64,000 nt of DNA. Source: Methylobacterium nodulans ORS 2060. GTDB lineage: Bacteria; Pseudomonadota; Alphaproteobacteria; Rhizobiales; Beijerinckiaceae. The notes beneath the pieces were generated by a model, which had not been told where the DNA came from, did not search any database, and was given only the letters and a program-made list of their open reading frames with translations. Position numbers and translations under genes: made by a program. The stretch lies in contig NC_011894.1 in NCBI RefSeq assembly GCF_000022085.1, positions 7,239,001-7,303,000 on the forward strand, in the 5' to 3' direction. Every line of letters starts with the position of its first letter. Position 1 is the stretch's first letter. Below are positions 1 through 64,000 of the stretch, piece by piece.

Positions 1-1
1 C

Positions 2-832
2 CGGGGCTGCAAGTCGCGCTGCACCTTCTGCCTCTGGCCGCAGACGGTCGGCGGCCACACCTACCGGACGCGGTCGGTCGGGCACGTGATCGAGGAGATC
101 AAGTACTGCCTGAAGGCGTTCCCGCAGACGAAGGAATTCTTCTTCGACGACGACACCTTCACGGACAACCTGCCCCGCGCGGAAGAAATCGCCCGCGAGC
201 TCGGCAAGCTCGGCGTGACCTGGTCGTGCAACGCCAAGGCGAATGTGCCGCGCGAGACCCTGAAGGTGCTGCGCGACAACGGCCTGCGGCTGCTCCTGGT
301 CGGCTACGAATCCGGCAACCAGCAGATTCTGCACAACATCAAGAAGGGCATGCGGGTCGAGGTGGCCGAGCGCTTCACCAAGGATTGCCACGATCTCGGC
401 ATCGCCATCCACGGCACCTTCATCCTCGGCCTGCCGGGCGAGACCAAGGAGACGATCCAGGAGACGATCAAGTTCGCCACCCGGATCAACCCGCACACCA
501 TCCAGGTCTCGCTCGCCGCGCCCTATCCGGGCACCTTCCTGTACAAGCAGGCGGTGGAGAACGGCTGGCTCGACGAGGCGAATGCCGAGCTCGTGGACGA
601 GAACGGTGTGCAGATCGCGCCGCTGCACTATCCGCACCTGTCCCACACCGAGATCTTCAACTCGGTCGAGGATTTCTACCGGAAGTTCTACTTCCGCGCT
701 CCGAAGATCGCCTCGATCGTCGGCGAGATGGTGCGCTCGCCCGAGATGATGAAGCGCCGTCTGCGCGAGGGCGTCGAGTTCTACCGCTTCCTCAAGGAGC
801 GGCAGGCGGGCGGCACCGCCAAGGCCGCGTAA
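2..832 (+). CDS. hpnJ: HpnJ, hopanoid radical SAM enzyme (3' part)
   Basis: This is the C-terminal 276 codons of a radical SAM enzyme; the 5' end lies outside the window. The iron-sulfur signature C-x3-C-x2-C is encoded at bases 8-31, and the reading frame is open from base 2 to the TAA at 830-832. In HpnJ this motif follows an N-terminal region of roughly 190 residues, so about 40% of the gene is missing. HpnJ is known to convert the glucosamine head group of bacteriohopanetetrol into the cyclitol ether. It is followed by hpnK on the same strand, which supports the assignment. The first ATG in the window (86) is internal, not the start. Confidence 0.88.
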   Translation, partial: RGCKSRCTFCLWPQTVGGHTYRTRSVGHVIEEIKYCLKAFPQTKEFFFDDDTFTDNLPRAEEIARELGKLGVTWSCNAKANVPRETLKVLRDNGLRLLLVGYESGNQQILHNIKKGMRVEVAERFTKDCHDLGIAIHGTFILGLPGETKETIQETIKFATRINPHTIQVSLAAPYPGTFLYKQAVENGWLDEANAELVDENGVQIAPLHYPHLSHTEIFNSVEDFYRKFYFRAPKIASIVGEMVRSPEMMKRRLREGVEFYRFLKERQAGGTAKAA

Positions 833-860
833 CGCTTGGCCCTCGGGACCGTTGCACACG

Positions 861-890
861 GAACCCCTCTCCCGTCCGGGAGAGGGGTTC
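861..890. terminator. Perfect hairpin after hpnJ, CCCCTCTCCC repeat family
   Basis: Two 13-base arms (GAACCCCTCTCCC and its exact complement) flank a 4-base loop, 29 bases after the hpnJ stop. No T tract follows. The same core recurs at 2189-2212 and 40278-40301, each time in a gene's 3' flank, so it is both a terminator candidate and a dispersed repeat. Confidence 0.6.
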
Positions 891-895
891 TGATC

Positions 896-1033
896 CCAAC
901 GGTCATTGAGAATGACCGGTGGTTCCGTTCTCGGATTTTCGCCGAGCCAAAGGCTTGGCATCGACAATTCGAGGTGGGTCAACGGCCCGCTGCGGCAGCA
1001 CTTGGCTTACGTCAGCAGCCCAGGCCGTTGGTA
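896..1033. repeat. Dispersed intergenic element with terminal inverted repeats, copy 1
   Basis: The element starts CCAACGGTCATT, ends GGCCGTTGGTA, and has a further internal hairpin at its left end. Closely related copies lie at 47364-47513 and 62061-62277, and a degenerate one at about 14862-14982. Shared internal blocks include GGTTCCG, CCAAAGGCTTGG and GGCAGCACTTGGCTTACGTC. Here it fills the hpnJ-hpnK gap. It encodes no convincing protein. It looks like a MITE or REP-type element. Confidence 0.75.
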
Positions 1034-1058
1034 TGATTTGTCGCCGGCCCTTTCCTCC

Positions 1059-1913
1059 ATGACCGCATCCCCCAAGCGCCTCGTCGTCACCTCGGACGAT
1101 TTCGGCCTGTCGCCGCAGGTGAACGAGGCCGTCGAGGCGGCGCACCGGACCGGGATCCTCTCGGCCGCGAGCCTGATGGTGGCCGCCCCCGCCGCGTCCG
1201 ACGCGGTGGCGCGGGCGAAGCGGATGCCGTCGCTGCGCACCGGGCTGCATCTCGTCATGGTGGAGGCATGGCCGCTGCGGCCGGCCTCGGAGCTGCCCGA
1301 CCTCGTGGATGCCGACGGTCTCCTGCGCCGCGACATGGGGCGGCTCGGCCTCGACCTCGCCGTGAAGCCCCGCGCCCGCCGCCAGCTCGCGGCGGAGATC
1401 CGGGCCCAGTTCGAGGCCTATCGGGCCACCGGGCTCCCCCTCGACCACGTCAACGCGCACAAGCACTTCCATGTGCATCCGGTGATCGCGGGCCTCGTTC
1501 TGGCGATCGGCCGGGATTACGGCATGCGGGCCCTGCGCGTGCCGCGCGAGGACCGGGCGGTGCTGCGCCGGGCGGAGCCCGCTGTCTCGCCGGGACTCGC
1601 CCTCGATACGGCGCCCTGGGCCGCATGGCTCGGGCACCGCGCGCGACGCGCCGGGCTCCTCGTGCCGGACGGCGTCCTCGGCCTCGCCTGGTCCGGCCGG
1701 ATGACGCCGGCCCGGGTTGCCGGCCTGTTGCGGCACCTGCCGGATGGCTTGACCGAGCTCTATGCGCATCCGGCGACGGCGGGCGGGTTCCCGGGCGAGG
1801 CGCCGGGCTACGCCTATGCGGAGGAGCTGGCAGCGCTCACGGCGCCGGAGAGCCGGGCCGCCTTCGCCGCCTCGGGCGCGGTGCTCGGCGGCTTCTCGGA
1901 CTTCCTCATATAG
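1059..1913 (+). CDS. hpnK: HpnK, hopanoid-associated YdjC-type deacetylase
   Basis: A 284-residue protein of the YdjC/ChbG carbohydrate deacetylase fold. The metal-binding Asp pair is in TSDDFG near residue 12, and a His-rich block (HVNAHKHFHVHP) lies near residue 131. HpnK removes the acetyl group from N-acetylglucosaminyl-bacteriohopanetetrol before HpnJ acts. I chose the ATG at 1059, which begins MTASPKRLVV, because the longer open frame (from 906) runs through the intergenic repeat. hpnJ and hpnK are co-oriented and may still be co-transcribed across the repeat, although the hairpin at 861-890 could attenuate this. Confidence 0.88.
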   Translation: MTASPKRLVVTSDDFGLSPQVNEAVEAAHRTGILSAASLMVAAPAASDAVARAKRMPSLRTGLHLVMVEAWPLRPASELPDLVDADGLLRRDMGRLGLDLAVKPRARRQLAAEIRAQFEAYRATGLPLDHVNAHKHFHVHPVIAGLVLAIGRDYGMRALRVPREDRAVLRRAEPAVSPGLALDTAPWAAWLGHRARRAGLLVPDGVLGLAWSGRMTPARVAGLLRHLPDGLTELYAHPATAGGFPGEAPGYAYAEELAALTAPESRAAFAASGAVLGGFSDFLI

Positions 1914-2238
1914 TCAGTCCGGGTAGAGCAGGCGGCATCCGAAGCGGGACCGCTGGCCCGCTGGTCCCGGCAGCCGCTCCCAAGTCGAAACCGGAGATGG
2001 CTGTGCCCAGAGGGGCCAAGCCGACGCGCGTCGGAGCCGCCGCGACCCTGATGAGAAACCGACTTCAGTGGAAGCCTCCCCGCTCCTCGTGCTGAGGTGC
2101 CGGTGAGGCTGCCGCAGGCGGGAGCGCACAATCAGCCGGTTTCATACGGCTTCCGGTTGATTCCCTCCGAGACGAGTCCGCGCGGGATCCCCTCTCCCAC
2201 CCGGGAGAGGGGTTCCTGTGATGTCGGCGGCGCGCGCG
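1914..2238. other. Intergenic region between convergent hpnK and hpnN
   Basis: No gene is supported in these 325 bases. It holds repeat-like pieces: a CTCCTCGTGCTGAGG segment near 2080, resembling the arms of the palindrome at 62308-62473; an imperfect inverted repeat (AATCAGCCGG / CCGGTTGATT) around 2130-2163; and the hairpin at 2189-2212. Related bases (TTCCGGTTGAT) also occur in reverse orientation near 14965. Confidence 0.5.
2189..2212. terminator. Hairpin, CCCCTCTCCC family, 3' of hpnN
   Basis: Ten-base perfect arms (CCCCTCTCCC / GGGAGAGGGG) with a 4-base loop, 26 bases beyond the hpnN stop. It probably ends hpnN transcription on the minus strand. Confidence 0.55.
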
Positions 2239-4887
2239 CTACACGGCTCGCCGCGCCACCACGCCTTCCGGCTCCCGAGCACGCTTTCGCGCCTTGGCGG
2301 GCGCGCCCTTTTCCTCGGGCTTCGGCGGCGGGCCGAGGAAGGCCGGCACGATGAAGAAGGCCGCCAGCAGGGTGAAGAACAGCGAGAGCGCGAGCAGCTT
2401 GCCCATGCTCGCCGTGCCCGGATGGCTCGACAGGACGAGCGACCCGAAGGCCGTGCCGGTGGTCAGCGCCGAGAAGAAGATCGCCCGCGTCAGGCTGGAG
2501 GCCAGCATGTCGGCGACGCCGGCCCGCCACGCGATCACGTAGTAGATGTGGAAGGCCACGCCCACCGCCAGCATCAGCGGCATCGCGATGATGTTGGCGA
2601 AGTTGAGCGGCATGCCGATGAGATAGAGCGCCTCCAGCGTCCACAGCGTCGCGAGCACCAGCGGCCCGAGCGCCATGGCGACGTCCCAGGGCCGGCGCAG
2701 GGCCACCGACAGGATGATGAAGATCGAGGCGAGGGCTAGGAGGCCGGCCTCGATGAAGGAGCCCAGGATCGTGCCGCTCGACCGGGTGGTGGCGATCGGT
2801 GCGCCGGTGGCGTGCGGGGCGACGCTCAGCACCTCCTTGGAGAAGCGGTGCAGCACCGCATTGTCGTTCGAGTTGCCCTTGGGCTGGACCTCCAGGCGCG
2901 CGCGGCCGTCCTTGGCGATCCATTCGGACCGGATCTGCTCCGGCAGGTTCTCGAGGGTGATCTTCTCGGGCGAGAGCAGGCCGCTCAGGCGCGCGAGCAG
3001 GCCCTTGAGGTCCGGCACGGTCGCGGCGGCGGCGGCCTCGCGCAGGGCCGGCGTGGCGTTGGCGAGGCGGTCGAGCGTCTCCGTGAAGGCGACGATCTCC
3101 TTCTGGGGCCCGGTCTCGCCGTTGCCCGCGATGCCGCGCAGGGCCGTCGAAGCCGACTTGATCGCCGCCACCACCTCGCGGTCGCTCGGGGGCGGCGCGA
3201 CGCGGGGCGGGTTCAGGACCGGCCCGAGCACGCTCGCCGCATCCTCGATCGTGGCGAGCTTCTGGTCCTGGTCGGGTGGCACGAAGGTGTTGATGTCGAC
3301 GACCCGCGCGACGATCGGCAGCGCCCGCAGCCGCTCGGCCATCGGGGCGGCGGCATCGCGGTTCGGCACCAGCACGTCGATGGTGTTGGGGCTCGTCTGC
3401 GGGTCCTTGGCGAGGTCGAGATAGGTCGCGACCGATTCCACCTTCGAGCTGCGCAGGTGCATCGGGTTCGAATCGAAGGGCAGGTAGTAGAGGAGCGGCA
3501 GGCCCGCGACCGTGACGAGCCCGGTGAGCACCAGCACCAGCTTGCGGTTGTCGATGATCCAGTGGTCGACCTTGGCGAGCGAGGCGGTGCCGACCTCCTC
3601 CTTCTCGCCCGGCGGCTTCATCACGGCGATGAGGGCCGGGAGCAGCGTGAGGGAGAACAGATAGGCGACGATCATGCCGACGCCCGCGATCAGCCCGAGT
3701 TCGGACACGCCGCGGAAATCGGTGGGCAGGAAGGAGAAGAAGCCCGCGAGCAGCGAGACCGCCGCCAGCGTCAGCGACCAGCCGACGCCGTGCGCCGCCT
3801 TGCGGATCGCCTTGGCAAGGTCCGGCTGGGTGAACCGGTCGGCCCGGTAGCGCACCGCGAACTGGATGCCGAAATCGATGCCGAGCCCCACGAACAGGGC
3901 CGCGAAGGCGACCGAGATCGGGTTGAGTTCGCGCACCATCAGGAGCCCGAGCGCCGCCGTGACGACGAGGCCCGCGAAGGTCGTGATCATCACGGCGACC
4001 ACGAGGCTGGGCGAGCGCAGCGCCAGCCACAGGAACAGGACGATCGCCCCGACCGTGACCGAGTTGTTGAGGAACGCATCGTCCGAGAGGGTCGCGAACT
4101 CGTCGTCCGCCACCGCCACCTGCCCGGTGAGCCGCACCGTCACGCCGTTCTGCGGCGTCAGGTTCAGCTCGCGGGCCGTGCGGCGGATGAGCGCGGTGGC
4201 GTCGGCTCCCGGCTGCAACTCGTCGAAATCGAGCTTGGGCTGGGTGATGACGAAGCGGCGCAGATCCCCGGTCTCGGCCTTGCCGCCCGAGAGGAGGAGC
4301 TGCCAGGAGAGCCGGGCGGGCTCGCCCTTGAGCACCGCCTCGAAGGTGTCCTTAAGCTGGCCGATCGGCTGCGTCAGGTCCTCGATCTTGGCCTGCCCGC
4401 CCTTCACGCCCTGGGCGCCGAGCCCCATGGCCTGCAGGATGCCGCGCAGGGACGGATCGGCCGCGAGCGGGCCGAGCAGGCCCTGCTGCTGCACCAGCCG
4501 CTCCGTCGTCTGCTCAAGCTCCTTCTGCGACATCAGCAGGAAGCCGTTCTTGTCGAAGAAGGGCCCGCCATCGGGGCGGTAGACGACCGGCAGGCGGTCC
4601 TTGTGCTTGGACAGGGCCTCGGCGAGGCGGGAGGCGGCCTCGTCGGCCTGCTCGGGCGTGCGGGCGTCGATCACCGCCACCAGCAGGTTGCTGCGCTGGG
4701 GGAAGGCCTGCTCGAACTGGATCTCGTCCTGGCGCCAGCTGACATCCGGGGAGATCAGCCGCTCCACGTCGGTGTTGATCCGGAACAGGTGCGCGGCCGT
4801 GAGGGCGCTGGCGAGGGTGATGGCGACCGCCAGCCCGAGGACGAGCCAGCGCTGGCGGACGGAGAGCGCGACGAGCCGTTCGATCAC
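2239..4887 (-). CDS. hpnN: HpnN, RND-family hopanoid exporter
   Basis: An 882-residue RND/MMPL-type transporter. There is one N-terminal membrane helix (near residues 14-32), a large periplasmic domain, a first membrane block containing GLGIDFGIQFAVRYR, then a second periplasmic loop and C-terminal membrane block. HpnN moves hopanoids from the inner to the outer membrane. The open frame extends upstream to 5154, but the extension is Pro/Arg-rich and unlike a transporter. The GTG at 4887 (first residues MIERLVALSVRQ) has an AAGG-rich stretch just ahead of it and gives the normal family length. It is convergent with hpnK and divergent from ispH. Confidence 0.85.
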   Translation of the reverse strand: MIERLVALSVRQRWLVLGLAVAITLASALTAAHLFRINTDVERLISPDVSWRQDEIQFEQAFPQRSNLLVAVIDARTPEQADEAASRLAEALSKHKDRLPVVYRPDGGPFFDKNGFLLMSQKELEQTTERLVQQQGLLGPLAADPSLRGILQAMGLGAQGVKGGQAKIEDLTQPIGQLKDTFEAVLKGEPARLSWQLLLSGGKAETGDLRRFVITQPKLDFDELQPGADATALIRRTARELNLTPQNGVTVRLTGQVAVADDEFATLSDDAFLNNSVTVGAIVLFLWLALRSPSLVVAVMITTFAGLVVTAALGLLMVRELNPISVAFAALFVGLGIDFGIQFAVRYRADRFTQPDLAKAIRKAAHGVGWSLTLAAVSLLAGFFSFLPTDFRGVSELGLIAGVGMIVAYLFSLTLLPALIAVMKPPGEKEEVGTASLAKVDHWIIDNRKLVLVLTGLVTVAGLPLLYYLPFDSNPMHLRSSKVESVATYLDLAKDPQTSPNTIDVLVPNRDAAAPMAERLRALPIVARVVDINTFVPPDQDQKLATIEDAASVLGPVLNPPRVAPPPSDREVVAAIKSASTALRGIAGNGETGPQKEIVAFTETLDRLANATPALREAAAAATVPDLKGLLARLSGLLSPEKITLENLPEQIRSEWIAKDGRARLEVQPKGNSNDNAVLHRFSKEVLSVAPHATGAPIATTRSSGTILGSFIEAGLLALASIFIILSVALRRPWDVAMALGPLVLATLWTLEALYLIGMPLNFANIIAMPLMLAVGVAFHIYYVIAWRAGVADMLASSLTRAIFFSALTTGTAFGSLVLSSHPGTASMGKLLALSLFFTLLAAFFIVPAFLGPPPKPEEKGAPAKARKRAREPEGVVARRAV

Positions 4888-5279
4888 GTTGCCTTGCCTA
4901 CGGTTGGGGGAAGGTGCCCGGGCCGCACGGCGCGGCCCTGCCCGGATCCCGTCGATTCCGCATCCCGAGCCTCCGCGAACCGCGATCCATGGCGGGGAAC
5001 GATGCCGGAGGGCGCAGCCTCCGGGCAAGCCGGGCGGCCCCTGGGTCGTTCCGGGACGATGGCGCGCTAAGTAGTGGGCCGAAAGAGGGATTGCAACGCA
5101 TTGGCTCGAAACGGGTCCGGGACGCGAGAGTTGCAGCGGCCTGCGCGGAGCCATGGCCGCAGGGGCAAGCTTGAGCTTTACTCGCGCAGGATCGCCGCCT
5201 TAAGACGGCCCGTCAGCGCCACGCATGCGCCGGATCGGGCGCAAAGCGGCCGTTCTGGCGCATCGGGCGGGGATTCGAG
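4888..5279. other. Divergent promoter region between hpnN and ispH
   Basis: These 392 bases hold no supported gene; the open frames here are out-of-frame GC-rich artefacts. The region must carry the promoters for hpnN (leftward) and ispH (rightward). I could not pick a confident -35/-10 pair. Confidence 0.4.
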
Positions 5280-6233
5280 GTGGCGGGAGGACCCGAGCAG
5301 ACCGGCGTGAGACTCGTCCTGGCCCAGCCGCGGGGCTTCTGCGCCGGGGTGGTGCGGGCCGTCGAGACCGTGGAGCGGGCCCTGGCGCAGTCCTCGGGCC
5401 CGGTCTATGTCCGCCATGAGATCGTCCACAACGGACGCGTGGTCGCGGATCTGAAGGCGAAGGGCGCCCGCTTCGTCGAATCCCTCGACGAGGTGCCGGA
5501 CGGCGCCCTCACCATCTTCTCCGCTCATGGGGTGCCGCGCGCCGTTGAGGCCGAAGCCGAGGCCCGCGGCCTGCCGACGATCGATGCGACCTGCCCGCTC
5601 GTCGCCAAGGTCCACGCCGAGGCCCGACGCTACGCCGCGCAGGGGCGCGTGCTGGTGCTGATCGGGCATGCGGGCCATGTCGAGGTGGAGGGGACGCTCG
5701 GCCAGGTCGACGGCCCGGTCCATCTCGTCGGCAGCGTGGCGGAGGTGGCGGCGCTCGACCTGAGCCCCGAGACCCCAGTCGCCTACGTGACCCAGACCAC
5801 GCTCAGCGTCGACGACACGCGCGCGATCATCGCGGCCCTGGCGGCGCGCTTTCCCGACCTTGTGGGCCCCGACACGCGGGACATCTGCTACGCGACCCAG
5901 AACCGGCAGACGGCGGTCCGGGCGCTGGCCGAGATCGCCGACCTCATCCTCGTCGTCGGCGCGCGCAACTCCTCGAACTGCAATCGCCTGCGCGAGATCG
6001 CCGGCGAGGCCGGACGGCCGAGCCACCTCGTCGAGGGGGCGCAGGATCTCGACCGAATCGATCTCGGGCAGGCCCGGACCATCGGCCTCGCGGCCGGCGC
6101 CTCGACCCCCGAAACGGTCGTGCGGGAGGTGATTGCTGCGCTGCAGCGTCGCACCCCGGTTGCGATCTCGGCATTGGAGGGGCTCGAAGAGCGAGTTAGC
6201 TTTGCCTTACCGCCGGGTTTGGGGCATGGTTAG
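5280..6233 (+). CDS. ispH: IspH, HMBPP reductase (LytB)
   Basis: A 317-residue 4-hydroxy-3-methylbut-2-enyl diphosphate reductase, the last step of the MEP isoprenoid pathway, yielding IPP and DMAPP. The three cysteines of the 4Fe-4S cluster are present: C21 (PRGFCAGV), C105 (DATCPLV) and C234 (NSSNCNRL). The start is uncertain: GTG at 5280 has no clear ribosome site, and GTG at 5307 ([10 protein letters not shown]) would also give a full family domain. Its position 92 bases before hpnH ties isoprenoid precursor supply to hopanoid synthesis. Confidence 0.92.
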
Positions 6234-6325
6234 AGCCATTCGAACCTAGGTCGCTGGAATTCCGCCGCTTTTCGCGTTAAGGACCCGCGGTTCCACCCCT
6301 GCAAGCAAGACAAGGAGCCTCGATC

Positions 6326-7480
<1,155 letters not shown>

Positions 7481-8158
7481 CGAGGCGAAGGCCGCCGAGG
7501 AATCGCGGGCGAGGCGCACCAGCCCGCCCACCTTGGCGGAGCGGCGCGCCAGCGCCGACAGGACGGCGAGCACATCGGGCTCGCCGTTCGGCTTGAGGGC
7601 CTTGGCGATCGCGGCGGGCAGCGCCCGGTCGGCGGGGTCGCACACCACCCGCACCGCGCAGAAGGGCAGGCCGTGCGCCTGCGCGAAGGCGGCCGCCACG
7701 TGGGATTCCATGTCGACGGCGGCGGCGCCCGTCTCCGTGCGCAGCGTGGCCTTGGCGTAGGGCGACAGCACGGCCGCGTCGACGCCCGCGAGATCCGACC
7801 GCACCACCCGGAACGGCGCATCGGCGAGGCGCAGGGCCAGGGCCCGGACCACCTCCGGATGGGCCGCCTGGCGGTGGCCCGCCGCGACGACGCCGGTCGC
7901 CACCACCACGTCGCCGGGGGCGAGGTCCGGGTCGAGCCCGCCCGCGATGCCGATGCTCATGACCGCCCGGCAGCCGGGCCGGACCCGCTCCTTCAGGAGT
8001 TCCCGCAGCCGCTTCGGATCGCCGCCCGCGCCCAGAGTGGCGACGCCCGGCCCCGCGGCGAGGCGCGCCTCGCGGGCAAGACCGGTCACGGCCAGCACGG
8101 GATGCGGCCCGGCCGGGCCGGTGGTGTCCTCGACGACGATCATGCGGGCAGGAGACCT

Positions 8159-8216
8159 GTATGAAGGGGGGACCGGCGGACGAACTCCGCGAAGCACCCT
8201 TCATACCAGGGCGTGT
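8159..8216. promoter_or_regulatory. Inverted repeat upstream of hpnG
   Basis: GTATGAAGGG (8159-8168) and CCCTTCATAC (8207-8216) form a perfect 10-base inverted repeat with a 38-base spacer, 16 bases upstream of the hpnG start. It could be an operator, an RNA leader or a repeat relic; nothing in the sequence decides this. Confidence 0.3.
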
Positions 8217-8296
8217 ATGGCCGCTCTGTGGCGCATCGGCCACGGTGCGCCGGTGGCGCAGGCGATGGAGGCCGGGCTCCCCGCCGGCACCCGGCT

Positions 8297-9085
8297 TTAG
8301 CTCAGCGCCGCCATGCAGCAGCTTTGGCCGCCATCCACGGGCAGGCAGACCCCGGTGATGAAGCGGGCCTCGTCGGAGGCCAGGAACACCGCCGCATGCG
8401 CGATGTCCCAGGCCTCGCCGAGCCGCCCGAGGGGCACGAGGCGGTCGCGCCCGGCATCGCGGGTGCCGGCCGTGCGGCAATCGTCGCGCAGCGAGGTGTC
8501 GAGCAGGCCCGGCAGGATCGCGTTCGCCCGGATGCCGTCGCGGGCATATTGTATCGCCACCGCCACCGTCGCCTGGTTCACCGCAGCCTTGGCCGCCGCA
8601 TAGGCGAAGACCGGCGCGCCGGAGCAGCGGATCGAGGCCACCGACGAGATGTTGACGACCGCGCCCCGGCGCCGCGCCCGCATCCCGGGCAGCACCGCCC
8701 GGCAGGTGCGCCAGACGCCGCCGACATTGATCTCGATCGCGCGAAGCCACGCGGCCTCGTCGAGATCCTCCGGGCCGCCCGGTTCGGCGAGGCCGACATT
8801 GTTGTGCAGGATGTCGATCCCGCCGAAACGCCGTTCGGTGAAGGCCACTGCGCGCGCCACCGCCTCGCTGTCGGTCACGTCGGCGGCGATGGCCTCGGCC
8901 TCGTTCCCCTCCTCGCCGATGAGATGCGCGGTTTCCTCGGCGGCCCCGGCGATCCGGTCGACGCAGACGACCCGCGCCCCCTCGCGTGCGAAGGCCACGG
9001 CCGCGGCCTTGCCGTTGCCCCAGCCGGTTCCCGCCGAGCCGGCGCCGAAGACGATCGCGACTTTTCCGATGAGGCGGTCGGGCAT
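8297..9085 (-). CDS. SDR-family oxidoreductase
   Basis: A 262-residue classical short-chain dehydrogenase. The cofactor motif is an extended form, GAGSAGTGWGNG at residues 14-25, rather than the usual TGxxxGIG. NNVG (about 95-98), the catalytic Ser in NISSVAS (S148) and YxxxK (Y162, K166) are all present. The C-terminal DGGQ motif is normal. The altered glycine loop occurs in a subgroup of SDRs acting on small hydroxy or sugar acids, but the substrate cannot be read from sequence. The gene stands alone, 153 bases from hpnG on the same strand. Confidence 0.8.
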   Translation of the reverse strand: MPDRLIGKVAIVFGAGSAGTGWGNGKAAAVAFAREGARVVCVDRIAGAAEETAHLIGEEGNEAEAIAADVTDSEAVARAVAFTERRFGGIDILHNNVGLAEPGGPEDLDEAAWLRAIEINVGGVWRTCRAVLPGMRARRRGAVVNISSVASIRCSGAPVFAYAAAKAAVNQATVAVAIQYARDGIRANAILPGLLDTSLRDDCRTAGTRDAGRDRLVPLGRLGEAWDIAHAAVFLASDEARFITGVCLPVDGGQSCCMAALS

Positions 9086-9182
9086 GGCGGCATCTCTCCC
9101 GTGCCGCGAGACTCGCGAGAAATGCCATTGTCATGCAACGGGCCGCGGAGCAGGACCGCCATCCGGCGCCCGCATGGCTCCT

Positions 9183-9284
9183 TAGAGCATTTTCCGACGA
9201 AGTGGATGCCGGTTCGTCGCAGACAATGCGGCACAATCAAAAACCTGGAGCAGGATCCGGTCCACCGTGAACGGATCCTGCTCT
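9183..9284. repeat. GAGCATTTTCCGACGAAG intergenic repeat with terminator-like hairpin
   Basis: The left part (AGAGCATTTTCCGACGAAG, then GGTTCGTCG) matches a repeat style common between genes of Rhizobiales. The right part is a perfect 12-base hairpin, GAGCAGGATCCG (9248-9259) with its complement at 9272-9283. The hairpin touches the stop codon of the next minus-strand gene and probably terminates it. A related copy lies near 35536-35632. Confidence 0.65.
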
Positions 9285-9477
9285 AGGCGGCGCGCATGGC
9301 CCGGCGCCAGGTCGCGACGGCGAGGCCCAGAGCCAGCGCCACCTGGAGGAAGTTGCCCTCGCTGAGGAAGGGGGATCCGAGACGGAAGTGAAGCGCGACC
9401 TGCACGGCGAGCCCGAGCCCCAGGAAGCCGAGGCAGAAGGCGAGCGCGGCGAGGAGGAGCGCGACGAAGTCGTTCAT
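9283..9477 (-). CDS. Small hydrophobic membrane protein, unknown
   Basis: A 64-residue protein beginning MNDFVALLLAALAFCLGF. One strong hydrophobic helix spans residues 4-26, and a second, weaker one lies near 46-58, followed by a basic tail (WRRAMR). I do not recognise a family. The stop codon overlaps the end of the repeat hairpin at 9272-9283, so the repeat may have supplied the present 3' end. It lies 104 bases downstream of the GST gene and could be read with it. Confidence 0.5.
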   Translation of the reverse strand: MNDFVALLLAALAFCLGFLGLGLAVQVALHFRLGSPFLSEGNFLQVALALGLAVATWRRAMRAA

Positions 9478-9581
9478 GGCGTGACCCGATGATGCATCGG
9501 AGGGATGAGGCACCGGGGAAGGCGTGCAAGGGCCGCGCCAAGAATGCGGGAAGGAACGCGGGAAGGGAACGCGGGAGGGTG

Positions 9582-10184
9582 TCAGGCCGGCATCGTCGCC
9601 CGCATGGACGGGCGGGCGTTGAAGCGCGCGAACCATGCATCCGCCGCCGGGTAGCGGCCGTGCCAGTCGATCTCGGGGAAGCGAAGGTCCAGGTAGCCGA
9701 GGGCGCAGGCGAAGGTGATGGTGCCGATGTCGAGCCGGTCGCCCAGGCTGGGGGCCACCGCCTCGATGCGCTGGAGCGCGCTCTCCATCTTGGCGCGCTG
9801 GCCCGCGACCCAGGCCTCCGAGCGCTCGGTCTCCGCCCGCACCCGGCCCTCGTAGACGACGAGGAGCGCCGCATCGAGCAGGCCGTCGCCGAGGGATTGC
9901 GCCGCGAGAACGCCCCAGCGGTCCGAGTTGCGCGGGAACAGGCCACCCTGCCCGACATGGTCCAGGTACTCGCAGATCACCCGGCTGTCGGCGAGCACGG
10001 TTCCATCGTCGAGGATCAGGGTCGGGACCTGACCGAGCGGGTTATGCGCCACGATGCCGCCGTCCCGGTTTACCGGATGCGCCGCGGCCGGCAGCAGCTC
10101 CAGGCGGCCGACGAGGCCGAGTTCGTGGGCCGTCACCATCACCTTGCGCACGAAGGGAGACGTGACCGAGTGGTAGAGCTTCAT
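9582..10184 (-). CDS. Glutathione S-transferase family protein
   Basis: A 200-residue GST. The thioredoxin-like N-terminal domain (MKLYHSVTSPFVRKV) carries Ser/Pro at the active-site region, and NPLGQVPTLILDDG holds the cis-Pro. ADSRVICEYLD matches the glutathione gamma-glutamyl contact motif. An all-helical C-terminal domain follows from about residue 85. AGGAGGT sits just ahead of the ATG at 10184. Substrates of such bacterial GSTs cannot be predicted from sequence. Confidence 0.85.
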   Translation of the reverse strand: MKLYHSVTSPFVRKVMVTAHELGLVGRLELLPAAAHPVNRDGGIVAHNPLGQVPTLILDDGTVLADSRVICEYLDHVGQGGLFPRNSDRWGVLAAQSLGDGLLDAALLVVYEGRVRAETERSEAWVAGQRAKMESALQRIEAVAPSLGDRLDIGTITFACALGYLDLRFPEIDWHGRYPAADAWFARFNARPSMRATMPA

Positions 10185-10285
10185 CGGGACCTCCTGAGCC
10201 TCCTGCGCCGAGGCGCCCCATGGTTCGGCGACAGACGTGATCGGGTGGCGGGGAGCCTCGGCCGGATGGCGGGTCCCCGCCTCCT

Positions 10286-11512
10286 TCAGTAGCGCGGGCG
10301 CGAGGCTCCGGCCGGCCTCGCCGGAGCCTGCTTTGCCGAGGCGGGCTTGGCCGAGGCGGGCTTGGGCGTCGCGGCGGTGGCGGCGGGCCGCTCCGCCGGC
10401 GGACGCGGGGTCTCGGCCGAGAGGCGCCGCACCGGCCAGCCGTCGCTCCACCGCTCCATGTCGGTGAAGCGGGGATTGGCCTTCAGGGCGGCGGTGTCCT
10501 GCCCCGCGAAGGCGGCGGCCGCCGCCATGTCGAACGTCTTCCAGTAGGCGAGATAGTCGAGGCTGTCGGTGCCCGCCCCGTTGATCTGGGCCACCAGGGT
10601 GGTCTGCTCGCCGGTGAGCGCCATGTCGGCGGACCACTTGAAGGGCGGCGGCTTCTGCCTGGCGTCTTTCGGCGGCTCGGGCGGCAGCTTGATCGCCGCC
10701 GCGTCATAGGCCGGGTTGGTTCCTGCGGGCGAGGCCAGGGTGGCGGAGAGCGCCGGGAAACCGTGATCGTCCGAAAGGGCGCGCATCAGGAGCTTGCGTT
10801 CGGGCGCAACGGCCGTGCTCTCGCGCATCAGGCGCCGGGCTGCGAGATCCGCCGCCCGCGCGTCGCGGTCGCCGATGATGGTGATCATCAGCGTTGCCGG
10901 GGCGATGCGGCCGAGATCCTGCAGGGCGATGCCGCGGGATTTCTCATCCCGGGCGATGCCGCCCGGCATCGCGCCGAAGAGGAGCTTGGGCACGGGCAGC
11001 CCGGTCTCCTGGGCATGGGCCGCGAGGTTGGCGGCGATCGGCACCCCCGCCAGATGGCCGATCAGCGCCACCCGGGCAGGGTCGGGCTTGGCCTCCGCGT
11101 CGCCCGCAAGGGCGTCGAGAGCCTCCTTGACGAGGCTCGCGGCGGTCGCGCTGGCATCCGCCGGCCGCGTGCGGTTCACCTCCTGGAAGCGCGGGAACAG
11201 CACGAGGTAGCCCTCGCGGGCGAGGTGCTCGATCCAGGAGCCGTAGGATTGGGGGTTGGTCGCACCCCAGGCATGCAGGAACACGACGACGGGGCGCCCC
11301 GCCGCAGGAGCCGTGCCGTTGCCGTAGAAGGCGAAGGTGACCGCGCCCGGGCGCCCGAGGGCCCGTTTGACGACGCTCTGGGCGATGTAGGCGGTGCCGC
11401 CCGGCCCGTCCTTCGGCTGGGGCGGCGGAGTGGCGGCGCCCGCCTCCCCCATCCCCGCGACGAGGCCGAGTGTCAGCAGGAGGGCGCGGCAGGTGCGGGA
11501 GGTAGGGCGCAT
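10286..11512 (-). CDS. Secreted alpha/beta-hydrolase-like protein lacking the nucleophile Ser
   Basis: A 408-residue protein with an N-terminal signal peptide (hydrophobic core near residues 10-25, ending GEAGA). The alpha/beta-hydrolase core follows, with VVVFLHAWGA forming the oxyanion loop. The nucleophile elbow reads LIGHLAGVP: the serine expected in GHSAG is a leucine (CTG), so the catalytic triad is incomplete. From about residue 375 the tail is a low-complexity Ala/Pro/Lys stretch (KPASAKPASAK). It may be a binding or structural homologue rather than an enzyme. ATG 11512 is chosen because it opens directly onto the signal peptide. Confidence 0.7.
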   Translation of the reverse strand: MRPTSRTCRALLLTLGLVAGMGEAGAATPPPQPKDGPGGTAYIAQSVVKRALGRPGAVTFAFYGNGTAPAAGRPVVVFLHAWGATNPQSYGSWIEHLAREGYLVLFPRFQEVNRTRPADASATAASLVKEALDALAGDAEAKPDPARVALIGHLAGVPIAANLAAHAQETGLPVPKLLFGAMPGGIARDEKSRGIALQDLGRIAPATLMITIIGDRDARAADLAARRLMRESTAVAPERKLLMRALSDDHGFPALSATLASPAGTNPAYDAAAIKLPPEPPKDARQKPPPFKWSADMALTGEQTTLVAQINGAGTDSLDYLAYWKTFDMAAAAAFAGQDTAALKANPRFTDMERWSDGWPVRRLSAETPRPPAERPAATAATPKPASAKPASAKQAPARPAGASRPRY

Positions 11513-11687
11513 GCGACCGGGAGACAGCGGGGATCCGCCGGCGGAGGGCCGGACCGTCGATCGGCCCCAACCCACACCAGATCGTCCCCAATCTCAAGGC
11601 ATCATCGGTGGTGCGGCAACGGTAGGGCGATTCTGTCACTTCCGCGGTACAGTCGCGGCGCCCCTCCTCCCGCCTTTGCCGCGCCGC

Positions 11688-11897
11688 TCACGCCTGATCG
11701 GGGTGCTCCGCGTCGATCGCGTCGAGACGCGCGATGAGCCGGCTCAGCGCCTCGGGCACCGGCTGATCGACCAACTCGGTGTAGAGCAGCCGCAGGTCAT
11801 GCCCGAGTTTGGCGAGCAGCAGCGCATCCGCCAGCGACGAGGCCGTCGCGTGCGTCTGGCCGAAACTGGCCGCATGGTTGCTCGGGATCACCTTCAT
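11688..11897 (-). CDS. NepR-like anti-sigma factor
   Basis: A 69-residue protein whose C-terminal half, LGHDLRLLYTELVDQPVP followed by a Leu-rich helix, matches the pattern of NepR: two amphipathic helices with a conserved Pro-Val-Pro. NepR sequesters the general-stress sigma factor EcfG and is released by PhyR. Here no phyR or ecfG is adjacent, so it would be an extra, orphan NepR. A single-domain response regulator lies 376 bases upstream on the same strand. The start is ATG 11897 (MKVIPSNHA); a longer frame begins at 11942. Confidence 0.6.
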   Translation of the reverse strand: MKVIPSNHAASFGQTHATASSLADALLLAKLGHDLRLLYTELVDQPVPEALSRLIARLDAIDAEHPDQA

Positions 11898-12273
11898 GGC
11901 GCGTCTTCGGGCGGGGCCCTGTCTCCAGTTCTGGGGATCCACCCGAAACCCGCACGGGATCAGGAGGCGGCAGGTGTCAACAAATCACGAGTAACAACGC
12001 GGTCGGTCCGGCCGGGTTGCGTAACGCCTCGCATCCCGGTTCCGGATCAGGGCTGCCCGCGCATTCACCTTGCCGTGCAATCCCCCTCCGCCGCTCGTGC
12101 CGAGAACTTGGCGCAGACTCGCGACAAGCCGGTTCCGCTTGGCCGGTCCCCTACGCCAAGGGTGGAAATTCATGAAGGCGCAGCTCGCGATCGGTCCGGG
12201 GCAGGCCGCGCGCCGCGCGGCCCCTCGGCGGCGCCATCGCGTCGTGCTGCCTGCCGAATCGCGGGAGGCGTTT
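11898..12273. other. Gap between nepR-like and response regulator genes
   Basis: No gene is supported in 376 bases. It contains a GC hairpin (GGCCGCGC 12204-12211 / GCGCGGCC 12214-12221) that may terminate the response regulator gene. A more AT-rich patch around 11975-12000 (minus strand TTGTTACTCGTGATTTGTTGACA) is a plausible promoter area for the nepR-like gene. I looked for the EcfG pattern GGAAC-N16/17-CGTT and did not find it. Confidence 0.45.
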
Positions 12274-12705
12274 CTAGCCTGCGCTCGCGTCCCCCACCGG
12301 GGAGCGTCCGCCGTGATAGCCGGCCGCCTGCTCGACCAGCGTGAGGATGTCGAGCGCCCGCCAGGGCTTGGGGATGAAGGTGGCGGACATCCGCAGATCG
12401 CTCGGCTGGTCGCCGGCATCGCCGGAGGTGAGGAGGACATGGACGCGCGGCCAGGTCACGCCGATGATCCGCGCGAGTTCGAATCCGCCGATCGGTCCCG
12501 GGGTGCGCACGTCGGAGAAGACGACGTTCACCTCCTCGCCCCGCTCGCGCAGGATGGCGAGGGCCTTCTCGGCGGTTTCCGCCTCGATCACGCGGAACCC
12601 CGTCTCCTCCAGCAGCGTGGCTGCCAGGAAGCGCTCCTCCGGTTCGTCCTCGACGACCAGGATGACGGGTTGTGGCTTCGCGTCGCCGGAATCGCTCATA
12701 GGCAT
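12274..12705 (-). CDS. Single-domain response regulator (CheY-like)
   Basis: A 143-residue stand-alone receiver domain. The acidic pair is in VVEDEPEE, the phospho-acceptor Asp in VFSDVRTPG, the Thr/Ser switch in LLTSGD and the conserved Lys in FIPKPW. There is no output domain. Such regulators in alphaproteobacteria usually act in phosphorelays, often around the general stress response, which fits the nearby NepR-like gene. Two Met codons are possible (12705 and 12699), with no clear ribosome site to choose between them. Confidence 0.8.
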   Translation of the reverse strand: MPMSDSGDAKPQPVILVVEDEPEERFLAATLLEETGFRVIEAETAEKALAILRERGEEVNVVFSDVRTPGPIGGFELARIIGVTWPRVHVLLTSGDAGDQPSDLRMSATFIPKPWRALDILTLVEQAAGYHGGRSPVGDASAG

Positions 12706-13003
12706 GGAACGGGCGTCCAGTTCACCGGTTGCATCGCCCCGAACGGTTCTCCGGGCGGGCTCACGTAAGCTTGACCACCAGCGCATCATCTTGCTCTTGA
12801 TGAGCCGAATCAAGGGCGAGTCGGTCGCAAGCCCGTGGCTCTGAGCAGGACAACGTGCCGATCCCCTGCCCGATCCGTCCGTTCGCGTCCGCACGCCGCA
12901 TCTTGCTCCGGCGGCGGGCCGGAGCAAGGCGGCGAGCGACTAATCCCCCTTCATGATCCAGCCAATGGGGCCGATGCGGCGTGCGCTGCCGCACATGCGA
13001 TGA

Positions 13004-13030
13004 GGGGCGGCCCGGATCCCGGACCGCCCC
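13004..13030 (-). terminator. Hairpin downstream of the 13077-13787 gene
   Basis: GGGGCGG (13004-13010) and CCGCCCC (13024-13030) enclose a further CCGG-ATC-CCGG stem. It lies 46 bases beyond the stop of the minus-strand gene. Confidence 0.5.
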
Positions 13031-13076
13031 CGCAAGCGCCTGAAGGCGTGAGAATCGGGCCGCGGCTTGCGGCTCG

Positions 13077-13787
13077 TCAGGCCGCCGCCGCCTTGCGGCT
13101 CTTGGCCGGCCAGCCGAGGCTGACGAGGCGCTGCTTGGCATGCTCGCGCACCTCGTCGCGCAGGCCCGGCGCCATGGCGGCGAGCCGGGCCTGTGTCTCG
13201 GGGGCGAGCATCAGGTCGGTCACGGCGTTGATGCTCTTCGCCCGGTCGATCTGCGCCTTGAGATCGGCCTCCCCGGAGAGGTCGGCCTCGGAGGCCGCGA
13301 CCTCGGCGGGTTCCGCCGCGGCCTCCTCCTCCGGCTCCCGGCCGCCCTTGGCCTTGGCCGCTGGCTGGAGGTCCGGGCGGGAGGCCTTGAACTCGTCGGC
13401 CTCGTCCTCGGAGTAGAGCAGGCCGTGCAGGCCCACGAGCTTGAGGATGACGCGGTCCTTGGCCCGCTTCTCGGCCATGGCGAAGACGTAGGCGGCCTGC
13501 TTGGCCGAGACGCGGTAGTTCACGCCGATGAGCGCCTCGCCGATCGACCATTCGGTGCGGTCGCCGTTCGCGCCCGGCATGTGGCCGGTGACCAGGATCA
13601 CCGCCTCGTCGCGCTCCGCCCGCACGATCACCGGCGCGTCGAAGCGGATGCGGGCCTGGGCGGCGATCCGCTCCAGGGCCTTGTGGTAGATCACGGCGGT
13701 CCCCTGCACCCGCCAGACATTGCCGGCCAGCGGCTCCCCGTAGGTCGCGAGAATCTCCGCGATCTGCTTGTCGGTCGTTGCGCTCAT
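13077..13787 (-). CDS. Conserved protein of phage/recombination type, function unknown
   Basis: A 236-residue soluble protein. The segment YVFAMAEKRAKDRVILKLVGLHG near residues 105-127 resembles a conserved block seen in phage-borne proteins next to single-strand annealing genes. From about residue 145 it is acidic and Ala/Glu-rich, likely disordered, ending in a basic Lys/Arg patch. ATG 13787 has a purine-rich GAGCAGGTGAGAT upstream. I cannot assign an activity; a role in DNA metabolism is only suggested by the motif. It is divergent from the gene at 14136, whose promoter has a LexA-like box. No other phage genes surround it. Confidence 0.6.
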   Translation of the reverse strand: MSATTDKQIAEILATYGEPLAGNVWRVQGTAVIYHKALERIAAQARIRFDAPVIVRAERDEAVILVTGHMPGANGDRTEWSIGEALIGVNYRVSAKQAAYVFAMAEKRAKDRVILKLVGLHGLLYSEDEADEFKASRPDLQPAAKAKGGREPEEEAAAEPAEVAASEADLSGEADLKAQIDRAKSINAVTDLMLAPETQARLAAMAPGLRDEVREHAKQRLVSLGWPAKSRKAAAA

Positions 13788-14135
13788 GCGATCGATCTCA
13801 CCTGCTCGAAGGTGGTTGCGGGGGTCGCGCGGACCCCCGCTTCCACGGATGCTCTTGTAGCATAAGGATGATCGAATAGCGAGCGATTTGGCGTGATTGA
13901 TGCAAGCACAGGCGCGTCCAAGCATCGCATTCCCGCCCGCCTTGCGACGGGTGAGCGACGCAAAGCGGCGTGAGGGATAAGACCATCATGGCAACGCTTC
14001 TCTCAGTGGCATTGTGGTGCCGTTGACCGGGGCAGAAACGTTCGCGTAATGTTCCTGTGAGATGAAGCGGCAAGATCTTGAAGTGCGGGCGCGCCGTGCC
14101 TGCGCCTGCCCGCGTTTCCGGAGCATCGACCGGCC
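13788..14135. other. Divergent intergenic region holding a promoter and LexA-like box
   Basis: No gene is supported in these 348 bases. They separate the divergent genes at 13787 and 14136. The right part holds the promoter and operator candidate described at 14023-14054. The left part contains AT-richer sequence (13858-13890) probably used by the leftward gene. Confidence 0.5.
14023..14054 (+). promoter_or_regulatory. Promoter with overlapping LexA-type box
   Basis: TTGACC (14023-14028) and TAATGT (14047-14052) form a -35/-10 pair with an 18-base spacer. Overlapping the -10 is GTTC-GCGTAAT-GTTC (14040-14054), an exact match to the alphaproteobacterial LexA operator GTTC-N7-GTTC. The start codon of the next gene is 82 bases downstream. 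The short consensus is expected about twice by chance in a window of this size, so its position on the promoter is the main support. Confidence 0.5.
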
Positions 14136-14816
14136 ATGAGCGCCCCTCTCCTGCACGATCCTGCCGCCCTGCTGGAGCGGCCCGGCACCCGTCGCAGCGC
14201 GGTGCGCGGCAGCGGCCGGCGGTCGATGCCGGCGCCCGCGATCGCGGCGCCGCGCATGGCGCTGGTGGCCGATTTCCTGGCGATCGCGGCCCTCGATCCG
14301 GCGGTCGAGTCGCTGCGTGCCGCGCCGGCCCCCGCGCGGCTGCTGGTGGGCGGGGAGGTGGTGGAGCACGCGGCCGATTTCGAGCAGACGCGCACGGACG
14401 AGCCGGGGCTGCTGGTCGACGTGGTGGCGGAGGCGGATCTCGCACGCCACCCGTTCCGGGTCGCCTATGTGGCGGGCGAGCCGGTGGTGGCGGAGGATGG
14501 GCGGCGCTTCGTGATCGAGAGCGCGGCGACGCTGCGCGCCGAGCCTCGGATCTCGACGGTGCGGCTGGTGATGGCCTGCCGGCGCACCTTCGTGTCGGCG
14601 GGCGACCGGGTGCGGATCCTGCACTACCTCGACGAATGCGGCACGGGCCGCTTGGTCGAGTGCGCGGCGGTGGTCCAGAATGCGGTGGACGGCGTCGCGG
14701 CGGTGCTGGCGCTCGCGGTCGAGGGGCTCGTCGCCGTGGATATCGGACGCCCGATCGTGCCCGAGACGCCGGTCCGCCGCCGGCCCCTGCCCTTCGCGGA
14801 CCCGTTCGGGTTCTAG
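14136..14816 (+). CDS. Unknown protein, candidate SOS-regulated gene
   Basis: A 226-residue protein I do not recognise. It begins MSAPLLHDPAALLE; the first 40 residues are basic and low in structure. Residues 45-200 alternate short hydrophobic strands and charged loops (GLLVDVVAEADLARHPF, STVRLVMACRRTFVSAGD, GRLVECAAVVQNAVDG). There is no signal peptide or membrane segment. It ends with a Pro-rich PFADPFGF tail. A LexA-type box overlaps its likely promoter, so it may be induced by DNA damage. The family and activity remain open. Confidence 0.55.
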   Translation: MSAPLLHDPAALLERPGTRRSAVRGSGRRSMPAPAIAAPRMALVADFLAIAALDPAVESLRAAPAPARLLVGGEVVEHAADFEQTRTDEPGLLVDVVAEADLARHPFRVAYVAGEPVVAEDGRRFVIESAATLRAEPRISTVRLVMACRRTFVSAGDRVRILHYLDECGTGRLVECAAVVQNAVDGVAAVLALAVEGLVAVDIGRPIVPETPVRRRPLPFADPFGF

Positions 14817-14861
14817 AGTTTGTCCGGGAGAAGCGGAGGCCGGTTCTTCGTTCGGTCAGGT

Positions 14862-14982
14862 CTCTGGCTTGGCGTCGCGCATTCGAGACGGGTCAACAGC
14901 CCGACATGTCAACAGCTTGGGCCGTCGGGATGAGTTCGCCACCGGCCGAGCCGCCCCTGACGGATCAACCGGAAGCCAAGTG
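14862..14982. repeat. Dispersed TIR element, degenerate copy 2
   Basis: It shares CTGGCTTGG, ATTCGAGACGGGTCAACAGCCCGA, TTGGGCCGT and the tail ...AGTTCGCCACCGGCC...GACGGAT with the copies at 896, 47364 and 62061, but the left terminal repeat is lost. It lies between the 14136 gene and the PhnA-like gene. Confidence 0.6.
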
Positions 14983-15076
14983 AAGCCAGCGCGCATCTGT
15001 CCCGGTCTGCTCCTCGGGCTCTTGCCGGCTGCCCTGAGGGTCGCGAGAAGGCGTCCGGCTCACGATGGAGGCAGAT

Positions 15077-15382
15077 ATGGTCCAGGACGACGACGAATAC
15101 GTGTACGACGAGGCGACCGGCGAATGGCGTCCGGCCTCGGAAGTGGCAGCCGCCGCGGCGGCCGCGGAGGTCAAGGTTCTCGACGCAGCCGGAAACATTC
15201 TCTCCGACGGCGATTCCGTGACCCTGATCAAGGACCTGAAGGTCAAGGGTGCGAACCAGACCCTGAAGCAGGGCACGGTCATCCGCTCCATCCGGCTTAC
15301 GGACAACCCAGAGGAGATCGACTGCCGCCACGACACCATCAAGGGACTCGTTCTGCGGACGGAGTTCGTGCGCAAGCGCTGA
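15077..15382 (+). CDS. PhnA/YjdM-domain protein without zinc ribbon
   Basis: A 101-residue protein matching the C-terminal PhnA domain: VKVLDAAGNILSDGDSVTLIKDLKVKG, then GTVIRSIRLTDNPEEIDCR, a small SH3-like beta barrel. The N-terminal zinc ribbon that normally precedes it is replaced by an acidic stretch with no cysteines (DDDEYVYDEATGEWRP). GGAGG at 15067-15071 is five bases before ATG 15077, so that start is chosen over ATG 15065. Despite the name, the family's link to phosphonate use is weak and its function is not settled. Confidence 0.8.
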   Translation: MVQDDDEYVYDEATGEWRPASEVAAAAAAAEVKVLDAAGNILSDGDSVTLIKDLKVKGANQTLKQGTVIRSIRLTDNPEEIDCRHDTIKGLVLRTEFVRKR

Positions 15383-15403
15383 CCTCGAGACGGCCGGCCC
15401 TGG

Positions 15404-15429
15404 AGCCGCCGCACGAAGGTGCGGCGGCT
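15404..15429. terminator. Bidirectional terminator hairpin
   Basis: Perfect 11-base arms AGCCGCCGCAC (15404-15414) and GTGCGGCGGCT (15419-15429) with a GAAG loop, between the convergent stops of the PhnA-like gene and thrS. Confidence 0.7.
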
Positions 15430-15439
15430 GTCGGCAGGC

Positions 15440-17452
15440 TTAAGGCGCCGCCGCGACCCCGTGATGCGCGTCGAGGGCCACGTTCCCGCTCGGCACCGTG
15501 GCTTCCACCGCATCGCGGCGGCGCCAGTCCGGGGCGGTCGCCTCGGCGACGAGCTCCGCGAGCGCCTGGTCGAGGGGCGCCGTGCGGGTCTGCTGGCTGC
15601 CGAGGCGCCGGATCGAGACCGTGCCCTCCTCGCCCTCGCGGCGCCCGACCACCAGCATCACCGGCACCTTGGCGTGCGAGTGCTCGCGGACCTTGTAGTT
15701 GATCTTCTCGTTGCGCAGGTCGAGCTCGGCCCGAAGCCCCGCCGCCTCCGCCGCCGCCAGCACCTCGCGGGCATAGAGGTCGGCGTCGCTGGTGATCGTC
15801 GCCACCACCACCTGCAGGGGCGCGAGCCAAAGCGGGAAATGGCCGGCGAAGTGCTCGATCAGGATGCCGGCGAAGCGCTCCATCGAGCCGCAGATGGCGC
15901 GGTGGACCATCACGGGCGTCTTCTTCTGCCCGTCGGCATCGACGTAGAAGGCGCCGAACCGCTCAGGCAGGTTGAAGTCCACCTGGGTGGTGCCGCATTG
16001 CCAGTCGCGCCCGATGGCGTCGCGCAGCACATACTCGAATTTGGGTCCGTAGAAGGCGCCCTCGCCCGGGTTGATCGCGGTCCTGATGCGGCCGCCGGAC
16101 TGCTCCTCGATCTGGGCGAGCACCCGGGTCATCACCTCCTCGGCGTGATCCCAGAGCGCATCCGAGCCCACGCGCTTCTCGGGCCGCGTCGAGAGCTTCA
16201 CGACGATCTCGTCGAAGCCGAAATCCGCGTAGGTGGAGAGGATCAGGTCGTTGATCTTCAGGCACTCGGCGGCGAGCTGGTCCTCGGTGCAGAAGACATG
16301 GGCGTCGTCCTGGGTGAAGGCGCGCACCCGCATCAGCCCGTGCAGCGCGCCCGAGGGCTCGTAGCGCGACACCGCGCCGAATTCCGCAAGGCGCAGCGGC
16401 AGATCGCGGTACGACTTGAGGCCGTGCTTGAAGATCTGCACGTGGCCGGGGCAGTTCATCGGCTTGATCGCGAAGACGCGCTCGTCCTCGGTCTTGGTGA
16501 CGAACATGTTCTCCCGGTACCAGTCCCAGTGGCCCGAGGTCTCCCACAGGGCCTTGTCGAGGATCTGGGGAGCGTTGACCTCGCGGTAGTCGCCCTTCAG
16601 GCGCCGCCGCATGTAGGCGATCAGCTCCTGGAACAGGGTCCAGCCCTTCGGGTGCCAGAAGACGACGCCCGGCCCCTCCTCCTGGAAGTGGAACAGGTCC
16701 ATCTCCCGGCCGAGGCGGCGATGGTCGCGCCGCTCGGCCTCCTCCAGCCGGTGGAGATAGGCGTCGAGATCGGCCTGGCTCGCCCAGGCCGTGCCGTAGA
16801 TGCGGCTCAGCATCGGCCGCGAGGAATCGCCGCGCCAGTAGGCGCCCGCGACCTTCATGAGCTTGAAGGCCGCGCCGATCTTGCCCGTGGAGGTCATGTG
16901 CGGGCCGCGGCAGAGGTCGAACCACTCGCCCTGCCGGTAGATCTTCAGGTCCTCGCCCGGCGGGATCGCGTCCACGAGCTCGACCTTGAAGCTCTCGCCC
17001 TTGTCGGCGAACAGCGCCCGCACGTCGTCGCGCGCCCAGACCTCCTTGGTGAAGGGGGCGTCCCGCGCGATGATCTCGCGCATCCGCGCCTCGATCGCCG
17101 CGAAGTCGTCGGGCGTGAACGGGGTCTCGCGGTAGAAATCGTAGTAGAAGCCGTTCTCGATCACCGGGCCGATCGTGACCTGGGTCTCGGGCCAGAGGGA
17201 CTGCACGGCTTCGGCGAGCACATGCGCGCAGTCGTGGCGGATCAGTTCGAGGGCCCGCGGGTCGGTGCGGTCGAGGAACTCGATGCGCGCGTCATGGGTG
17301 ATCGCGTCGTCGAGGTCGTGGACGGTGCCATCGAGCGCCATCGCGACCGTGCGCTTGGCGAGCGACTTGGCGATGCCCTCGACCACCGCGCGGCCTGTGA
17401 CCGCGGCGTCGTAGGCGCGTGTGGCGCCGTCGGGGAATGTCAGGATCGGCAT
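15440..17452 (-). CDS. thrS: Threonyl-tRNA synthetase
   Basis: A 670-residue class II aminoacyl-tRNA synthetase that charges tRNA-Thr. Domain order is normal: a TGS domain at the N-terminus ([15 protein letters not shown]), then the editing domain, then the catalytic core. [11 protein letters not shown] belongs to the editing region. The core shows [11 protein letters not shown] (zinc Cys), a motif 2 region with [17 protein letters not shown], and motif 3 near [14 protein letters not shown]. The anticodon-binding domain closes the protein. ATG 17452 is the family-typical start. The length matches the family. Confidence 0.96.
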
Positions 17453-17558
17453 GGAAGCTCCTTCGGCTCACTCCTGCGCACCGTGCAGGTAAGCGGATGG
17501 GATCAAGGCCGCCTCCATAGCAGCGCCGCCGGAAAAGGCCAGCGCGCGAGAATCCGCG

Positions 17559-17894
17559 TCAAGGGCCCGGGAGGGGATCGTGCACCTCCTCGGCGAGCGG
17601 CGTGGCCGGCGCGTTGACGCCCCGCCAGCGCCCATAGGCCCAGGGCCGGTGCCAGGCGGCGCCCTCCGGCAGCCGCTCGGGCACGAGATCGATGCCGTGG
17701 GTGCCGAAGGGGCCGCAGCGGCAGATCCGGGCCAAGCCCATCCAGCCGCCCGCCCAGAGCCCGTGCCGCTCTATCGCCTCGTCCGTGTAGGCCGAGCAGG
17801 AGGGCCAGTGCCGGCACTGGCGCCCGACGAGGCCCGACAGGGTGAGCTGGTAACCGCGGATGGCGACATGCGCGGCGCGGCGGGGCAGGCTCAC
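17559..17894 (-). CDS. yidD: YidD, membrane protein insertion efficiency factor
   Basis: A 111-residue YidD protein, a small peripheral protein that assists YidC-dependent membrane insertion. The family core is clear: IRGYQLTLSGLVGRQCRHWPSCSAYTDEAIERHG, with the conserved Cys pair, then GLARICRCGPFGTHGIDLVP. The GTG start at 17894 overlaps the stop of the upstream scaffold gene by four bases (GTGA), which indicates translational coupling. It lacks the usual rnpA-yidC neighbours, as is common in alphaproteobacteria. Confidence 0.88.
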   Translation of the reverse strand: MSLPRRAAHVAIRGYQLTLSGLVGRQCRHWPSCSAYTDEAIERHGLWAGGWMGLARICRCGPFGTHGIDLVPERLPEGAAWHRPWAYGRWRGVNAPATPLAEEVHDPLPGP

Positions 17895-18343
17895 GCGCTC
17901 GCCTGCACCGGGGCGCGCCGCGCCGCGATCTGGTCGAGGGCGTCGACCACGGCCTCGAAGGTCAGGAGCGTCGAGGCGTGCCGCGCCTTGAAATCGCGCA
18001 CCGGCTCCAGCACGGCGAAGGCGGCCCACTTGCCCTCGGGGGCGGGGCCGCCCTCCTTGAGCATCCGCCGCACCTGATCGCGCAATTCCCGCAGCTCCGC
18101 GGCGGTGGCGCCGACCACGTGGCGGGCCATCAGCGAGGACGAGGCCTGCCCCAGCGCGCAGGCCTTCACCTCATGGGCGAAATCCGTGACGGTGTCGCCC
18201 TCCGTGGTGAGGTCCACCGTGACGGTCGAGCCGCACAGCTTCGAATGCTTGCTCGCGCTCGCCTCCGGGGCCGCCAGGCGGCCGAGCCGGGGGATGTCCG
18301 CGGCGAGTTCGAGAATGCGCCGGTTGTAGATGTCGCTCAGCAT
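17891..18343 (-). CDS. IscU/NifU-like iron-sulfur scaffold protein
   Basis: A 150-residue protein of the SufU/IscU fold (MLSDIYNRRILELAADIPR). Two of the three cluster-ligand positions are seen: Cys in KLCGSTV near residue 37 and in KACALGQAS near residue 62. At the third position, where IscU has a Cys, the protein has KARHAST, so the third cysteine is missing. It may still hand off sulfur or act as a degenerate scaffold. It is translationally coupled to yidD and divergent from folE. Confidence 0.8.
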   Translation of the reverse strand: MLSDIYNRRILELAADIPRLGRLAAPEASASKHSKLCGSTVTVDLTTEGDTVTDFAHEVKACALGQASSSLMARHVVGATAAELRELRDQVRRMLKEGGPAPEGKWAAFAVLEPVRDFKARHASTLLTFEAVVDALDQIAARRAPVQASA

Positions 18344-18596
18344 GGCGGCTCGGACTTATGGACGAGGGCGGGCTCCCCACACCAGATGGACTTCCCCGTG
18401 GACTTGGAGCAGAGGGCGGCCCATGTGATCTGATGTGCAGCCGGCGCATTGCGCGCCGGACCCTGAGGCACGATATAGGCGGCCCAGTGCCGGATCGCGA
18501 GCATGCGGGACGCGGCGCGTCCCCGGGAGGCTCGTCCCCATCCGCCCGGGGCTGACGACACGATGCGAGGCCCGTATCCCGCGGGCGGGAGGCTCC

Positions 18597-19256
18597 ATGG
18601 ATGCGGTGCTGAAGTCCTTGTCGGTTCGGTTGCCGGATGCGGCCGACAGGCGCAGCGACGTGGCCCGTCCGGAGCGCATCACCGAACGCCCGACCCGCCA
18701 GGAGGCGGAGGCCGCCGTGCGCACGCTGATCCGCTGGGCGGGCGACGATCCGGAGCGCGAGGGCCTGCGCGAGACGCCCCAGCGCGTCGCGCGCGCCTAC
18801 GAGCAGATCTTCGGCGGCTACCGCCAGGACCCGACCAACATCCTCGACCGGGTGTTCGAGGAGGTCGAGGGCTACGGCGACATCGTGCTGGTGCGCGACA
18901 TCCCGTTCCACTCGCATTGCGAGCACCACATGGTGCCGTTCATCGGCAAGGCCCACATCGCCTACTACCCGCGCCGCGGGGTGGTCGGGCTCTCGAAGCT
19001 CGCCCGGGTGGTCGATGCCTTCGCGCGCCGCTTGCAGACGCAGGAGACCATGACGGCCCAGATCGCCGAGACGATCGATTCGGTGCTCAATCCCCGCGGC
19101 GTCGCCGTGATGGTCGAGGCCGAGCATCTCTGCATGGCGATGCGCGGCGTGCAGAAAGCCGGCGTCTCGACCCTCACCACGCAGTTCACCGGCGTGTTCA
19201 AGCAGGACCCGCACGAGCAGGTCCGCTTCCTCACCCTCGTGCGCGACCAGCGCTGA
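18597..19256 (+). CDS. folE: GTP cyclohydrolase I
   Basis: A 219-residue enzyme that converts GTP to 7,8-dihydroneopterin triphosphate, the entry step for folate and tetrahydromethanopterin-type cofactors. The zinc and active-site region [31 protein letters not shown] and [12 protein letters not shown] are all intact. ATG 18597 has GGCGGGAGG just ahead of it. Its TGA overlaps the ATG of hisI (TGATG), so the two are translationally coupled. Confidence 0.95.
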
Positions 19257-19669
19257 TGGCGATCGATCTTCCCCCGCCCGGCAGCCCCCGCGAGGTCGAG
19301 GAGGGCACGGCCTTCACGCCGCGCTTCGGGCCGGACGGCCTGATCACGGCGCTCGCCGTCGATGCCGAGACCGGCGCGCCCCTCATGCTCGCCCACATGA
19401 ACCGCGAATCGCTCGCGCGCACGCTGGAGACCGGCGAGGCGTGGTACTGGTCGCGCTCGCGGGGCGAGCTCTGGCACAAGGGCGCCACGAGCGGCCAGAT
19501 CCAGACCGTGGTGGAGATGCGGGTCGATTGCGACCAGGACGCGCTCCTGCTGCGCGTCCGGGTCGGCGGCGACGGCGGCTGCTGCCACACGGGCCGCCGC
19601 TCCTGCTTCTACCGCGCCGTCTCGGTCGATCCCGGGACGGGCACGGTGCGCCTCGTCCCGGCCGGTTGA
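19256..19669 (+). CDS. hisI: Phosphoribosyl-AMP cyclohydrolase
   Basis: A 137-residue HisI of the stand-alone type, without a fused HisE. It opens the adenine ring of PR-AMP in histidine synthesis. The magnesium motif DCDQD and the zinc cysteines ([13 protein letters not shown]) are present, as is LAHMNRESL and [14 protein letters not shown]. The start overlaps the folE stop by one base. Confidence 0.95.
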
Positions 19670-19676
19670 GTTCGCT

Positions 19677-20906
19677 TTACGGCTGCCGCCGGGCGTCGGC
19701 GCGCCGGTCGTCGCCCGCCGGCACCGTGCTGGTCGTGATCGCGTCGGGCGTCCAGTCGAAGGCCGTGCCGGCGCGACCGAGCCGCTCGGCATGCGCGAAG
19801 AGCGCCCGCATGTAGCCCTGGTCGAAGAGCCCGGGCGAGCGGCGCGTGAAGCGCGAATCGATCAGGGCCACCTGCAGGGGCAGCCCGGTGCGCGCCGCGA
19901 AGGTCTTGGTCAGCGCGATCGCCGTCGCCGTCTGGGCGCGGATCGCGGCCGAGAGCGAGCGGCCGAGGATACTGAGTGTGCTGCGCTGGGTGACCTGGAA
20001 GTCGGACGACAGGGTGTTGTTGACGACGAGGTAGAGAGCGGGCGCGGGGATCGATCCGGGGTCGGGCTCCTCCCCCAGGAGGGTGCGGCCGGGCGCCACG
20101 AAGAACGGCGCCGTGGCGCCGCCATCCGCGTGCATCTCCTGGAACTTCTTGCCGCCGGCCTCGGCGTCGATCATCACGGGCGGGAAGATGCCCGGGATCG
20201 CCGCGGAGGCGAGGATCACCTGCCGGAACAGCTTGAGGGCGGCGGGACCGCCCTTCGCGGCGACCGCGCCCATGTCCCACAGGACCGGCCGGCCGCTGTC
20301 GATCTCAGTGGTCACGACGAGGAGGCGGCGCCCCTTGCGCTGCTCGGCCGCGATGTCGGCGAGGAGCGCGGGCGTGACGCTCCGCTCGATCTGCCGCTTG
20401 AGCGGCCAGGTATCGGTCAGGCTCTCGCTGCCGCCGCCGAACTCGAACACATCCGCGGCGGTGGTCTGGGTGTAGGCCTGTTCGAGGGTGTCGTCGTAGC
20501 GGCGGCCCGCAAAGGCGAAGGGCGCGATCAGCGCCCCGGTCGAGACGCCCGTGACCACGCCGAAATCGGGCCGGTCGCCGGCCGCCGACCATCCCTTCAG
20601 CAGCCCGGCCGCGAAGGCGCCGTTCTCACCGCCGCCGGAGAGGACGAGCCAGGGAGCCTTGGCGGCCTGCGGCGCCTGCTCCAGGAAAGCCCGATAGGCT
20701 TGCGGGTCGTCGGCGGGCAGGCGCACGTCGCTGGGCAGGCCGTCGGGGCGCGCCGCCGCGAGGTCGGCCGCCGTGAATTCGACCCGCGCGGCCTTGTGCG
20801 GCCTCTCCGCTGCCCGGCTGCCGGCGAGGGCCGGCGCCATCGTGCTGCTGCCGATCAGAAGGATCGCGGCGCAGGCCAAGCCCCGCCGCCGGATCGATCC
20901 CGACAT
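19677..20906 (-). CDS. Patatin-like phospholipase, secreted or lipoprotein-like
   Basis: A 409-residue patatin domain protein. The N-terminus has a basic stretch and hydrophobic core (residues 9-28), consistent with export. The oxyanion hole is GGGENGAF (about 91-98), the nucleophile is S122 in GVSTG, and the catalytic Asp is in HADGGA near residue 270. All catalytic residues are therefore present. Such enzymes hydrolyse acyl chains from membrane lipids. It converges on hisI with only seven bases between stops and no room for a separate terminator. Confidence 0.85.
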   Translation of the reverse strand: MSGSIRRRGLACAAILLIGSSTMAPALAGSRAAERPHKAARVEFTAADLAAARPDGLPSDVRLPADDPQAYRAFLEQAPQAAKAPWLVLSGGGENGAFAAGLLKGWSAAGDRPDFGVVTGVSTGALIAPFAFAGRRYDDTLEQAYTQTTAADVFEFGGGSESLTDTWPLKRQIERSVTPALLADIAAEQRKGRRLLVVTTEIDSGRPVLWDMGAVAAKGGPAALKLFRQVILASAAIPGIFPPVMIDAEAGGKKFQEMHADGGATAPFFVAPGRTLLGEEPDPGSIPAPALYLVVNNTLSSDFQVTQRSTLSILGRSLSAAIRAQTATAIALTKTFAARTGLPLQVALIDSRFTRRSPGLFDQGYMRALFAHAERLGRAGTAFDWTPDAITTSTVPAGDDRRADARRQP

Positions 20907-21030
20907 CGCTCACGTCCTCCGCCGCCCGCCTCGCGGAGAAAACGCCGCGTTTTCCGCCCCGTTCCGGGCCCGCCCCTTCGCATGTGCGAAACCGCACCCG
21001 GGAGCGATCGACCCGGAGGACCAAGCCGGC

Positions 21031-22332
21031 TCAGCCGATCCAGCCGAGCAGGCGGAACCACGCGTAGTCGAGGGGCGCGAGCAGCGCGAAGGTGACGAGC
21101 GCCACCGCGAGGCACAGGCGCAGGCCGTCGCGGGCCGGCACGCCGGCCATGCCCATCGCCACCACGATGGGCGCCGCCTGGTACGGCAGGAGCGGCGTCG
21201 CGTAGCCGATCACCTGCGCCATGACGACGGTCGGGAGCGGCAGGCCGGTGCCATCCGCGAGCGCCCGGGCGAGCGGCGTGAACAGGGCCGGCGCGGCGCT
21301 GCCGGTGACCGCGAAGTTCAGGACCGAGACGACGCCGAGGATCGACGCGAAGCCGAGGGCCGGATGGGCCGGATCGCGCGGGAGGATCCAGAGCAGCAGC
21401 CGGCCGAGCGCATCGCCGAGGCCCGTGCGCGCCACCACTGCGGCGAGGCTGAGCACGCCCGCGATGTAGAGGCAGGTCCGGATGTTCACGCCGGACGAAA
21501 AATCCTCGCCCGACAGGAAGCCGATCCGCGGCAGCAGGCACAGGCAGGCGGCGGCAAGGCCGATCCAGGCCGGGGACACGCCATGGAGCGTGTCCGTGGC
21601 CCAGAGGAGCAGGGTCGCGAGGAGCAGGAGGGCGAGCCGCCGCTCCGCCCGGCCGAGGGGCTCGTCCGGCTCCGCCGGGACCGCGCGGGGGCGGTCCGGG
21701 AACAGCACACAGAGGCAGGCGGCCAGCACCAGCCCCTTGAGGAGGCCGAGAACGGGAGCGTGGAGGGCGAGGTAGGACAGGTAGCCGAAATGCAGCCCGT
21801 AGGCGCTCTCGGCCGCGCCCGCCATGACGAGGTTCGGCACGTTCGCGGGCAGGATGCTCGCCGACAATTGGAAGGTGCCGAAGCCGACCGCCAGGGCGAG
21901 CGCGATGCGCCCGCGCTCCTTGAGGCCGCAGCGCCGGCCGAGCGCCATGACGATCGGCATCAGGAGTGCGATGCGGCCCATGTTGGAGGGCATCACGAAG
22001 GCGAGCGCGTAGGTGAGTGCCACGGTGCCGCCGACGAGGCGCGGCCAGGAGCCGGAGAGATGCGGGGCGAGCCGGCGCGCCACCCGGTCGGCGAGGCCGA
22101 CCTTGCGGATCGCCGCGCCGATCACGAAGCCGCTCAGCACCAGCCAGAAGGCGGCCGACTGGAAGCCGGCGAAGACCGCCTCCGCCGGGGCGGCCTGCAG
22201 CACCATGGCAGCGGCGAAGAACAGGAGCGCCGTGAGGTATTCGGGCAGCCGCGCCGTCGCCCAGAGCAGGATGGTCGCCCCGGCCACCAGCCCGGGCAGC
22301 AGCAGGCCCCCGGGGGCCACGGCGGATCCCAT
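21031..22332 (-). CDS. SLC13/DASS-family anion transporter
   Basis: A 433-residue polytopic membrane protein with about 11-12 hydrophobic helices. FVMPSNMGRIALLMPI and LSASILPANVPNLVMAG are the two repeat-related re-entrant motifs of the divalent anion:sodium symporter family, and FAVTGSAAPALFTPLA belongs to the C-terminal repeat. Likely substrates are dicarboxylates or sulfate; sequence alone does not say which. ATG 22332 (MGSAVAPGG) is chosen over a longer frame from 22413. Confidence 0.8.
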   Translation of the reverse strand: MGSAVAPGGLLLPGLVAGATILLWATARLPEYLTALLFFAAAMVLQAAPAEAVFAGFQSAAFWLVLSGFVIGAAIRKVGLADRVARRLAPHLSGSWPRLVGGTVALTYALAFVMPSNMGRIALLMPIVMALGRRCGLKERGRIALALAVGFGTFQLSASILPANVPNLVMAGAAESAYGLHFGYLSYLALHAPVLGLLKGLVLAACLCVLFPDRPRAVPAEPDEPLGRAERRLALLLLATLLLWATDTLHGVSPAWIGLAAACLCLLPRIGFLSGEDFSSGVNIRTCLYIAGVLSLAAVVARTGLGDALGRLLLWILPRDPAHPALGFASILGVVSVLNFAVTGSAAPALFTPLARALADGTGLPLPTVVMAQVIGYATPLLPYQAAPIVVAMGMAGVPARDGLRLCLAVALVTFALLAPLDYAWFRLLGWIG

Positions 22333-22478
22333 CGGCGTTTCCTCGTTCGCGGGCCGGGCGGACCTGCGCCCAGTCCGGCGGACTCCATCGCATGCCCCCC
22401 TCGCCGCCGACATGCGTGATTGCGCGAGGCGCGCTTCGCCGCCCGCGAAGGCCCGCGGCCCAAGCTTGCGCGGCGGAT

Positions 22479-22513
22479 CCCACTCCCGACCTCATCCCGG
22501 GGTCGGGAGTGGG
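22479..22513 (-). terminator. Hairpin between the AEC and DASS transporter genes
   Basis: Perfect 13-base arms CCCACTCCCGACC (22479-22491) and GGTCGGGAGTGGG (22501-22513). It lies 34 bases downstream of the AEC carrier gene on the minus strand. Confidence 0.65.
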
Positions 22514-22546
22514 ACGGGCGCTCCCATCGGCCGGATCCGCGAGCCG

Positions 22547-23515
22547 CTACAGCCCCGCCACCAGCCACCCGCCCTTCACCGCCCAGACGAAGGCCGTGAG
22601 CGTCAGGATCGACGCCAGGGTGCCGGCGAGGAGGCAGGCGGAGGCGCGCTCGGTGCCGAGCCCGTATTGCGAGGAGACCACGAAGATGTTGAGCGCCGGC
22701 GGCAGCGCCGCCATCAGCACCCCGGCGGCGATCCAGACCGGGGGCAGGCCGCCGACCAGCGTGAGCAAGCCGAGCGCGATCAGCGGGTGCACCAGGAGCT
22801 TGACCGTCACGAGGGCCGCCACCTCCGGCGGGGGCAGGCGCGCGGGGCGGAGCGCCACCGTGAGTCCAAGCATGAACAGGGCGGTCGGCGCGGCGGTCTG
22901 GGCGAGCGAGCCGGAGATGCGGTCGAGGACGATCGGCAGGCGCCATTGCAGGGCGCCCCAGACGACGCCCGCCGCCGCCGCGAGGTTGAACGGATGGGTG
23001 GCGACGCGCACCAGCACCGTGCCGAGCGCCGCCGCGAGGCTCCGGCGCTCGTGGCCCGAAAGGGCCATCAGCAGCGGCACGAGGGTGAACAGGAACAGGC
23101 TGTCGAACACGAAGACCAGCGCCACCGGCGCGCCCGAAGCGGGCCCGAGCGCCCCGAGCACGAGCGGCGGCCCCATATAGCCGATATTGGCGTAGGAGCC
23201 GGCCATGCCCTGGAGCGTCGCCTCCGCCAGAGCCCCGCGGCTCGCCCTGAGGCCGATGGCGAGGGACAGGGCGAAGGCGAGCCCGGTCGCCAGCGTGGTG
23301 CCGGCGACGAAGCGGCCGTTCATCACCTCGCCGAGGGGCTTGTCGGAGACGAGGCGGAAGAACAGGCAGGGCAGCGCCACATAGATGACGTAGAATTGCA
23401 GCCACGCGAAGCCCGCCGGCCCCTCGGGCCGCGGGACGAAGCGCCCCGCCGCCCAGCCCACGGCGATGAGCCCGAAGAAGGGCGCCAGAAGATCGAACAG
23501 CGCCTGGAAATCCAC
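22547..23515 (-). CDS. AEC-family (auxin efflux carrier-like) transporter
   Basis: A 322-residue membrane protein with ten predicted helices in the 5+5 arrangement of AEC permeases. [14 protein letters not shown] opens helix 1, [13 protein letters not shown] is the helix 4 region, and [14 protein letters not shown] opens the second half. Relatives export malonate, malate or other organic acids. The start is the GTG at 23515, preceded by GGGGGCGGGAC; a longer frame begins at 23563. Substrate unknown. Confidence 0.8.
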
Positions 23516-23687
23516 GTCCCGCCCCCGGCCGCCCGTCCGCACTCGACCATCGGCGGATCGCACGCGTCTTTACGCTGACGCAGCCCTTGCACTAACCCTC
23601 GGGTGTGAGCCAGGGCAGCGGACGCGCTTCCCCGCCCCGCGCGGCGCAGGGCTCACGCTACCCTTTCTCGGTCGGGAGACCTCCGTC

Positions 23688-24740
23688 ATGAAACTGCCGC
23701 GCCGCTTCTTCCAGCCGCTCGCCACCGGTGCGCCCGCGCCGTTCCGCGAGCTGCCGGTGCGCCTGGAGCGCATGATCCACTTCGTGCCCCCGCACAATGA
23801 GAAGGTGCGCGCCCGGGTGCCGGAGCTCGCCACCCAGGTCGACGTGGTGCTGGGCAACCTGGAGGATGCGGTTCCGGCCGACCAGAAGCTCGCCGCCCGC
23901 AAGGGCTTCATCGCCATGGCGCAGGCGACCGACTTCGCCGCCGCCGGCACCGGCCTGTGGACGCGCATCAATGCGCTCAACAGCCCCTGGATCCTCGACG
24001 ACCTGTTCGAGATCGTCACCGAGGTCGGCAACCGGCTCGACGTGGTGATGGTGCCCAAGGTCGAGGGGCCGTGGGACATCCACTACATCGACCAGCTCCT
24101 CGCCCAGCTCGAAGCCCGGGCCGGGGTGACGAAGCCGATCCTCGTCCATGCGATCCTGGAGACCGCCGAGGGCGTGGCGAATGTGGACGCCATCGCGAGC
24201 GCCTCCCCGCGCATGCACGGCATGAGCCTCGGCCCGGCGGATCTCGCGGCCTCCCGCGGCATGAAGACGACCCGGGTCGGCGGCGGCCATCCGGACTACC
24301 GGGTCATCGCCGATCCGGTCGAGGGCGTGGCCGAGCGCGCGAGCGTGCAGCAGGACCTCTGGCACTACACCATCGCCAAGATGGTCGATGCCTGCCAGGC
24401 GAACGGCATCAAGGCCTTCTACGGCCCGTTCGGCGACTTCTCCGACAGCGCCGCCTGCGAGGCGCAGTTCCGCAACGCCTTCCTGATGGGCTGCGCGGGC
24501 GCCTGGACGCTGCATCCGAGCCAAGTCGCCATCGCCAAGAAGGTCTTCGCGCCCGATCCGGCCGAGGTCGCCTTCGCCAAGCGGATCCTGGAGGCGATGC
24601 CGGACGGCACCGGCGCGGTCATGCTCGACGGCAAGATGCAGGACGACGCCACCTGGAAACAGGCGAGCGTGATCGTGAACCTCGCCAAGCTCGTCGCCAG
24701 CAAGGATCCCGACCTCGCCCGGACCTACGGCTTGGGCTGA
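23688..24740 (+). CDS. HpcH/HpaI-type CoA-ester lyase (malyl-CoA lyase family)
   Basis: A 350-residue TIM-barrel lyase of the CitE/malyl-CoA lyase family. Family signs are [14 protein letters not shown] (usually DLEDAV; the first Asp is Asn here), LWTRINAL with the CoA-binding Arg, [22 protein letters not shown] with the metal Glu, and [14 protein letters not shown]. The segment [12 protein letters not shown] is the usual C-terminal active-site block. In methylotrophs such enzymes cleave malyl-CoA or related thioesters in the serine or ethylmalonyl-CoA pathways. Its divergent N-terminus argues against it being the main MclA. GGGAGA precedes ATG 23688. Confidence 0.82.
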
Positions 24741-24809
24741 GGGCTCTCGGGCCGGGGCTGTTGGGCTGAAGCTCCCGCCGGATCGGTTCCTGTGGCATGA
24801 TGTGGCGTG

Positions 24810-24835
24810 GCGGCGCGGGTGCAATCCCGCGCCGC
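24810..24835 (+). terminator. Hairpin after the CoA-ester lyase gene
   Basis: Perfect 10-base arms GCGGCGCGGG (24810-24819) and CCCGCGCCGC (24826-24835), 70 bases after the stop and just upstream of hspQ. Confidence 0.55.
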
Positions 24836-24910
24836 CGCACTTACCTGTGTCGGATGCGTTCCCGCTCGACCTCTCCCGCCGATCTGCCCGCCACCTCCCC
24901 GCTGCCAGCC

Positions 24911-25270
24911 ATGTCCCCGCACCCCGATCCCGGCCCCGTCGCGATCCGCCGCGCCAAGTTCAACATCGGGGCGGTGGTGCGCCACCGGATCTATCCGTTC
25001 CGCGGCATCATCTTCGACGTCGACCCGGTGTTCAGCAACACCGAGGAATGGTGGCTGGCGATCCCCGAGGAGGTGCGGCCCTCCAAGGACCAGCCCTTCT
25101 ACCATCTCCTGGCCGAGAACCAGGAGACCGAGTACGTGGCCTACGTGTCCGAGCAGAACCTCGTACCGGACACCTCCGGCGAGGCCCTGCGCCACGCCCG
25201 CATCCCCGAACTCTTCGTGCACGACGCCGCGACCGGGACCTACCGGATGCGCGGCGACGGCGCGAACTGA
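24911..25270 (+). CDS. hspQ: HspQ heat-shock protein (YccV-like)
   Basis: A 119-residue protein of the hemimethylated-DNA-binding/HspQ fold. AKFNIGAVVRHRIYPFRGIIFDVDP, NTEEWW, QPFYHLLAEN and YVAYVSEQNLV are the family landmarks. In E. coli HspQ is a specificity factor for Lon protease. I prefer ATG 24911 (MSPHPDPGPV), which gives family-like length; ATG 24854 in the same frame would add 19 residues. Neither has a clear ribosome site. Confidence 0.82.
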   Translation: MSPHPDPGPVAIRRAKFNIGAVVRHRIYPFRGIIFDVDPVFSNTEEWWLAIPEEVRPSKDQPFYHLLAENQETEYVAYVSEQNLVPDTSGEALRHARIPELFVHDAATGTYRMRGDGAN

Positions 25271-25296
25271 GCGCGCGCTCCTCGCGCCGATCGGCC

Positions 25297-25338
25297 AACG
25301 AGAAAGGGCCGGGTGTCGCCACCCGGCCCTTTCTCGTT
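25297..25338. terminator. Strong bidirectional terminator
   Basis: Perfect 19-base arms at 25297-25315 and 25320-25338 (AACGAGAAAGGGCCGGGTG and its complement) with a 4-base loop, between convergent hspQ and the IalB-like gene. The A-rich and T-rich outer stems give a U-rich 3' side in both directions. Confidence 0.85.
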
Positions 25339-25355
25339 GAATCGCGTCCTGGCGC

Positions 25356-26138
25356 TTACTTCGGCGCGGCGTTGGCGGCGGGAGCCTGGGGTGCCGCGGG
25401 GGCCGCAGCGCCGTTCTTCTGCGCTTCGAGCTGCTTGCGCATCTCCTCGCTGCGGCGCTCCAGCTCGGCCTGGAGCTTCTTCTGCTGCTCTTCGAGCACC
25501 TTCGGGTCGATCGGGGCGCCGTCGAAGGCCTTGCCGAAGCCGGCGAGCGGCACCGCGAAGGTGACCTCGCGCTGGGCCTGGTTCTGGACGCTCAGGTTCA
25601 GCGTGGTGCCCTTCTTGAGGGCCGCGATGATGTCGTCCTTCAGGCCCGGCACCTCGGCGAAGCAGCCGTTCGGGAAGCAGACGGCGTAGCGGCCGGGCAG
25701 CGCCTGGCCCTGATCCACCGAGAAGCGGATGCCGGGCTGCAGCAGGAGGCCGAGCGGCAGCAGGAAGCGCGCCACGCGCGCATTCCCCTGCGCGCCCTTG
25801 AGGTCGTAGATCGCGGCGGCGAGGACCGGCTGGCCCTGCTCGGAGACGAAGTCGCGGGTGGTGTAGCAAACCTCGGCGCCGCTCCCCTGGTCCTTGCCGC
25901 AGACCTTGGTCCATTCGGTCTGGGACGGCTCGGACTTCACCTGCACGACCTGCGGACCCGTCTGCTGCTGGGCGGCGCCTTGAGCCGGCTGGGCGGGGGC
26001 GGCCGGCTGCTGGGCGGGGGCGGCAGGCTTCTTGGGCTGGGCCAGGGCGGGGCCGGTCGCGAGGCCGAGCCCGAGCCCGGCCAGGGCGAGGAAGGCGGCG
26101 GCCTGGTGCGGGCGCGCGGAACGAGTCGCGAAGAACAT
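25356..26138 (-). CDS. Invasion-associated locus B (IalB) family protein, exported
   Basis: A 260-residue periplasmic protein. A signal peptide ends near residue 33 (GPALAQ). A Pro/Ala/Gln-rich linker follows (residues 34-60), then the IalB beta-sandwich: WTKVCGKDQGSGAEVCYTTRDF with its Cys pair and YAVCFPNGCFAEV with a second pair, probably two disulfides. The C-terminus carries a charged helix (EEQQKKLQAELERRSEEMRK), likely coiled coil, and an Ala/Pro tail. IalB homologues are widespread in non-pathogenic alphaproteobacteria with unclear roles in the envelope. Confidence 0.85.
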   Translation of the reverse strand: MFFATRSARPHQAAAFLALAGLGLGLATGPALAQPKKPAAPAQQPAAPAQPAQGAAQQQTGPQVVQVKSEPSQTEWTKVCGKDQGSGAEVCYTTRDFVSEQGQPVLAAAIYDLKGAQGNARVARFLLPLGLLLQPGIRFSVDQGQALPGRYAVCFPNGCFAEVPGLKDDIIAALKKGTTLNLSVQNQAQREVTFAVPLAGFGKAFDGAPIDPKVLEEQQKKLQAELERRSEEMRKQLEAQKNGAAAPAAPQAPAANAAPK

Positions 26139-26348
26139 CAGGTGGAAACCCCTCGAAACGGCTTGGTTCTCGAAGCCTTGAGCCGCGCCTGCGGCGGTTG
26201 GGCGTGTGCGGGAGCGCGGCCGGCGACCTCGCTCGACCTCCGGGTGCCTGCTTCCCCGCGGATTGAGGCGAAGACATGACCTCCCGGACGTCGCGCCTTA
26301 CCGCATGCCCGTGTCCCTGGCGAGGGCGATCTTCAGGGTGTTTTAACC

Positions 26349-27671
26349 ATGGCCGCAGAGAGTCGCGCCCTTGAGAGGACGAGGTGCGTGGTGGCGGCTC
26401 AACAGGCGGCGAGACGGGACGCGGGGGCCCTTCGCCCCGGGGCGGAGCCGGAGCCGGCGCGCGCGCCGGCCCGTCCCCTCGGCCTCGCGGCTTTGCTCGC
26501 CGCGACGGCGGACCGGCATCCCGACCGCATCGCCTTCGTGGACCAGCCCGACAAGCCGGCCTGGAGCGGGCGGCCGGCCATCACCTGGACCTTCGCGGCG
26601 GCGCGCGAGATCGCGGCGCGGCTCACCGCGGGCCTGCGGGCGCTGCGCCTGCCGCCGCGCAGCCCGGTGGGCCTGTGCATGGCCGGCGTGGCGGAGAGCC
26701 ACCTCGCCCTGATGGCGATCGAGCAGGCCGGCCACCTGCCCTGCCTCATCCCCGTCACCTGGGACGAGGCGCGCCTGCTCCAGGCCGCCGAGGCGGCGCA
26801 GCTGCAGGCGGTGATCACCCACGGCCAGCTCGGCGCCGACCGGCCGGCCGAGCGCCTGTGCCGGGTCGCGGCGCGCTACTTCCCCTTGCGCTTCGTCGCG
26901 GCCTTCGGCCCCCACGTGCCGGACGGGGTGATCGGCCTCGACCGCGTCGTCCTCGACCACCGGGGCGATCCGGCGGCGTTCGGAAGCGCCGAGGCGGCGG
27001 GGCTCGTCACCTTCACGGGCGAGGAGACGCCCCGGCCCGTCCTGCGGGACGGCGACGCGCTCACCGCCGCGACGGCCCTGTGCCTCGCCCCCGCCCGGAT
27101 CGAGCCCGGCGACCGGATCGTGAGCCTTCTCCCGCCCACCGACCTGCGCGGCCTCGTGCCTGGCCTCGCGGCCGCCCTCCTCAGCGGGGCGACGCTCGAG
27201 TCGCATCCGGTCTTCGACAGCGTCTCCCTGTCGGCCGCCCTGGCACGGGAGGGGCCCACCCATCTGGTGGCGCCGGGCTGGATGGAGCCCGGGCTCGCGC
27301 AGGCGGGCGTCGCCGCGCGCCTGCGCAGCATCCTCTTCGTGCACCGGGCGCCGGTGCGCCTGAGCGCGCGCACGCCCGGCCGGCCGGGCATCGTCGATAT
27401 CGTGGTGTTCGACGAGACGGCGCTGGTGGCGGGCCGGCGCGACGCGAACGACGTCGCGCTCCTGCTCGCCTCGCCGGAGCGCGCCGCTTCGGGCGGCCTG
27501 CTCCGGATCCGCCGCGAGCCCGATGGGCGCCTTGCCTTCCGCGGGCCTGCGAGCGCCGCGCGCCTGTTGCACCGCGGTATCGCCCGCGACGAAACTGTGG
27601 ATGATTGGCGGCCCTCGCGATTTTCGACGACGCTGCTCGCGGGCGTCGTCACGGCTGTCGCCGAGGCTTGA
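26349..27671 (+). CDS. Degenerate acyl-CoA synthetase-like (AMP-binding) protein
   Basis: A 440-residue protein whose middle follows the N-terminal subdomain of AMP-forming ligases: LLAATADRHPDRIAFVDQ, SPVGLCMAGVAESHLALMAIEQAGHLP, GDRIVSLLPPTDLRGLVPGLAAALLSGATL. The phosphate-binding loop (normally TSGTTGxPK) is unrecognisable; the region reads LVTFTGEETPRPVL. The adenylation motif and the C-terminal lid domain with its catalytic Lys are also absent. It is thus probably not a working ligase. The frame is fully open and codon use matches the neighbours, so it looks maintained. Confidence 0.65.
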   Translation: MAAESRALERTRCVVAAQQAARRDAGALRPGAEPEPARAPARPLGLAALLAATADRHPDRIAFVDQPDKPAWSGRPAITWTFAAAREIAARLTAGLRALRLPPRSPVGLCMAGVAESHLALMAIEQAGHLPCLIPVTWDEARLLQAAEAAQLQAVITHGQLGADRPAERLCRVAARYFPLRFVAAFGPHVPDGVIGLDRVVLDHRGDPAAFGSAEAAGLVTFTGEETPRPVLRDGDALTAATALCLAPARIEPGDRIVSLLPPTDLRGLVPGLAAALLSGATLESHPVFDSVSLSAALAREGPTHLVAPGWMEPGLAQAGVAARLRSILFVHRAPVRLSARTPGRPGIVDIVVFDETALVAGRRDANDVALLLASPERAASGGLLRIRREPDGRLAFRGPASAARLLHRGIARDETVDDWRPSRFSTTLLAGVVTAVAEA

Positions 27672-27851
27672 GACCGCCGCGCGATCTTTGGTTTTACTCC
27701 TTTATCGGCAGGATGTTGCGCCGCCGCGTCGTGGTGGCGATTAAGGCTTGCCACGCGGCATCTTGCCCGCCCCGCATGAACCTTTGGCGGCTACCGGAGT
27801 TGTTGCCGCGATGCCTTCCCGAAAGGCGCGCAACGGGTTAATGCTTGCATC

Positions 27852-28193
27852 ATGGGTGCGCTGCAGAAAGTTCTCGTCGTCGACGATGGCCACCGCGCCG
27901 TCGATCGGGCTCTCTCCGCCGAACTCGCCGAGCTGGGCTATGCCAGCGTCACGGCGTCCCTCGATGCGGCGGACGACGTCCTGGCCATGATGCCCCGGCC
28001 CGCGGCGGTCCTCCTGCACCTTCCGTCCAGCGAGAAGGGGACCTTCCGCACCCGGGTCGAGCGCCTGCGCGAGCAGATGCGCAGCGCCGGCGTGCCCGTG
28101 ATCGTGGTCGACGGGGCCGGCGGCCAGACCGGCGGACCGATCGATCTCCAGAGCCGGATCGGCACCCGGGTGTTCAACGAGCCGGAGCTTTGA
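27852..28193 (+). CDS. Pseudo-receiver domain protein
   Basis: A 113-residue protein with a receiver-like start (VLVVDDGHRAVDRALSAELAELGYASVTA). The phospho-acceptor Asp is missing: the strand-3 end reads AAVLLHLPSSE, with His where Asp should be. A basic helix (FRTRVERLREQMRSAG) and VPVIVVDG follow. It cannot be phosphorylated in the usual way and may act as a binding module. It is transcribed alone, convergent with recG. Confidence 0.65.
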   Translation: MGALQKVLVVDDGHRAVDRALSAELAELGYASVTASLDAADDVLAMMPRPAAVLLHLPSSEKGTFRTRVERLREQMRSAGVPVIVVDGAGGQTGGPIDLQSRIGTRVFNEPEL

Positions 28194-28235
28194 GCGGGCG
28201 GGGCCGATGGCCCCGGGATCGGGATCCCGCAGACC

Positions 28236-30350
28236 CTACCCCGCCCCCAGCAGCTTCACGGCGGCATCGCGCTCGAACAGGTAGAGCAGCGTGCGGAGCG
28301 CCCGACCCCGCTCGCTCTTGAGCGCGGGATCGCGCTCCACGATCAGGCGCGCATCGTCGCGGGCCGCCAGCAGCAGGTCGCCGTCGGCCTCCGGCCTGGC
28401 GAGCCGGAAGGCGGCGAGGCCCGATTGGCGGGTGCCCAGCACCTCCCCCTCGCCGCGCAGGCGCAGATCCTCCTCGGCGATGCGGAAGCCGTCCTCGGTC
28501 TCGCGCATCATCTCCAGCCGCGCCCGCGCCACCTGCCCGAGGGGGCCGCGATAGAGGAGAAGGCAGGTCGAGGCCCCCGAGCCCCGCCCGACCCGGCCGC
28601 GGAGCTGGTGAAGCTGCGCGAGGCCGAAGCGCTCGGCGTGCTCGATCACCATGATGGTTGCCTCCGGCACGTCGACGCCCACCTCCACCACCGTGGTCGA
28701 GACCAGGATGCGGGTGGTGCCGGCGGCGAAGCGCTCCATCGCCTCGTCCTTCTCGCGACCCGGCATCTTGCCGTGCACGAGGCCCACCGCCTCCCCGAAA
28801 TGCTGGCGCAGATCCGCGAAGCGCTCCTCGGCCGCCGCAAGGTCGGTGAACTCGGATTCGGCGACGAGCGGGCAGATCCAGTAGACCCGCTCGCCGCGGG
28901 CGAGCGCCCGTTCGAGCCCCGCCACGACCTCGTCGAGCCGCTCGGTCGAGACGAGGCGCGTGGCAATGGGCTGGCGCCCCGCCGGCTTCTCGTCGAGGAT
29001 CGAGACCTCCATGTCGCCGAAACAGGTGAGCGCGAGGGTGCGCGGGATCGGGGTCGCGGTCATGACCAGGATGTCCACCGCCGCGCCCTTGGCGCCGAGC
29101 GCGAGGCGCTGGTGCACGCCGAAGCGGTGCTGCTCGTCGACCACGGCGAGGCCGAGATCGCGGAAAGCCACCTCCTCCTGGAACAGGGCGTGGGTGCCGA
29201 TGGCGATCGGGATCGAGCCCTCCGCGAGGCCGGCCAGCGTCGCGCGCCGCTCCGCATTGCGGTCACGGCCGGTCATCAGCACGAGCGGGAGGCCGGCCGC
29301 CTCGGCGAGCGGGCGCAGGCGCTCCGCATGCTGGCGGGCCAGGATCTCGGTGGGCGCCATCAGGGCGGCCTGCCGCCCGGCCTCGATCGCCGAGGCCATG
29401 GCGAGCATCGCCACGGCGGTCTTTCCGGAGCCGACATCACCCTGAAGCAGCCGCAGCATGCGCCGGTCGGAGCGCATGTCGCCGCGGATCTCCGCGAGCG
29501 CCCGGACCTGCGCGCCAGTGAGGCGGAAGGGCAGCGCCGCCTCGATGCGCCGCGACAATTCCCCGTCGCCGGCATTGATCCGCCCCGGCGGGCGCCGCAT
29601 CCGGCTGCGCACGAGGGCCAGCGCGAGCTGCGAGGCGAGAAGCTCGTCGTAGGCGAGGCGCCGCCGCGTGGCGGGGGCCGGCTCGCCCTCCGCGGGGGGC
29701 GGCTTGTCCGGCCGGTGCTCGGCCCGCAGGGCCTCCGCGAAGGAGGGCCAGCTTTGGCGGGCGAGCCAGGCCGGATCCTGCCATTCGGGCAGGTCGGGCA
29801 GACGCTCCAGCGCGCCCTGCGCGAGCTTGCCGATGACCCGCGAGGTCAGGCCCTCGGTCGCCCCGTAGAGCGGCTCGACGGAGGGCAACTCCGAAAAACC
29901 CTTCTCGTCGAGGATGCGGGCCGGATGCACCATCTGGCGAAAGCCGTCCCAGAGCTCGATGCGGCCCGAGACGTAGCGGCGCGCGCCCGCGGGCAGCATC
30001 TTCTCGATGCGCGCGCGGGGCATGTTGAAGAAGACGAGGCTGATGTCGCCCGTCGCATCCTCCACCAGCACCCGATAGGGCCGCCGCCCGCCGACCTGCT
30101 GCGGCGGCCGGTGGGCCACCACGGTCACGCAGAGCGTCACGGGCTCGCCGGTCGGCGCCGCGGCGATCGAGCCCTTCAGCTGGTGCGCCACGCCCCCGTG
30201 CGGCAGGTGGAACAGCAGGTCCACGACCCGGGCCGGGTGCTCGGGGGTGCCGAGCAGCTTGTCGACGAGCACCGCCATCTTGGGGCCCGCGCCGGGGAGC
30301 ACCGTGGCCGGCGCGAACAGGGGATCGAGCAGGGAGGGACGCAACGACAT
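28236..30350 (-). CDS. recG: ATP-dependent DNA helicase RecG
   Basis: A 704-residue RecG, which reverses stalled forks and processes branched recombination intermediates. The N-terminal wedge domain (OB fold) runs to about residue 270. Walker A is GDVGSGKTAVA near residue 304, the DEQHRFG box near 407, and the second RecA domain carries STTVVEVGVDVPEA and QLRGRVGRG. The C-terminus has the TRG-type region (RIAEEDLRLRGEGEVLGTRQSG). ATG 30350 (MSLRPSLLDPLF) is chosen; the frame extends to 30470 without family similarity. Divergent from sdhE. Confidence 0.95.
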   Translation of the reverse strand: MSLRPSLLDPLFAPATVLPGAGPKMAVLVDKLLGTPEHPARVVDLLFHLPHGGVAHQLKGSIAAAPTGEPVTLCVTVVAHRPPQQVGGRRPYRVLVEDATGDISLVFFNMPRARIEKMLPAGARRYVSGRIELWDGFRQMVHPARILDEKGFSELPSVEPLYGATEGLTSRVIGKLAQGALERLPDLPEWQDPAWLARQSWPSFAEALRAEHRPDKPPPAEGEPAPATRRRLAYDELLASQLALALVRSRMRRPPGRINAGDGELSRRIEAALPFRLTGAQVRALAEIRGDMRSDRRMLRLLQGDVGSGKTAVAMLAMASAIEAGRQAALMAPTEILARQHAERLRPLAEAAGLPLVLMTGRDRNAERRATLAGLAEGSIPIAIGTHALFQEEVAFRDLGLAVVDEQHRFGVHQRLALGAKGAAVDILVMTATPIPRTLALTCFGDMEVSILDEKPAGRQPIATRLVSTERLDEVVAGLERALARGERVYWICPLVAESEFTDLAAAEERFADLRQHFGEAVGLVHGKMPGREKDEAMERFAAGTTRILVSTTVVEVGVDVPEATIMVIEHAERFGLAQLHQLRGRVGRGSGASTCLLLYRGPLGQVARARLEMMRETEDGFRIAEEDLRLRGEGEVLGTRQSGLAAFRLARPEADGDLLLAARDDARLIVERDPALKSERGRALRTLLYLFERDAAVKLLGAG

Positions 30351-30535
30351 GCCGGGTCGGGGGCGGAATCGAACCGGGGCGGTATACACGAGCCCGGCCG
30401 GGTTGGGCTGCTCTCGCGACGATCCGGGATGACGCGGAGGGCCGCTTCCCCATATAGGACGCGGGACCATGCGGATCCGCGGGGGCTTTTCGCCCCACGC
30501 GGGCCCGCTCCCGTTGTCTCTCGGGAACCAGCGTG

Positions 30536-30832
30536 ATGACCGGCACCACCCGCAGCAGCGCCGACCTCGATCCGCGCCGCCGCCGCACCCTCTTCCGCTC
30601 CTGGCATCGGGGCATCCGCGAGATGGACCTGATCATGGGCCGCTTCGCCGATGCGGAGATCGGCACCCTGACCGATGCGGAGCTGGACGAGTTCGAGCGC
30701 CTGATCGAGGTGCCGGACCGCGACCTCTTCCGCTGGATCTGCGGCGAGGAGGAGGCTCCCGCCAACTACGACACCCCCGTCTTCCGCCGCCTGAAGGGCT
30801 TCCATCAGCACGGCGCCCCCATCCACAGCTAA
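30536..30832 (+). CDS. sdhE: SdhE, FAD assembly factor for succinate dehydrogenase
   Basis: A 98-residue helical protein with the RGxxE motif (HRGIREMDLIMGRFAD), which helps attach FAD covalently to SdhA. FERLIEVPDRDLFRWICGEE is the second conserved block. A GTG directly precedes the ATG at 30536; the ATG is taken as start. It is followed by a strong hairpin at 30840-30863. Confidence 0.9.
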   Translation: MTGTTRSSADLDPRRRRTLFRSWHRGIREMDLIMGRFADAEIGTLTDAELDEFERLIEVPDRDLFRWICGEEEAPANYDTPVFRRLKGFHQHGAPIHS

Positions 30833-30839
30833 AGGGAGT

Positions 30840-30863
30840 CCAGAGGGCCTTTCGGCCCTCTGG
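30840..30863 (+). terminator. Terminator after sdhE
   Basis: Perfect 10-base arms CCAGAGGGCC (30840-30849) and GGCCCTCTGG (30854-30863) with a TTTC loop, eight bases beyond the sdhE stop. Confidence 0.75.
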
Positions 30864-30865
30864 CG

Positions 30866-30961
30866 CGGGTGCGGGGGCGCGAAGCCCCCGCCGCGGGGCT
30901 TTGCCCCGAACCCCACGGGGCTCCGCCCTCGACCCGCCGGGGCCTGAGGCCCCGGACCCCC
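30866..30961. repeat. Compound GC-rich hairpin repeat
   Basis: Successive hairpins GGGGGC-GCGAA-GCCCCC, GGGGC-TTT-GCCCC and GGGGCC-TGA-GGCCCC fill the sdhE-mfd gap. A related arrangement with the same word order lies at 59531-59594. Probably a dispersed palindromic repeat that also acts as a transcription barrier. Confidence 0.6.
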
Positions 30962-30974
30962 CGGATTTTCCTCA

Positions 30975-34547
<3,573 letters not shown>

Positions 34548-34548
34548 G

Positions 34549-34650
34549 CAGGTTTCGAAAAAAGTGCCCTGCGGTTTTCCGTCGAAAACCTGCGGCACAG
34601 CAAAAACCGGGAATCTGTCAGGCGCTTTGAGAAGTGCCTGACAGATTCTA
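34549..34650 (+). terminator. Two tandem hairpins after mfd
   Basis: The first pairs GCAGGTTTCG with CGAAAACCTGC over about 34550-34593 (imperfect). The second is a perfect 13-base stem, GAATCTGTCAGGC with GCCTGACAGATTC, loop of about 12 bases, over roughly 34612-34650. Lower GC content than the surroundings suggests a separate repeat origin. Confidence 0.65.
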
Positions 34651-34725
34651 AGCGCACAGGTTGCGCTCCTCGCCGGCATCGGCGAGAGTTCCCCATCCTT
34701 CCCGGCGGATGGGGAGCAGGCGGTG

Positions 34726-34986
34726 ATGAGCGCGGCGAGAATCCTGGTGGCCGGCAGCTTCCTGCTGGTGCCCGCGGCGGCGCAGGCCCAGGCGGAGGCC
34801 GACCGGACCGGCACCGGCGGGGGCCCCGGCACGACGATCACGGCGCCCTACACGCGGTCCACCGGCCAGACGGTGCCGCAGCCCGGCCCGGCGGACCGGG
34901 CGCTGGAGCGCAGGATCGACGATCGCACCCGCGAGGAGAGGCGCGACGACGCGATCGACAGCAGCATCTGCGCAGGCTGCAAGTAG
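34726..34986 (+). CDS. Small exported protein, unknown
   Basis: An 86-residue protein with a clear signal peptide (ILVAGSFLLVPAAAQAQA, cleavage near residue 22). The mature part is Gly/Pro/Thr-rich, then strongly charged (DRALERRIDDRTREERRDDAID), ending in a Cys pair, CAGC. GGGGAG lies about 10 bases ahead. A GTG at 34723 directly precedes the ATG. No family recognised. Confidence 0.55.
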   Translation: MSAARILVAGSFLLVPAAAQAQAEADRTGTGGGPGTTITAPYTRSTGQTVPQPGPADRALERRIDDRTREERRDDAIDSSICAGCK

Positions 34987-35095
34987 TCGGGCCGGATCTG
35001 GAACCCTTGTGCCACCGCCCCATTTCGCGGGCAGATACGCCGCGCGGATCCCGGCATCGGCGCCGTGACCCGGCCGGCGAAGGGCCTCTTCGCGC

Positions 35096-35533
35096 ATGCT
35101 TCCCGTCTCGCTCCTCCGCCTGTCCCCCGCCGCGGCGGCTTTGCTCGCCCTCCTGCCCCTCGCCGAGGCGCAGGCCGGCTGTACGCGCCGCATCGTCAAC
35201 CGGTCGGCGCTGACGCTGGTGGGGAGCCAGAATGGCGGCCCGGCCTTCGTGCTGCCGCCGGGCCGGTCGCGCTCCGTGCGGCTGTCGGCGCCGGGACAGT
35301 TCGATCTCGCCGCCACCTGCGGGCGCTCCGGCGCCGTCGTCGCGGAGGCGCATCTTCCCTACGAGGCGCTGCTGGACCGCTGCTACATCGAGCTCGGCAC
35401 GAACATCCTCGCCTCGACCTTCGGCCGTGGGCATCTCGGCCTCCAGGGCACGGGGCCCTTCGCGGCCAATGCGCCGCGCCAGGGCGACATCGTGCTCGGC
35501 CCTGGTGCGAACGACGCCTGCCTGGTCCGGTAG
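35096..35533 (+). CDS. Exported Cys-containing protein, unknown
   Basis: A 145-residue protein with a signal peptide (residues 1-27, ending EAQAG). The mature domain is beta-rich, with four Cys (GCTRRIVN, AATCGRSG, DRCYIELG, NDACLVR) that could form two disulfides. The spacing suggests a small beta-sandwich in the periplasm. No family recognised. It lies 109 bases after the previous small secreted gene, so they may share transcription. Confidence 0.55.
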   Translation: MLPVSLLRLSPAAAALLALLPLAEAQAGCTRRIVNRSALTLVGSQNGGPAFVLPPGRSRSVRLSAPGQFDLAATCGRSGAVVAEAHLPYEALLDRCYIELGTNILASTFGRGHLGLQGTGPFAANAPRQGDIVLGPGANDACLVR

Positions 35534-35535
35534 CG

Positions 35536-35632
35536 CCGTAGGAGCGTCGGCCGACGAGGGAGATGCCGGCTCGTCGCAGGAAACGCTGTCAAATCCAGGA
35601 TCGAGAGCAGGATCCGGTACGGCCGGGAGGAT
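35536..35632. repeat. GAGCAGGATCCGG intergenic repeat, second copy
   Basis: It shares CGACGAGGGAGATGCCGGCTCGTCGCAG-like order and GAGCAGGATCCGGT with the element at 9183-9284, although the terminal hairpin is less complete (GGATCCGG / ...GGATCC). It fills the gap between converging genes. Confidence 0.5.
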
Positions 35633-35635
35633 CCC

Positions 35636-35836
35636 TCAGGGCAGGACGACGACGGGCGCCGGGGCGGTCATCCGCCGCGACGCCTGCACGACGAGCCGGG
35701 CGAAGGCCGTCGCTGCTGCCGAAGCCTGGACCTGGCTTCCGTAGGTTTCATCCGAGCGCAGCAGAGTCACGCCGCGCGGTCCGAGAAGACGCCAACCCCA
35801 TTGGCCCGGCTGTTCCTGTTCTACCCGAAACTCCAT
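35636..35836 (-). CDS. Small protein with YegP/DUF1508-like segment
   Basis: A 66-residue protein beginning MEFRVEQEQPGQWGWRLLGP. The pattern (aromatic-Gly-Trp-Arg-Trp-like strand, then a helix AAATAFARLVVQASR) is reminiscent of half of a YegP-type domain, but the match is partial. The ATG at 35836 is chosen; the frame extends to 35923 without support. Confidence 0.45.
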   Translation of the reverse strand: MEFRVEQEQPGQWGWRLLGPRGVTLLRSDETYGSQVQASAAATAFARLVVQASRRMTAPAPVVVLP

Positions 35837-36221
35837 GGCTGCCTCGCAAGGTTCCGCCTCGCATGTGCAGGGCAGACAACTGACAAGAATCTGCATGTGA
35901 ACGGCATGCGACAGGCGCGCCAAGTGGCGCCGAGCGGGTGTGAGTCGGGCGACTTGTCCCCAGTATCAACATGAGTCGCGACCCTGGGCGGTATCGCGGC
36001 GGCGGATTCGCGCGACGAACGAGCGCCCGGCGCGACGGGCTGGGTCGCGGCCGCGAATCGCGGTCCGACGGCGCGCATCCCCGCCCGGGTCGAGGCGGAT
36101 CCGGGCTCGCGCGGCACGGTCACACGCGAACGAGCCGGTGCCGCGGGCGGGCACCGGCTTCGGCAGGGCGGCGTCCCGCCACCGGCAGGACGCCGCCATG
36201 GGTCCCGTCAACGGCCGGGCA
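35837..36221. other. Intergenic stretch without supported genes
   Basis: 385 bases with only out-of-frame GC artefacts. It contains the hairpin at 36134-36158 and, near 35870-35900, a less GC-rich patch that probably carries the promoter of the 35836 gene. Confidence 0.4.
36134..36158 (-). terminator. Hairpin downstream of the GCG_CRPN protein gene
   Basis: GCCGGTGCC (36134-36142) pairs exactly with GGCACCGGC (36150-36158). It lies 64 bases past the stop of the minus-strand gene at 36222. Confidence 0.55.
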
Positions 36222-36518
36222 TCAGAAGATGCGGATGCCGATGCCGTGGGGCCGGTAGCCGTAGCCCCAGGCCGGGCGGTAGTAGCCGTAGGGACGATAG
36301 CCGTAGCCATATCCGTAATACGGCCGATAGATCGGACGGCAATGACCCCACGCGTTCGGCGCCCAGCCCGGGCCGCAGCCGTAGGCGACGGTTTCGACCT
36401 GCGTGTCCCCCGCGATCACGCCGGCCGGCGCGACGGCGCCCGGAGCGGCGCTCGCCGCCGAGGCGAAACCGAGACCGCCCGCGACTGCAGCCAGCGCCAG
36501 AAGCTTCGTATTGATCAT
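36222..36518 (-). CDS. GCG_CRPN-type exported Tyr/Gly-rich repeat protein
   Basis: A 98-residue protein. A signal peptide ends at ASAASA (about residue 24). The mature N-terminus has the motif YGCGPGWAPNAWGHCRP, matching the GCG_CRPN prefix that introduces repeats in Rhizobiales. A Tyr/Gly/Arg/Pro repeat tract follows (residues 63-92, units of YGYGYRP type). AGGAG precedes ATG 36518. Such proteins are small, exported and probably surface-linked; no biochemical role is known to me. Confidence 0.75.
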   Translation of the reverse strand: MINTKLLALAAVAGGLGFASAASAAPGAVAPAGVIAGDTQVETVAYGCGPGWAPNAWGHCRPIYRPYYGYGYGYRPYGYYRPAWGYGYRPHGIGIRIF

Positions 36519-36945
36519 GATATCTGCTCCTCTCGACTGTCCATGCGCGCTGTCGCGAAGCAGGGACAAGAGAAGAGGTAGTCTTTTCGGTGTACGTTGA
36601 ATGTGCCGAATGTCACGAAGACACTGGGCCGGCCAGGCTCCGGACAGCCCGGCAGAGCGGGCGCGGAGGCTCTGCCGGCGAGGACGAAGGGTTGCGCTGG
36701 AGATAAAGCGGGCCGGGCTTGAAGGTCCCCCCGGTCCGGCAAGGCCCGGCCCGCCGTCGTCTGCTCGCAATCATGCCGCAGCAGGGCGACGTCCCATCCT
36801 CGTCCGGCGGCCCGGAGGCTGCGTTGATCCAGATCAACCGGCCGAGATCAATGGCCTATGGTAAAACCCGGCATCCGGTCTTTACAAACCGCTGGGAATG
36901 GCCCTGTGTGAGCGCGGGTCGTGTGCCCTGTGAGGGAAGGTCATC
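36519..36945. other. Divergent intergenic region
   Basis: 427 bases between the divergent GCG_CRPN and DUF6489 genes; no gene is supported. AT-richer patches at 36575-36610 (for the leftward gene) and 36835-36890 (for the rightward gene) are the likely promoter areas. Confidence 0.4.
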
Positions 36946-37209
36946 ATGAAATTTCGGGTCGAGGTCGACTGTACTCCGCTGGAAGCGCGTCAGTTCGTCG
37001 GCCTCCCGAACGTCGAACCCATGCAGGCGGCCGTTATGGCTGAGGTCGAGCGGCGGATGCTCGCCGATATGGAGCGGTTCTCGCCTGATACGATCATGCG
37101 CAGCTGGTTCTCGCTGTTTCCCCAGAATGCCGAGCAGATGCAGTCCCTGTTCCTGAAGATGTTCCAGCAGGGATTCGGCGGGGCGTCGCCCCCGGCCAAG
37201 GGCGAGTGA
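36946..37209 (+). CDS. Small DUF6489-like protein
   Basis: An 87-residue protein starting MKFRVEVDCTPLEARQFVGLPNVEPMQ. The DCTPxEAR and GLPxVxP words are typical of the DUF6489 family of alphaproteobacteria. The rest is helical (VMAEVERRMLADMERF and AEQMQSLFLKMFQQGF). Function unknown. GTGAGGGAAGG lies just ahead of the ATG. Confidence 0.65.
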   Translation: MKFRVEVDCTPLEARQFVGLPNVEPMQAAVMAEVERRMLADMERFSPDTIMRSWFSLFPQNAEQMQSLFLKMFQQGFGGASPPAKGE

Positions 37210-37566
37210 GGGCGCGAGATCCGGTTGTCCGCGAGGGCGCCCGTCGGACAGGCGCGCCGGCGGCTGCCGGGTGCGGCTCCGTCGTCCGGGAGTCGCTCCG
37301 GTCCTGATCCTGCATCACGCCAATACAGGGTTGCCGGATCCCGGCCCCGGGCGGCCGCGGCGATGCGGCGTGTCCGAACTTCCAGACCGTCGTGGTTCCA
37401 CATTCCGGAATACCGGAACCGGAATTGCGCCGTGCCGCCGTCAAGCCCTTGCACTTCCTCGCAGGTCCAATAGCGTGAGCCCTGGCATGGCCTGTGCTCG
37501 GCGCAGGCCCAGACCAGCTCCGCCGGCCGCATGGTCCGGCCGCAGGGCAGACGAGGGAGGACTAGA
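37210..37566. other. Region upstream of the pyruvate dehydrogenase genes
   Basis: 357 bases with no supported gene. It should contain the promoter of aceE. A short imperfect inverted repeat (GGAATACCGGAACCGGAATT) lies at 37406-37425. No confident promoter elements were picked. Confidence 0.4.
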
Positions 37567-40236
<2,670 letters not shown>

Positions 40237-40277
40237 GGCCGGCCGGTTTTGCCCGAGGCGCGGGCAGCGCGACGGAA

Positions 40278-40301
40278 CCCCTCTCCCGCACGGGAGAGGG
40301 G
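40278..40301. terminator. Hairpin, CCCCTCTCCC family, between aceE and aceF
   Basis: Ten-base perfect arms CCCCTCTCCC / GGGAGAGGGG with a 4-base loop, 41 bases after aceE and 61 before aceF. It may attenuate read-through inside the operon. Confidence 0.5.
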
Positions 40302-40361
40302 ATCCCGCGCTTCCTGGCGCAACTGCCTATTCCAATGATGTGACGCAACGGGAGAGACGTC

Positions 40362-41684
40362 GTGGCGACCGAGGTCAAGGTTCCGGATATCGGTGATTTC
40401 AAGGATGTCCCGATCATCGAGGTGCATGTGAAGGAGGGCGACAGCATCGGGCCGGACGACCCGCTGATCTCGCTCGAATCCGACAAGGCCACCATGGAGG
40501 TGCCCTCGCCCTCCGCCGGCGTGGTCGAGAAGCTCCTGATCAAGATCGGCGACAAGGTGAGCGAGGGGCACCCGATCCTGCTCCTCAAGGGCGAGGGCGA
40601 GGCCAGGGGCGAGGCCAAAGGCAACGGCGCGGCCGCCGCGGCCGATACCGCGGCCCTGATGTCCCGGCAGGAGCCCCCACCCGCCCCGAGCGCCCCCGCG
40701 CCGCAGGCGCCAGCCCCGCAGGCCCCGGCCCCGGCTCCGGCTCCGGCCCCCTCGGCGATCCCGGACTTCTCGCAGGTCCATGCGAGCCCGGCCGTGCGGC
40801 GGCTGGCCCGCGAGCTCGGCGTCGACCTCACCGCCATCAAGGGCACCGGCGAGAAGGGCCGCGTCACCAAGGAGGACGTGAAGGGCCACCTGACGCGCGC
40901 GGTCGCTCCGGCGGCCGCCGGCGGCGTGGTCTTCCCGGGCGGCGGCATGGGCATCCCGGAGATCCCGGCCGTCGACTTCGAGAAGTTCGGGCCCATCGAG
41001 ACCAGGCCGCTCGCCCGGATCAAGAAGATCTCGGGGCCGCACCTGCACCGGGCGTGGCTCAACGTGCCGCTCGTCACCCATCAGGACGAGGCCGACATCA
41101 CCGAGACCGACGCCTACCGCAAGGACCTCGACACGACCGCCAAGGAGAAGGGCTACCGCGTCACGCTGCTCGCCTTCCTGATCAAGGCCGCGGTCTCGGC
41201 GCTGCGCCAACACCCCGAGTTCAACGCCTCGCTGTCGCCCGACAAGGAATCTCTGATCCTCAAGCGCTACTACAATATCGGCGTTGCGGTCGACACGCCG
41301 GACGGGCTGGTGGTGCCGGTGGTCAAGGATGCCGAGCGCAAGGGCATCACCGAGATCAGCCAGGAGCTCGGCGCGCTCTCGAAGAAGGCCCGCGACGGCA
41401 AGCTGTCGAGCGGCGACATGCAGGGGGCGAGCTTCACGATCTCGTCGCTCGGCGGCATCGGCGGCACCGCCTTCACACCGCTCGTCAACGCGCCCGAGGT
41501 GGCGATCCTGGGCGTCGTGCGCTCCAGGATGGCGCCGGTCTGGGACGGGTCCGAGTTCAAGCCGCGGCTGATGCTGCCGCTCTCGGTCTCCTACGACCAC
41601 CGGGTCATCGACGGGGCGCTCGCCGCCCGCTTCACCCGCCACCTCGCCCACGTCCTGGAGGACGTGCGGCGGCTCGTGATCTGA
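40362..41684 (+). CDS. aceF: Dihydrolipoyl acetyltransferase, PDH E2
   Basis: A 440-residue E2. It has one N-terminal lipoyl domain with the lipoylated Lys at residue 42 (ESDKATMEV), an Ala/Pro linker (residues 85-135), the peripheral-subunit-binding domain (ASPAVRRLARELGVDLTAIKG, about 140-175), and the CoA-acyltransferase domain with SYDHRVIDGA (catalytic H413 and D417). GTG 40362 is preceded by GGGAGAG. It sits between aceE and lpd in one transcription unit. Confidence 0.95.
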   Translation: MATEVKVPDIGDFKDVPIIEVHVKEGDSIGPDDPLISLESDKATMEVPSPSAGVVEKLLIKIGDKVSEGHPILLLKGEGEARGEAKGNGAAAAADTAALMSRQEPPPAPSAPAPQAPAPQAPAPAPAPAPSAIPDFSQVHASPAVRRLARELGVDLTAIKGTGEKGRVTKEDVKGHLTRAVAPAAAGGVVFPGGGMGIPEIPAVDFEKFGPIETRPLARIKKISGPHLHRAWLNVPLVTHQDEADITETDAYRKDLDTTAKEKGYRVTLLAFLIKAAVSALRQHPEFNASLSPDKESLILKRYYNIGVAVDTPDGLVVPVVKDAERKGITEISQELGALSKKARDGKLSSGDMQGASFTISSLGGIGGTAFTPLVNAPEVAILGVVRSRMAPVWDGSEFKPRLMLPLSVSYDHRVIDGALAARFTRHLAHVLEDVRRLVI

Positions 41685-41697
41685 GGAGGCGCAGCGC

Positions 41698-43557
41698 ATG
41701 AGCAGCACCGAGGTCCGCCTGCCCGACATCGGCGACTTCAAGGATGTCCCGATCATCGAGGTGATCGTGAAGCCCGGCGACACGATCGGCGTCGACGACA
41801 CGCTGATCGTGCTCGAATCCGACAAGGCGACGATGGATGTCCCCTCGCCCGTCTCCGGCACGGTGGCGGAGGTGAAGGTCAAGCCCGGCGACAAGGTCTC
41901 GGAGGGCGACCTGATCCTGATGATGACGGAGGCGGCCGGGGCCGGCCAGCCGAAGCCCGGCATCACCGAGAAGGCGGCCCCCGCCGCGCCGGCGGGCGCG
42001 CCAGCGGGCGCGCGGGCCGCCAGCGGCCTTCCGAGCCATGCCCCCGGCGAGGGGCAGGCGGGCTACGGCTCGTCCGCGGTGGGCGGTGGGGACGGCGCGA
42101 CGCCGCCCGCGCCGCAGGCCGCGGCCCCGGTCTCCGGCGAGGAGATGCGGGCCGAGGTGCTAGTGCTCGGCGCCGGCCCCGGCGGCTACACGGCCGCCTT
42201 CCGGGCCGCCGATCTCGGCAAGTCGGTGGTCCTGGTCGAGCGCTGGGCGAGCCTGGGGGGCGTGTGCCTCAATGTCGGCTGCATCCCCTCGAAGGCGCTC
42301 CTCCACGCCGCCAAGGTGATCGACGAGAGCCACGCCATGGCGGCGCACGGCATCAGCTTCTCAAGCCCCGCGATCGATGTCGACAAGCTCCGGGGCTGGA
42401 AGGACGGCGTCGTCAAGCGCCTCACGGGCGGCCTCGGGGGCTTGGCCAAGCAGCGCAAGGTGACGGTGGTGACCGGCACCGGCCGCTTCGTCAGCCCGCA
42501 TCAGGTCGCGGTCGAGCACGAGGGCCGGACCCGCATCATCGGCTTCGAGCAGGCGATCATCGCGGCCGGCTCGGAGCCGATCCAGATGCCGTTCATCCCG
42601 CACGACGACAAGCGGGTGATCGACTCGACCGGGGCGCTCGAACTCGACGGCATCCCCAAGCGCCTGCTCGTCATCGGCGGCGGCATCATCGGGCTCGAGA
42701 TGGCCACGGTCTATCACGCGCTGGGCGCCAAGGTGACCATCGTCGAGCTGATGGACCAGATCATCCCGGGCGCCGACAAGGACATCATCACGCCGCTGAT
42801 GAAGCGGATCAGCAAGCAGTATGAGGCGATCCACCTCAAGACCAAGGTCACCGGCGTCGAGGCCCTGCCCGAGGGCCTGAAGGTGAGCTTCGAGGGGGGA
42901 TCCGCACCCGCCACCGACACTTTCGACAAGGTGCTGGTATCGGTGGGGCGGCGGCCGAACGGCAAGCTGATCGCAGCGGAGGCCGCGGGCGTGATCGTGG
43001 ACGAGCGCGGCTTCATCCCGGTCGACAAGCAGATGCGCACCAACGTGCCGCACATCTTCGCCATCGGCGACGTGGTCGGGCAGCCGATGCTGGCCCACAA
43101 GGCGACGCACGAGGGCAAGGTCGCGGCCGAGACCGCGGCGGGGAAGAACGCGTTCTTCGACGCCAAGGTGATCCCGTCGGTGGCCTACACGGACCCGGAG
43201 GTGGCCTGGGTCGGGCTGACCGAGAACGAGGCCAAGGCCAAGGGGATCAAGGTGGGCAAGGGGGTGTTTCCCTGGGCGGCGAGCGGGCGCTCGCTGTCGC
43301 TGGGGCGCGACGAGGGGCTGACCAAGGTGCTGTTCGACGAGGCGAGCGACCGGATCCTCGGCTGCGGCATCGTCGGGCCGTCCGCCGGCGACCTGATCGC
43401 GGAGGCGGCGCTCGCCATCGAGATGGGGGCGGATGCGAGCGACATCGGGCTCACCATCCACCCGCACCCGACCCTCTCCGAGACGATCGGCATGGCGGCG
43501 GAGGCCTTCGAGGGCACGATCACCGACCTCTACATGCCCAAGCGCCCGGCCCACTGA
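41698..43557 (+). CDS. lpdA: Dihydrolipoyl dehydrogenase with N-terminal lipoyl domain, PDH E3
   Basis: A 619-residue E3 carrying its own lipoyl domain. The lipoyl Lys is residue 43 (ESDKATMDV); residues 10-20 of this domain (DIGDFKDVPII) are identical to the AceF lipoyl domain. After a Pro/Ala/Gly linker comes the FAD domain (GAGPGGYTAAFRAADLGK), the redox disulfide (GVCLNVGCIPSKALL), the NAD domain (GGGIIGLEMATVY) and the dimer domain with HPHPTLSE. It reoxidises dihydrolipoamide. The start is 14 bases after the aceF stop, with AGGAGG ahead. Confidence 0.95.
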   Translation: MSSTEVRLPDIGDFKDVPIIEVIVKPGDTIGVDDTLIVLESDKATMDVPSPVSGTVAEVKVKPGDKVSEGDLILMMTEAAGAGQPKPGITEKAAPAAPAGAPAGARAASGLPSHAPGEGQAGYGSSAVGGGDGATPPAPQAAAPVSGEEMRAEVLVLGAGPGGYTAAFRAADLGKSVVLVERWASLGGVCLNVGCIPSKALLHAAKVIDESHAMAAHGISFSSPAIDVDKLRGWKDGVVKRLTGGLGGLAKQRKVTVVTGTGRFVSPHQVAVEHEGRTRIIGFEQAIIAAGSEPIQMPFIPHDDKRVIDSTGALELDGIPKRLLVIGGGIIGLEMATVYHALGAKVTIVELMDQIIPGADKDIITPLMKRISKQYEAIHLKTKVTGVEALPEGLKVSFEGGSAPATDTFDKVLVSVGRRPNGKLIAAEAAGVIVDERGFIPVDKQMRTNVPHIFAIGDVVGQPMLAHKATHEGKVAAETAAGKNAFFDAKVIPSVAYTDPEVAWVGLTENEAKAKGIKVGKGVFPWAASGRSLSLGRDEGLTKVLFDEASDRILGCGIVGPSAGDLIAEAALAIEMGADASDIGLTIHPHPTLSETIGMAAEAFEGTITDLYMPKRPAH

Positions 43558-43591
43558 ATCGAACCCGAGGTGCGTGGAAGCGACCGCGCTC

Positions 43592-43633
43592 CTCATGCAA
43601 GATGGCCGGCGGCAGCCGGCCATCCTGCATGAG
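43592..43633 (+). terminator. Terminator of the aceE-aceF-lpdA operon
   Basis: A 19-base stem with one mismatch (CTCATGCAAGATGGCCGGC with GCCGGCCATCCTGCATGAG), 4-base loop, 35 bases after lpdA. Confidence 0.75.
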
Positions 43634-43761
43634 GGCCGGTTGGGGCTGCCACATCAGGGAGCGCTCGGTCAGCCGTATCATCCGTCAGGGGGGCGGGCCG
43701 ATGTGAACCGATACCGACGGACCGATGCGTCGGCTTCTCGGGCCGTCGACATGGGCATCGC

Positions 43762-43791
43762 TGGCGGGCGGTCCTTCGGGTCCGCCCGCCA
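43762..43791 (-). terminator. Hairpin downstream of the MucR-type gene
   Basis: Perfect 10-base arms TGGCGGGCGG (43762-43771) and CCGCCCGCCA (43782-43791), just beyond the stop at 43798. Confidence 0.6.
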
Positions 43792-43797
43792 CCTGTC

Positions 43798-44235
43798 TCA
43801 GCCCTTTCGGGGCGCGCGGTTCTTGCGCTGCTGGCCGAGGCCGATGCTCTTGGCGAGTTCGGAGCGCTGGGCCGCGTAGTTCGCCGCCACCATCGGGTAG
43901 TCCGGCGGCAGGCCCCATTTCTCGCGGTACTGCTCGGGCGTCAGGCCGCGCGTCGTCAGGTGCCGCTTGAGCGACTTGTAGGGCTTGCCGTCCTCCAGGC
44001 TGATGATGGCGTCCGGCGTCACCGTCTTCTTGACCGGGATCGGCGGCACCGGCTTCTCCGGCGCCGCCGGCGGCGGCGACACGAGCGCCTGCAGGGTGCC
44101 GTGGATGGACGTCAGCAGCCCGGGCAACTCCGACGCCGGCACCGAATTCTTCGAAACATAGGCCGACACGATATCGGCCGTCAGCGTGACGAGCTCCTCG
44201 GCGTCCGCGTCCCGACCATCCACGTCTGTCATCAT
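43798..44235 (-). CDS. MucR/Ros-family transcriptional regulator, degenerate zinc finger
   Basis: A 145-residue MucR-type regulator. The C-terminal half is diagnostic: SLEDGKPYKSLKRHLTTRG, TPEQYREKWGLPPDYPMVA, NYAAQRSELAKSIGLGQ. The usual first zinc ligand Cys (ICLEDGK) is Ser here, and the second His after KRHL is replaced by Arg, so two ligands are lost. The N-terminal helix region (residues 10-55) mediates oligomerisation in the family. A Pro/Val linker separates the halves. Two adjacent ATG codons (44235, 44232) could start it. Confidence 0.85.
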   Translation of the reverse strand: MMTDVDGRDADAEELVTLTADIVSAYVSKNSVPASELPGLLTSIHGTLQALVSPPPAAPEKPVPPIPVKKTVTPDAIISLEDGKPYKSLKRHLTTRGLTPEQYREKWGLPPDYPMVAANYAAQRSELAKSIGLGQQRKNRAPRKG

Positions 44236-44999
44236 CGGATTTCCGTTCCGTAAGGGGTGGTAATGCCGGGCCGCGCCCGCGCATGCATTCACGGTCGGCC
44301 CTCGTGTTCTCGTAAGGCGAGCTCCGGACTGTGCCGAGGCACTACTCCGGAATCCGCAGCAGAGGTGTTGGCGCTTCTTGCTCCTGCCCGCAAGATGGAG
44401 AAAGCAGGAACATCGTTCTCCATACGTAGTTCTTGTGGATGCGCCTCGGGAATGCACAGGTATTACCTACCACCGGTTGCGTTTTGATGCATTGGTTGTG
44501 GCGGTATTTGTATCAAATTCGATCCGATTTTGTGGATGATCAGAGTTTGATAAAGCTCAGTGAAAAGCACTGCCGCCGCTCCCGCCGCCTAGAGAAGCGA
44601 CGAAGGACCGGCGTGGCATGCGTGCCGAGGGAAGTTGGCGCTACCGTGAGGTGCAGTGCACGACATCTCGCGCGTGCTCATGATGCGCGGATCGGGCAGA
44701 ATTGATGATGAAGGCGAATGTGAAATATTGATAGGAGGGAATTCATACGATTTGAATTGTCCTCGGACGTCGCGTGGACGGCAGGGCCTGGATGGGATGT
44801 TCCCGTCCGGCAGGCACCGTCGCGCAGGCCGTCTGAGCTGGGCAGAGCTGATCCGGGCCGGGCGGACGTGAGGGCGCCGCGGCTTGCGTCGCGCCCGCCT
44901 GGAGCCGTGCCCGACCGGTCGGGCCGGATCACGGCTCGAAGCTCCCGATGTCACGCGCTCCCTTGTGCCGAACCGGTGTCCACTTCGACGGGGAGCGCG
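44236..44999. other. Long intergenic region with a low-GC core
   Basis: 764 bases with no gene I can support. Bases 44460-44580 and 44690-44760 are clearly less GC-rich than the flanks. A short open frame (44656-44871; MHDISRVLMMRG, IGGNSYDL) crosses the second patch but lacks codon bias and a ribosome site. The right end holds a hairpin at 44902-44937. Confidence 0.5.
44902..44937 (-). terminator. Terminator of the paaABCDE operon
   Basis: GAGCCGTG (44902-44909) pairs with CACGGCTC (44930-44937) around the 14-base palindrome CCCGACCGGTCGGG (44910-44923). It lies 62 bases beyond paaE. Confidence 0.6.
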
Positions 45000-46076
45000 C
45001 TAAACGTGGTCGAAGTCGATCACCACCCGGTCGGTCGTGGGCTTCGCCTGGCAGGCGAGCGCGAATCCCGCCGCGATCTCCCAGGGTTCGAGGGAGTAGT
45101 TGAGATCCATCGCGACCGCGCCCTCGGCCACCTTGGCCCGGCAGGTGCAGCACATGCCGCCCCGGCACGAATAGGGCAGGTCGAGGCCGGCCCGGATCGC
45201 CGCCTCGAGCACGGTCTCCCCGGGCGCCACAGGGATCGCGGTCGCGACGCCGTTGGCGATGATGGTGGCGCGGGCCGCGGGAGTCTCCGGAGCCGAAGCC
45301 GGTACGGGCGCGCGCGCCGGCCGTTCCGGCCCCTCCGGCGTGAAGCGCTCGACATGGATGCGTGCCGCGTCGAGCCCCGCCTCGCGCAGGGCCGCCACGA
45401 CGCAATCCAGCATGCCGGAGGGGCCGCACACGAAGGCATGGTCGATCGTGGCCGCCGGCACGAGGGTCCGCAGGAGGAGCGCGACCTTGGGACCGTCGAG
45501 GCGCCCGTTGAGGGCTGCGACGTCCTGCGCCTCCCGCGACAGGACGTGGAACACGCCGAGCCGGTCGAGGAAGCGGTCCTTCAGGTCCTCCAGTTCCTCG
45601 CGGAACAGGATCGAGCCCGTGCTGCGGTTGCCGTAGACCAGGAAGAATCGGCTCTCCGGCTCCCGGGCGAGCAGGGTGCGCAGGATCGACAGGATCGGCG
45701 TGATGCCGGAGCCCGCCGCGAAGGCCGCGTAGGTGCGCGCCCGTCCGGGCTCCGGCGCGATGCCGAAGCGGCCCATCGGCGGCATCACGTCGATCGCGTC
45801 GCCGGCCGCGAGCGCCTCGGTGGCGAAGGCCGAGAACAGGCCGCCCTCCACGCGCTTGACCGCGATGCGCAATTCCCCGTCGTCGAGCCCGGAACAGATC
45901 GAGTAGGAGCGCCGCACCTCCTCGCCGCCGAGCGTGGTGCGCAGGGTCAGGTACTGGCCGCAGGAGAAGGCGAAGGTCTCGCGGAGCGCCTCGGGGACCG
46001 CGAAGGCGATGGAGACCGCCTCCGGCGTCTCGCGGCGGATCTCGCTGATGCGCAGGCGGTGGAAGCGGGCGCTCAT
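45000..46076 (-). CDS. paaE: Phenylacetyl-CoA epoxidase reductase subunit PaaE
   Basis: A 358-residue ferredoxin-NADPH reductase that feeds electrons to the PaaABC oxygenase. The FAD-binding barrel has RRSYSICSG, the NADP domain GSGITPILSILRTLL, and the C-terminal plant-type 2Fe-2S domain the cysteine set SCRGGMCCTC plus a later Cys in ALACQ. All ligands are present. The ATG at 46076 is 11 bases from the paaD stop. Last gene of the operon. Confidence 0.92.
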   Translation of the reverse strand: MSARFHRLRISEIRRETPEAVSIAFAVPEALRETFAFSCGQYLTLRTTLGGEEVRRSYSICSGLDDGELRIAVKRVEGGLFSAFATEALAAGDAIDVMPPMGRFGIAPEPGRARTYAAFAAGSGITPILSILRTLLAREPESRFFLVYGNRSTGSILFREELEDLKDRFLDRLGVFHVLSREAQDVAALNGRLDGPKVALLLRTLVPAATIDHAFVCGPSGMLDCVVAALREAGLDAARIHVERFTPEGPERPARAPVPASAPETPAARATIIANGVATAIPVAPGETVLEAAIRAGLDLPYSCRGGMCCTCRAKVAEGAVAMDLNYSLEPWEIAAGFALACQAKPTTDRVVIDFDHV

Positions 46077-46087
46077 CGCGGCCTCGT

Positions 46088-46573
46088 CTAGATGCACTTG
46101 AAGGCGTCGAAGGGCTCGCGGCAGGCGAGGCAGCGCCACAGCGCCTTGCAGGGGGTCGAGCCGAACTCGGACAGGCGCTCGGTGCGTCCGGACCCGCAAT
46201 GCGGGCAGGTGACCGCCTCCTCGCCGAACAGGGCGCGGCGGGAGGCCTTCGCGGCGGGCGGCGCAATGCCGAAGGCCCTGAGCTTGGCCCGGCCCTCCTC
46301 CGTCATCCAGTCGGTGGTCCAGGCGGGCGCGCGCACGAGGCGCAGGCGGACCTGCGGGAAGCCGGCGGCGGCGAGCGCCACCTGCACGTCGAGGCCGATC
46401 GCATCCATGGCCGGGCAGCCCGAATAGGTCGGGGTGAGGGCGACCTCGACGATGCCGTCCCGGACCGTCACCTCGCGCAGCACGCCGAGATCCGCGATGG
46501 TGAGCACCGGGATCTCCGGATCGCGGACGCTCGCCGCCGCCGCATAGGCCCGGGCCGCCGCGTCGCTCACCAC
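46088..46573 (-). CDS. paaD: Phenylacetate pathway protein PaaD
   Basis: A 161-residue protein with an N-terminal MIP18/DUF59 domain (RDPEIPVLTIADLGVLREV, TYSGCPAMDAI) and a C-terminal zinc ribbon (CPHCGSGRTE, WRCLACREPFDAFKCI). PaaD is thought to help mature the iron centre of the epoxidase. Its start overlaps the end of paaC by seven bases, showing translational coupling. Confidence 0.9.
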   Translation of the reverse strand: MVSDAAARAYAAAASVRDPEIPVLTIADLGVLREVTVRDGIVEVALTPTYSGCPAMDAIGLDVQVALAAAGFPQVRLRLVRAPAWTTDWMTEEGRAKLRAFGIAPPAAKASRRALFGEEAVTCPHCGSGRTERLSEFGSTPCKALWRCLACREPFDAFKCI

Positions 46574-47337
46574 ACGGCTCCCGGATGGGCGCGCTGCAGG
46601 TATTGCAGATCGGCCAGGATGAAGCCGAGATGCTCGCTGTGGCGTCCCGCCCGCCCTCCGCTCTGGGCGAAGCGGCCGGAGGGGCGCTCCAGCGTCGCCT
46701 CGCCGAGGAGCGCCTCAAGGGCCGCGTCGAAGGCCGGGCGCAGGGCGGCCGGATCGACTGCGATGCTCTCGGCTGGGAGGCCGGGCGGGTCCGGCTCGAA
46801 CAGCTCCGCCGCATAGGGCCAGAGATCGTCGAGCGCGGCCTGCGCCCGTGCGTGGCTCTCCTGCGTGCCGTCGCCGAGGCGGATCAGCCACTCGCCCGCG
46901 TGGCGCAGGTGATAGGCGGTCTCCTTCTCGGTCTTGGCGGCGATGGCCGCGAGGGTCGGATCGGCCGAGCCCGTCATGGCCCGCCAGTAGGGGTCGGCGA
47001 AGGCCGAGAACAGCACCTGCCGCACGATCGTCGCGGCGAAGTCGCCGTTCGGCTGCTCGACGAGAAGGCAGTTCCGGTACTGGTGCGCCTCGCGCCGGTA
47101 GGCGAGATCGTCCTCGGTGAGCCCCCTTCCGTCGAGCGCGGCGGCGTAGTCGTAGAGCGCCCGGGCCTGGCCCACGCAGTCGAGGGCGAGGTTGGCGAGC
47201 GCGATGTCCTCCTCGAGCATCGGCGCGTGCCCGCACCATTCCGAGAGGCGATGGCCCAGGATCAGCGCGTCGTCGGCTCGCCGCAGCACCAGGGCGAGGA
47301 GCGGCGTCTCGGCAACCGCGATGGAGGTGGTGGGCAT
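46567..47337 (-). CDS. paaC: Phenylacetyl-CoA epoxidase structural subunit PaaC
   Basis: A 256-residue ferritin-fold subunit that pairs with PaaA but has no working diiron site itself. Typical blocks are LVLRRADDALILGHRLSEWCGHAP, ALANLALDCVGQARALYDYAA, DPYWRAMTGS and ETAYHLRHAGEWLIRLGDG. ATG 47337 (MPTTSIAVAE) is chosen; the upstream extension of the frame is repeat-derived. A dispersed element at 47364-47513 separates it from paaB. Confidence 0.9.
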   Translation of the reverse strand: MPTTSIAVAETPLLALVLRRADDALILGHRLSEWCGHAPMLEEDIALANLALDCVGQARALYDYAAALDGRGLTEDDLAYRREAHQYRNCLLVEQPNGDFAATIVRQVLFSAFADPYWRAMTGSADPTLAAIAAKTEKETAYHLRHAGEWLIRLGDGTQESHARAQAALDDLWPYAAELFEPDPPGLPAESIAVDPAALRPAFDAALEALLGEATLERPSGRFAQSGGRAGRHSEHLGFILADLQYLQRAHPGAVW

Positions 47338-47363
47338 GTCCCGATCCCCGGATCCGGCGCTCA

Positions 47364-47513
47364 TACCAACGGTCATTTTCAATGACTGTTGGTTCCGCTC
47401 TCGGATTGTCGCCAAGCCAAAGGCTTGGTGTCGACACTTCGAGATGGGTCGACGGCCCGATGCGTGAGCATGCGCGGCAGCACCTGCTGCCTCGGCAGCC
47501 TGGGCCGTTGGTA
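47364..47513. repeat. Dispersed TIR element, copy 3, inside the paa operon
   Basis: It begins TACCAACGGTCATT and ends GGGCCGTTGGTA, so the outer 10 bases are inverted repeats with one mismatch. The left 27 bases are themselves a hairpin. It accounts for almost the whole paaB-paaC gap and ends two bases from the paaB stop codon. Other operon junctions here are overlaps or gaps of about 10 bases. Confidence 0.8.
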
Positions 47514-47514
47514 A

Positions 47515-47802
47515 TCACATGTGCCCCACCTCGTCCGGCACCTCGTAGAAGGTCGGGTGCCGGTAGATCTTCGAGGCGGTGGGCTCGAACAGCATGGTCT
47601 TGTCTGCGGGGTCCGAGGCCACGATGGCACTGGAGGGCACGACCCAGATCGACAGCCCCTCCCCGCGCCGCGTGTAGACGTCCCGCGCCGCCTGCAGGGC
47701 CATCGCCGCGTCCGCCGCGTGCAGCGAGCCCACATGCTTGTGCGCGAGACCGTTGCGCGAGCGGAGGAACACCTCCCAGAGCGGCATCTTCGCCTCGGCC
47801 AT
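47515..47802 (-). CDS. paaB: Phenylacetyl-CoA epoxidase subunit PaaB
   Basis: A 95-residue PaaB (PLWEVFLRSRNGLAHKHVGSLHAADAAMAL, VYTRRGEGLSIWVVPSSAI), the small subunit that bridges PaaAC pairs. AGGAGGAGCCC directly precedes ATG 47802. The repeat copy at 47364-47513 abuts its stop. Confidence 0.92.
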   Translation of the reverse strand: MAEAKMPLWEVFLRSRNGLAHKHVGSLHAADAAMALQAARDVYTRRGEGLSIWVVPSSAIVASDPADKTMLFEPTASKIYRHPTFYEVPDEVGHM

Positions 47803-47812
47803 GGGCTCCTCC

Positions 47813-48826
47813 TCAGGCGGCCGCAGAGGCCGGGCCGGCCTCTGCGGAAGCGCGGCGCGCGCGCTTCCCGGCATGGGCCAGCGCCGCCTCGCGCACCCAG
47901 GCCCCGGCGGCATGCGCGTCCCGGCGCTGCCTCATCCGCTGGCGGTTGCAGGGGCCGTTCCCGGCCAGCACCTGCCGGAACTCCTCCCAGTCGATCGCCC
48001 CGAAGCGCCAATGGCCGGTTTCGGCATCGTAGGCGAGTTCGGGGTCCGGGAATGCGAGGCCGAGATGATGACCCTGCGGCACCGTCGCGTCCACGAACTT
48101 CTGGCGCAGCTCGTCGTTCGAGAAGCGCTTGATCTTCCAGCGCGCCGATTGCTCGGAATGCTGGCTCTCGGAATCGGGCGGGCCGAACATCATCAGGCAG
48201 GGCCACCACCAGCGGTTCAGGGCGTCCTGCGCCATCGCCTTCTGCTCGGGCGTGCCGCGGCAGAGGGTGAGCATGATCTCGTAGCCCTGGCGCTGGTGGA
48301 AGCTCTCCTCCTTGCAGATGCGGATCATCGCCCGTGCGTAGGGGCCGTAGGAGCAGCGGCAGAGCGGGATCTGGTTCATGATTGCCGCTCCGTCGACGAG
48401 CCAGCCGATCGCCCCGATATCGGCCCAGGTCAGGGTCGGGTAGTTGAAGATCGACGAATACTTGGCCCGGCCGTCGAGGAGCTGGTCGACGAGGTCCTCG
48501 CGGGCGACGCCGAGCGTCTCGGCCGCCGCGTAGAGGTAGAGCCCGTGGCCGGCCTCGTCCTGGACCTTGGCGAGCAGAGCCGCCTTGCGCTTGAGCGAGG
48601 GCGCCCGGGTGATCCAGTTGCCCTCCGGCAGCATCCCGACGATCTCCGAATGGGCGTGCTGCGAGATCTGCCGGACCAGGGTGCGCCGGTAGGCCTCGGG
48701 CATCCAGTCGTTCGGCTCGATGCGCTCCTCGGCCTCGATCCGCGCCTGGAAGCGGGCATGACGCCCCGCCTCCTCCGGGCCAGCCTCCGCCACGGCGTCC
48801 CGGGCGTTCAGCGCCTGCGTGTACAT
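47813..48826 (-). CDS. paaA: Phenylacetyl-CoA epoxidase catalytic subunit PaaA
   Basis: A 337-residue ferritin-like diiron oxygenase that forms the 1,2-epoxide of phenylacetyl-CoA. The iron-ligand motifs [11 protein letters not shown] and [13 protein letters not shown] are intact, as are [19 protein letters not shown] and [13 protein letters not shown]. The C-terminal tail is Ala/Arg-rich and probably disordered. GGGAGGG sits ahead of ATG 48826. First gene of the operon, 62 bases after paaX. Confidence 0.94.
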
Positions 48827-48856
48827 GAGGCGATCCCTCCCTGGGATTCGCCTCTC

Positions 48857-48884
48857 AATATGTCACGAAAAATGCATACTGCAA
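48857..48884 (-). promoter_or_regulatory. Likely paaA promoter
   Basis: On the minus strand TTGCAG (48884-48879) and CATATT (48862-48857) are separated by 16 bases, within a distinctly AT-rich patch between paaX and paaA. It would let paaABCDE be transcribed apart from paaX. Confidence 0.45.
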
Positions 48885-48888
48885 GATT

Positions 48889-49842
48889 TCATGTAACATG
48901 TGAGGCCGCCGCGAAGCGCTCCGCGAAGGCAGGGCCGGGCGGCGGCAGCGGGCCCTCGTCCGTGCGGGCATGGGCGGAGAGCCAGCGTTCCGAGGCCGGA
49001 AGCAGGCTGCGGTAGAGCCGCCCGCACAGGTCGCGGGCGGCCTCGCCCGGCCAGTCCTCCGGCAACAGGCAGGCGGGCAGGCCCGGATCCCGCAGGACCA
49101 CCCGGCGGTATTCGTGGATGAGGAGGAGCCGCAGCACGAGGGCATGGAGGTCGTCCGGCCGCTCGCCCTCGGCGAGGGACGCGGCGGCGGGACCAAAGGC
49201 GGCGACGAAGCGGGCATAGCGCGCCCCGACCGCATCGAGGGGCCAGGCCCGGGCCGCGAGGCGCCGCGCGGTCTCGGGATCCTCCGGCGTCGCCGCGAGC
49301 CGCAGGAAGGCCCCCTCGCCCGCCTGCGCGACCGCACCGATCATCAGGTCGGGGCCGAGCGCACCGTAGCCCGCCGCGGCGAGGTCCGCCCGCAGGCCCG
49401 GCCGGTCCTCGGCCCCGTCGAGAAGGAGGAGGTCGAACCGGCCCGACCACGGCTGAGGGGCGCTGTCGTAGATCCGCCGGGTCGCCTGCGCGAAGGGCTC
49501 GGCGCCTTCCGGCGTGAGGCGGTAGAAGCTGTTGCGGCCGACCTTCCGGCGCGCGAACCATCCGTCGGCCACGAGGCGCGAGAGCGCCGTGCGCACCACC
49601 CCGTCCCCGATCCGCAGGGCGCGGGTGATTGCGAGCAGGGATTCGAGCGACAGCACCCCGCCGCGGGGCACCACCGCGTCGCCGAACACCGTCACCACCA
49701 GCGATCCGGCACGGATCGGCGTCCGGCGGTGGAACTGATCGATCAGCACCTGGACGTAGGCGGCCATCCGGCGGGAATCCTCGGGTCTGTCCACGAGCGG
49801 GAGAGTCCGGTTCTCGATCCGGACATCCGATCGATCAACCAT
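48889..49842 (-). CDS. paaX: PaaX-type repressor of phenylacetate degradation
   Basis: A 317-residue PaaX, a winged-helix GntR-like repressor that is released by phenylacetyl-CoA. The N-terminal DNA-binding region runs through GVVRTALSRLVADGWFARRKVGRNSFYRLTPEG. The rest (PWSGRFDLLLLDGAEDR, RARLAARAWPLDA-type blocks, LLIHEYRRVVLRDPGLPACLLP) matches the effector-binding domain. GGGAGT lies seven bases ahead of ATG 49842 (MVDRSDVRIEN). It sits between the paaA operon and the divergent paaZ remnant. Confidence 0.9.
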   Translation of the reverse strand: MVDRSDVRIENRTLPLVDRPEDSRRMAAYVQVLIDQFHRRTPIRAGSLVVTVFGDAVVPRGGVLSLESLLAITRALRIGDGVVRTALSRLVADGWFARRKVGRNSFYRLTPEGAEPFAQATRRIYDSAPQPWSGRFDLLLLDGAEDRPGLRADLAAAGYGALGPDLMIGAVAQAGEGAFLRLAATPEDPETARRLAARAWPLDAVGARYARFVAAFGPAAASLAEGERPDDLHALVLRLLLIHEYRRVVLRDPGLPACLLPEDWPGEAARDLCGRLYRSLLPASERWLSAHARTDEGPLPPPGPAFAERFAAASHVT

Positions 49843-49884
49843 TTGGGGACTCCCGATCGGGGCGCACCGCCTTGGGCCGGCTGC

Positions 49885-49913
49885 TTGACCAACCGTCCGG
49901 TCGGTCAATAATG
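49885..49913 (+). promoter_or_regulatory. Promoter with palindromic operator upstream of the paaZ remnant
   Basis: TTGACC (49885-49890) and AATAAT (49907-49912) form a -35/-10 pair with a 16-base spacer. The spacer is part of a 24-base imperfect palindrome, 49885-49908 (half-sites TTGACCAACCG and CGGTCGGTCAA; 10 of 12 positions pair). ACCG-CGGT palindromes of this style are typical TetR-family operators, so PaaR-like control is possible besides PaaX. Confidence 0.5.
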
Positions 49914-49942
49914 CGCATCAACGAGTCCGGGGAGGATGCGCC

Positions 49943-50925
49943 ATGCAGCTGGAGAGCTACGTCCAGGGGCGCTGAACCGCGCCCGGCCAGGATTGCGTGC
50001 TGGTGCGCAGCGCCGTCACGGGCGAGCCGGTCGCCGAGGTGGCGAGCGGCGGGATCGCCATGCAGGCGGTGCTCGATCATGCCCGCCGTGTCGGTGGCCC
50101 GGCCCTGCGCCGCCTCACCTTCCACGAGCGCGCCGCGATGCTGAAGGCGCTCGCCAATCGCGGCGAGGGCGGCCTCGTCGCCTCCCTCTACACGCATGAT
50201 CCGGGCGTCGCCTCCGACCTCGTCTTCGGCCTGTCCGCCTTCCACGGCCGGCTGCTGGTGGTCGACCGGGACTGCGCGTCGGAGCAGACGGGCCACGGCG
50301 CGCCCCTGCCTCACCTCGTCCATGGCGGGCCGGGCCGGGCGGGCGGCGGCGAGGAACTCGGCGGGATGCGCAGCCTGCGCCCCTACCTGCAGCGCACGGC
50401 CCTCCAGGGCTCCCCCGCCCTCCTCTCCCGCCTCACCGGCCAGTGGATCCGGGGGGCGCCGCTCGTCGAGAGCGACACCCATCCGTTCCGGCTCGCCTTT
50501 GAGGATCTGGAGATCGGCCGCAGCTTCCGCTCGCGCGAGCGCATCGTCACGGTCGAGGACATCGAGCATTTCGCGCATTTCACCGGCGACATCTTCTACG
50601 CCCATATGAGCGACGGAGCGGTGCGCGGGCATCCGTTCTTCCCCGGCCGGGTCGCCCACGGCTACCTCTGCTCGCTTTCGCGGCGGGGCTGTTCGTCGAT
50701 CCCGATCCGGGTCCTGTGCTGGCGAATTACGGCCTCGACTCCCTGCGCTTCCTCAAGCCGCTGCAACCCGGCGAGGCGATCCGCGTGCGGCTCACCGCCA
50801 AGGCGAAATCCCCCCGCAATGCGCAGTATGGCGAGGTGCGCTGGGACGTGGAGATCCTGACCGGCGCGGGCGAGACGGCGGCGACCTACGAGCTCCTGAC
50901 CTTGAACGCGCGGCGGTCCGCCTGA
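49943..50925 (+). pseudogene. paaZ: paaZ remnant: nonsense, internal deletion, frameshift
   Basis: PaaZ normally has about 680 residues: an aldehyde dehydrogenase domain and a hotdog hydratase domain that open and oxidise the oxepin-CoA ring. Here the frame starts MQLESYVQGR at 49943 with GGGGAGG ahead, and stops at TGA 49973-49975, where PaaZ has a Trp. It then resumes (RSAVTGEPVAEVAS...MLKALAN). At about 50155-50175 it jumps to GGLVASLYTHDPGVAS, losing roughly 365 codons, including the aldehyde dehydrogenase active site. The hydratase half continues (TGHGAPLPHLVHGGPGRAGG) until VAHGY near 50670, where one base is missing, then resumes AAGLFVDPDPGPVLANYGLDSLRF to 50925. Confidence 0.9.
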
Positions 50926-51048
50926 AGGTCGGATCAAACGGATCAAACAGATGGGGTGATTGGGGTCTTAGCCGAGGGTGGCTGCTCCGTTCGGGATGTT
51001 GGAACGTGGTCCGTGTTGAGCGGCCACAAGCATCGGGAAGGAGCAGCC

Positions 51049-52095
51049 GTGAAGTATTATGCCGGACTGGACGTTTCGCTGGAAGAGACCGCGATCTGCG
51101 TTGTCGACGATACGGGTCGGATCGTGCGGGAGGCGCGGGCGGCGAGTGAGCCTGGCGCGCTGGTGCAGGCGCTGAACCAGATCGGCCTGCCCCTGGAGCG
51201 CATCGGCCTGGAAGCGTGCTCGCTGACGGCCTGGCTGCACGACGGCCTGCGCGAGGCGGGCTTGCCGGCGATCTGCATCGAGACGCGCCAGGCCAATGCC
51301 GCGATGAAGACGATGCCCAACAAGACCGACCGCAACGACGCACGCGCCCTGGCGCAGATCATGCGGACGGGCTGGTTCCGGCAGGTCCATGTCAAGAGCC
51401 GTCAGTGCCGGCTGTGGCGTTCGCTGCTGGTGGCGCGCCGCACGGTGCTCAACGAGATGCGTTCGATCGAGAACGTGGTGCGGGGGATCCTGCGCGAAGC
51501 CGGGCTCAAGCTCGGCACGCCTGGCCGTGCAGCCTTCGCCGGCCGCGTACGCGAACTGGCCGAGGGCGTGCCCCTGATGACGCAGCTCGTCGAACCGCTC
51601 CTGGAGGTGCTGGCCAGCATGCTGACCGCACTCGCCGGCTTGACGAAGCAGGTCATGGATCTCGTCAAGAAAGAGGCGGTCTGCCAGCGGCTGATGAGCG
51701 TGCCGGGCGTCGGCCCCATCACCGCGCTTGCCTTCCGGGCGACGATCGACCGGCCCGACCGGTTCAGGCGCTCGCGCGACGTCGGCGCCCATCTCGGTCT
51801 GACGCCGGCGCGCTACCAGTCCGGCGAGACCGACATCCAGGGCAAGATCAGCCGTTGCGGCGACGAACTCGCGCGCACCGCGCTCTACGAGGCGGCGCAT
51901 ACGCTGCTGGTGCGGAGCCAGAAATGGTCGAGCCTGCGCGCCTGGGGGATGAAGATCGCCAGGCGTCGCGGCATGGCCCGCGCCCGCGTCGCGGTCGCCC
52001 GCAAGCTCGCCGTCATCCTCCATCGCATGTGGAGCGACGGCACCGCGTTCCGCTGGGGTAAGGAGCCCGCAGAGGGTGCCACGCTCGCAGGATGA
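51049..52095 (+). CDS. IS110-family transposase (DEDD recombinase)
   Basis: A 348-residue transposase. The RuvC-like N-terminal domain shows D8 (YAGLDVSLEE), E55 (IGLEAC), and D94/D97 (NKTDRNDARALA). After a helical linker, the Transposase_20 domain has LMSVPGVGPITALAFRATI and the conserved Ser region IQGKISRCGDELART (S268). Both catalytic halves are intact, so it is likely functional. The GTG at 51049 is preceded by GGAAGGAGC; the frame extends upstream to 50956 without similarity. Confidence 0.92.
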   Translation: MKYYAGLDVSLEETAICVVDDTGRIVREARAASEPGALVQALNQIGLPLERIGLEACSLTAWLHDGLREAGLPAICIETRQANAAMKTMPNKTDRNDARALAQIMRTGWFRQVHVKSRQCRLWRSLLVARRTVLNEMRSIENVVRGILREAGLKLGTPGRAAFAGRVRELAEGVPLMTQLVEPLLEVLASMLTALAGLTKQVMDLVKKEAVCQRLMSVPGVGPITALAFRATIDRPDRFRRSRDVGAHLGLTPARYQSGETDIQGKISRCGDELARTALYEAAHTLLVRSQKWSSLRAWGMKIARRRGMARARVAVARKLAVILHRMWSDGTAFRWGKEPAEGATLAG

Positions 52096-52361
52096 CGCCG
52101 TCACCGCGAAACAGGAGGGCAAAACACCACGCATGAACCCGAAAGGGTGAACCGGATCGTTCCCGTGGGGACGATGGGCCTGGCGATCTCGTTGAGAGTC
52201 CAGAACCTGCGGGTGCAAACCCGCAAGGTCGTGAAACAGATTGAGACGCCTCGCCCTCCTGACCCCATCATGCGGCGGCCAAGCGCCGACCGCGAAGAGA
52301 AGCGTGTGACCCACGGGGCGACACAAGCCGGAGAAACCACAACGAGCAGCTTGACCTAAAC
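52096..52361 (+). ncRNA. Candidate bridge RNA region of the IS110/IS1111 element
   Basis: The 266 bases between the transposase stop and the right inverted repeat are non-coding. They hold several stem-loops, for example CATGAACCCGAAAGGGTG near 52131 and TGCGGGTGCAAACCCGCA near 52208. Some IS110-family elements encode a structured bridge RNA, which guides donor and target pairing, in their longer flank; in IS1111-type elements this is the 3' side. The assignment rests on position and stems only. Confidence 0.4.
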
Positions 52362-52381
52362 GACCCCAATCAGAGAGGACT

Positions 52382-53602
52382 CTAAGCCGCGATCCGCAGG
52401 CGGTCCTGCCCGTAGCTCTCGATGAGGGCGGCGGGGATCGAGTCGAGCACGGCGGCGACCGCGGCCTCGCTGGCGATGGTCCGGGCGAGGAGCCGGGCCT
52501 CCTCGCGGGCGGCCTCCGCGTCGAACCGGTTGAGGAGCGCGACGAGGGCGTGGCTCTCGGCGAAGGGCAGACGCTCGCAGGCCGTCACCGCCCGCTCGAT
52601 CATCCGGCGCGAGAGCGCGGGGCCGGATTCCTCGGTGAAGCCGCTCGCCTCCTCGCGCCAGGCGGACATCGCGGCCGCGAAGGCGGGTTCGAGGGGGCCC
52701 GGCAGGCCCGCCCGGCGATAGAGGGCCGCGAAGCCCTGGCCGTGGGACTCGTGCAGGAGGCCAGAGACCCGCTCGACCGGCAGGCCGGAGAGGTCGGCGA
52801 GGGCCGCTTCCGTGAAGGCCATGCGCCGCGACAGCATCGCCCGCAGGATCAGGCCGGCGGTGAGCTGGCCGTTGCGGCGCAGATAGGTCACGAGGCGACG
52901 CAGATCCTCCCGCGCCGCGCCCTCGGCGAGGCCGAGCGTCGTGCGGTCGCGCGCCTCGCGGGCAACGCGCTCGCCCCGCTCAGGCGGCAGCCAGCCGCAG
53001 GCGATCACGAAGTCCGAGAGGGATCGGGCAAGGCTAGCCGCCACGGCCTGGCGCACCTCGAGCGGCAGGTCCGGCCGCGCGAGCAGCGCCTCGCGCAAGG
53101 CTCCGTCGTCGCCGTGGCGCTCCACCATCCGCAGCAGGCTGCCCGGCGTGATCGCGGCGCCCGGATTGGCGGCGAGCCGGCCCAGGGAGGCGGGGCCGGC
53201 GATCTCGGCCAGCGCGCCGCAGACCATGGGCGACAGGCTCGGACGCGCGGCGATGGCGGCGCGGCCCGTCTCCTCGCCGATCGCCGCGCAATCGACGAGG
53301 TCGGCATCCGACAGGACCGGCGAGCGCGCCAGCACGAGGGCGGCGATCTCCGGCACGTCCTGGGCCAGCGCCACCACCACCGGGCGGGGCGCCTCCGGGG
53401 CATTGGCGCAGGCTTCGGCCAGGGCCCGGCGCACCAGCGGCGAGGGATCGTCGAGGAGGGCCGTGATCGCGGTCTTCGCCTCCCAGCGCGCCTCCGGGTC
53501 GAGCCGGGCGTACAGATAGGCCCGCGCCAGCGACGAGGCGGCCTCGGCCCGCCTGCCGGCGGATTCGTGCTGCGTCCAGAGCAGGAACTGGCGGATCATC
53601 AT
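52382..53602 (-). CDS. DUF2336 domain protein
   Basis: A 406-residue, all-helical, Ala/Arg-rich protein. The first half resembles HEAT-like repeats (DDPSPLVRRALAEACANAPEAPRPVVVALAQDVPEIAALVL, about residues 50-95), as in DUF2336 proteins of alphaproteobacteria, often linked to regulatory genes but uncharacterised. The IS right end lies ten bases from its stop codon, so the insertion could have altered the C-terminus. Two adjacent Met codons start it (53602, 53599). Confidence 0.75.
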   Translation of the reverse strand: MMIRQFLLWTQHESAGRRAEAASSLARAYLYARLDPEARWEAKTAITALLDDPSPLVRRALAEACANAPEAPRPVVVALAQDVPEIAALVLARSPVLSDADLVDCAAIGEETGRAAIAARPSLSPMVCGALAEIAGPASLGRLAANPGAAITPGSLLRMVERHGDDGALREALLARPDLPLEVRQAVAASLARSLSDFVIACGWLPPERGERVAREARDRTTLGLAEGAAREDLRRLVTYLRRNGQLTAGLILRAMLSRRMAFTEAALADLSGLPVERVSGLLHESHGQGFAALYRRAGLPGPLEPAFAAAMSAWREEASGFTEESGPALSRRMIERAVTACERLPFAESHALVALLNRFDAEAAREEARLLARTIASEAAVAAVLDSIPAALIESYGQDRLRIAA

Positions 53603-53624
53603 CGAGGCGAATCCGGGAGGGGCA

Positions 53625-54614
53625 TCAGGGGCGTCCGGTCGAGCGGTAGAGGCTCGCGAGCGGCCGGCCGGCGGCGGCGAACTCGGGCGGGCGGGCAGGC
53701 GGCAGCGGGGCGGCGGTGAGAGTCGGCGCGTTCATCGGCGCCGCGGCCGCCGGCGCCGCCACAGCGGCCGTCTGTGTCGCCGCCTCGTCGGAGCGCGGGA
53801 AGTAGCTCGGGGCCGCGGGCGCGTCGCTCGCGCGCGTCTGCCAGAGGCGCGCGACGCTCTCGGAGACGGGCCCGCGGCGCGCATCGGTCTGGAACAGCGC
53901 GCGCAGGCCGGTCCCGGGTTCCAGCGTGGCGGCGGATTCGCCCGAGGTCGCTGCCGGTGCGGCGCCGGACTGGCTCGCCGAGAGGAGCGCGTAGAGCTCG
54001 GCCGCGCCGCGGGGGCGCCCCGTCCGGTCGTAGAACAGGCTGCGATTGGCGCTCGCGGCCTCGGGCAGGTCGGTGGCGGCGGCCCGGGCCGGCGTGAACT
54101 GCGCCGAGCGGATCAGCATCGCGGCGCCCCGGGGGCCGAGCATATGGGCGGCGTAGAGGTCGCCACTTGTCGGCTCGCGGCCGAGCTCCGCCGCGAGGGC
54201 GTCATGGTTGCGCCGCGTCAGCGCCCCCGCCATGGCGGAGGCCACCTCCGGGTCCTGGCGCAGATCGAGGATCGCCTGCCGGGCGGCCGGGTCGCTCACC
54301 GTATAGCCACCTTGGGGCTTCGCCGTGATCGCGTCCGCGTAGGCGCTCAGGCCCAAAGCCGGCCCGTCCTGCTTGAGCACGCCGAGCCAGGTCTGTTCGA
54401 TGAACTGGAACAGCCCGCTCGCCGACGAGGTCGCGGCCCTGGCGGTCGGATCGAGGCTCGATTCCCGCTGCGCCGTGGCCAGGAGGTAGTCGAAGCCGGT
54501 GCCGGTCTTCTCCGCGCCCTGGCGGATCGCCTCGACCACCGGGCCCGATGCGCTCAAGTTCCGGCTCTGCGCCGTGTCCCGGGACGGGGGTGAGGACGTG
54601 GTGAAGAGGAACAT
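53625..54614 (-). CDS. Lytic transglycosylase-like (SLT) protein
   Basis: A 329-residue protein. The N-terminal half carries an SLT-type lysozyme fold: DYLLATAQRESSLDPTARAATSSASGLFQFIEQTWLGVL, with the catalytic Glu in QRESSLDP and the GLFQFIEQTW block. The C-terminal half (from about residue 190) is low-complexity Ala/Pro/Ser. No signal peptide is obvious. It probably cleaves peptidoglycan near an envelope structure. ATG 54614 is chosen over 54635. It lies just upstream of the DUF2336 gene on the same strand, 22 bases apart. Confidence 0.75.
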   Translation of the reverse strand: MFLFTTSSPPSRDTAQSRNLSASGPVVEAIRQGAEKTGTGFDYLLATAQRESSLDPTARAATSSASGLFQFIEQTWLGVLKQDGPALGLSAYADAITAKPQGGYTVSDPAARQAILDLRQDPEVASAMAGALTRRNHDALAAELGREPTSGDLYAAHMLGPRGAAMLIRSAQFTPARAAATDLPEAASANRSLFYDRTGRPRGAAELYALLSASQSGAAPAATSGESAATLEPGTGLRALFQTDARRGPVSESVARLWQTRASDAPAAPSYFPRSDEAATQTAAVAAPAAAAPMNAPTLTAAPLPPARPPEFAAAGRPLASLYRSTGRP

Positions 54615-54731
54615 GGCGCCCCGGCGGGGCGGCACCGCTGTCCGGGTGCCGTCTCCCGAAGGTCACCATGCCGGGATCATGGTAAACGAAGGTTGAAGCT
54701 GCCGGGTCCGGCCCTGTCCCGGCGGTGGCGG

Positions 54732-55361
54732 TCACCGGCGCGGCGCGTCGCCGCCGCCGCCCGCCGGCCGGCGCATCTCGAAACGGGTCTGCCCGTCGAC
54801 CGAGAAATAGTCGAAATAGCCGCCGCGCATCAGCGGCTGCATGGCGCCCGTGTCCACCCGGCCGTCCGGCGTGACGAAGCGGTCGTCGATGTAGATCGAC
54901 ACCACCTGTCCGATCGCCATGAAGTAGCGCGCCTCGCCTCCCTCCAGCGGCACGAGCGGGATGGTCTTGAGCCACTTGCACTCGATGGCGGCGGGCGCCT
55001 CCGCCACCCGGGGCGGGCGCACCTTGCGCGACGGCGCCGGCGTGAGCCCCGCGAAGGTGAACTCGCTCTCACCCCGCGGCAGCGGCGCCGAGGTCTTGTT
55101 CATCGCCTCCTTGAGTTCGAGGCTCGCGAAGCTGCAGACGAACTCGCCCCCATCCTCCGCGAAGCTCAGCGCGTCCTTGCGGCCGAAGGACGAGAACATG
55201 ACCATCTCGGGATTGTCCGCGACGCCGTTGAAGAACGAGTAGGGCGACAGGTTGAGCCGCCCGTCGCGGTCGAGCGCGCTGATCCATCCGATCGGCCGCG
55301 GCGCGACGAGCGCCTTGAACGGGTTGTGCGGCAGGCTGCGGGTCTCGGCGTCATAATGCAT
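54732..55361 (-). CDS. Flavin reductase-like FMN-binding protein
   Basis: A 209-residue protein of the split-barrel flavin reductase family: NPFKALVAPRPIGWISALDRDGRLNLSPYSFFNGVADNPEMVMFSSFG binds FMN, and FVCSFASLELKEAMNKTSAPLPRG is the second conserved block. Members reduce flavin or act as FMN-dependent oxidoreductases. ATG 55361 (MHYDAETRSLPHNP) is chosen. It may form a pair with the nitroreductase gene 146 bases upstream. Confidence 0.85.
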   Translation of the reverse strand: MHYDAETRSLPHNPFKALVAPRPIGWISALDRDGRLNLSPYSFFNGVADNPEMVMFSSFGRKDALSFAEDGGEFVCSFASLELKEAMNKTSAPLPRGESEFTFAGLTPAPSRKVRPPRVAEAPAAIECKWLKTIPLVPLEGGEARYFMAIGQVVSIYIDDRFVTPDGRVDTGAMQPLMRGGYFDYFSVDGQTRFEMRRPAGGGGDAPRR

Positions 55362-55506
55362 GGGGGAGTCCGTTCGTCCCGGGAGAAGCCGGACCCTAGC
55401 ACCCTTCCGCCGCCTGGACAGGGGCCGCGGCGGGGCTCGCGCCGTCGCCTCTGCCTTCGCCACGCGGATTTCGGCTTCGCTCGGGCCGGCTCGGTCCGTG
55501 GCGAGT

Positions 55507-56070
55507 TCAGAACCGCGTCACGATCGCCGACAGCTCCGGCCGCGGCCGGTCGGAGGGCACCTGCGTGGCGCGGCCGATATGGACGAAGCCCGCGAGCCGC
55601 TCCTCGGGCGCGAGCCCGAGCGCGTCGAGGATGCGCCGGTCGTAGGCGATCCACTCGGTGAGCCAGGAGGTGGAAAAGCCCAGCGCGTTGGCGGCGATCA
55701 CGAGGTTCATGGCCGCCGCCCCTGCCGAGAGCACCTGCTCCCAGTCGGGGATCTTCATGTGCGGGCCCGCCCGCGACACCACCGCGACGACCACGGGCGC
55801 CTGGGCGAGGCGCCGCCGCTCGGCGGCGAGCCGCGCCGCGTCGGCCTCCGGATGGTCGGCGGCGAAGGCCGCCTCGATCACCGCGCCGATGCGCTCGGCG
55901 CCCTCCCCCTCGATCACGACGAAGCGCCAGGGCGCGAGCTTGCCGTGGTCGGGCACCCGGGAGGCGACGGTCAGGATCGCGGCGAGATCCTCCGCCGTCG
56001 GCCCCGGGCCGGTCAGCATCGCGGGCGGCACCGAGCGCCGGGTGCGCAGGAGATCGAGAGTCGCGTTCAT
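55507..56070 (-). CDS. Nitroreductase family protein
   Basis: A 187-residue FMN-dependent nitroreductase. LLRTRRSVPPAMLTGPGP is the FMN phosphate-binding Arg-Arg-Ser motif, and APWRFVVIEGEGAERIG and SAGAAAMNLVIAANALGFSTSWLT are family blocks. It is shorter than NfsB types and matches the YdjA-like subgroup. The substrate is unknown. Same strand as the flavin reductase, so the two may work together. Confidence 0.85.
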   Translation of the reverse strand: MNATLDLLRTRRSVPPAMLTGPGPTAEDLAAILTVASRVPDHGKLAPWRFVVIEGEGAERIGAVIEAAFAADHPEADAARLAAERRRLAQAPVVVAVVSRAGPHMKIPDWEQVLSAGAAAMNLVIAANALGFSTSWLTEWIAYDRRILDALGLAPEERLAGFVHIGRATQVPSDRPRPELSAIVTRF

Positions 56071-56254
56071 CGGGCCTTCAGTGCAGGAGTGTAGAAGAAC
56101 AGGCACGGCCCGGCGGGCCGCCGCGCGTGCGGCCTCAGATAGGCGCCGTGCGGCGGGCTTTGCAATCCGGCCCGAAAACCGTCACGGGAGCTTGGCACAA
56201 GGCCCGCCGCACCGCCGGATCCCGCCAGAAGAGACGCTGCCGGAACGCCCGACC

Positions 56255-58660
56255 ATGAGCCGCCTCCTCGCCCCGCCGCGCGCCCAGGCCTGGACGCCGC
56301 GCGCCTTTCTCCTGGCGCTTGCCGCCGTGCTGACCTTCTGGGCCGCCGCCGCCGCGGTCTGGCCGCTCACCGGCACGGTCGTGCCCTGGGATTCGAAGAA
56401 CCACTTCTACCCGATGCTGCGCTATCTCGGCGCCGCGCTGGCGAATGGGGAACTGCCGCTCTGGAACCCCTACCACTTCGCCGGCCATCCGTCGGTGGCC
56501 GATCCGCAATCGCTGCTGTTCACGCCGACGATGCTGCTCTTCGCCTGGGCGGTGCCCTCGCCCTCGATGGAGCTGTTCGACGCGGTCGTCTTCGCCCATC
56601 TCATCCCGGGCGCCGTGGCGATGCTGCCGCTGTTCCGCCGCCGGGGCTGGCATCCGGCGGGGGCGGTGGTGGCCGCCATGATCTTCGTGCTCGGCGGCTC
56701 GGCCTCGGCCCGGCTCCAGCACACGGGGATGATCCTCTCCTACGGCTACTTTCCCCTCGCCCTCTGGCTGCTCGAAGAGGCGCTCGACCGGCGCTCCTAC
56801 GCCTTCGGCCTCGCCTTCGCGGTGATCGCCGCGCTGATGACGGTCGGGCGCGACCAGGTCGCGTTCCTGTGCGGCGGCGTGCTGATCGCCCGGGCGCTCT
56901 ATTCCGTCCTGGAGGCCGGGCGTCCTCTCGCGTATCTCCGCACGCGGCTCAGCCTCTTCGCCGTCATGGCGGTGGTCGGCGGGGCGCTGCTCGCGGTGCC
57001 CTCCCTTCTCACCATGCAGCTCCTGATGACCTCGACCCGCCCGGCCTTCGGCTACGGGGTCGCCGCCATGGGCTCGCTGCCGCCCGAGAGCCTCGCCACG
57101 GGCCTGTTCGCGGACGTGTTCGGCTCCCTGCGCTGGACCTACGACTACTGGGGGCCGGACTGGTCGTCGCTCATCGGCGGCACCTGGACCGACCGGGCGA
57201 TCAACTACCTGTTCGCCGGCACGATCCCGGCGCTGCTGATCCTCTGGCACGGGATCGCGGGCGGGCGGCTTCTCGCGCGGGAGATCCGCTTCCCGGCCCT
57301 GGTGCTCGCCGGCGCGCTCCTCTACGCGCTCGGCCGCTACACGCCGCTCTTCGCGCTGCTGTTCGACCACGTCCCGGGCATCGACCTCTACCGCCGGCCC
57401 GCCGACGCCACCTTCGTGATCAATATCGGCCTCGCGCTCACGGCGGGCTACCTCGTGCACCGCTTCGTTCAGGACGGCGCCCCGGCCCTGCCCTGCGGCT
57501 GGCAGCGCGCCCTGCCGGTCCTGGCGCTGGCGCTGCTCGTCGCTGCGCTGGCCGCCGCGCTGGCCTTCGCGCTGCCGGCCGGCCACCTCGCGGATGCGCT
57601 GCGCGATGTCGCGATCGGCGCAAGCCTGGCGCTTGCGGCCGTGGCGGCGCTGCGCCGCGCGCAAAGGCGCGCCCTCGTGGCGACTGCCCTCGTCGCCGTG
57701 ACGGGCGCCGAGCTGATCTGGCGCAATGCCGGCTCCTCCCTCAACGCGGAGCCCGCCGAGCGCTACGCTGTGTTCCGGCAGCTGCCCCCCGAGCAGCTCC
57801 AGGGCCTCAATCTGCTCAAGGCGGAGCTCGCGGCGCGCCACGCCAAGGGCGAGCATCCCCGCGTCGAGATCCTGGGGCTCGGCGGCGCCTGGCAGAACGC
57901 CTCGATGGTGCTCGGGTTCGAGGACACGATCGGCTACAACCCGCTGCGGCTCTCGGATTACGAACGGGCGGTCGGCCCCGGCGAGAATGCCGCCGACCCG
58001 AACCTGCGCCAGTTCCCGGCCCTGTTCCGCGGCTATTGCTCGCGGCTCGCGAGCCTGCTCGGCCTCGAATACCTCGTGCTCGACCGGCCGGCCGGGCGCC
58101 TGCCGCGCCACTTCCCGCAGCTCACCGGGGCGAAGCTCCTCTACGGCTCGGGCCAGATGTGGATCTACCGCCTCGATCCCGCGCGGCCCCGCGCCTATCT
58201 GGCGACCCGTCTCGTGCCGGTCGATTCCGAGGACGTGCTGTCCCAGGACGAATTGCCCGAATTCGAGGGCAACGCCACCGCCCTCGTCGACCAGGAGAGC
58301 CTGCCGAAGGTCAAGGGCGCCTACGGGCAGGCCGACCCGGCCGCGCCGGTGACCCCCGCCGCCGGCTCGGCCTCGATCCTTTCCTACCGCCGCACTCTCG
58401 TCACGGTGGAGGTCGACACCGACCGCGACGCCGTGCTGGTGCTGCACGATCTCTACTACCCGGGCTGGGAGGCGCGGGTGGACGGCGCGCGCCGCCCGAT
58501 CCTGCGCACCAACCTGCTGTTCCGCGGCGTCGAGGTGCCCAAGGGGCGCCATGTGGTGGAGTTCCGGTTCCGGCCCCTCTCGGTCGGCAACCTGATGGCG
58601 GCGGCGAGCGAGTTGCTGGCGAGGGATGGGGATGAGGCGGGCGAGACGGCTCTTCGGTAA
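56255..58660 (+). CDS. YfhO-like polytopic membrane protein
   Basis: An 801-residue membrane protein. The first 500 residues contain about 11-12 transmembrane helices; a conserved PWDSKNHFYPMLRYLG and NPYHFAGHPSVADPQSLLF follow helix 1, typical of GT-C/YfhO family proteins. A soluble C-terminal domain (residues about 510-800) ends with the family block DLYYPGWEARVDGARRPILRTN. YfhO relatives add sugars to envelope polymers or lipids. The ATG at 56255 lacks a strong ribosome site. The next gene overlaps its end by 35 bases. Confidence 0.75.
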   Translation: MSRLLAPPRAQAWTPRAFLLALAAVLTFWAAAAAVWPLTGTVVPWDSKNHFYPMLRYLGAALANGELPLWNPYHFAGHPSVADPQSLLFTPTMLLFAWAVPSPSMELFDAVVFAHLIPGAVAMLPLFRRRGWHPAGAVVAAMIFVLGGSASARLQHTGMILSYGYFPLALWLLEEALDRRSYAFGLAFAVIAALMTVGRDQVAFLCGGVLIARALYSVLEAGRPLAYLRTRLSLFAVMAVVGGALLAVPSLLTMQLLMTSTRPAFGYGVAAMGSLPPESLATGLFADVFGSLRWTYDYWGPDWSSLIGGTWTDRAINYLFAGTIPALLILWHGIAGGRLLAREIRFPALVLAGALLYALGRYTPLFALLFDHVPGIDLYRRPADATFVINIGLALTAGYLVHRFVQDGAPALPCGWQRALPVLALALLVAALAAALAFALPAGHLADALRDVAIGASLALAAVAALRRAQRRALVATALVAVTGAELIWRNAGSSLNAEPAERYAVFRQLPPEQLQGLNLLKAELAARHAKGEHPRVEILGLGGAWQNASMVLGFEDTIGYNPLRLSDYERAVGPGENAADPNLRQFPALFRGYCSRLASLLGLEYLVLDRPAGRLPRHFPQLTGAKLLYGSGQMWIYRLDPARPRAYLATRLVPVDSEDVLSQDELPEFEGNATALVDQESLPKVKGAYGQADPAAPVTPAAGSASILSYRRTLVTVEVDTDRDAVLVLHDLYYPGWEARVDGARRPILRTNLLFRGVEVPKGRHVVEFRFRPLSVGNLMAAASELLARDGDEAGETALR

Positions 58661-59531
58661 GGCGGCACTCGCGCTTCTCTGCGCGGGGCCGGCCGTGGCG
58701 CAGGACGCGCCGGCGCGCCCGCCGGCCCCCTCCGTCACGCAAGGGCCCCCGCCCCTCGCCACGCCCGCAGTGCCGGAGGCCGCCCTTTCCTTACGCGCCG
58801 TGCTGACGAGCGAGGGCAAGCCGATCCGGGGTGGCCTCACCTGGCGCATCTACGAGGATCGCAGCGATGCCGGCCGGCCCGCCATCCTCGCCCGCTCCGA
58901 GGAGGCACAGCCGACCTTCCGGCTGCCGCCCGGCAGCTATCTCGCCAACGTCACCTACGGCTTCGTAAGCACCTCGAAGCGCGTCACCCTCGCGCCCGCG
59001 GGTCTGACCGACCAGATCACCGTCAATGCCGGGGCGCTCCGCCTCGCGGGCGCCGTCGGCGACGCCCGCATTCCTGGCAGCCAGCTCGCCTTCGCGATCT
59101 TCGTGCCGATCGGCAACAACCCGGAGGGCCGCCTCGTGCGTGACGGCGTCAAGGCCGGGGAGCTGATCCGCCTGCCGGAGGGCACCTATCACGTGGTCTC
59201 GACCTGGGGCGATTCGAACGCCATCCAGCGCGCGGACCTCAAGGTCGAGAACGGCCGCATCACCGACGCGACCCTCAATCACCGGGCCGCGACCGTGACC
59301 CTGAAGCTCGTCGCGGCGCCCGGCACCGAAGCCTTCGCGGGCACGGCCTTCAGCGTGCTCACCCCCGGCGGCGACACGATCCGCGAGGCGATCGGGGCGT
59401 TCCCGCAGGTGACGCTGGCCGAGGGCGAGTACCAGCTCATCGCCCGCCATGACGGCAGGGTCTACACCCAGGACTTCAAGGTCGAGAGCGGCGTCGACCG
59501 GGATATTGAGGCCATTGCTAAAGATCCGTGA
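58626..59531 (+). CDS. Exported beta-rich protein, unknown
   Basis: A 301-residue protein with a signal peptide (GKAALALLCAGPAVAQDA, cleavage near residue 26), then a Pro-rich linker and several repeats of a small beta-domain: strand-rich segments ending in LPPGSYLANVTYG, LPEGTYHVVSTWG and LAEGEYQLIARHDG. These look like three tandem carboxypeptidase-regulatory-like units. No enzyme motif. It overlaps the upstream YfhO-like gene by 35 bases, so the two are likely co-expressed and may act together in the envelope. Start could also be ATG 58632. Confidence 0.65.
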   Translation: MGMRRARRLFGKAALALLCAGPAVAQDAPARPPAPSVTQGPPPLATPAVPEAALSLRAVLTSEGKPIRGGLTWRIYEDRSDAGRPAILARSEEAQPTFRLPPGSYLANVTYGFVSTSKRVTLAPAGLTDQITVNAGALRLAGAVGDARIPGSQLAFAIFVPIGNNPEGRLVRDGVKAGELIRLPEGTYHVVSTWGDSNAIQRADLKVENGRITDATLNHRAATVTLKLVAAPGTEAFAGTAFSVLTPGGDTIREAIGAFPQVTLAEGEYQLIARHDGRVYTQDFKVESGVDRDIEAIAKDP

Positions 59532-59594
59532 GGGGATATGCGGGGCGCTGCCCCGCACCCCGCCAGGGCCGAGGCGGCCCTGGACCCGCCGGGA
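59531..59594. repeat. Compound GC-rich hairpin repeat, terminator-like
   Basis: GCGGGGC-GCT-GCCCCGC and CCAGGGCC-GAGGC-GGCCCTGG lie back to back between convergent genes. The word order matches the element at 30866-30961. Confidence 0.65.
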
Positions 59595-59595
59595 A

Positions 59596-60492
59596 TCAGG
59601 CGTAGCGCTTGGCCCCCGCGACCGTCGCGACCACCGCCGCGCAGGCGAGGACGAGTCCGGTCTCGACCTGTTCGCCCAGGACGAGTGCGGCGAGGACGAG
59701 GCTGGCGAAGGGCTGGAGCAATTGCACCTGCCCCACCGCCGCGATACCGCCCCGCGCCAGCCCGCGATACCAGAATACGAAGCCGATCAGCATGCTGAAC
59801 AGCGACACGTAGGCGAGGCTCGCGAGCGCCGGCAAGCCGACCCCTGACCAGGAGGCCGGTCGCAGCAGCCACGACGCGGGCAAGGAGGCGGGCAGCGACA
59901 GCACGAGGGCCCAGGCCACCACCTGCCAGCCGCCGAGCCGGCGCGCCAGCCGCGCCCCCTCGGCGTAGCCGAGCGCACACAGCACCATCCCGAGGAAGAG
60001 CCACGCATCGCCCGCACCGAGCCGCCCGCCGCCCTGGCGCAGCGCGAAGGCGGCGACGATCGCGCTGCCGAGGCCCGAGAACAGCCAGAAGGCCGGCTTC
60101 GGCCGCTCGCCCCCGCGCCACACTGCGAAGAGCGCCGTCGCCAGCGGCAGGCAGGCCACCGTCACCGTGCCGTGCGCGGCCGTGACGGTCTCGAGCGCGA
60201 GCGCCGTGCAGAGCGGCCAGCCGATCACGACGCCGAGCGCCACCAGCGCCAGGGCGCCGAGATCCCGCCGCTCCGGTGCGGGCTGGCGCAATCCCACGAG
60301 CAGCGCCAGCGCGGCGAGGCCCGCCACGCCCGCCCGGACGGCGGTGACGAAGAACGGGTCGAGATCCATGACCGCGAGCCGCGTCGCCGGCAGCGAGCCG
60401 GAGAAGATCAGGACCCCGATCAGCCCGTCGGCGAAGGCCCGCCGCGCCGGTCCCCCGTCCGTCCCCGCCACCACTGCTATCCCGCCGCGCAT
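59596..60492 (-). CDS. EamA/DMT-family exporter
   Basis: A 298-residue membrane protein with ten hydrophobic helices in two EamA repeats. Conserved segments include the first-repeat PFFVTAVRAGVAGLAAL and the second-repeat FSMLIGFVFWYRGLARGG, then VQLLQPFASLVLAALVLGE. Such proteins export metabolites or amino acids. ATG 60492 (MRGGIAVVAG) is chosen. It is divergent from a MocR-type regulator 109 bases away, which probably controls it. Confidence 0.82.
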   Translation of the reverse strand: MRGGIAVVAGTDGGPARRAFADGLIGVLIFSGSLPATRLAVMDLDPFFVTAVRAGVAGLAALALLVGLRQPAPERRDLGALALVALGVVIGWPLCTALALETVTAAHGTVTVACLPLATALFAVWRGGERPKPAFWLFSGLGSAIVAAFALRQGGGRLGAGDAWLFLGMVLCALGYAEGARLARRLGGWQVVAWALVLSLPASLPASWLLRPASWSGVGLPALASLAYVSLFSMLIGFVFWYRGLARGGIAAVGQVQLLQPFASLVLAALVLGEQVETGLVLACAAVVATVAGAKRYA

Positions 60493-60601
60493 GCCCGTCC
60501 TCCCGTGATGCGGGAGGGACCATCGCGTCCGGAGCCCTGTCGCGACAGGCACGAACCCGGTACGGTTCGGGCGAACTGTCCGGATCCGGAGACCAGTACG
60601 G
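60493..60601. promoter_or_regulatory. Divergent control region of the DMT exporter and MocR gene
   Basis: 109 bases shared by two divergent genes. A direct repeat-like pair CGGTACGGTTCGGG / GAGACCAGTACGGATG (about 60558-60604) is a candidate MocR binding site, since MocR regulators bind repeats of this spacing in the shared promoter. Confidence 0.35.
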
Positions 60602-62038
60602 ATGCAGGTGTCGCAGGATCTGACCCGGGTTGCGGCAGTGGCCGCGGCGATCCGCCAGCGCATCGCCGGCCGCACCCTCGCGCCGGGGGCCCGGATCCCC
60701 TCCGTGCGGGGCTTCGCCGCCGCGATGGGCGTGTCGAAATCGACGGTGGTCGAGGCCTATGACCGGCTCGTCGCGGAGGGCGCCATCGTCTCGCGGCCCG
60801 GCTCGGGCTTCTACGTGGCCGGGGCGGCGCGGCCCCTCACGCTCGCGGCGATCGGCCCGCGCCTCGACCGGGCGGTCGACCCGCTCTGGGTCTCGCGCCA
60901 GACTCTCGAGGCGGGCGCGGGCGTGCTCAAGCCCGGCTGCGGCTGGCTGCCGCCCGCCTGGCTGCCCGACGAGGCTTTGCGCCGCGCCCTGCGCGGCCTC
61001 GCGCGCGGCGAGGCCGCCGACCTGCTCGACTACGACGAGCCGCTGGGCCATGCGCCCCTGCGCGGGCTCCTCGCCCGGCGCCTGCACGACCAGGGCATCC
61101 CGGCCGGGCCGGACCGGATCGTGCTCACCGCCTCGGCCACCCAGGCCCTCGACCTGATCGCTCGCCTGCTCCTGGAGCCCGGCGACACGGTGCTGGTGGA
61201 CGATCCCTGCTACTTCAACTTCCGCGCCCTGCTGCAGGCGCATCGGGCGAAGGTGGTCGGCGTGCCCTGGACGCCGGCGGGGCCGGATCTCGACGCCTTC
61301 GCGGCGTCCCTGCGGGCGCATGGCCCGCGCTTCTACCTGACCAACTCGGCGCTCCAGAACCCGACCGGCGCCACCATGAGCGCCGCGACCGCGCACCGGG
61401 TGCTGCGCCTCGCCGAGGCCCATGACGCGCTCATCGTCGAGGATGCCCTGTTCGACGATCTCGAACCCGACCCCTCGCCCCGGCTCGCCGCCCTGGACGG
61501 GCTCGACCGCGTCATCCACATCGGCAGCTTCTCCAAGACCCTCTCGGCGGCTGTCCGCTGCGGGCACGTGGCCCTGCGGGCCGAGTGGGTGGACCGCTTG
61601 GTCGACCTCAAGCTCGCCACGTCCTTCGGCAGCGGGCGGCTCTCGGCGAACCTCGTCCACCGCTTCCTCGCCGACGGCAGCTACCGGCGCTACCTCGACG
61701 GCCTGCGCGCGCGGCTCGCCGATGCCATGGGGCTGACCGCCCGCCGCCTCGGCGCCCTCGGCCTTCGGCCCTGGCTGATGCCCCGCGGCGGCCTCTTCCT
61801 CTGGGCTGCCCTCCCGGCGGGGCTCGACGCCGCCGTGGTCGCCCGCCGGGCGCTCGCCGAATCCGTGGTGCTCGCCCCCGGCAACGTCTTCAGCCTGTCG
61901 CAGAGCGCCGGACGGTTCCTGCGCTTCAATGTGGCCCAAAGCGCCGATCCGCAGGTCTTCGCGGTGCTGGAGCGGGCGATGGAGGGGGAGATGCACGCGA
62001 CGGCCCGTGAGCGCGCCCCGGCGCAGGTCCGCTCATGA
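60602..62038 (+). CDS. MocR/PdxR-type regulator (GntR HTH + aminotransferase domain)
   Basis: A 478-residue regulator. The N-terminal GntR winged helix covers residues 10-75 (GARIPSVRGFAAAMGVSKSTVVEAYDRLVAEGAIVSRPGSGFYV). The C-terminal class I aminotransferase-like domain binds PLP at K312 (IGSFSKTLSAAVRCGH) and carries VDDPCYFNFRALLQAH and NSALQNPTGATMS. The domain senses PLP or an amino compound. Divergence from a DMT exporter is the standard layout in which such a regulator controls export. Confidence 0.88.
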   Translation: MQVSQDLTRVAAVAAAIRQRIAGRTLAPGARIPSVRGFAAAMGVSKSTVVEAYDRLVAEGAIVSRPGSGFYVAGAARPLTLAAIGPRLDRAVDPLWVSRQTLEAGAGVLKPGCGWLPPAWLPDEALRRALRGLARGEAADLLDYDEPLGHAPLRGLLARRLHDQGIPAGPDRIVLTASATQALDLIARLLLEPGDTVLVDDPCYFNFRALLQAHRAKVVGVPWTPAGPDLDAFAASLRAHGPRFYLTNSALQNPTGATMSAATAHRVLRLAEAHDALIVEDALFDDLEPDPSPRLAALDGLDRVIHIGSFSKTLSAAVRCGHVALRAEWVDRLVDLKLATSFGSGRLSANLVHRFLADGSYRRYLDGLRARLADAMGLTARRLGALGLRPWLMPRGGLFLWAALPAGLDAAVVARRALAESVVLAPGNVFSLSQSAGRFLRFNVAQSADPQVFAVLERAMEGEMHATARERAPAQVRS

Positions 62039-62060
62039 GGCCGCCCGCATCCGTCTCTCG

Positions 62061-62277
62061 TACCAACGGTCGTTGAAAATGACCGTTGGTTCCGCTCTCG
62101 AATTTTCGCCAAGCCTCTGACGAAGCCTTTGGCTTGGTGTCGAAAATTCGAGACAGGTCACCGGCCCGATGCGCGAGCATGCGCGGCAGCACTTGGCTTA
62201 CGTCAGCAGCCTGGGCCGTTGGGATCAGTTCGCCACCGGCCCGGGCTGACCCCGACGGATGAAACCGCGGCTGAATG
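62061..62277. repeat. Dispersed TIR element, copy 4 (longest)
   Basis: It begins TACCAACGGTCGTTG with an inverted-repeat hairpin and carries an insertion (CTCTGACGAAGCCT) relative to the other copies. The terminal CCGTTGG lies at 62217-62223. A downstream tail (AGTTCGCCACCGGCC...GACGGATGAAACCG) to 62277 is shared with the degenerate copy at 14862. Confidence 0.75.
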
Positions 62278-62307
62278 AGCGCTCCCGTTCATGGCAGCCC
62301 CACCGGC

Positions 62308-62473
62308 CCTCATGCTGAGGCGCGGGCGATCGCAGATCGCACTGGCGATCGAAGATCGCGCAGGCTGCCTCGAAGCACCCCTGAACGTTCGTCCAAATCA
62401 GGGTGGGCAGGAGCACCGGTCCGGGGTGCTTCGAGGCTACGCGATCTTCGATCGCCAGCACCTCAGCATGAGG
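62308..62473. repeat. Long imperfect palindrome
   Basis: A 166-base inverted repeat. The outer arms are CCTCATGCTGAGG and CCTCAGCATGAGG (62308-62320, 62461-62473), and GCGATCGAAGATCGCG...GCCTCGAAGCACCCC matches GGGGTGCTTCGAGGC...CGCGATCTTCGATCGC inside. A single-arm relative occurs near 2080. It lies between the MocR gene and the stop of an SbcD-like gene. Confidence 0.75.
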
Positions 62474-62506
62474 AGCGGGGCGGGTGCCATGCACGTCAGG
62501 TTCGAT

Positions 62507-63499
62507 TTAGGTGCCCCGCCGCGCCACTGCCTCCTCCATCAGCGAGCGGATCGCCGCGCGCACCGGTTCGGGCGTGTCGTCGCGGGCGAACTTGGCCTCG
62601 ATCGCCTCGCGGATCAGCGCACCGTCGTCGCTGCGGGCGAGGTCCGTGGCGGTCTCGGCGCGCAGGAGCGACACGAAGGCGCTCTCGACAGGCGCCTCGG
62701 GCCGCGCGGGCGCGACCTGCCGGCCCGTGAGGTCGAACACCTCGGTCTGGTGCGGCAGGGGTTCGGCCACGGGCGCGAGGTCCGCCCCCAGGATCCAGGC
62801 CGCCGGCTCATGCGCGATGAGGTCGACCGAGCCCCGGGTGATGGTGCCGGGATTGAACCAGACCGTGCCACCGACCGTGACCGGCGCGTGGCGCCTGTGC
62901 ACATGGCCGTTCACCGCCAGCGCGCAGCCGAGAATCGCATGCGGCGGCACCGCCCCCGGATAGCCCGCCCCGAAGGCGAGGTCGTGGTGGGTGAGCCAGA
63001 GGACGCGGTCCGCCTCCGGCATCAGGCCGCGCACATCGGCCGGGATCGCCTGCCCGTAGGGCGTCACTCCGACGCCGAGCCGCCTGCCCCCGAGGGCGAA
63101 CTGCGCCACGGGGCCGGATTCGGGGGCGACGTCGAGGACGTCGCTCACCGCCAGCACCGCGAGGCTGTCCCCGTCCGAGAGGCGCGTGTGGCGGATGTCG
63201 TGGTTGCCGACATTGGCGAGCGGCCGGTGGCGAAACCCTTTCAGGATGCGGATGAGGCGGGCCTTCAGGCTCTCGTCGGGTTCGACCGGATGCTCGAACA
63301 GGTCGCCGAGCAGCACCGGCGCGAGGTCGCGGGCATTCGCCACCGCCACGCAATGGTCGAGCTTGGCGAGCACCGGCCCGGGCCAGTCCGGATCCTTGCG
63401 GCGGCCGGGCCGCCGGGAGGCCAAGTGCGGATCCCCGATGAGGAGGAGGCCCGCGCAGGGCACAGGCGGGGCGTCGAGACGCTCGCGGCCGAGGATCAT
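62507..63499 (-). CDS. Metallophosphoesterase, SbcD/Mre11-like
   Basis: A 330-residue calcineurin-type phosphoesterase. All metal-binding motifs are present: GDPH, GDLFEH, GNHDIRH, THHD and NGHVHRRH. The order and spacing fit the nuclease subunit of an SbcCD-like repair pair, although the protein is shorter than SbcD and lacks its capping domain. Its ATG at 63499 overlaps the TGA of the upstream gene (ATGA), so they are coupled. Confidence 0.8.
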   Translation of the reverse strand: MILGRERLDAPPVPCAGLLLIGDPHLASRRPGRRKDPDWPGPVLAKLDHCVAVANARDLAPVLLGDLFEHPVEPDESLKARLIRILKGFRHRPLANVGNHDIRHTRLSDGDSLAVLAVSDVLDVAPESGPVAQFALGGRRLGVGVTPYGQAIPADVRGLMPEADRVLWLTHHDLAFGAGYPGAVPPHAILGCALAVNGHVHRRHAPVTVGGTVWFNPGTITRGSVDLIAHEPAAWILGADLAPVAEPLPHQTEVFDLTGRQVAPARPEAPVESAFVSLLRAETATDLARSDDGALIREAIEAKFARDDTPEPVRAAIRSLMEEAVARRGT

Positions 63500-64000
63500 G
63501 CGGCCTCCGGGCGGAGCGGCGCGTGCCGGTGGCCGTCGAGCAGGGTGCCGGGGGCGGCGGGGCCGCCGCAGGCCGGGCAGCGCCCGCCCGTCGCGGCGAG
63601 CAGAGCCGCCGTCTCGGCCTCGATGGCGGCGAGGCCCGCCTCGGCCTCGGCCACCCGCGCCGTCGCGGCGGCGAGCGTGGCGGCCAGGTCCTGCAGGCGG
63701 GCGGCGGCGCTTAAGGACGGCGCGTTCTGCGCCAGGGCGGGGGCGGCCGGCGGCAGCGCGCCGAGCGCCTGCGCGCGGGCTTGGGCTCGGGCGAGATCGC
63801 GGGTCAGGCGCGCGAGCACCGTCGCATGCCGCTCGGCCGCGGCGCTCGCCCGCGGCACCGGCAGGCCGGCGGGCAGCGCAGCCAGGACGGCCGCCTGCGC
63901 GGTCGCGCGGGCGAGCCCGCCGGAGGCGGCAAGCAGGCGCTGGCCTACGCCCTCGCGATGACGCGCCTCGGCGAGCAGGCGGCCGAGATCCGCCACCCCC
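63496..64000 (-). CDS. Coiled-coil protein with C-terminal CPxCG hook (5' end missing)
   Basis: At least 166 codons, open to the window edge. The segment is almost all Ala/Leu/Arg/Glu heptads, that is, coiled coil. Near the C-terminus it has a CPACGG zinc-hook motif followed by only about 25 residues. SbcC/Rad50 carry the hook mid-protein, so this is either an unusual SbcC-like partner or a shortened one. A GTG at 63996 is in frame but has no ribosome site, so I treat the gene as truncated. Confidence 0.6.
   Translation of the reverse strand, partial: GVADLGRLLAEARHREGVGQRLLAASGGLARATAQAAVLAALPAGLPVPRASAAAERHATVLARLTRDLARAQARAQALGALPPAAPALAQNAPSLSAAARLQDLAATLAAATARVAEAEAGLAAIEAETAALLAATGGRCPACGGPAAPGTLLDGHRHAPLRPEAA

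What the first reader, a model, noticed from the sequence alone, without database searches (positions are those of the whole stretch)
49943..50925. paaZ pseudogene with three independent lesions beside an intact paa epoxidase operon
paaZ contains an in-frame TGA at the eleventh codon (a Trp position), an in-frame loss of about 365 codons of the aldehyde dehydrogenase domain, and a one-base deletion near 50670. Yet paaX and paaABCDE remain intact, with a good promoter and operator in front of the remnant. Without ring opening, the epoxide or oxepin-CoA product should build up and be toxic, so either another enzyme replaces PaaZ or the epoxidase now serves another purpose, such as making a tropone-type product.
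Basis: partly seen in the sequence, partly recalled or inferred. Interest (0 to 1): 0.75.

Follow-up and report, generated by a model that had tools for sequence, protein, structure and literature searches.

The report
Dead paaZ, backed by second cluster
In this bacterium one of two gene sets for breaking down phenylacetate has lost its ring-opening gene paaZ, while the second set, elsewhere in the same genome, keeps a full-length paaZ that likely does the job for both; six of the seventeen relatives that have the pathway show the mirror-image loss.

Summary
The pseudogene is real: TGA at codon 11, an in-frame loss of 349 codons, and a one-base loss near 50668. Two findings go further. (1) Of 111 genus genomes 18 have PaaA, and the same 18 have PaaZ (one frameshifted). 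Six relatives are the mirror image: paaX-ABCDE of module I is gone, its paaZ and operator are kept, and the epoxidase is module II's; two of the six keep fossils of both lost halves. Only this genome has two epoxidases (1 of 18 in the genus; 1 of 95 in an order sample). (2) An IS630-like insertion splits a promoter-like element before epoxidase II that is whole in 7 of 7 relatives, so epoxidase I with PaaZ II may be the working route (predicted). Against that, epoxidase I evolves under weaker constraint (dN/dS 0.33) than epoxidase II (0.125). A tropone-type PaaZ is unlikely: the hydratase half is broken too.

The parts
45000..48826 (-). paaE (about 45000-46070), paaD (46088-46573), paaC (46567-47283), paaB (47515-47784), paaA (47813-48826): phenylacetyl-CoA epoxidase, module I
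   Evidence: NCBIfam TIGR02160/02159/02158/02157/02156, all over cut-off; PaaA residues 22-325 align with 5-308 of E. coli PaaA 3pvr
48889..49908 (-). paaX, repressor gene of module I (start codon uncertain)
   Evidence: TIGR02277 256.7 bits, just under its cut-off of 264.55
49885..49913 (+). promoter-like element TTGACC-N17-ATAATG; palindrome ACCAACCGTCCGGTCGGT at 49888-49905
   Evidence: TTGACC-N17-NTAAT in 16 of 16 relatives with class I paaZ and on the M. aquaticum plasmid; palindrome pattern once in the own genome and once in each of 16 of 19 other genomes searched
49943..50146 (+). paaZ remnant, 5' piece; TGA at 49973-49975
   Evidence: TIGR02278 positions 1-70, 55.4 bits
50147..50156 (+). 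junction of the in-frame 349-codon deletion (ALDH domain); CTCGCC at the join, found at both ends in relatives G024 and G104
50147..50668 (+). paaZ remnant, middle piece, into the hydratase domain
   Evidence: TIGR02278 positions 409-582, 253.7 bits
50669..50925 (+). paaZ remnant, 3' piece in the next frame after a one-base loss
   Evidence: 91% identity over 85 residues; TIGR02278 582-664, 104.5 bits
50946..52383 (+). IS110-family insertion sequence (transposase 50956-52095) directly after the remnant
   Evidence: Pfam PF01548, PF02371; five other near-full copies at 100% identity in the genome

Best explanation
The window's paaZ is a dead copy in one of two phenylacetate modules of the same genome, and the other module, about 3.8 Mb away on the same contig, carries a full-length paaZ that would supply ring opening in trans. 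Shown: lesions, second module, presence and absence of parts in 18 genus genomes, fossils, split promoter-like element. Inferred: module I is the older resident, because it lies beside the same lpd-side flank as in relatives, and module II came in by transfer; its PaaA is up to 93% identical to PaaA on Paracoccus plasmids. With two modules present, either copy of each half could be lost. This genome lost paaZ-I. Six relatives lost paaX-ABCDE-I and, where fossils remain, paaZ-II. Predicted: PaaZ and the epoxidase of different modules work together, since those relatives have only such a mixed pair.
For: Second PaaZ 1060.5 bits, 1-664/664, open frame of 690 aa. Glu, Cys, Asp and His at the places of the catalytic residues of E. 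coli PaaZ are kept in the alignment with 6jql (residue numbers and roles from passages of PMC7497051; numbering shifted by 7 by my count). Second PaaX-ABCDE, thiolase, FadJ-like protein, PaaN, PaaG, PaaK. PaaA in 18 of 111 genus genomes, PaaZ over the cut-off in the same 18. 10 relatives have paaX, paaABCDE and paaZ of module I together; 6 have class I paaZ without class I epoxidase, plus class II paaX-ABCDE; 1 has module II with paaZ. Beside the orphan paaZ the left flank matches a module I genome in 5 of 6 and the right flank in 4 of 6; paaE-I fossils in 2 of 6 and paaZ-II fossils in the same 2. Window 36946-43542 is syntenic with the same flank in G002, and shorter parts of it with G005, G104 and G105.
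Against: No expression or growth data. One relative (G005) has class II epoxidase and a paaZ-I with a one-base frameshift, and no other PaaZ match of that size was listed for it; either a sequence error or a real exception. In the order sample 56 of 95 PaaA genomes lack a full PaaZ, so 'an epoxidase needs PaaZ' does not hold outside the genus. The nearest relatives by rpoB among those compared (G049, G050) have no paaA, so vertical descent of module I is not proven.
Confidence: 0.9

Rival explanations
1. The epoxidase of module I has been turned to another purpose, such as a tropone-type product, with its own ring opening given up.
For: Epoxidase I is intact and its promoter-like element and operator are kept. 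Tropone routes are known to use a PaaZ with a dead ALDH half or a stand-alone ECH (passages of PMC7497051 and PMC10454607).
Against: The remnant's hydratase half is also broken: it loses its last 85 residues by frameshift. A full PaaZ is present in trans. No genome-wide search for tropone genes was made, so this is not excluded.
Confidence: 0.04
2. Module I as a whole is decaying: paaZ-I died first and the epoxidase is open only because too little time has passed. This is compatible with the main reading but not with the hybrid route.
For: dN/dS on the own branch is raised in ABCDE-I: 0.334 (0.28-0.41) against 0.178 (0.15-0.21) among relatives. ABCDE-II shows no rise: 0.125 (0.10-0.15) against 0.158. 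The excess resembles that of the dead paaZ pieces, 0.300 (0.20-0.40) against 0.187.
Against: No stop or frameshift in five genes, 1181 codons. In simulation, with 19% of the branch neutral, no stop at all has probability 0.005 to 0.155 depending on the base composition assumed, so this does not decide. The promoter-like element of epoxidase II is split here.
Confidence: 0.4
3. The lesions are sequencing or assembly errors.
For: The TGA and the one-base loss are of the size of sequencing errors.
Against: An in-frame 349-codon deletion is not such an error; dN/dS of the pieces is raised (intervals of own branch and relatives overlap slightly); the genome is 8 contigs, 100% complete.
Confidence: 0.03
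4. A short hydratase protein is made from the remnant by a later start (GTG 49997, 287 aa) and works as a stand-alone oxepin-CoA hydrolase.
For: The ORF keeps the FTGDxxxxH stretch and the HGY after it and just passes Pfam MaoC at 27.5 bits against 27.
Against: The match ends at profile position 58 of 123; the rest of the domain is out of frame.
Confidence: 0.03

Closest known systems
Phenylacetate (paa) hybrid pathway clusters, E. coli type (PaaZ fusion)
   Same: paaZ divergent from paaX-ABCDE in module I; module II carries PaaZ, PaaG, PaaK and a PaaJ-type thiolase
   Different: Two modules in one genome; paaZ dead in one, promoter-like element split in the other
paa pathway remodelling and paralogous redundancy across genomes (PMC13186573; abstract, passages and section 28 read)
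   Same: Gains, losses and paralogous paa parts, some on separate replicons
   Different: The one mention of Methylobacterium lists the genus only; mirror-image loss between two modules with fossils is not in the passages read
PaaZ2 of tropodithietic acid producers (PMC7497051, passages)
   Same: Second, altered PaaZ beside an intact PaaZ1
   Different: PaaZ2 is said to keep its hydratase role; here both halves are broken
Pathways with split ring opening (separate ALDH and ECH; PMC7497051, passages)
   Same: Module II also carries a PaaN-type ALDH (TIGR02288, 738 bits)
   Different: This genome has the PaaZ fusion as well

Membership tests
PaaZ (TIGR02278) | score over the family cut-off of 562.8 bits, full length (window copy) | tested here: not met
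   Remnant: 253.7, 104.5 and 55.4 bits in three pieces
PaaZ (TIGR02278) | same, for the second copy at C7:3471624-3473681 | tested here: met
   1060.5 bits, 1-664/664
PaaZ (TIGR02278) | catalytic Glu, Cys of ALDH and Asp, His of hydratase, second copy | tested here: met
   Aligned with E. coli PaaZ 6jql; residue roles from PMC7497051
PaaABCDE epoxidase, module I | each subunit over its NCBIfam cut-off, open frame | tested here: met
   545/280, 134/85, 293/133, 201/108, 441/421 bits for A, B, C, D, E
PaaX repressor | over the TIGR02277 cut-off of 264.55 | tested here: inconclusive
   256.7 (module I) and 231.4 (module II), both below
Tropone-type PaaZ2 | intact hydratase domain with dead ALDH | tested here: not met
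   Hydratase frameshifted, last 85 residues out of frame
Reciprocal loss between redundant modules | complementary halves lost in different genomes, with fossils | tested here: met
   6 relatives against the own genome; fossils of both halves in 2 of 6
Reciprocal loss between redundant modules | mixed pair works in vivo | not testable with these tools
   Needs growth and enzyme tests

The most novel reading that the evidence does not exclude
This bacterium runs phenylacetate breakdown on a cross-module hybrid: epoxidase of module I with PaaZ of module II. paaZ-I is dead and an IS630-like insertion cuts the promoter of epoxidase II, while six relatives run the opposite hybrid, epoxidase II with PaaZ I. 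Methylobacterium thus rebuilds one working pathway, in both possible pairings, from two half-lost modules.
Probability: 0.35. Interest if true: 0.6.

Novelty: new variant of a known kind. Interest (0 to 1): 0.45.

Why it matters
It turns an alarming single-locus picture (epoxidase without ring opening) into an ordinary one, and shows why a missing gene must be judged genome-wide. The set of relatives also offers a natural experiment on which parts of the phenylacetate pathway can be exchanged between lineages: epoxidase and PaaZ seem exchangeable. Within this genus no epoxidase was found without a PaaZ gene (18 of 18, one of them frameshifted), which fits a toxic intermediate, although in the wider order such genomes are common (56 of 95).

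Tried and rejected
Loss of ring opening: rejected by the second PaaZ. Tropone use: see rivals. Neutral-decay simulation for epoxidase I: indecisive. rpoB as dN/dS yardstick: wrong reading frames were taken, values dropped; rpoB was re-read for identity and a tree only. Longest-ORF queries picked wrong frames for several loci and gave many spurious matches; only the L010 rows and alignment and the window-plasmid comparison are used from it. First selection script stopped on an N codon after printing A-E (redone). Rows dropped from rates: G106 from paaX-I (by choice, because the frame my script took was short), G104 from paaC-E of class II (not on the contig). Incomplete rows kept in the state counts: G010 (paaE runs off the contig, paaX matches in two pieces) and G104 (class II contig ends after paaB). 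Whether G004 lost module I could not be seen because its matching contig gives only 617 bases beyond the flank match. A search for class II PaaA in plasmid records showed no Methylobacterium among the 15 rows listed of 158, so the M. aquaticum plasmid is left out of the state counts. The pattern for the promoter-like element of paaX-II was written after looking at the sequences, so 7 of 7 is a description, not an independent test. Paper searches; the titles and starts of abstracts listed show no such reciprocal loss. Opened: PMC13186573 (abstract, passages, section 28), PMC7497051 (passages), PMC10454607 (passages).

Full report
What is there. The window is G000:C7:7239001-7303000 of an 8,839,022-base genome in 8 contigs. 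From recall of contig sizes, not from any call, I take it for Methylobacterium nodulans ORS 2060. paaX and paaABCDE are open, and A-E pass their family cut-offs.

The second module. A search of the own genome with the PaaZ family finds a full-length copy at C7:3471654-3473669, 1060.5 bits, no stop. Around it lie, on one strand, paaE, D, C, B, A and X, an IS630-family transposase, paaZ, a FadJ-like hydratase-dehydrogenase, a 3-oxoadipyl-CoA thiolase and PaaN, and on the other strand PaaG and PaaK. The two sets are only 39-65% identical per protein over the matched stretches, so this is not a recent duplication. The ALDH and hydratase residues of E. coli PaaZ are kept in the second copy (roles from passages of PMC7497051).

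The genus. PaaA is found in 18 of 111 genomes and PaaZ over its cut-off in the same 18; the PaaZ of G005 counts by its longer piece. PaaA falls into two classes that a tree separates cleanly; in it the own class I copy groups with G010 and G031 (support 86 and 88) and has the longest end branch. Ten relatives hold paaX, paaABCDE and paaZ of module I (in G010 paaE runs off the contig and paaX matches in two pieces). Six (G001, G002, G005, G024, G071, G104) hold class I paaZ with its operator but no class I epoxidase beside it, and class II paaX-ABCDE elsewhere (in G104 the contig ends after paaB). One (G004) holds module II with its paaZ. Only the own genome has both epoxidases. Beside the orphan paaZ the left flank matches that of a module I genome in five of six and the right flank in four of six, so paaX-ABCDE-I was removed in place there; for G071 only the paaZ block matched. 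G002 and G104 keep pieces of paaE-I beside the orphan paaZ and pieces of paaZ-II beside the class II epoxidase: both halves of the swap are visible in one genome. The scars differ in extent, and the six fall into three separate groups on an rpoB tree, but a single old event followed by erosion was not tested against several events.

How general. In a sample of 397 genomes of the order, 95 have PaaA and the own genome alone has two matches. 39 of the 95 also have a full PaaZ, 56 do not; such genomes are expected to use separate ALDH and hydratase (passage of PMC7497051), which I did not check. So an epoxidase without PaaZ is common in the order but was not seen in this genus, except that the only paaZ of G005 carries a one-base frameshift.

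Promoters. paaZ-I of the 16 relatives that have it, and of an M. aquaticum plasmid, is preceded by TTGACC-N17-NTAAT with a palindrome in the spacer. The palindrome pattern occurs once in the own genome and once in each of those 16 genomes, and in none of the three others searched. It is kept in front of the dead gene, where it may also serve paaX. In front of paaX-II, 7 of 7 relatives with module II epoxidase have TTGTRC-N17-TAAGNC; in the own genome the starts of the two halves lie 1132 bases apart instead of 23, with the IS630-like element between them. I wrote that pattern after seeing the sequences. The element has no other full copy in the genome and its transposase frame appears interrupted, so the insertion need not be recent. 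That these elements are promoters is inferred from conservation and spacing.

Selection. By Nei-Gojobori counts with a three-point average, dN/dS on the own branch is 0.334 (95% by codon bootstrap 0.28-0.41) for ABCDE-I against 0.178 among relatives, 0.125 (0.10-0.15) for ABCDE-II against 0.158, and 0.300 (0.20-0.40) for the paaZ pieces against 0.187. Epoxidase I is thus under weaker constraint than epoxidase II over the whole branch. This speaks against the hybrid route or for a late switch. The absence of stops in 1181 codons is not decisive.

Verdict. Ordinary at its core: a redundant paaZ died. The surrounding pattern, reciprocal loss between two modules in both directions, is the part worth keeping.

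Noticed in passing
G005:C1:798069-800077 (L066): The only PaaZ of this relative over the cut-off is frameshifted by one base at about codon 160, with a class II epoxidase elsewhere; sequence error or the real epoxidase-without-PaaZ case.
   Followed up: partly
G000:C7:3470413-3471545 (L038:15413-16545): IS630-like element inside a conserved promoter-like element of paaX-II; transposase frame appears interrupted, no other full copy.
   Followed up: partly
window 50946-52383: IS110-family element directly after the paaZ remnant; five other near-full copies at 100% identity. The right flank of module I in relatives (DapA-like gene, transporter-like genes; names from recall of sequence) found no DNA match in the window.
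   Followed up: partly
window 43798-44457: ROS/MUCR-family regulator next to the end of paaE.
   Followed up: no
L038:13164-14168: PaaA of module II is up to 93% identical to PaaA on Paracoccus plasmids, a hint of transfer.
   Followed up: partly
G000:C7:5095317-5095929, 4111662-4112273; C5:372795-374117: Further aldehyde dehydrogenase matches look split or carry an in-frame TAG.
   Followed up: no
G232, G246, G355, G401: Four genomes of the order sample have full PaaZ without PaaA; two of them are under 90% complete.
   Followed up: no
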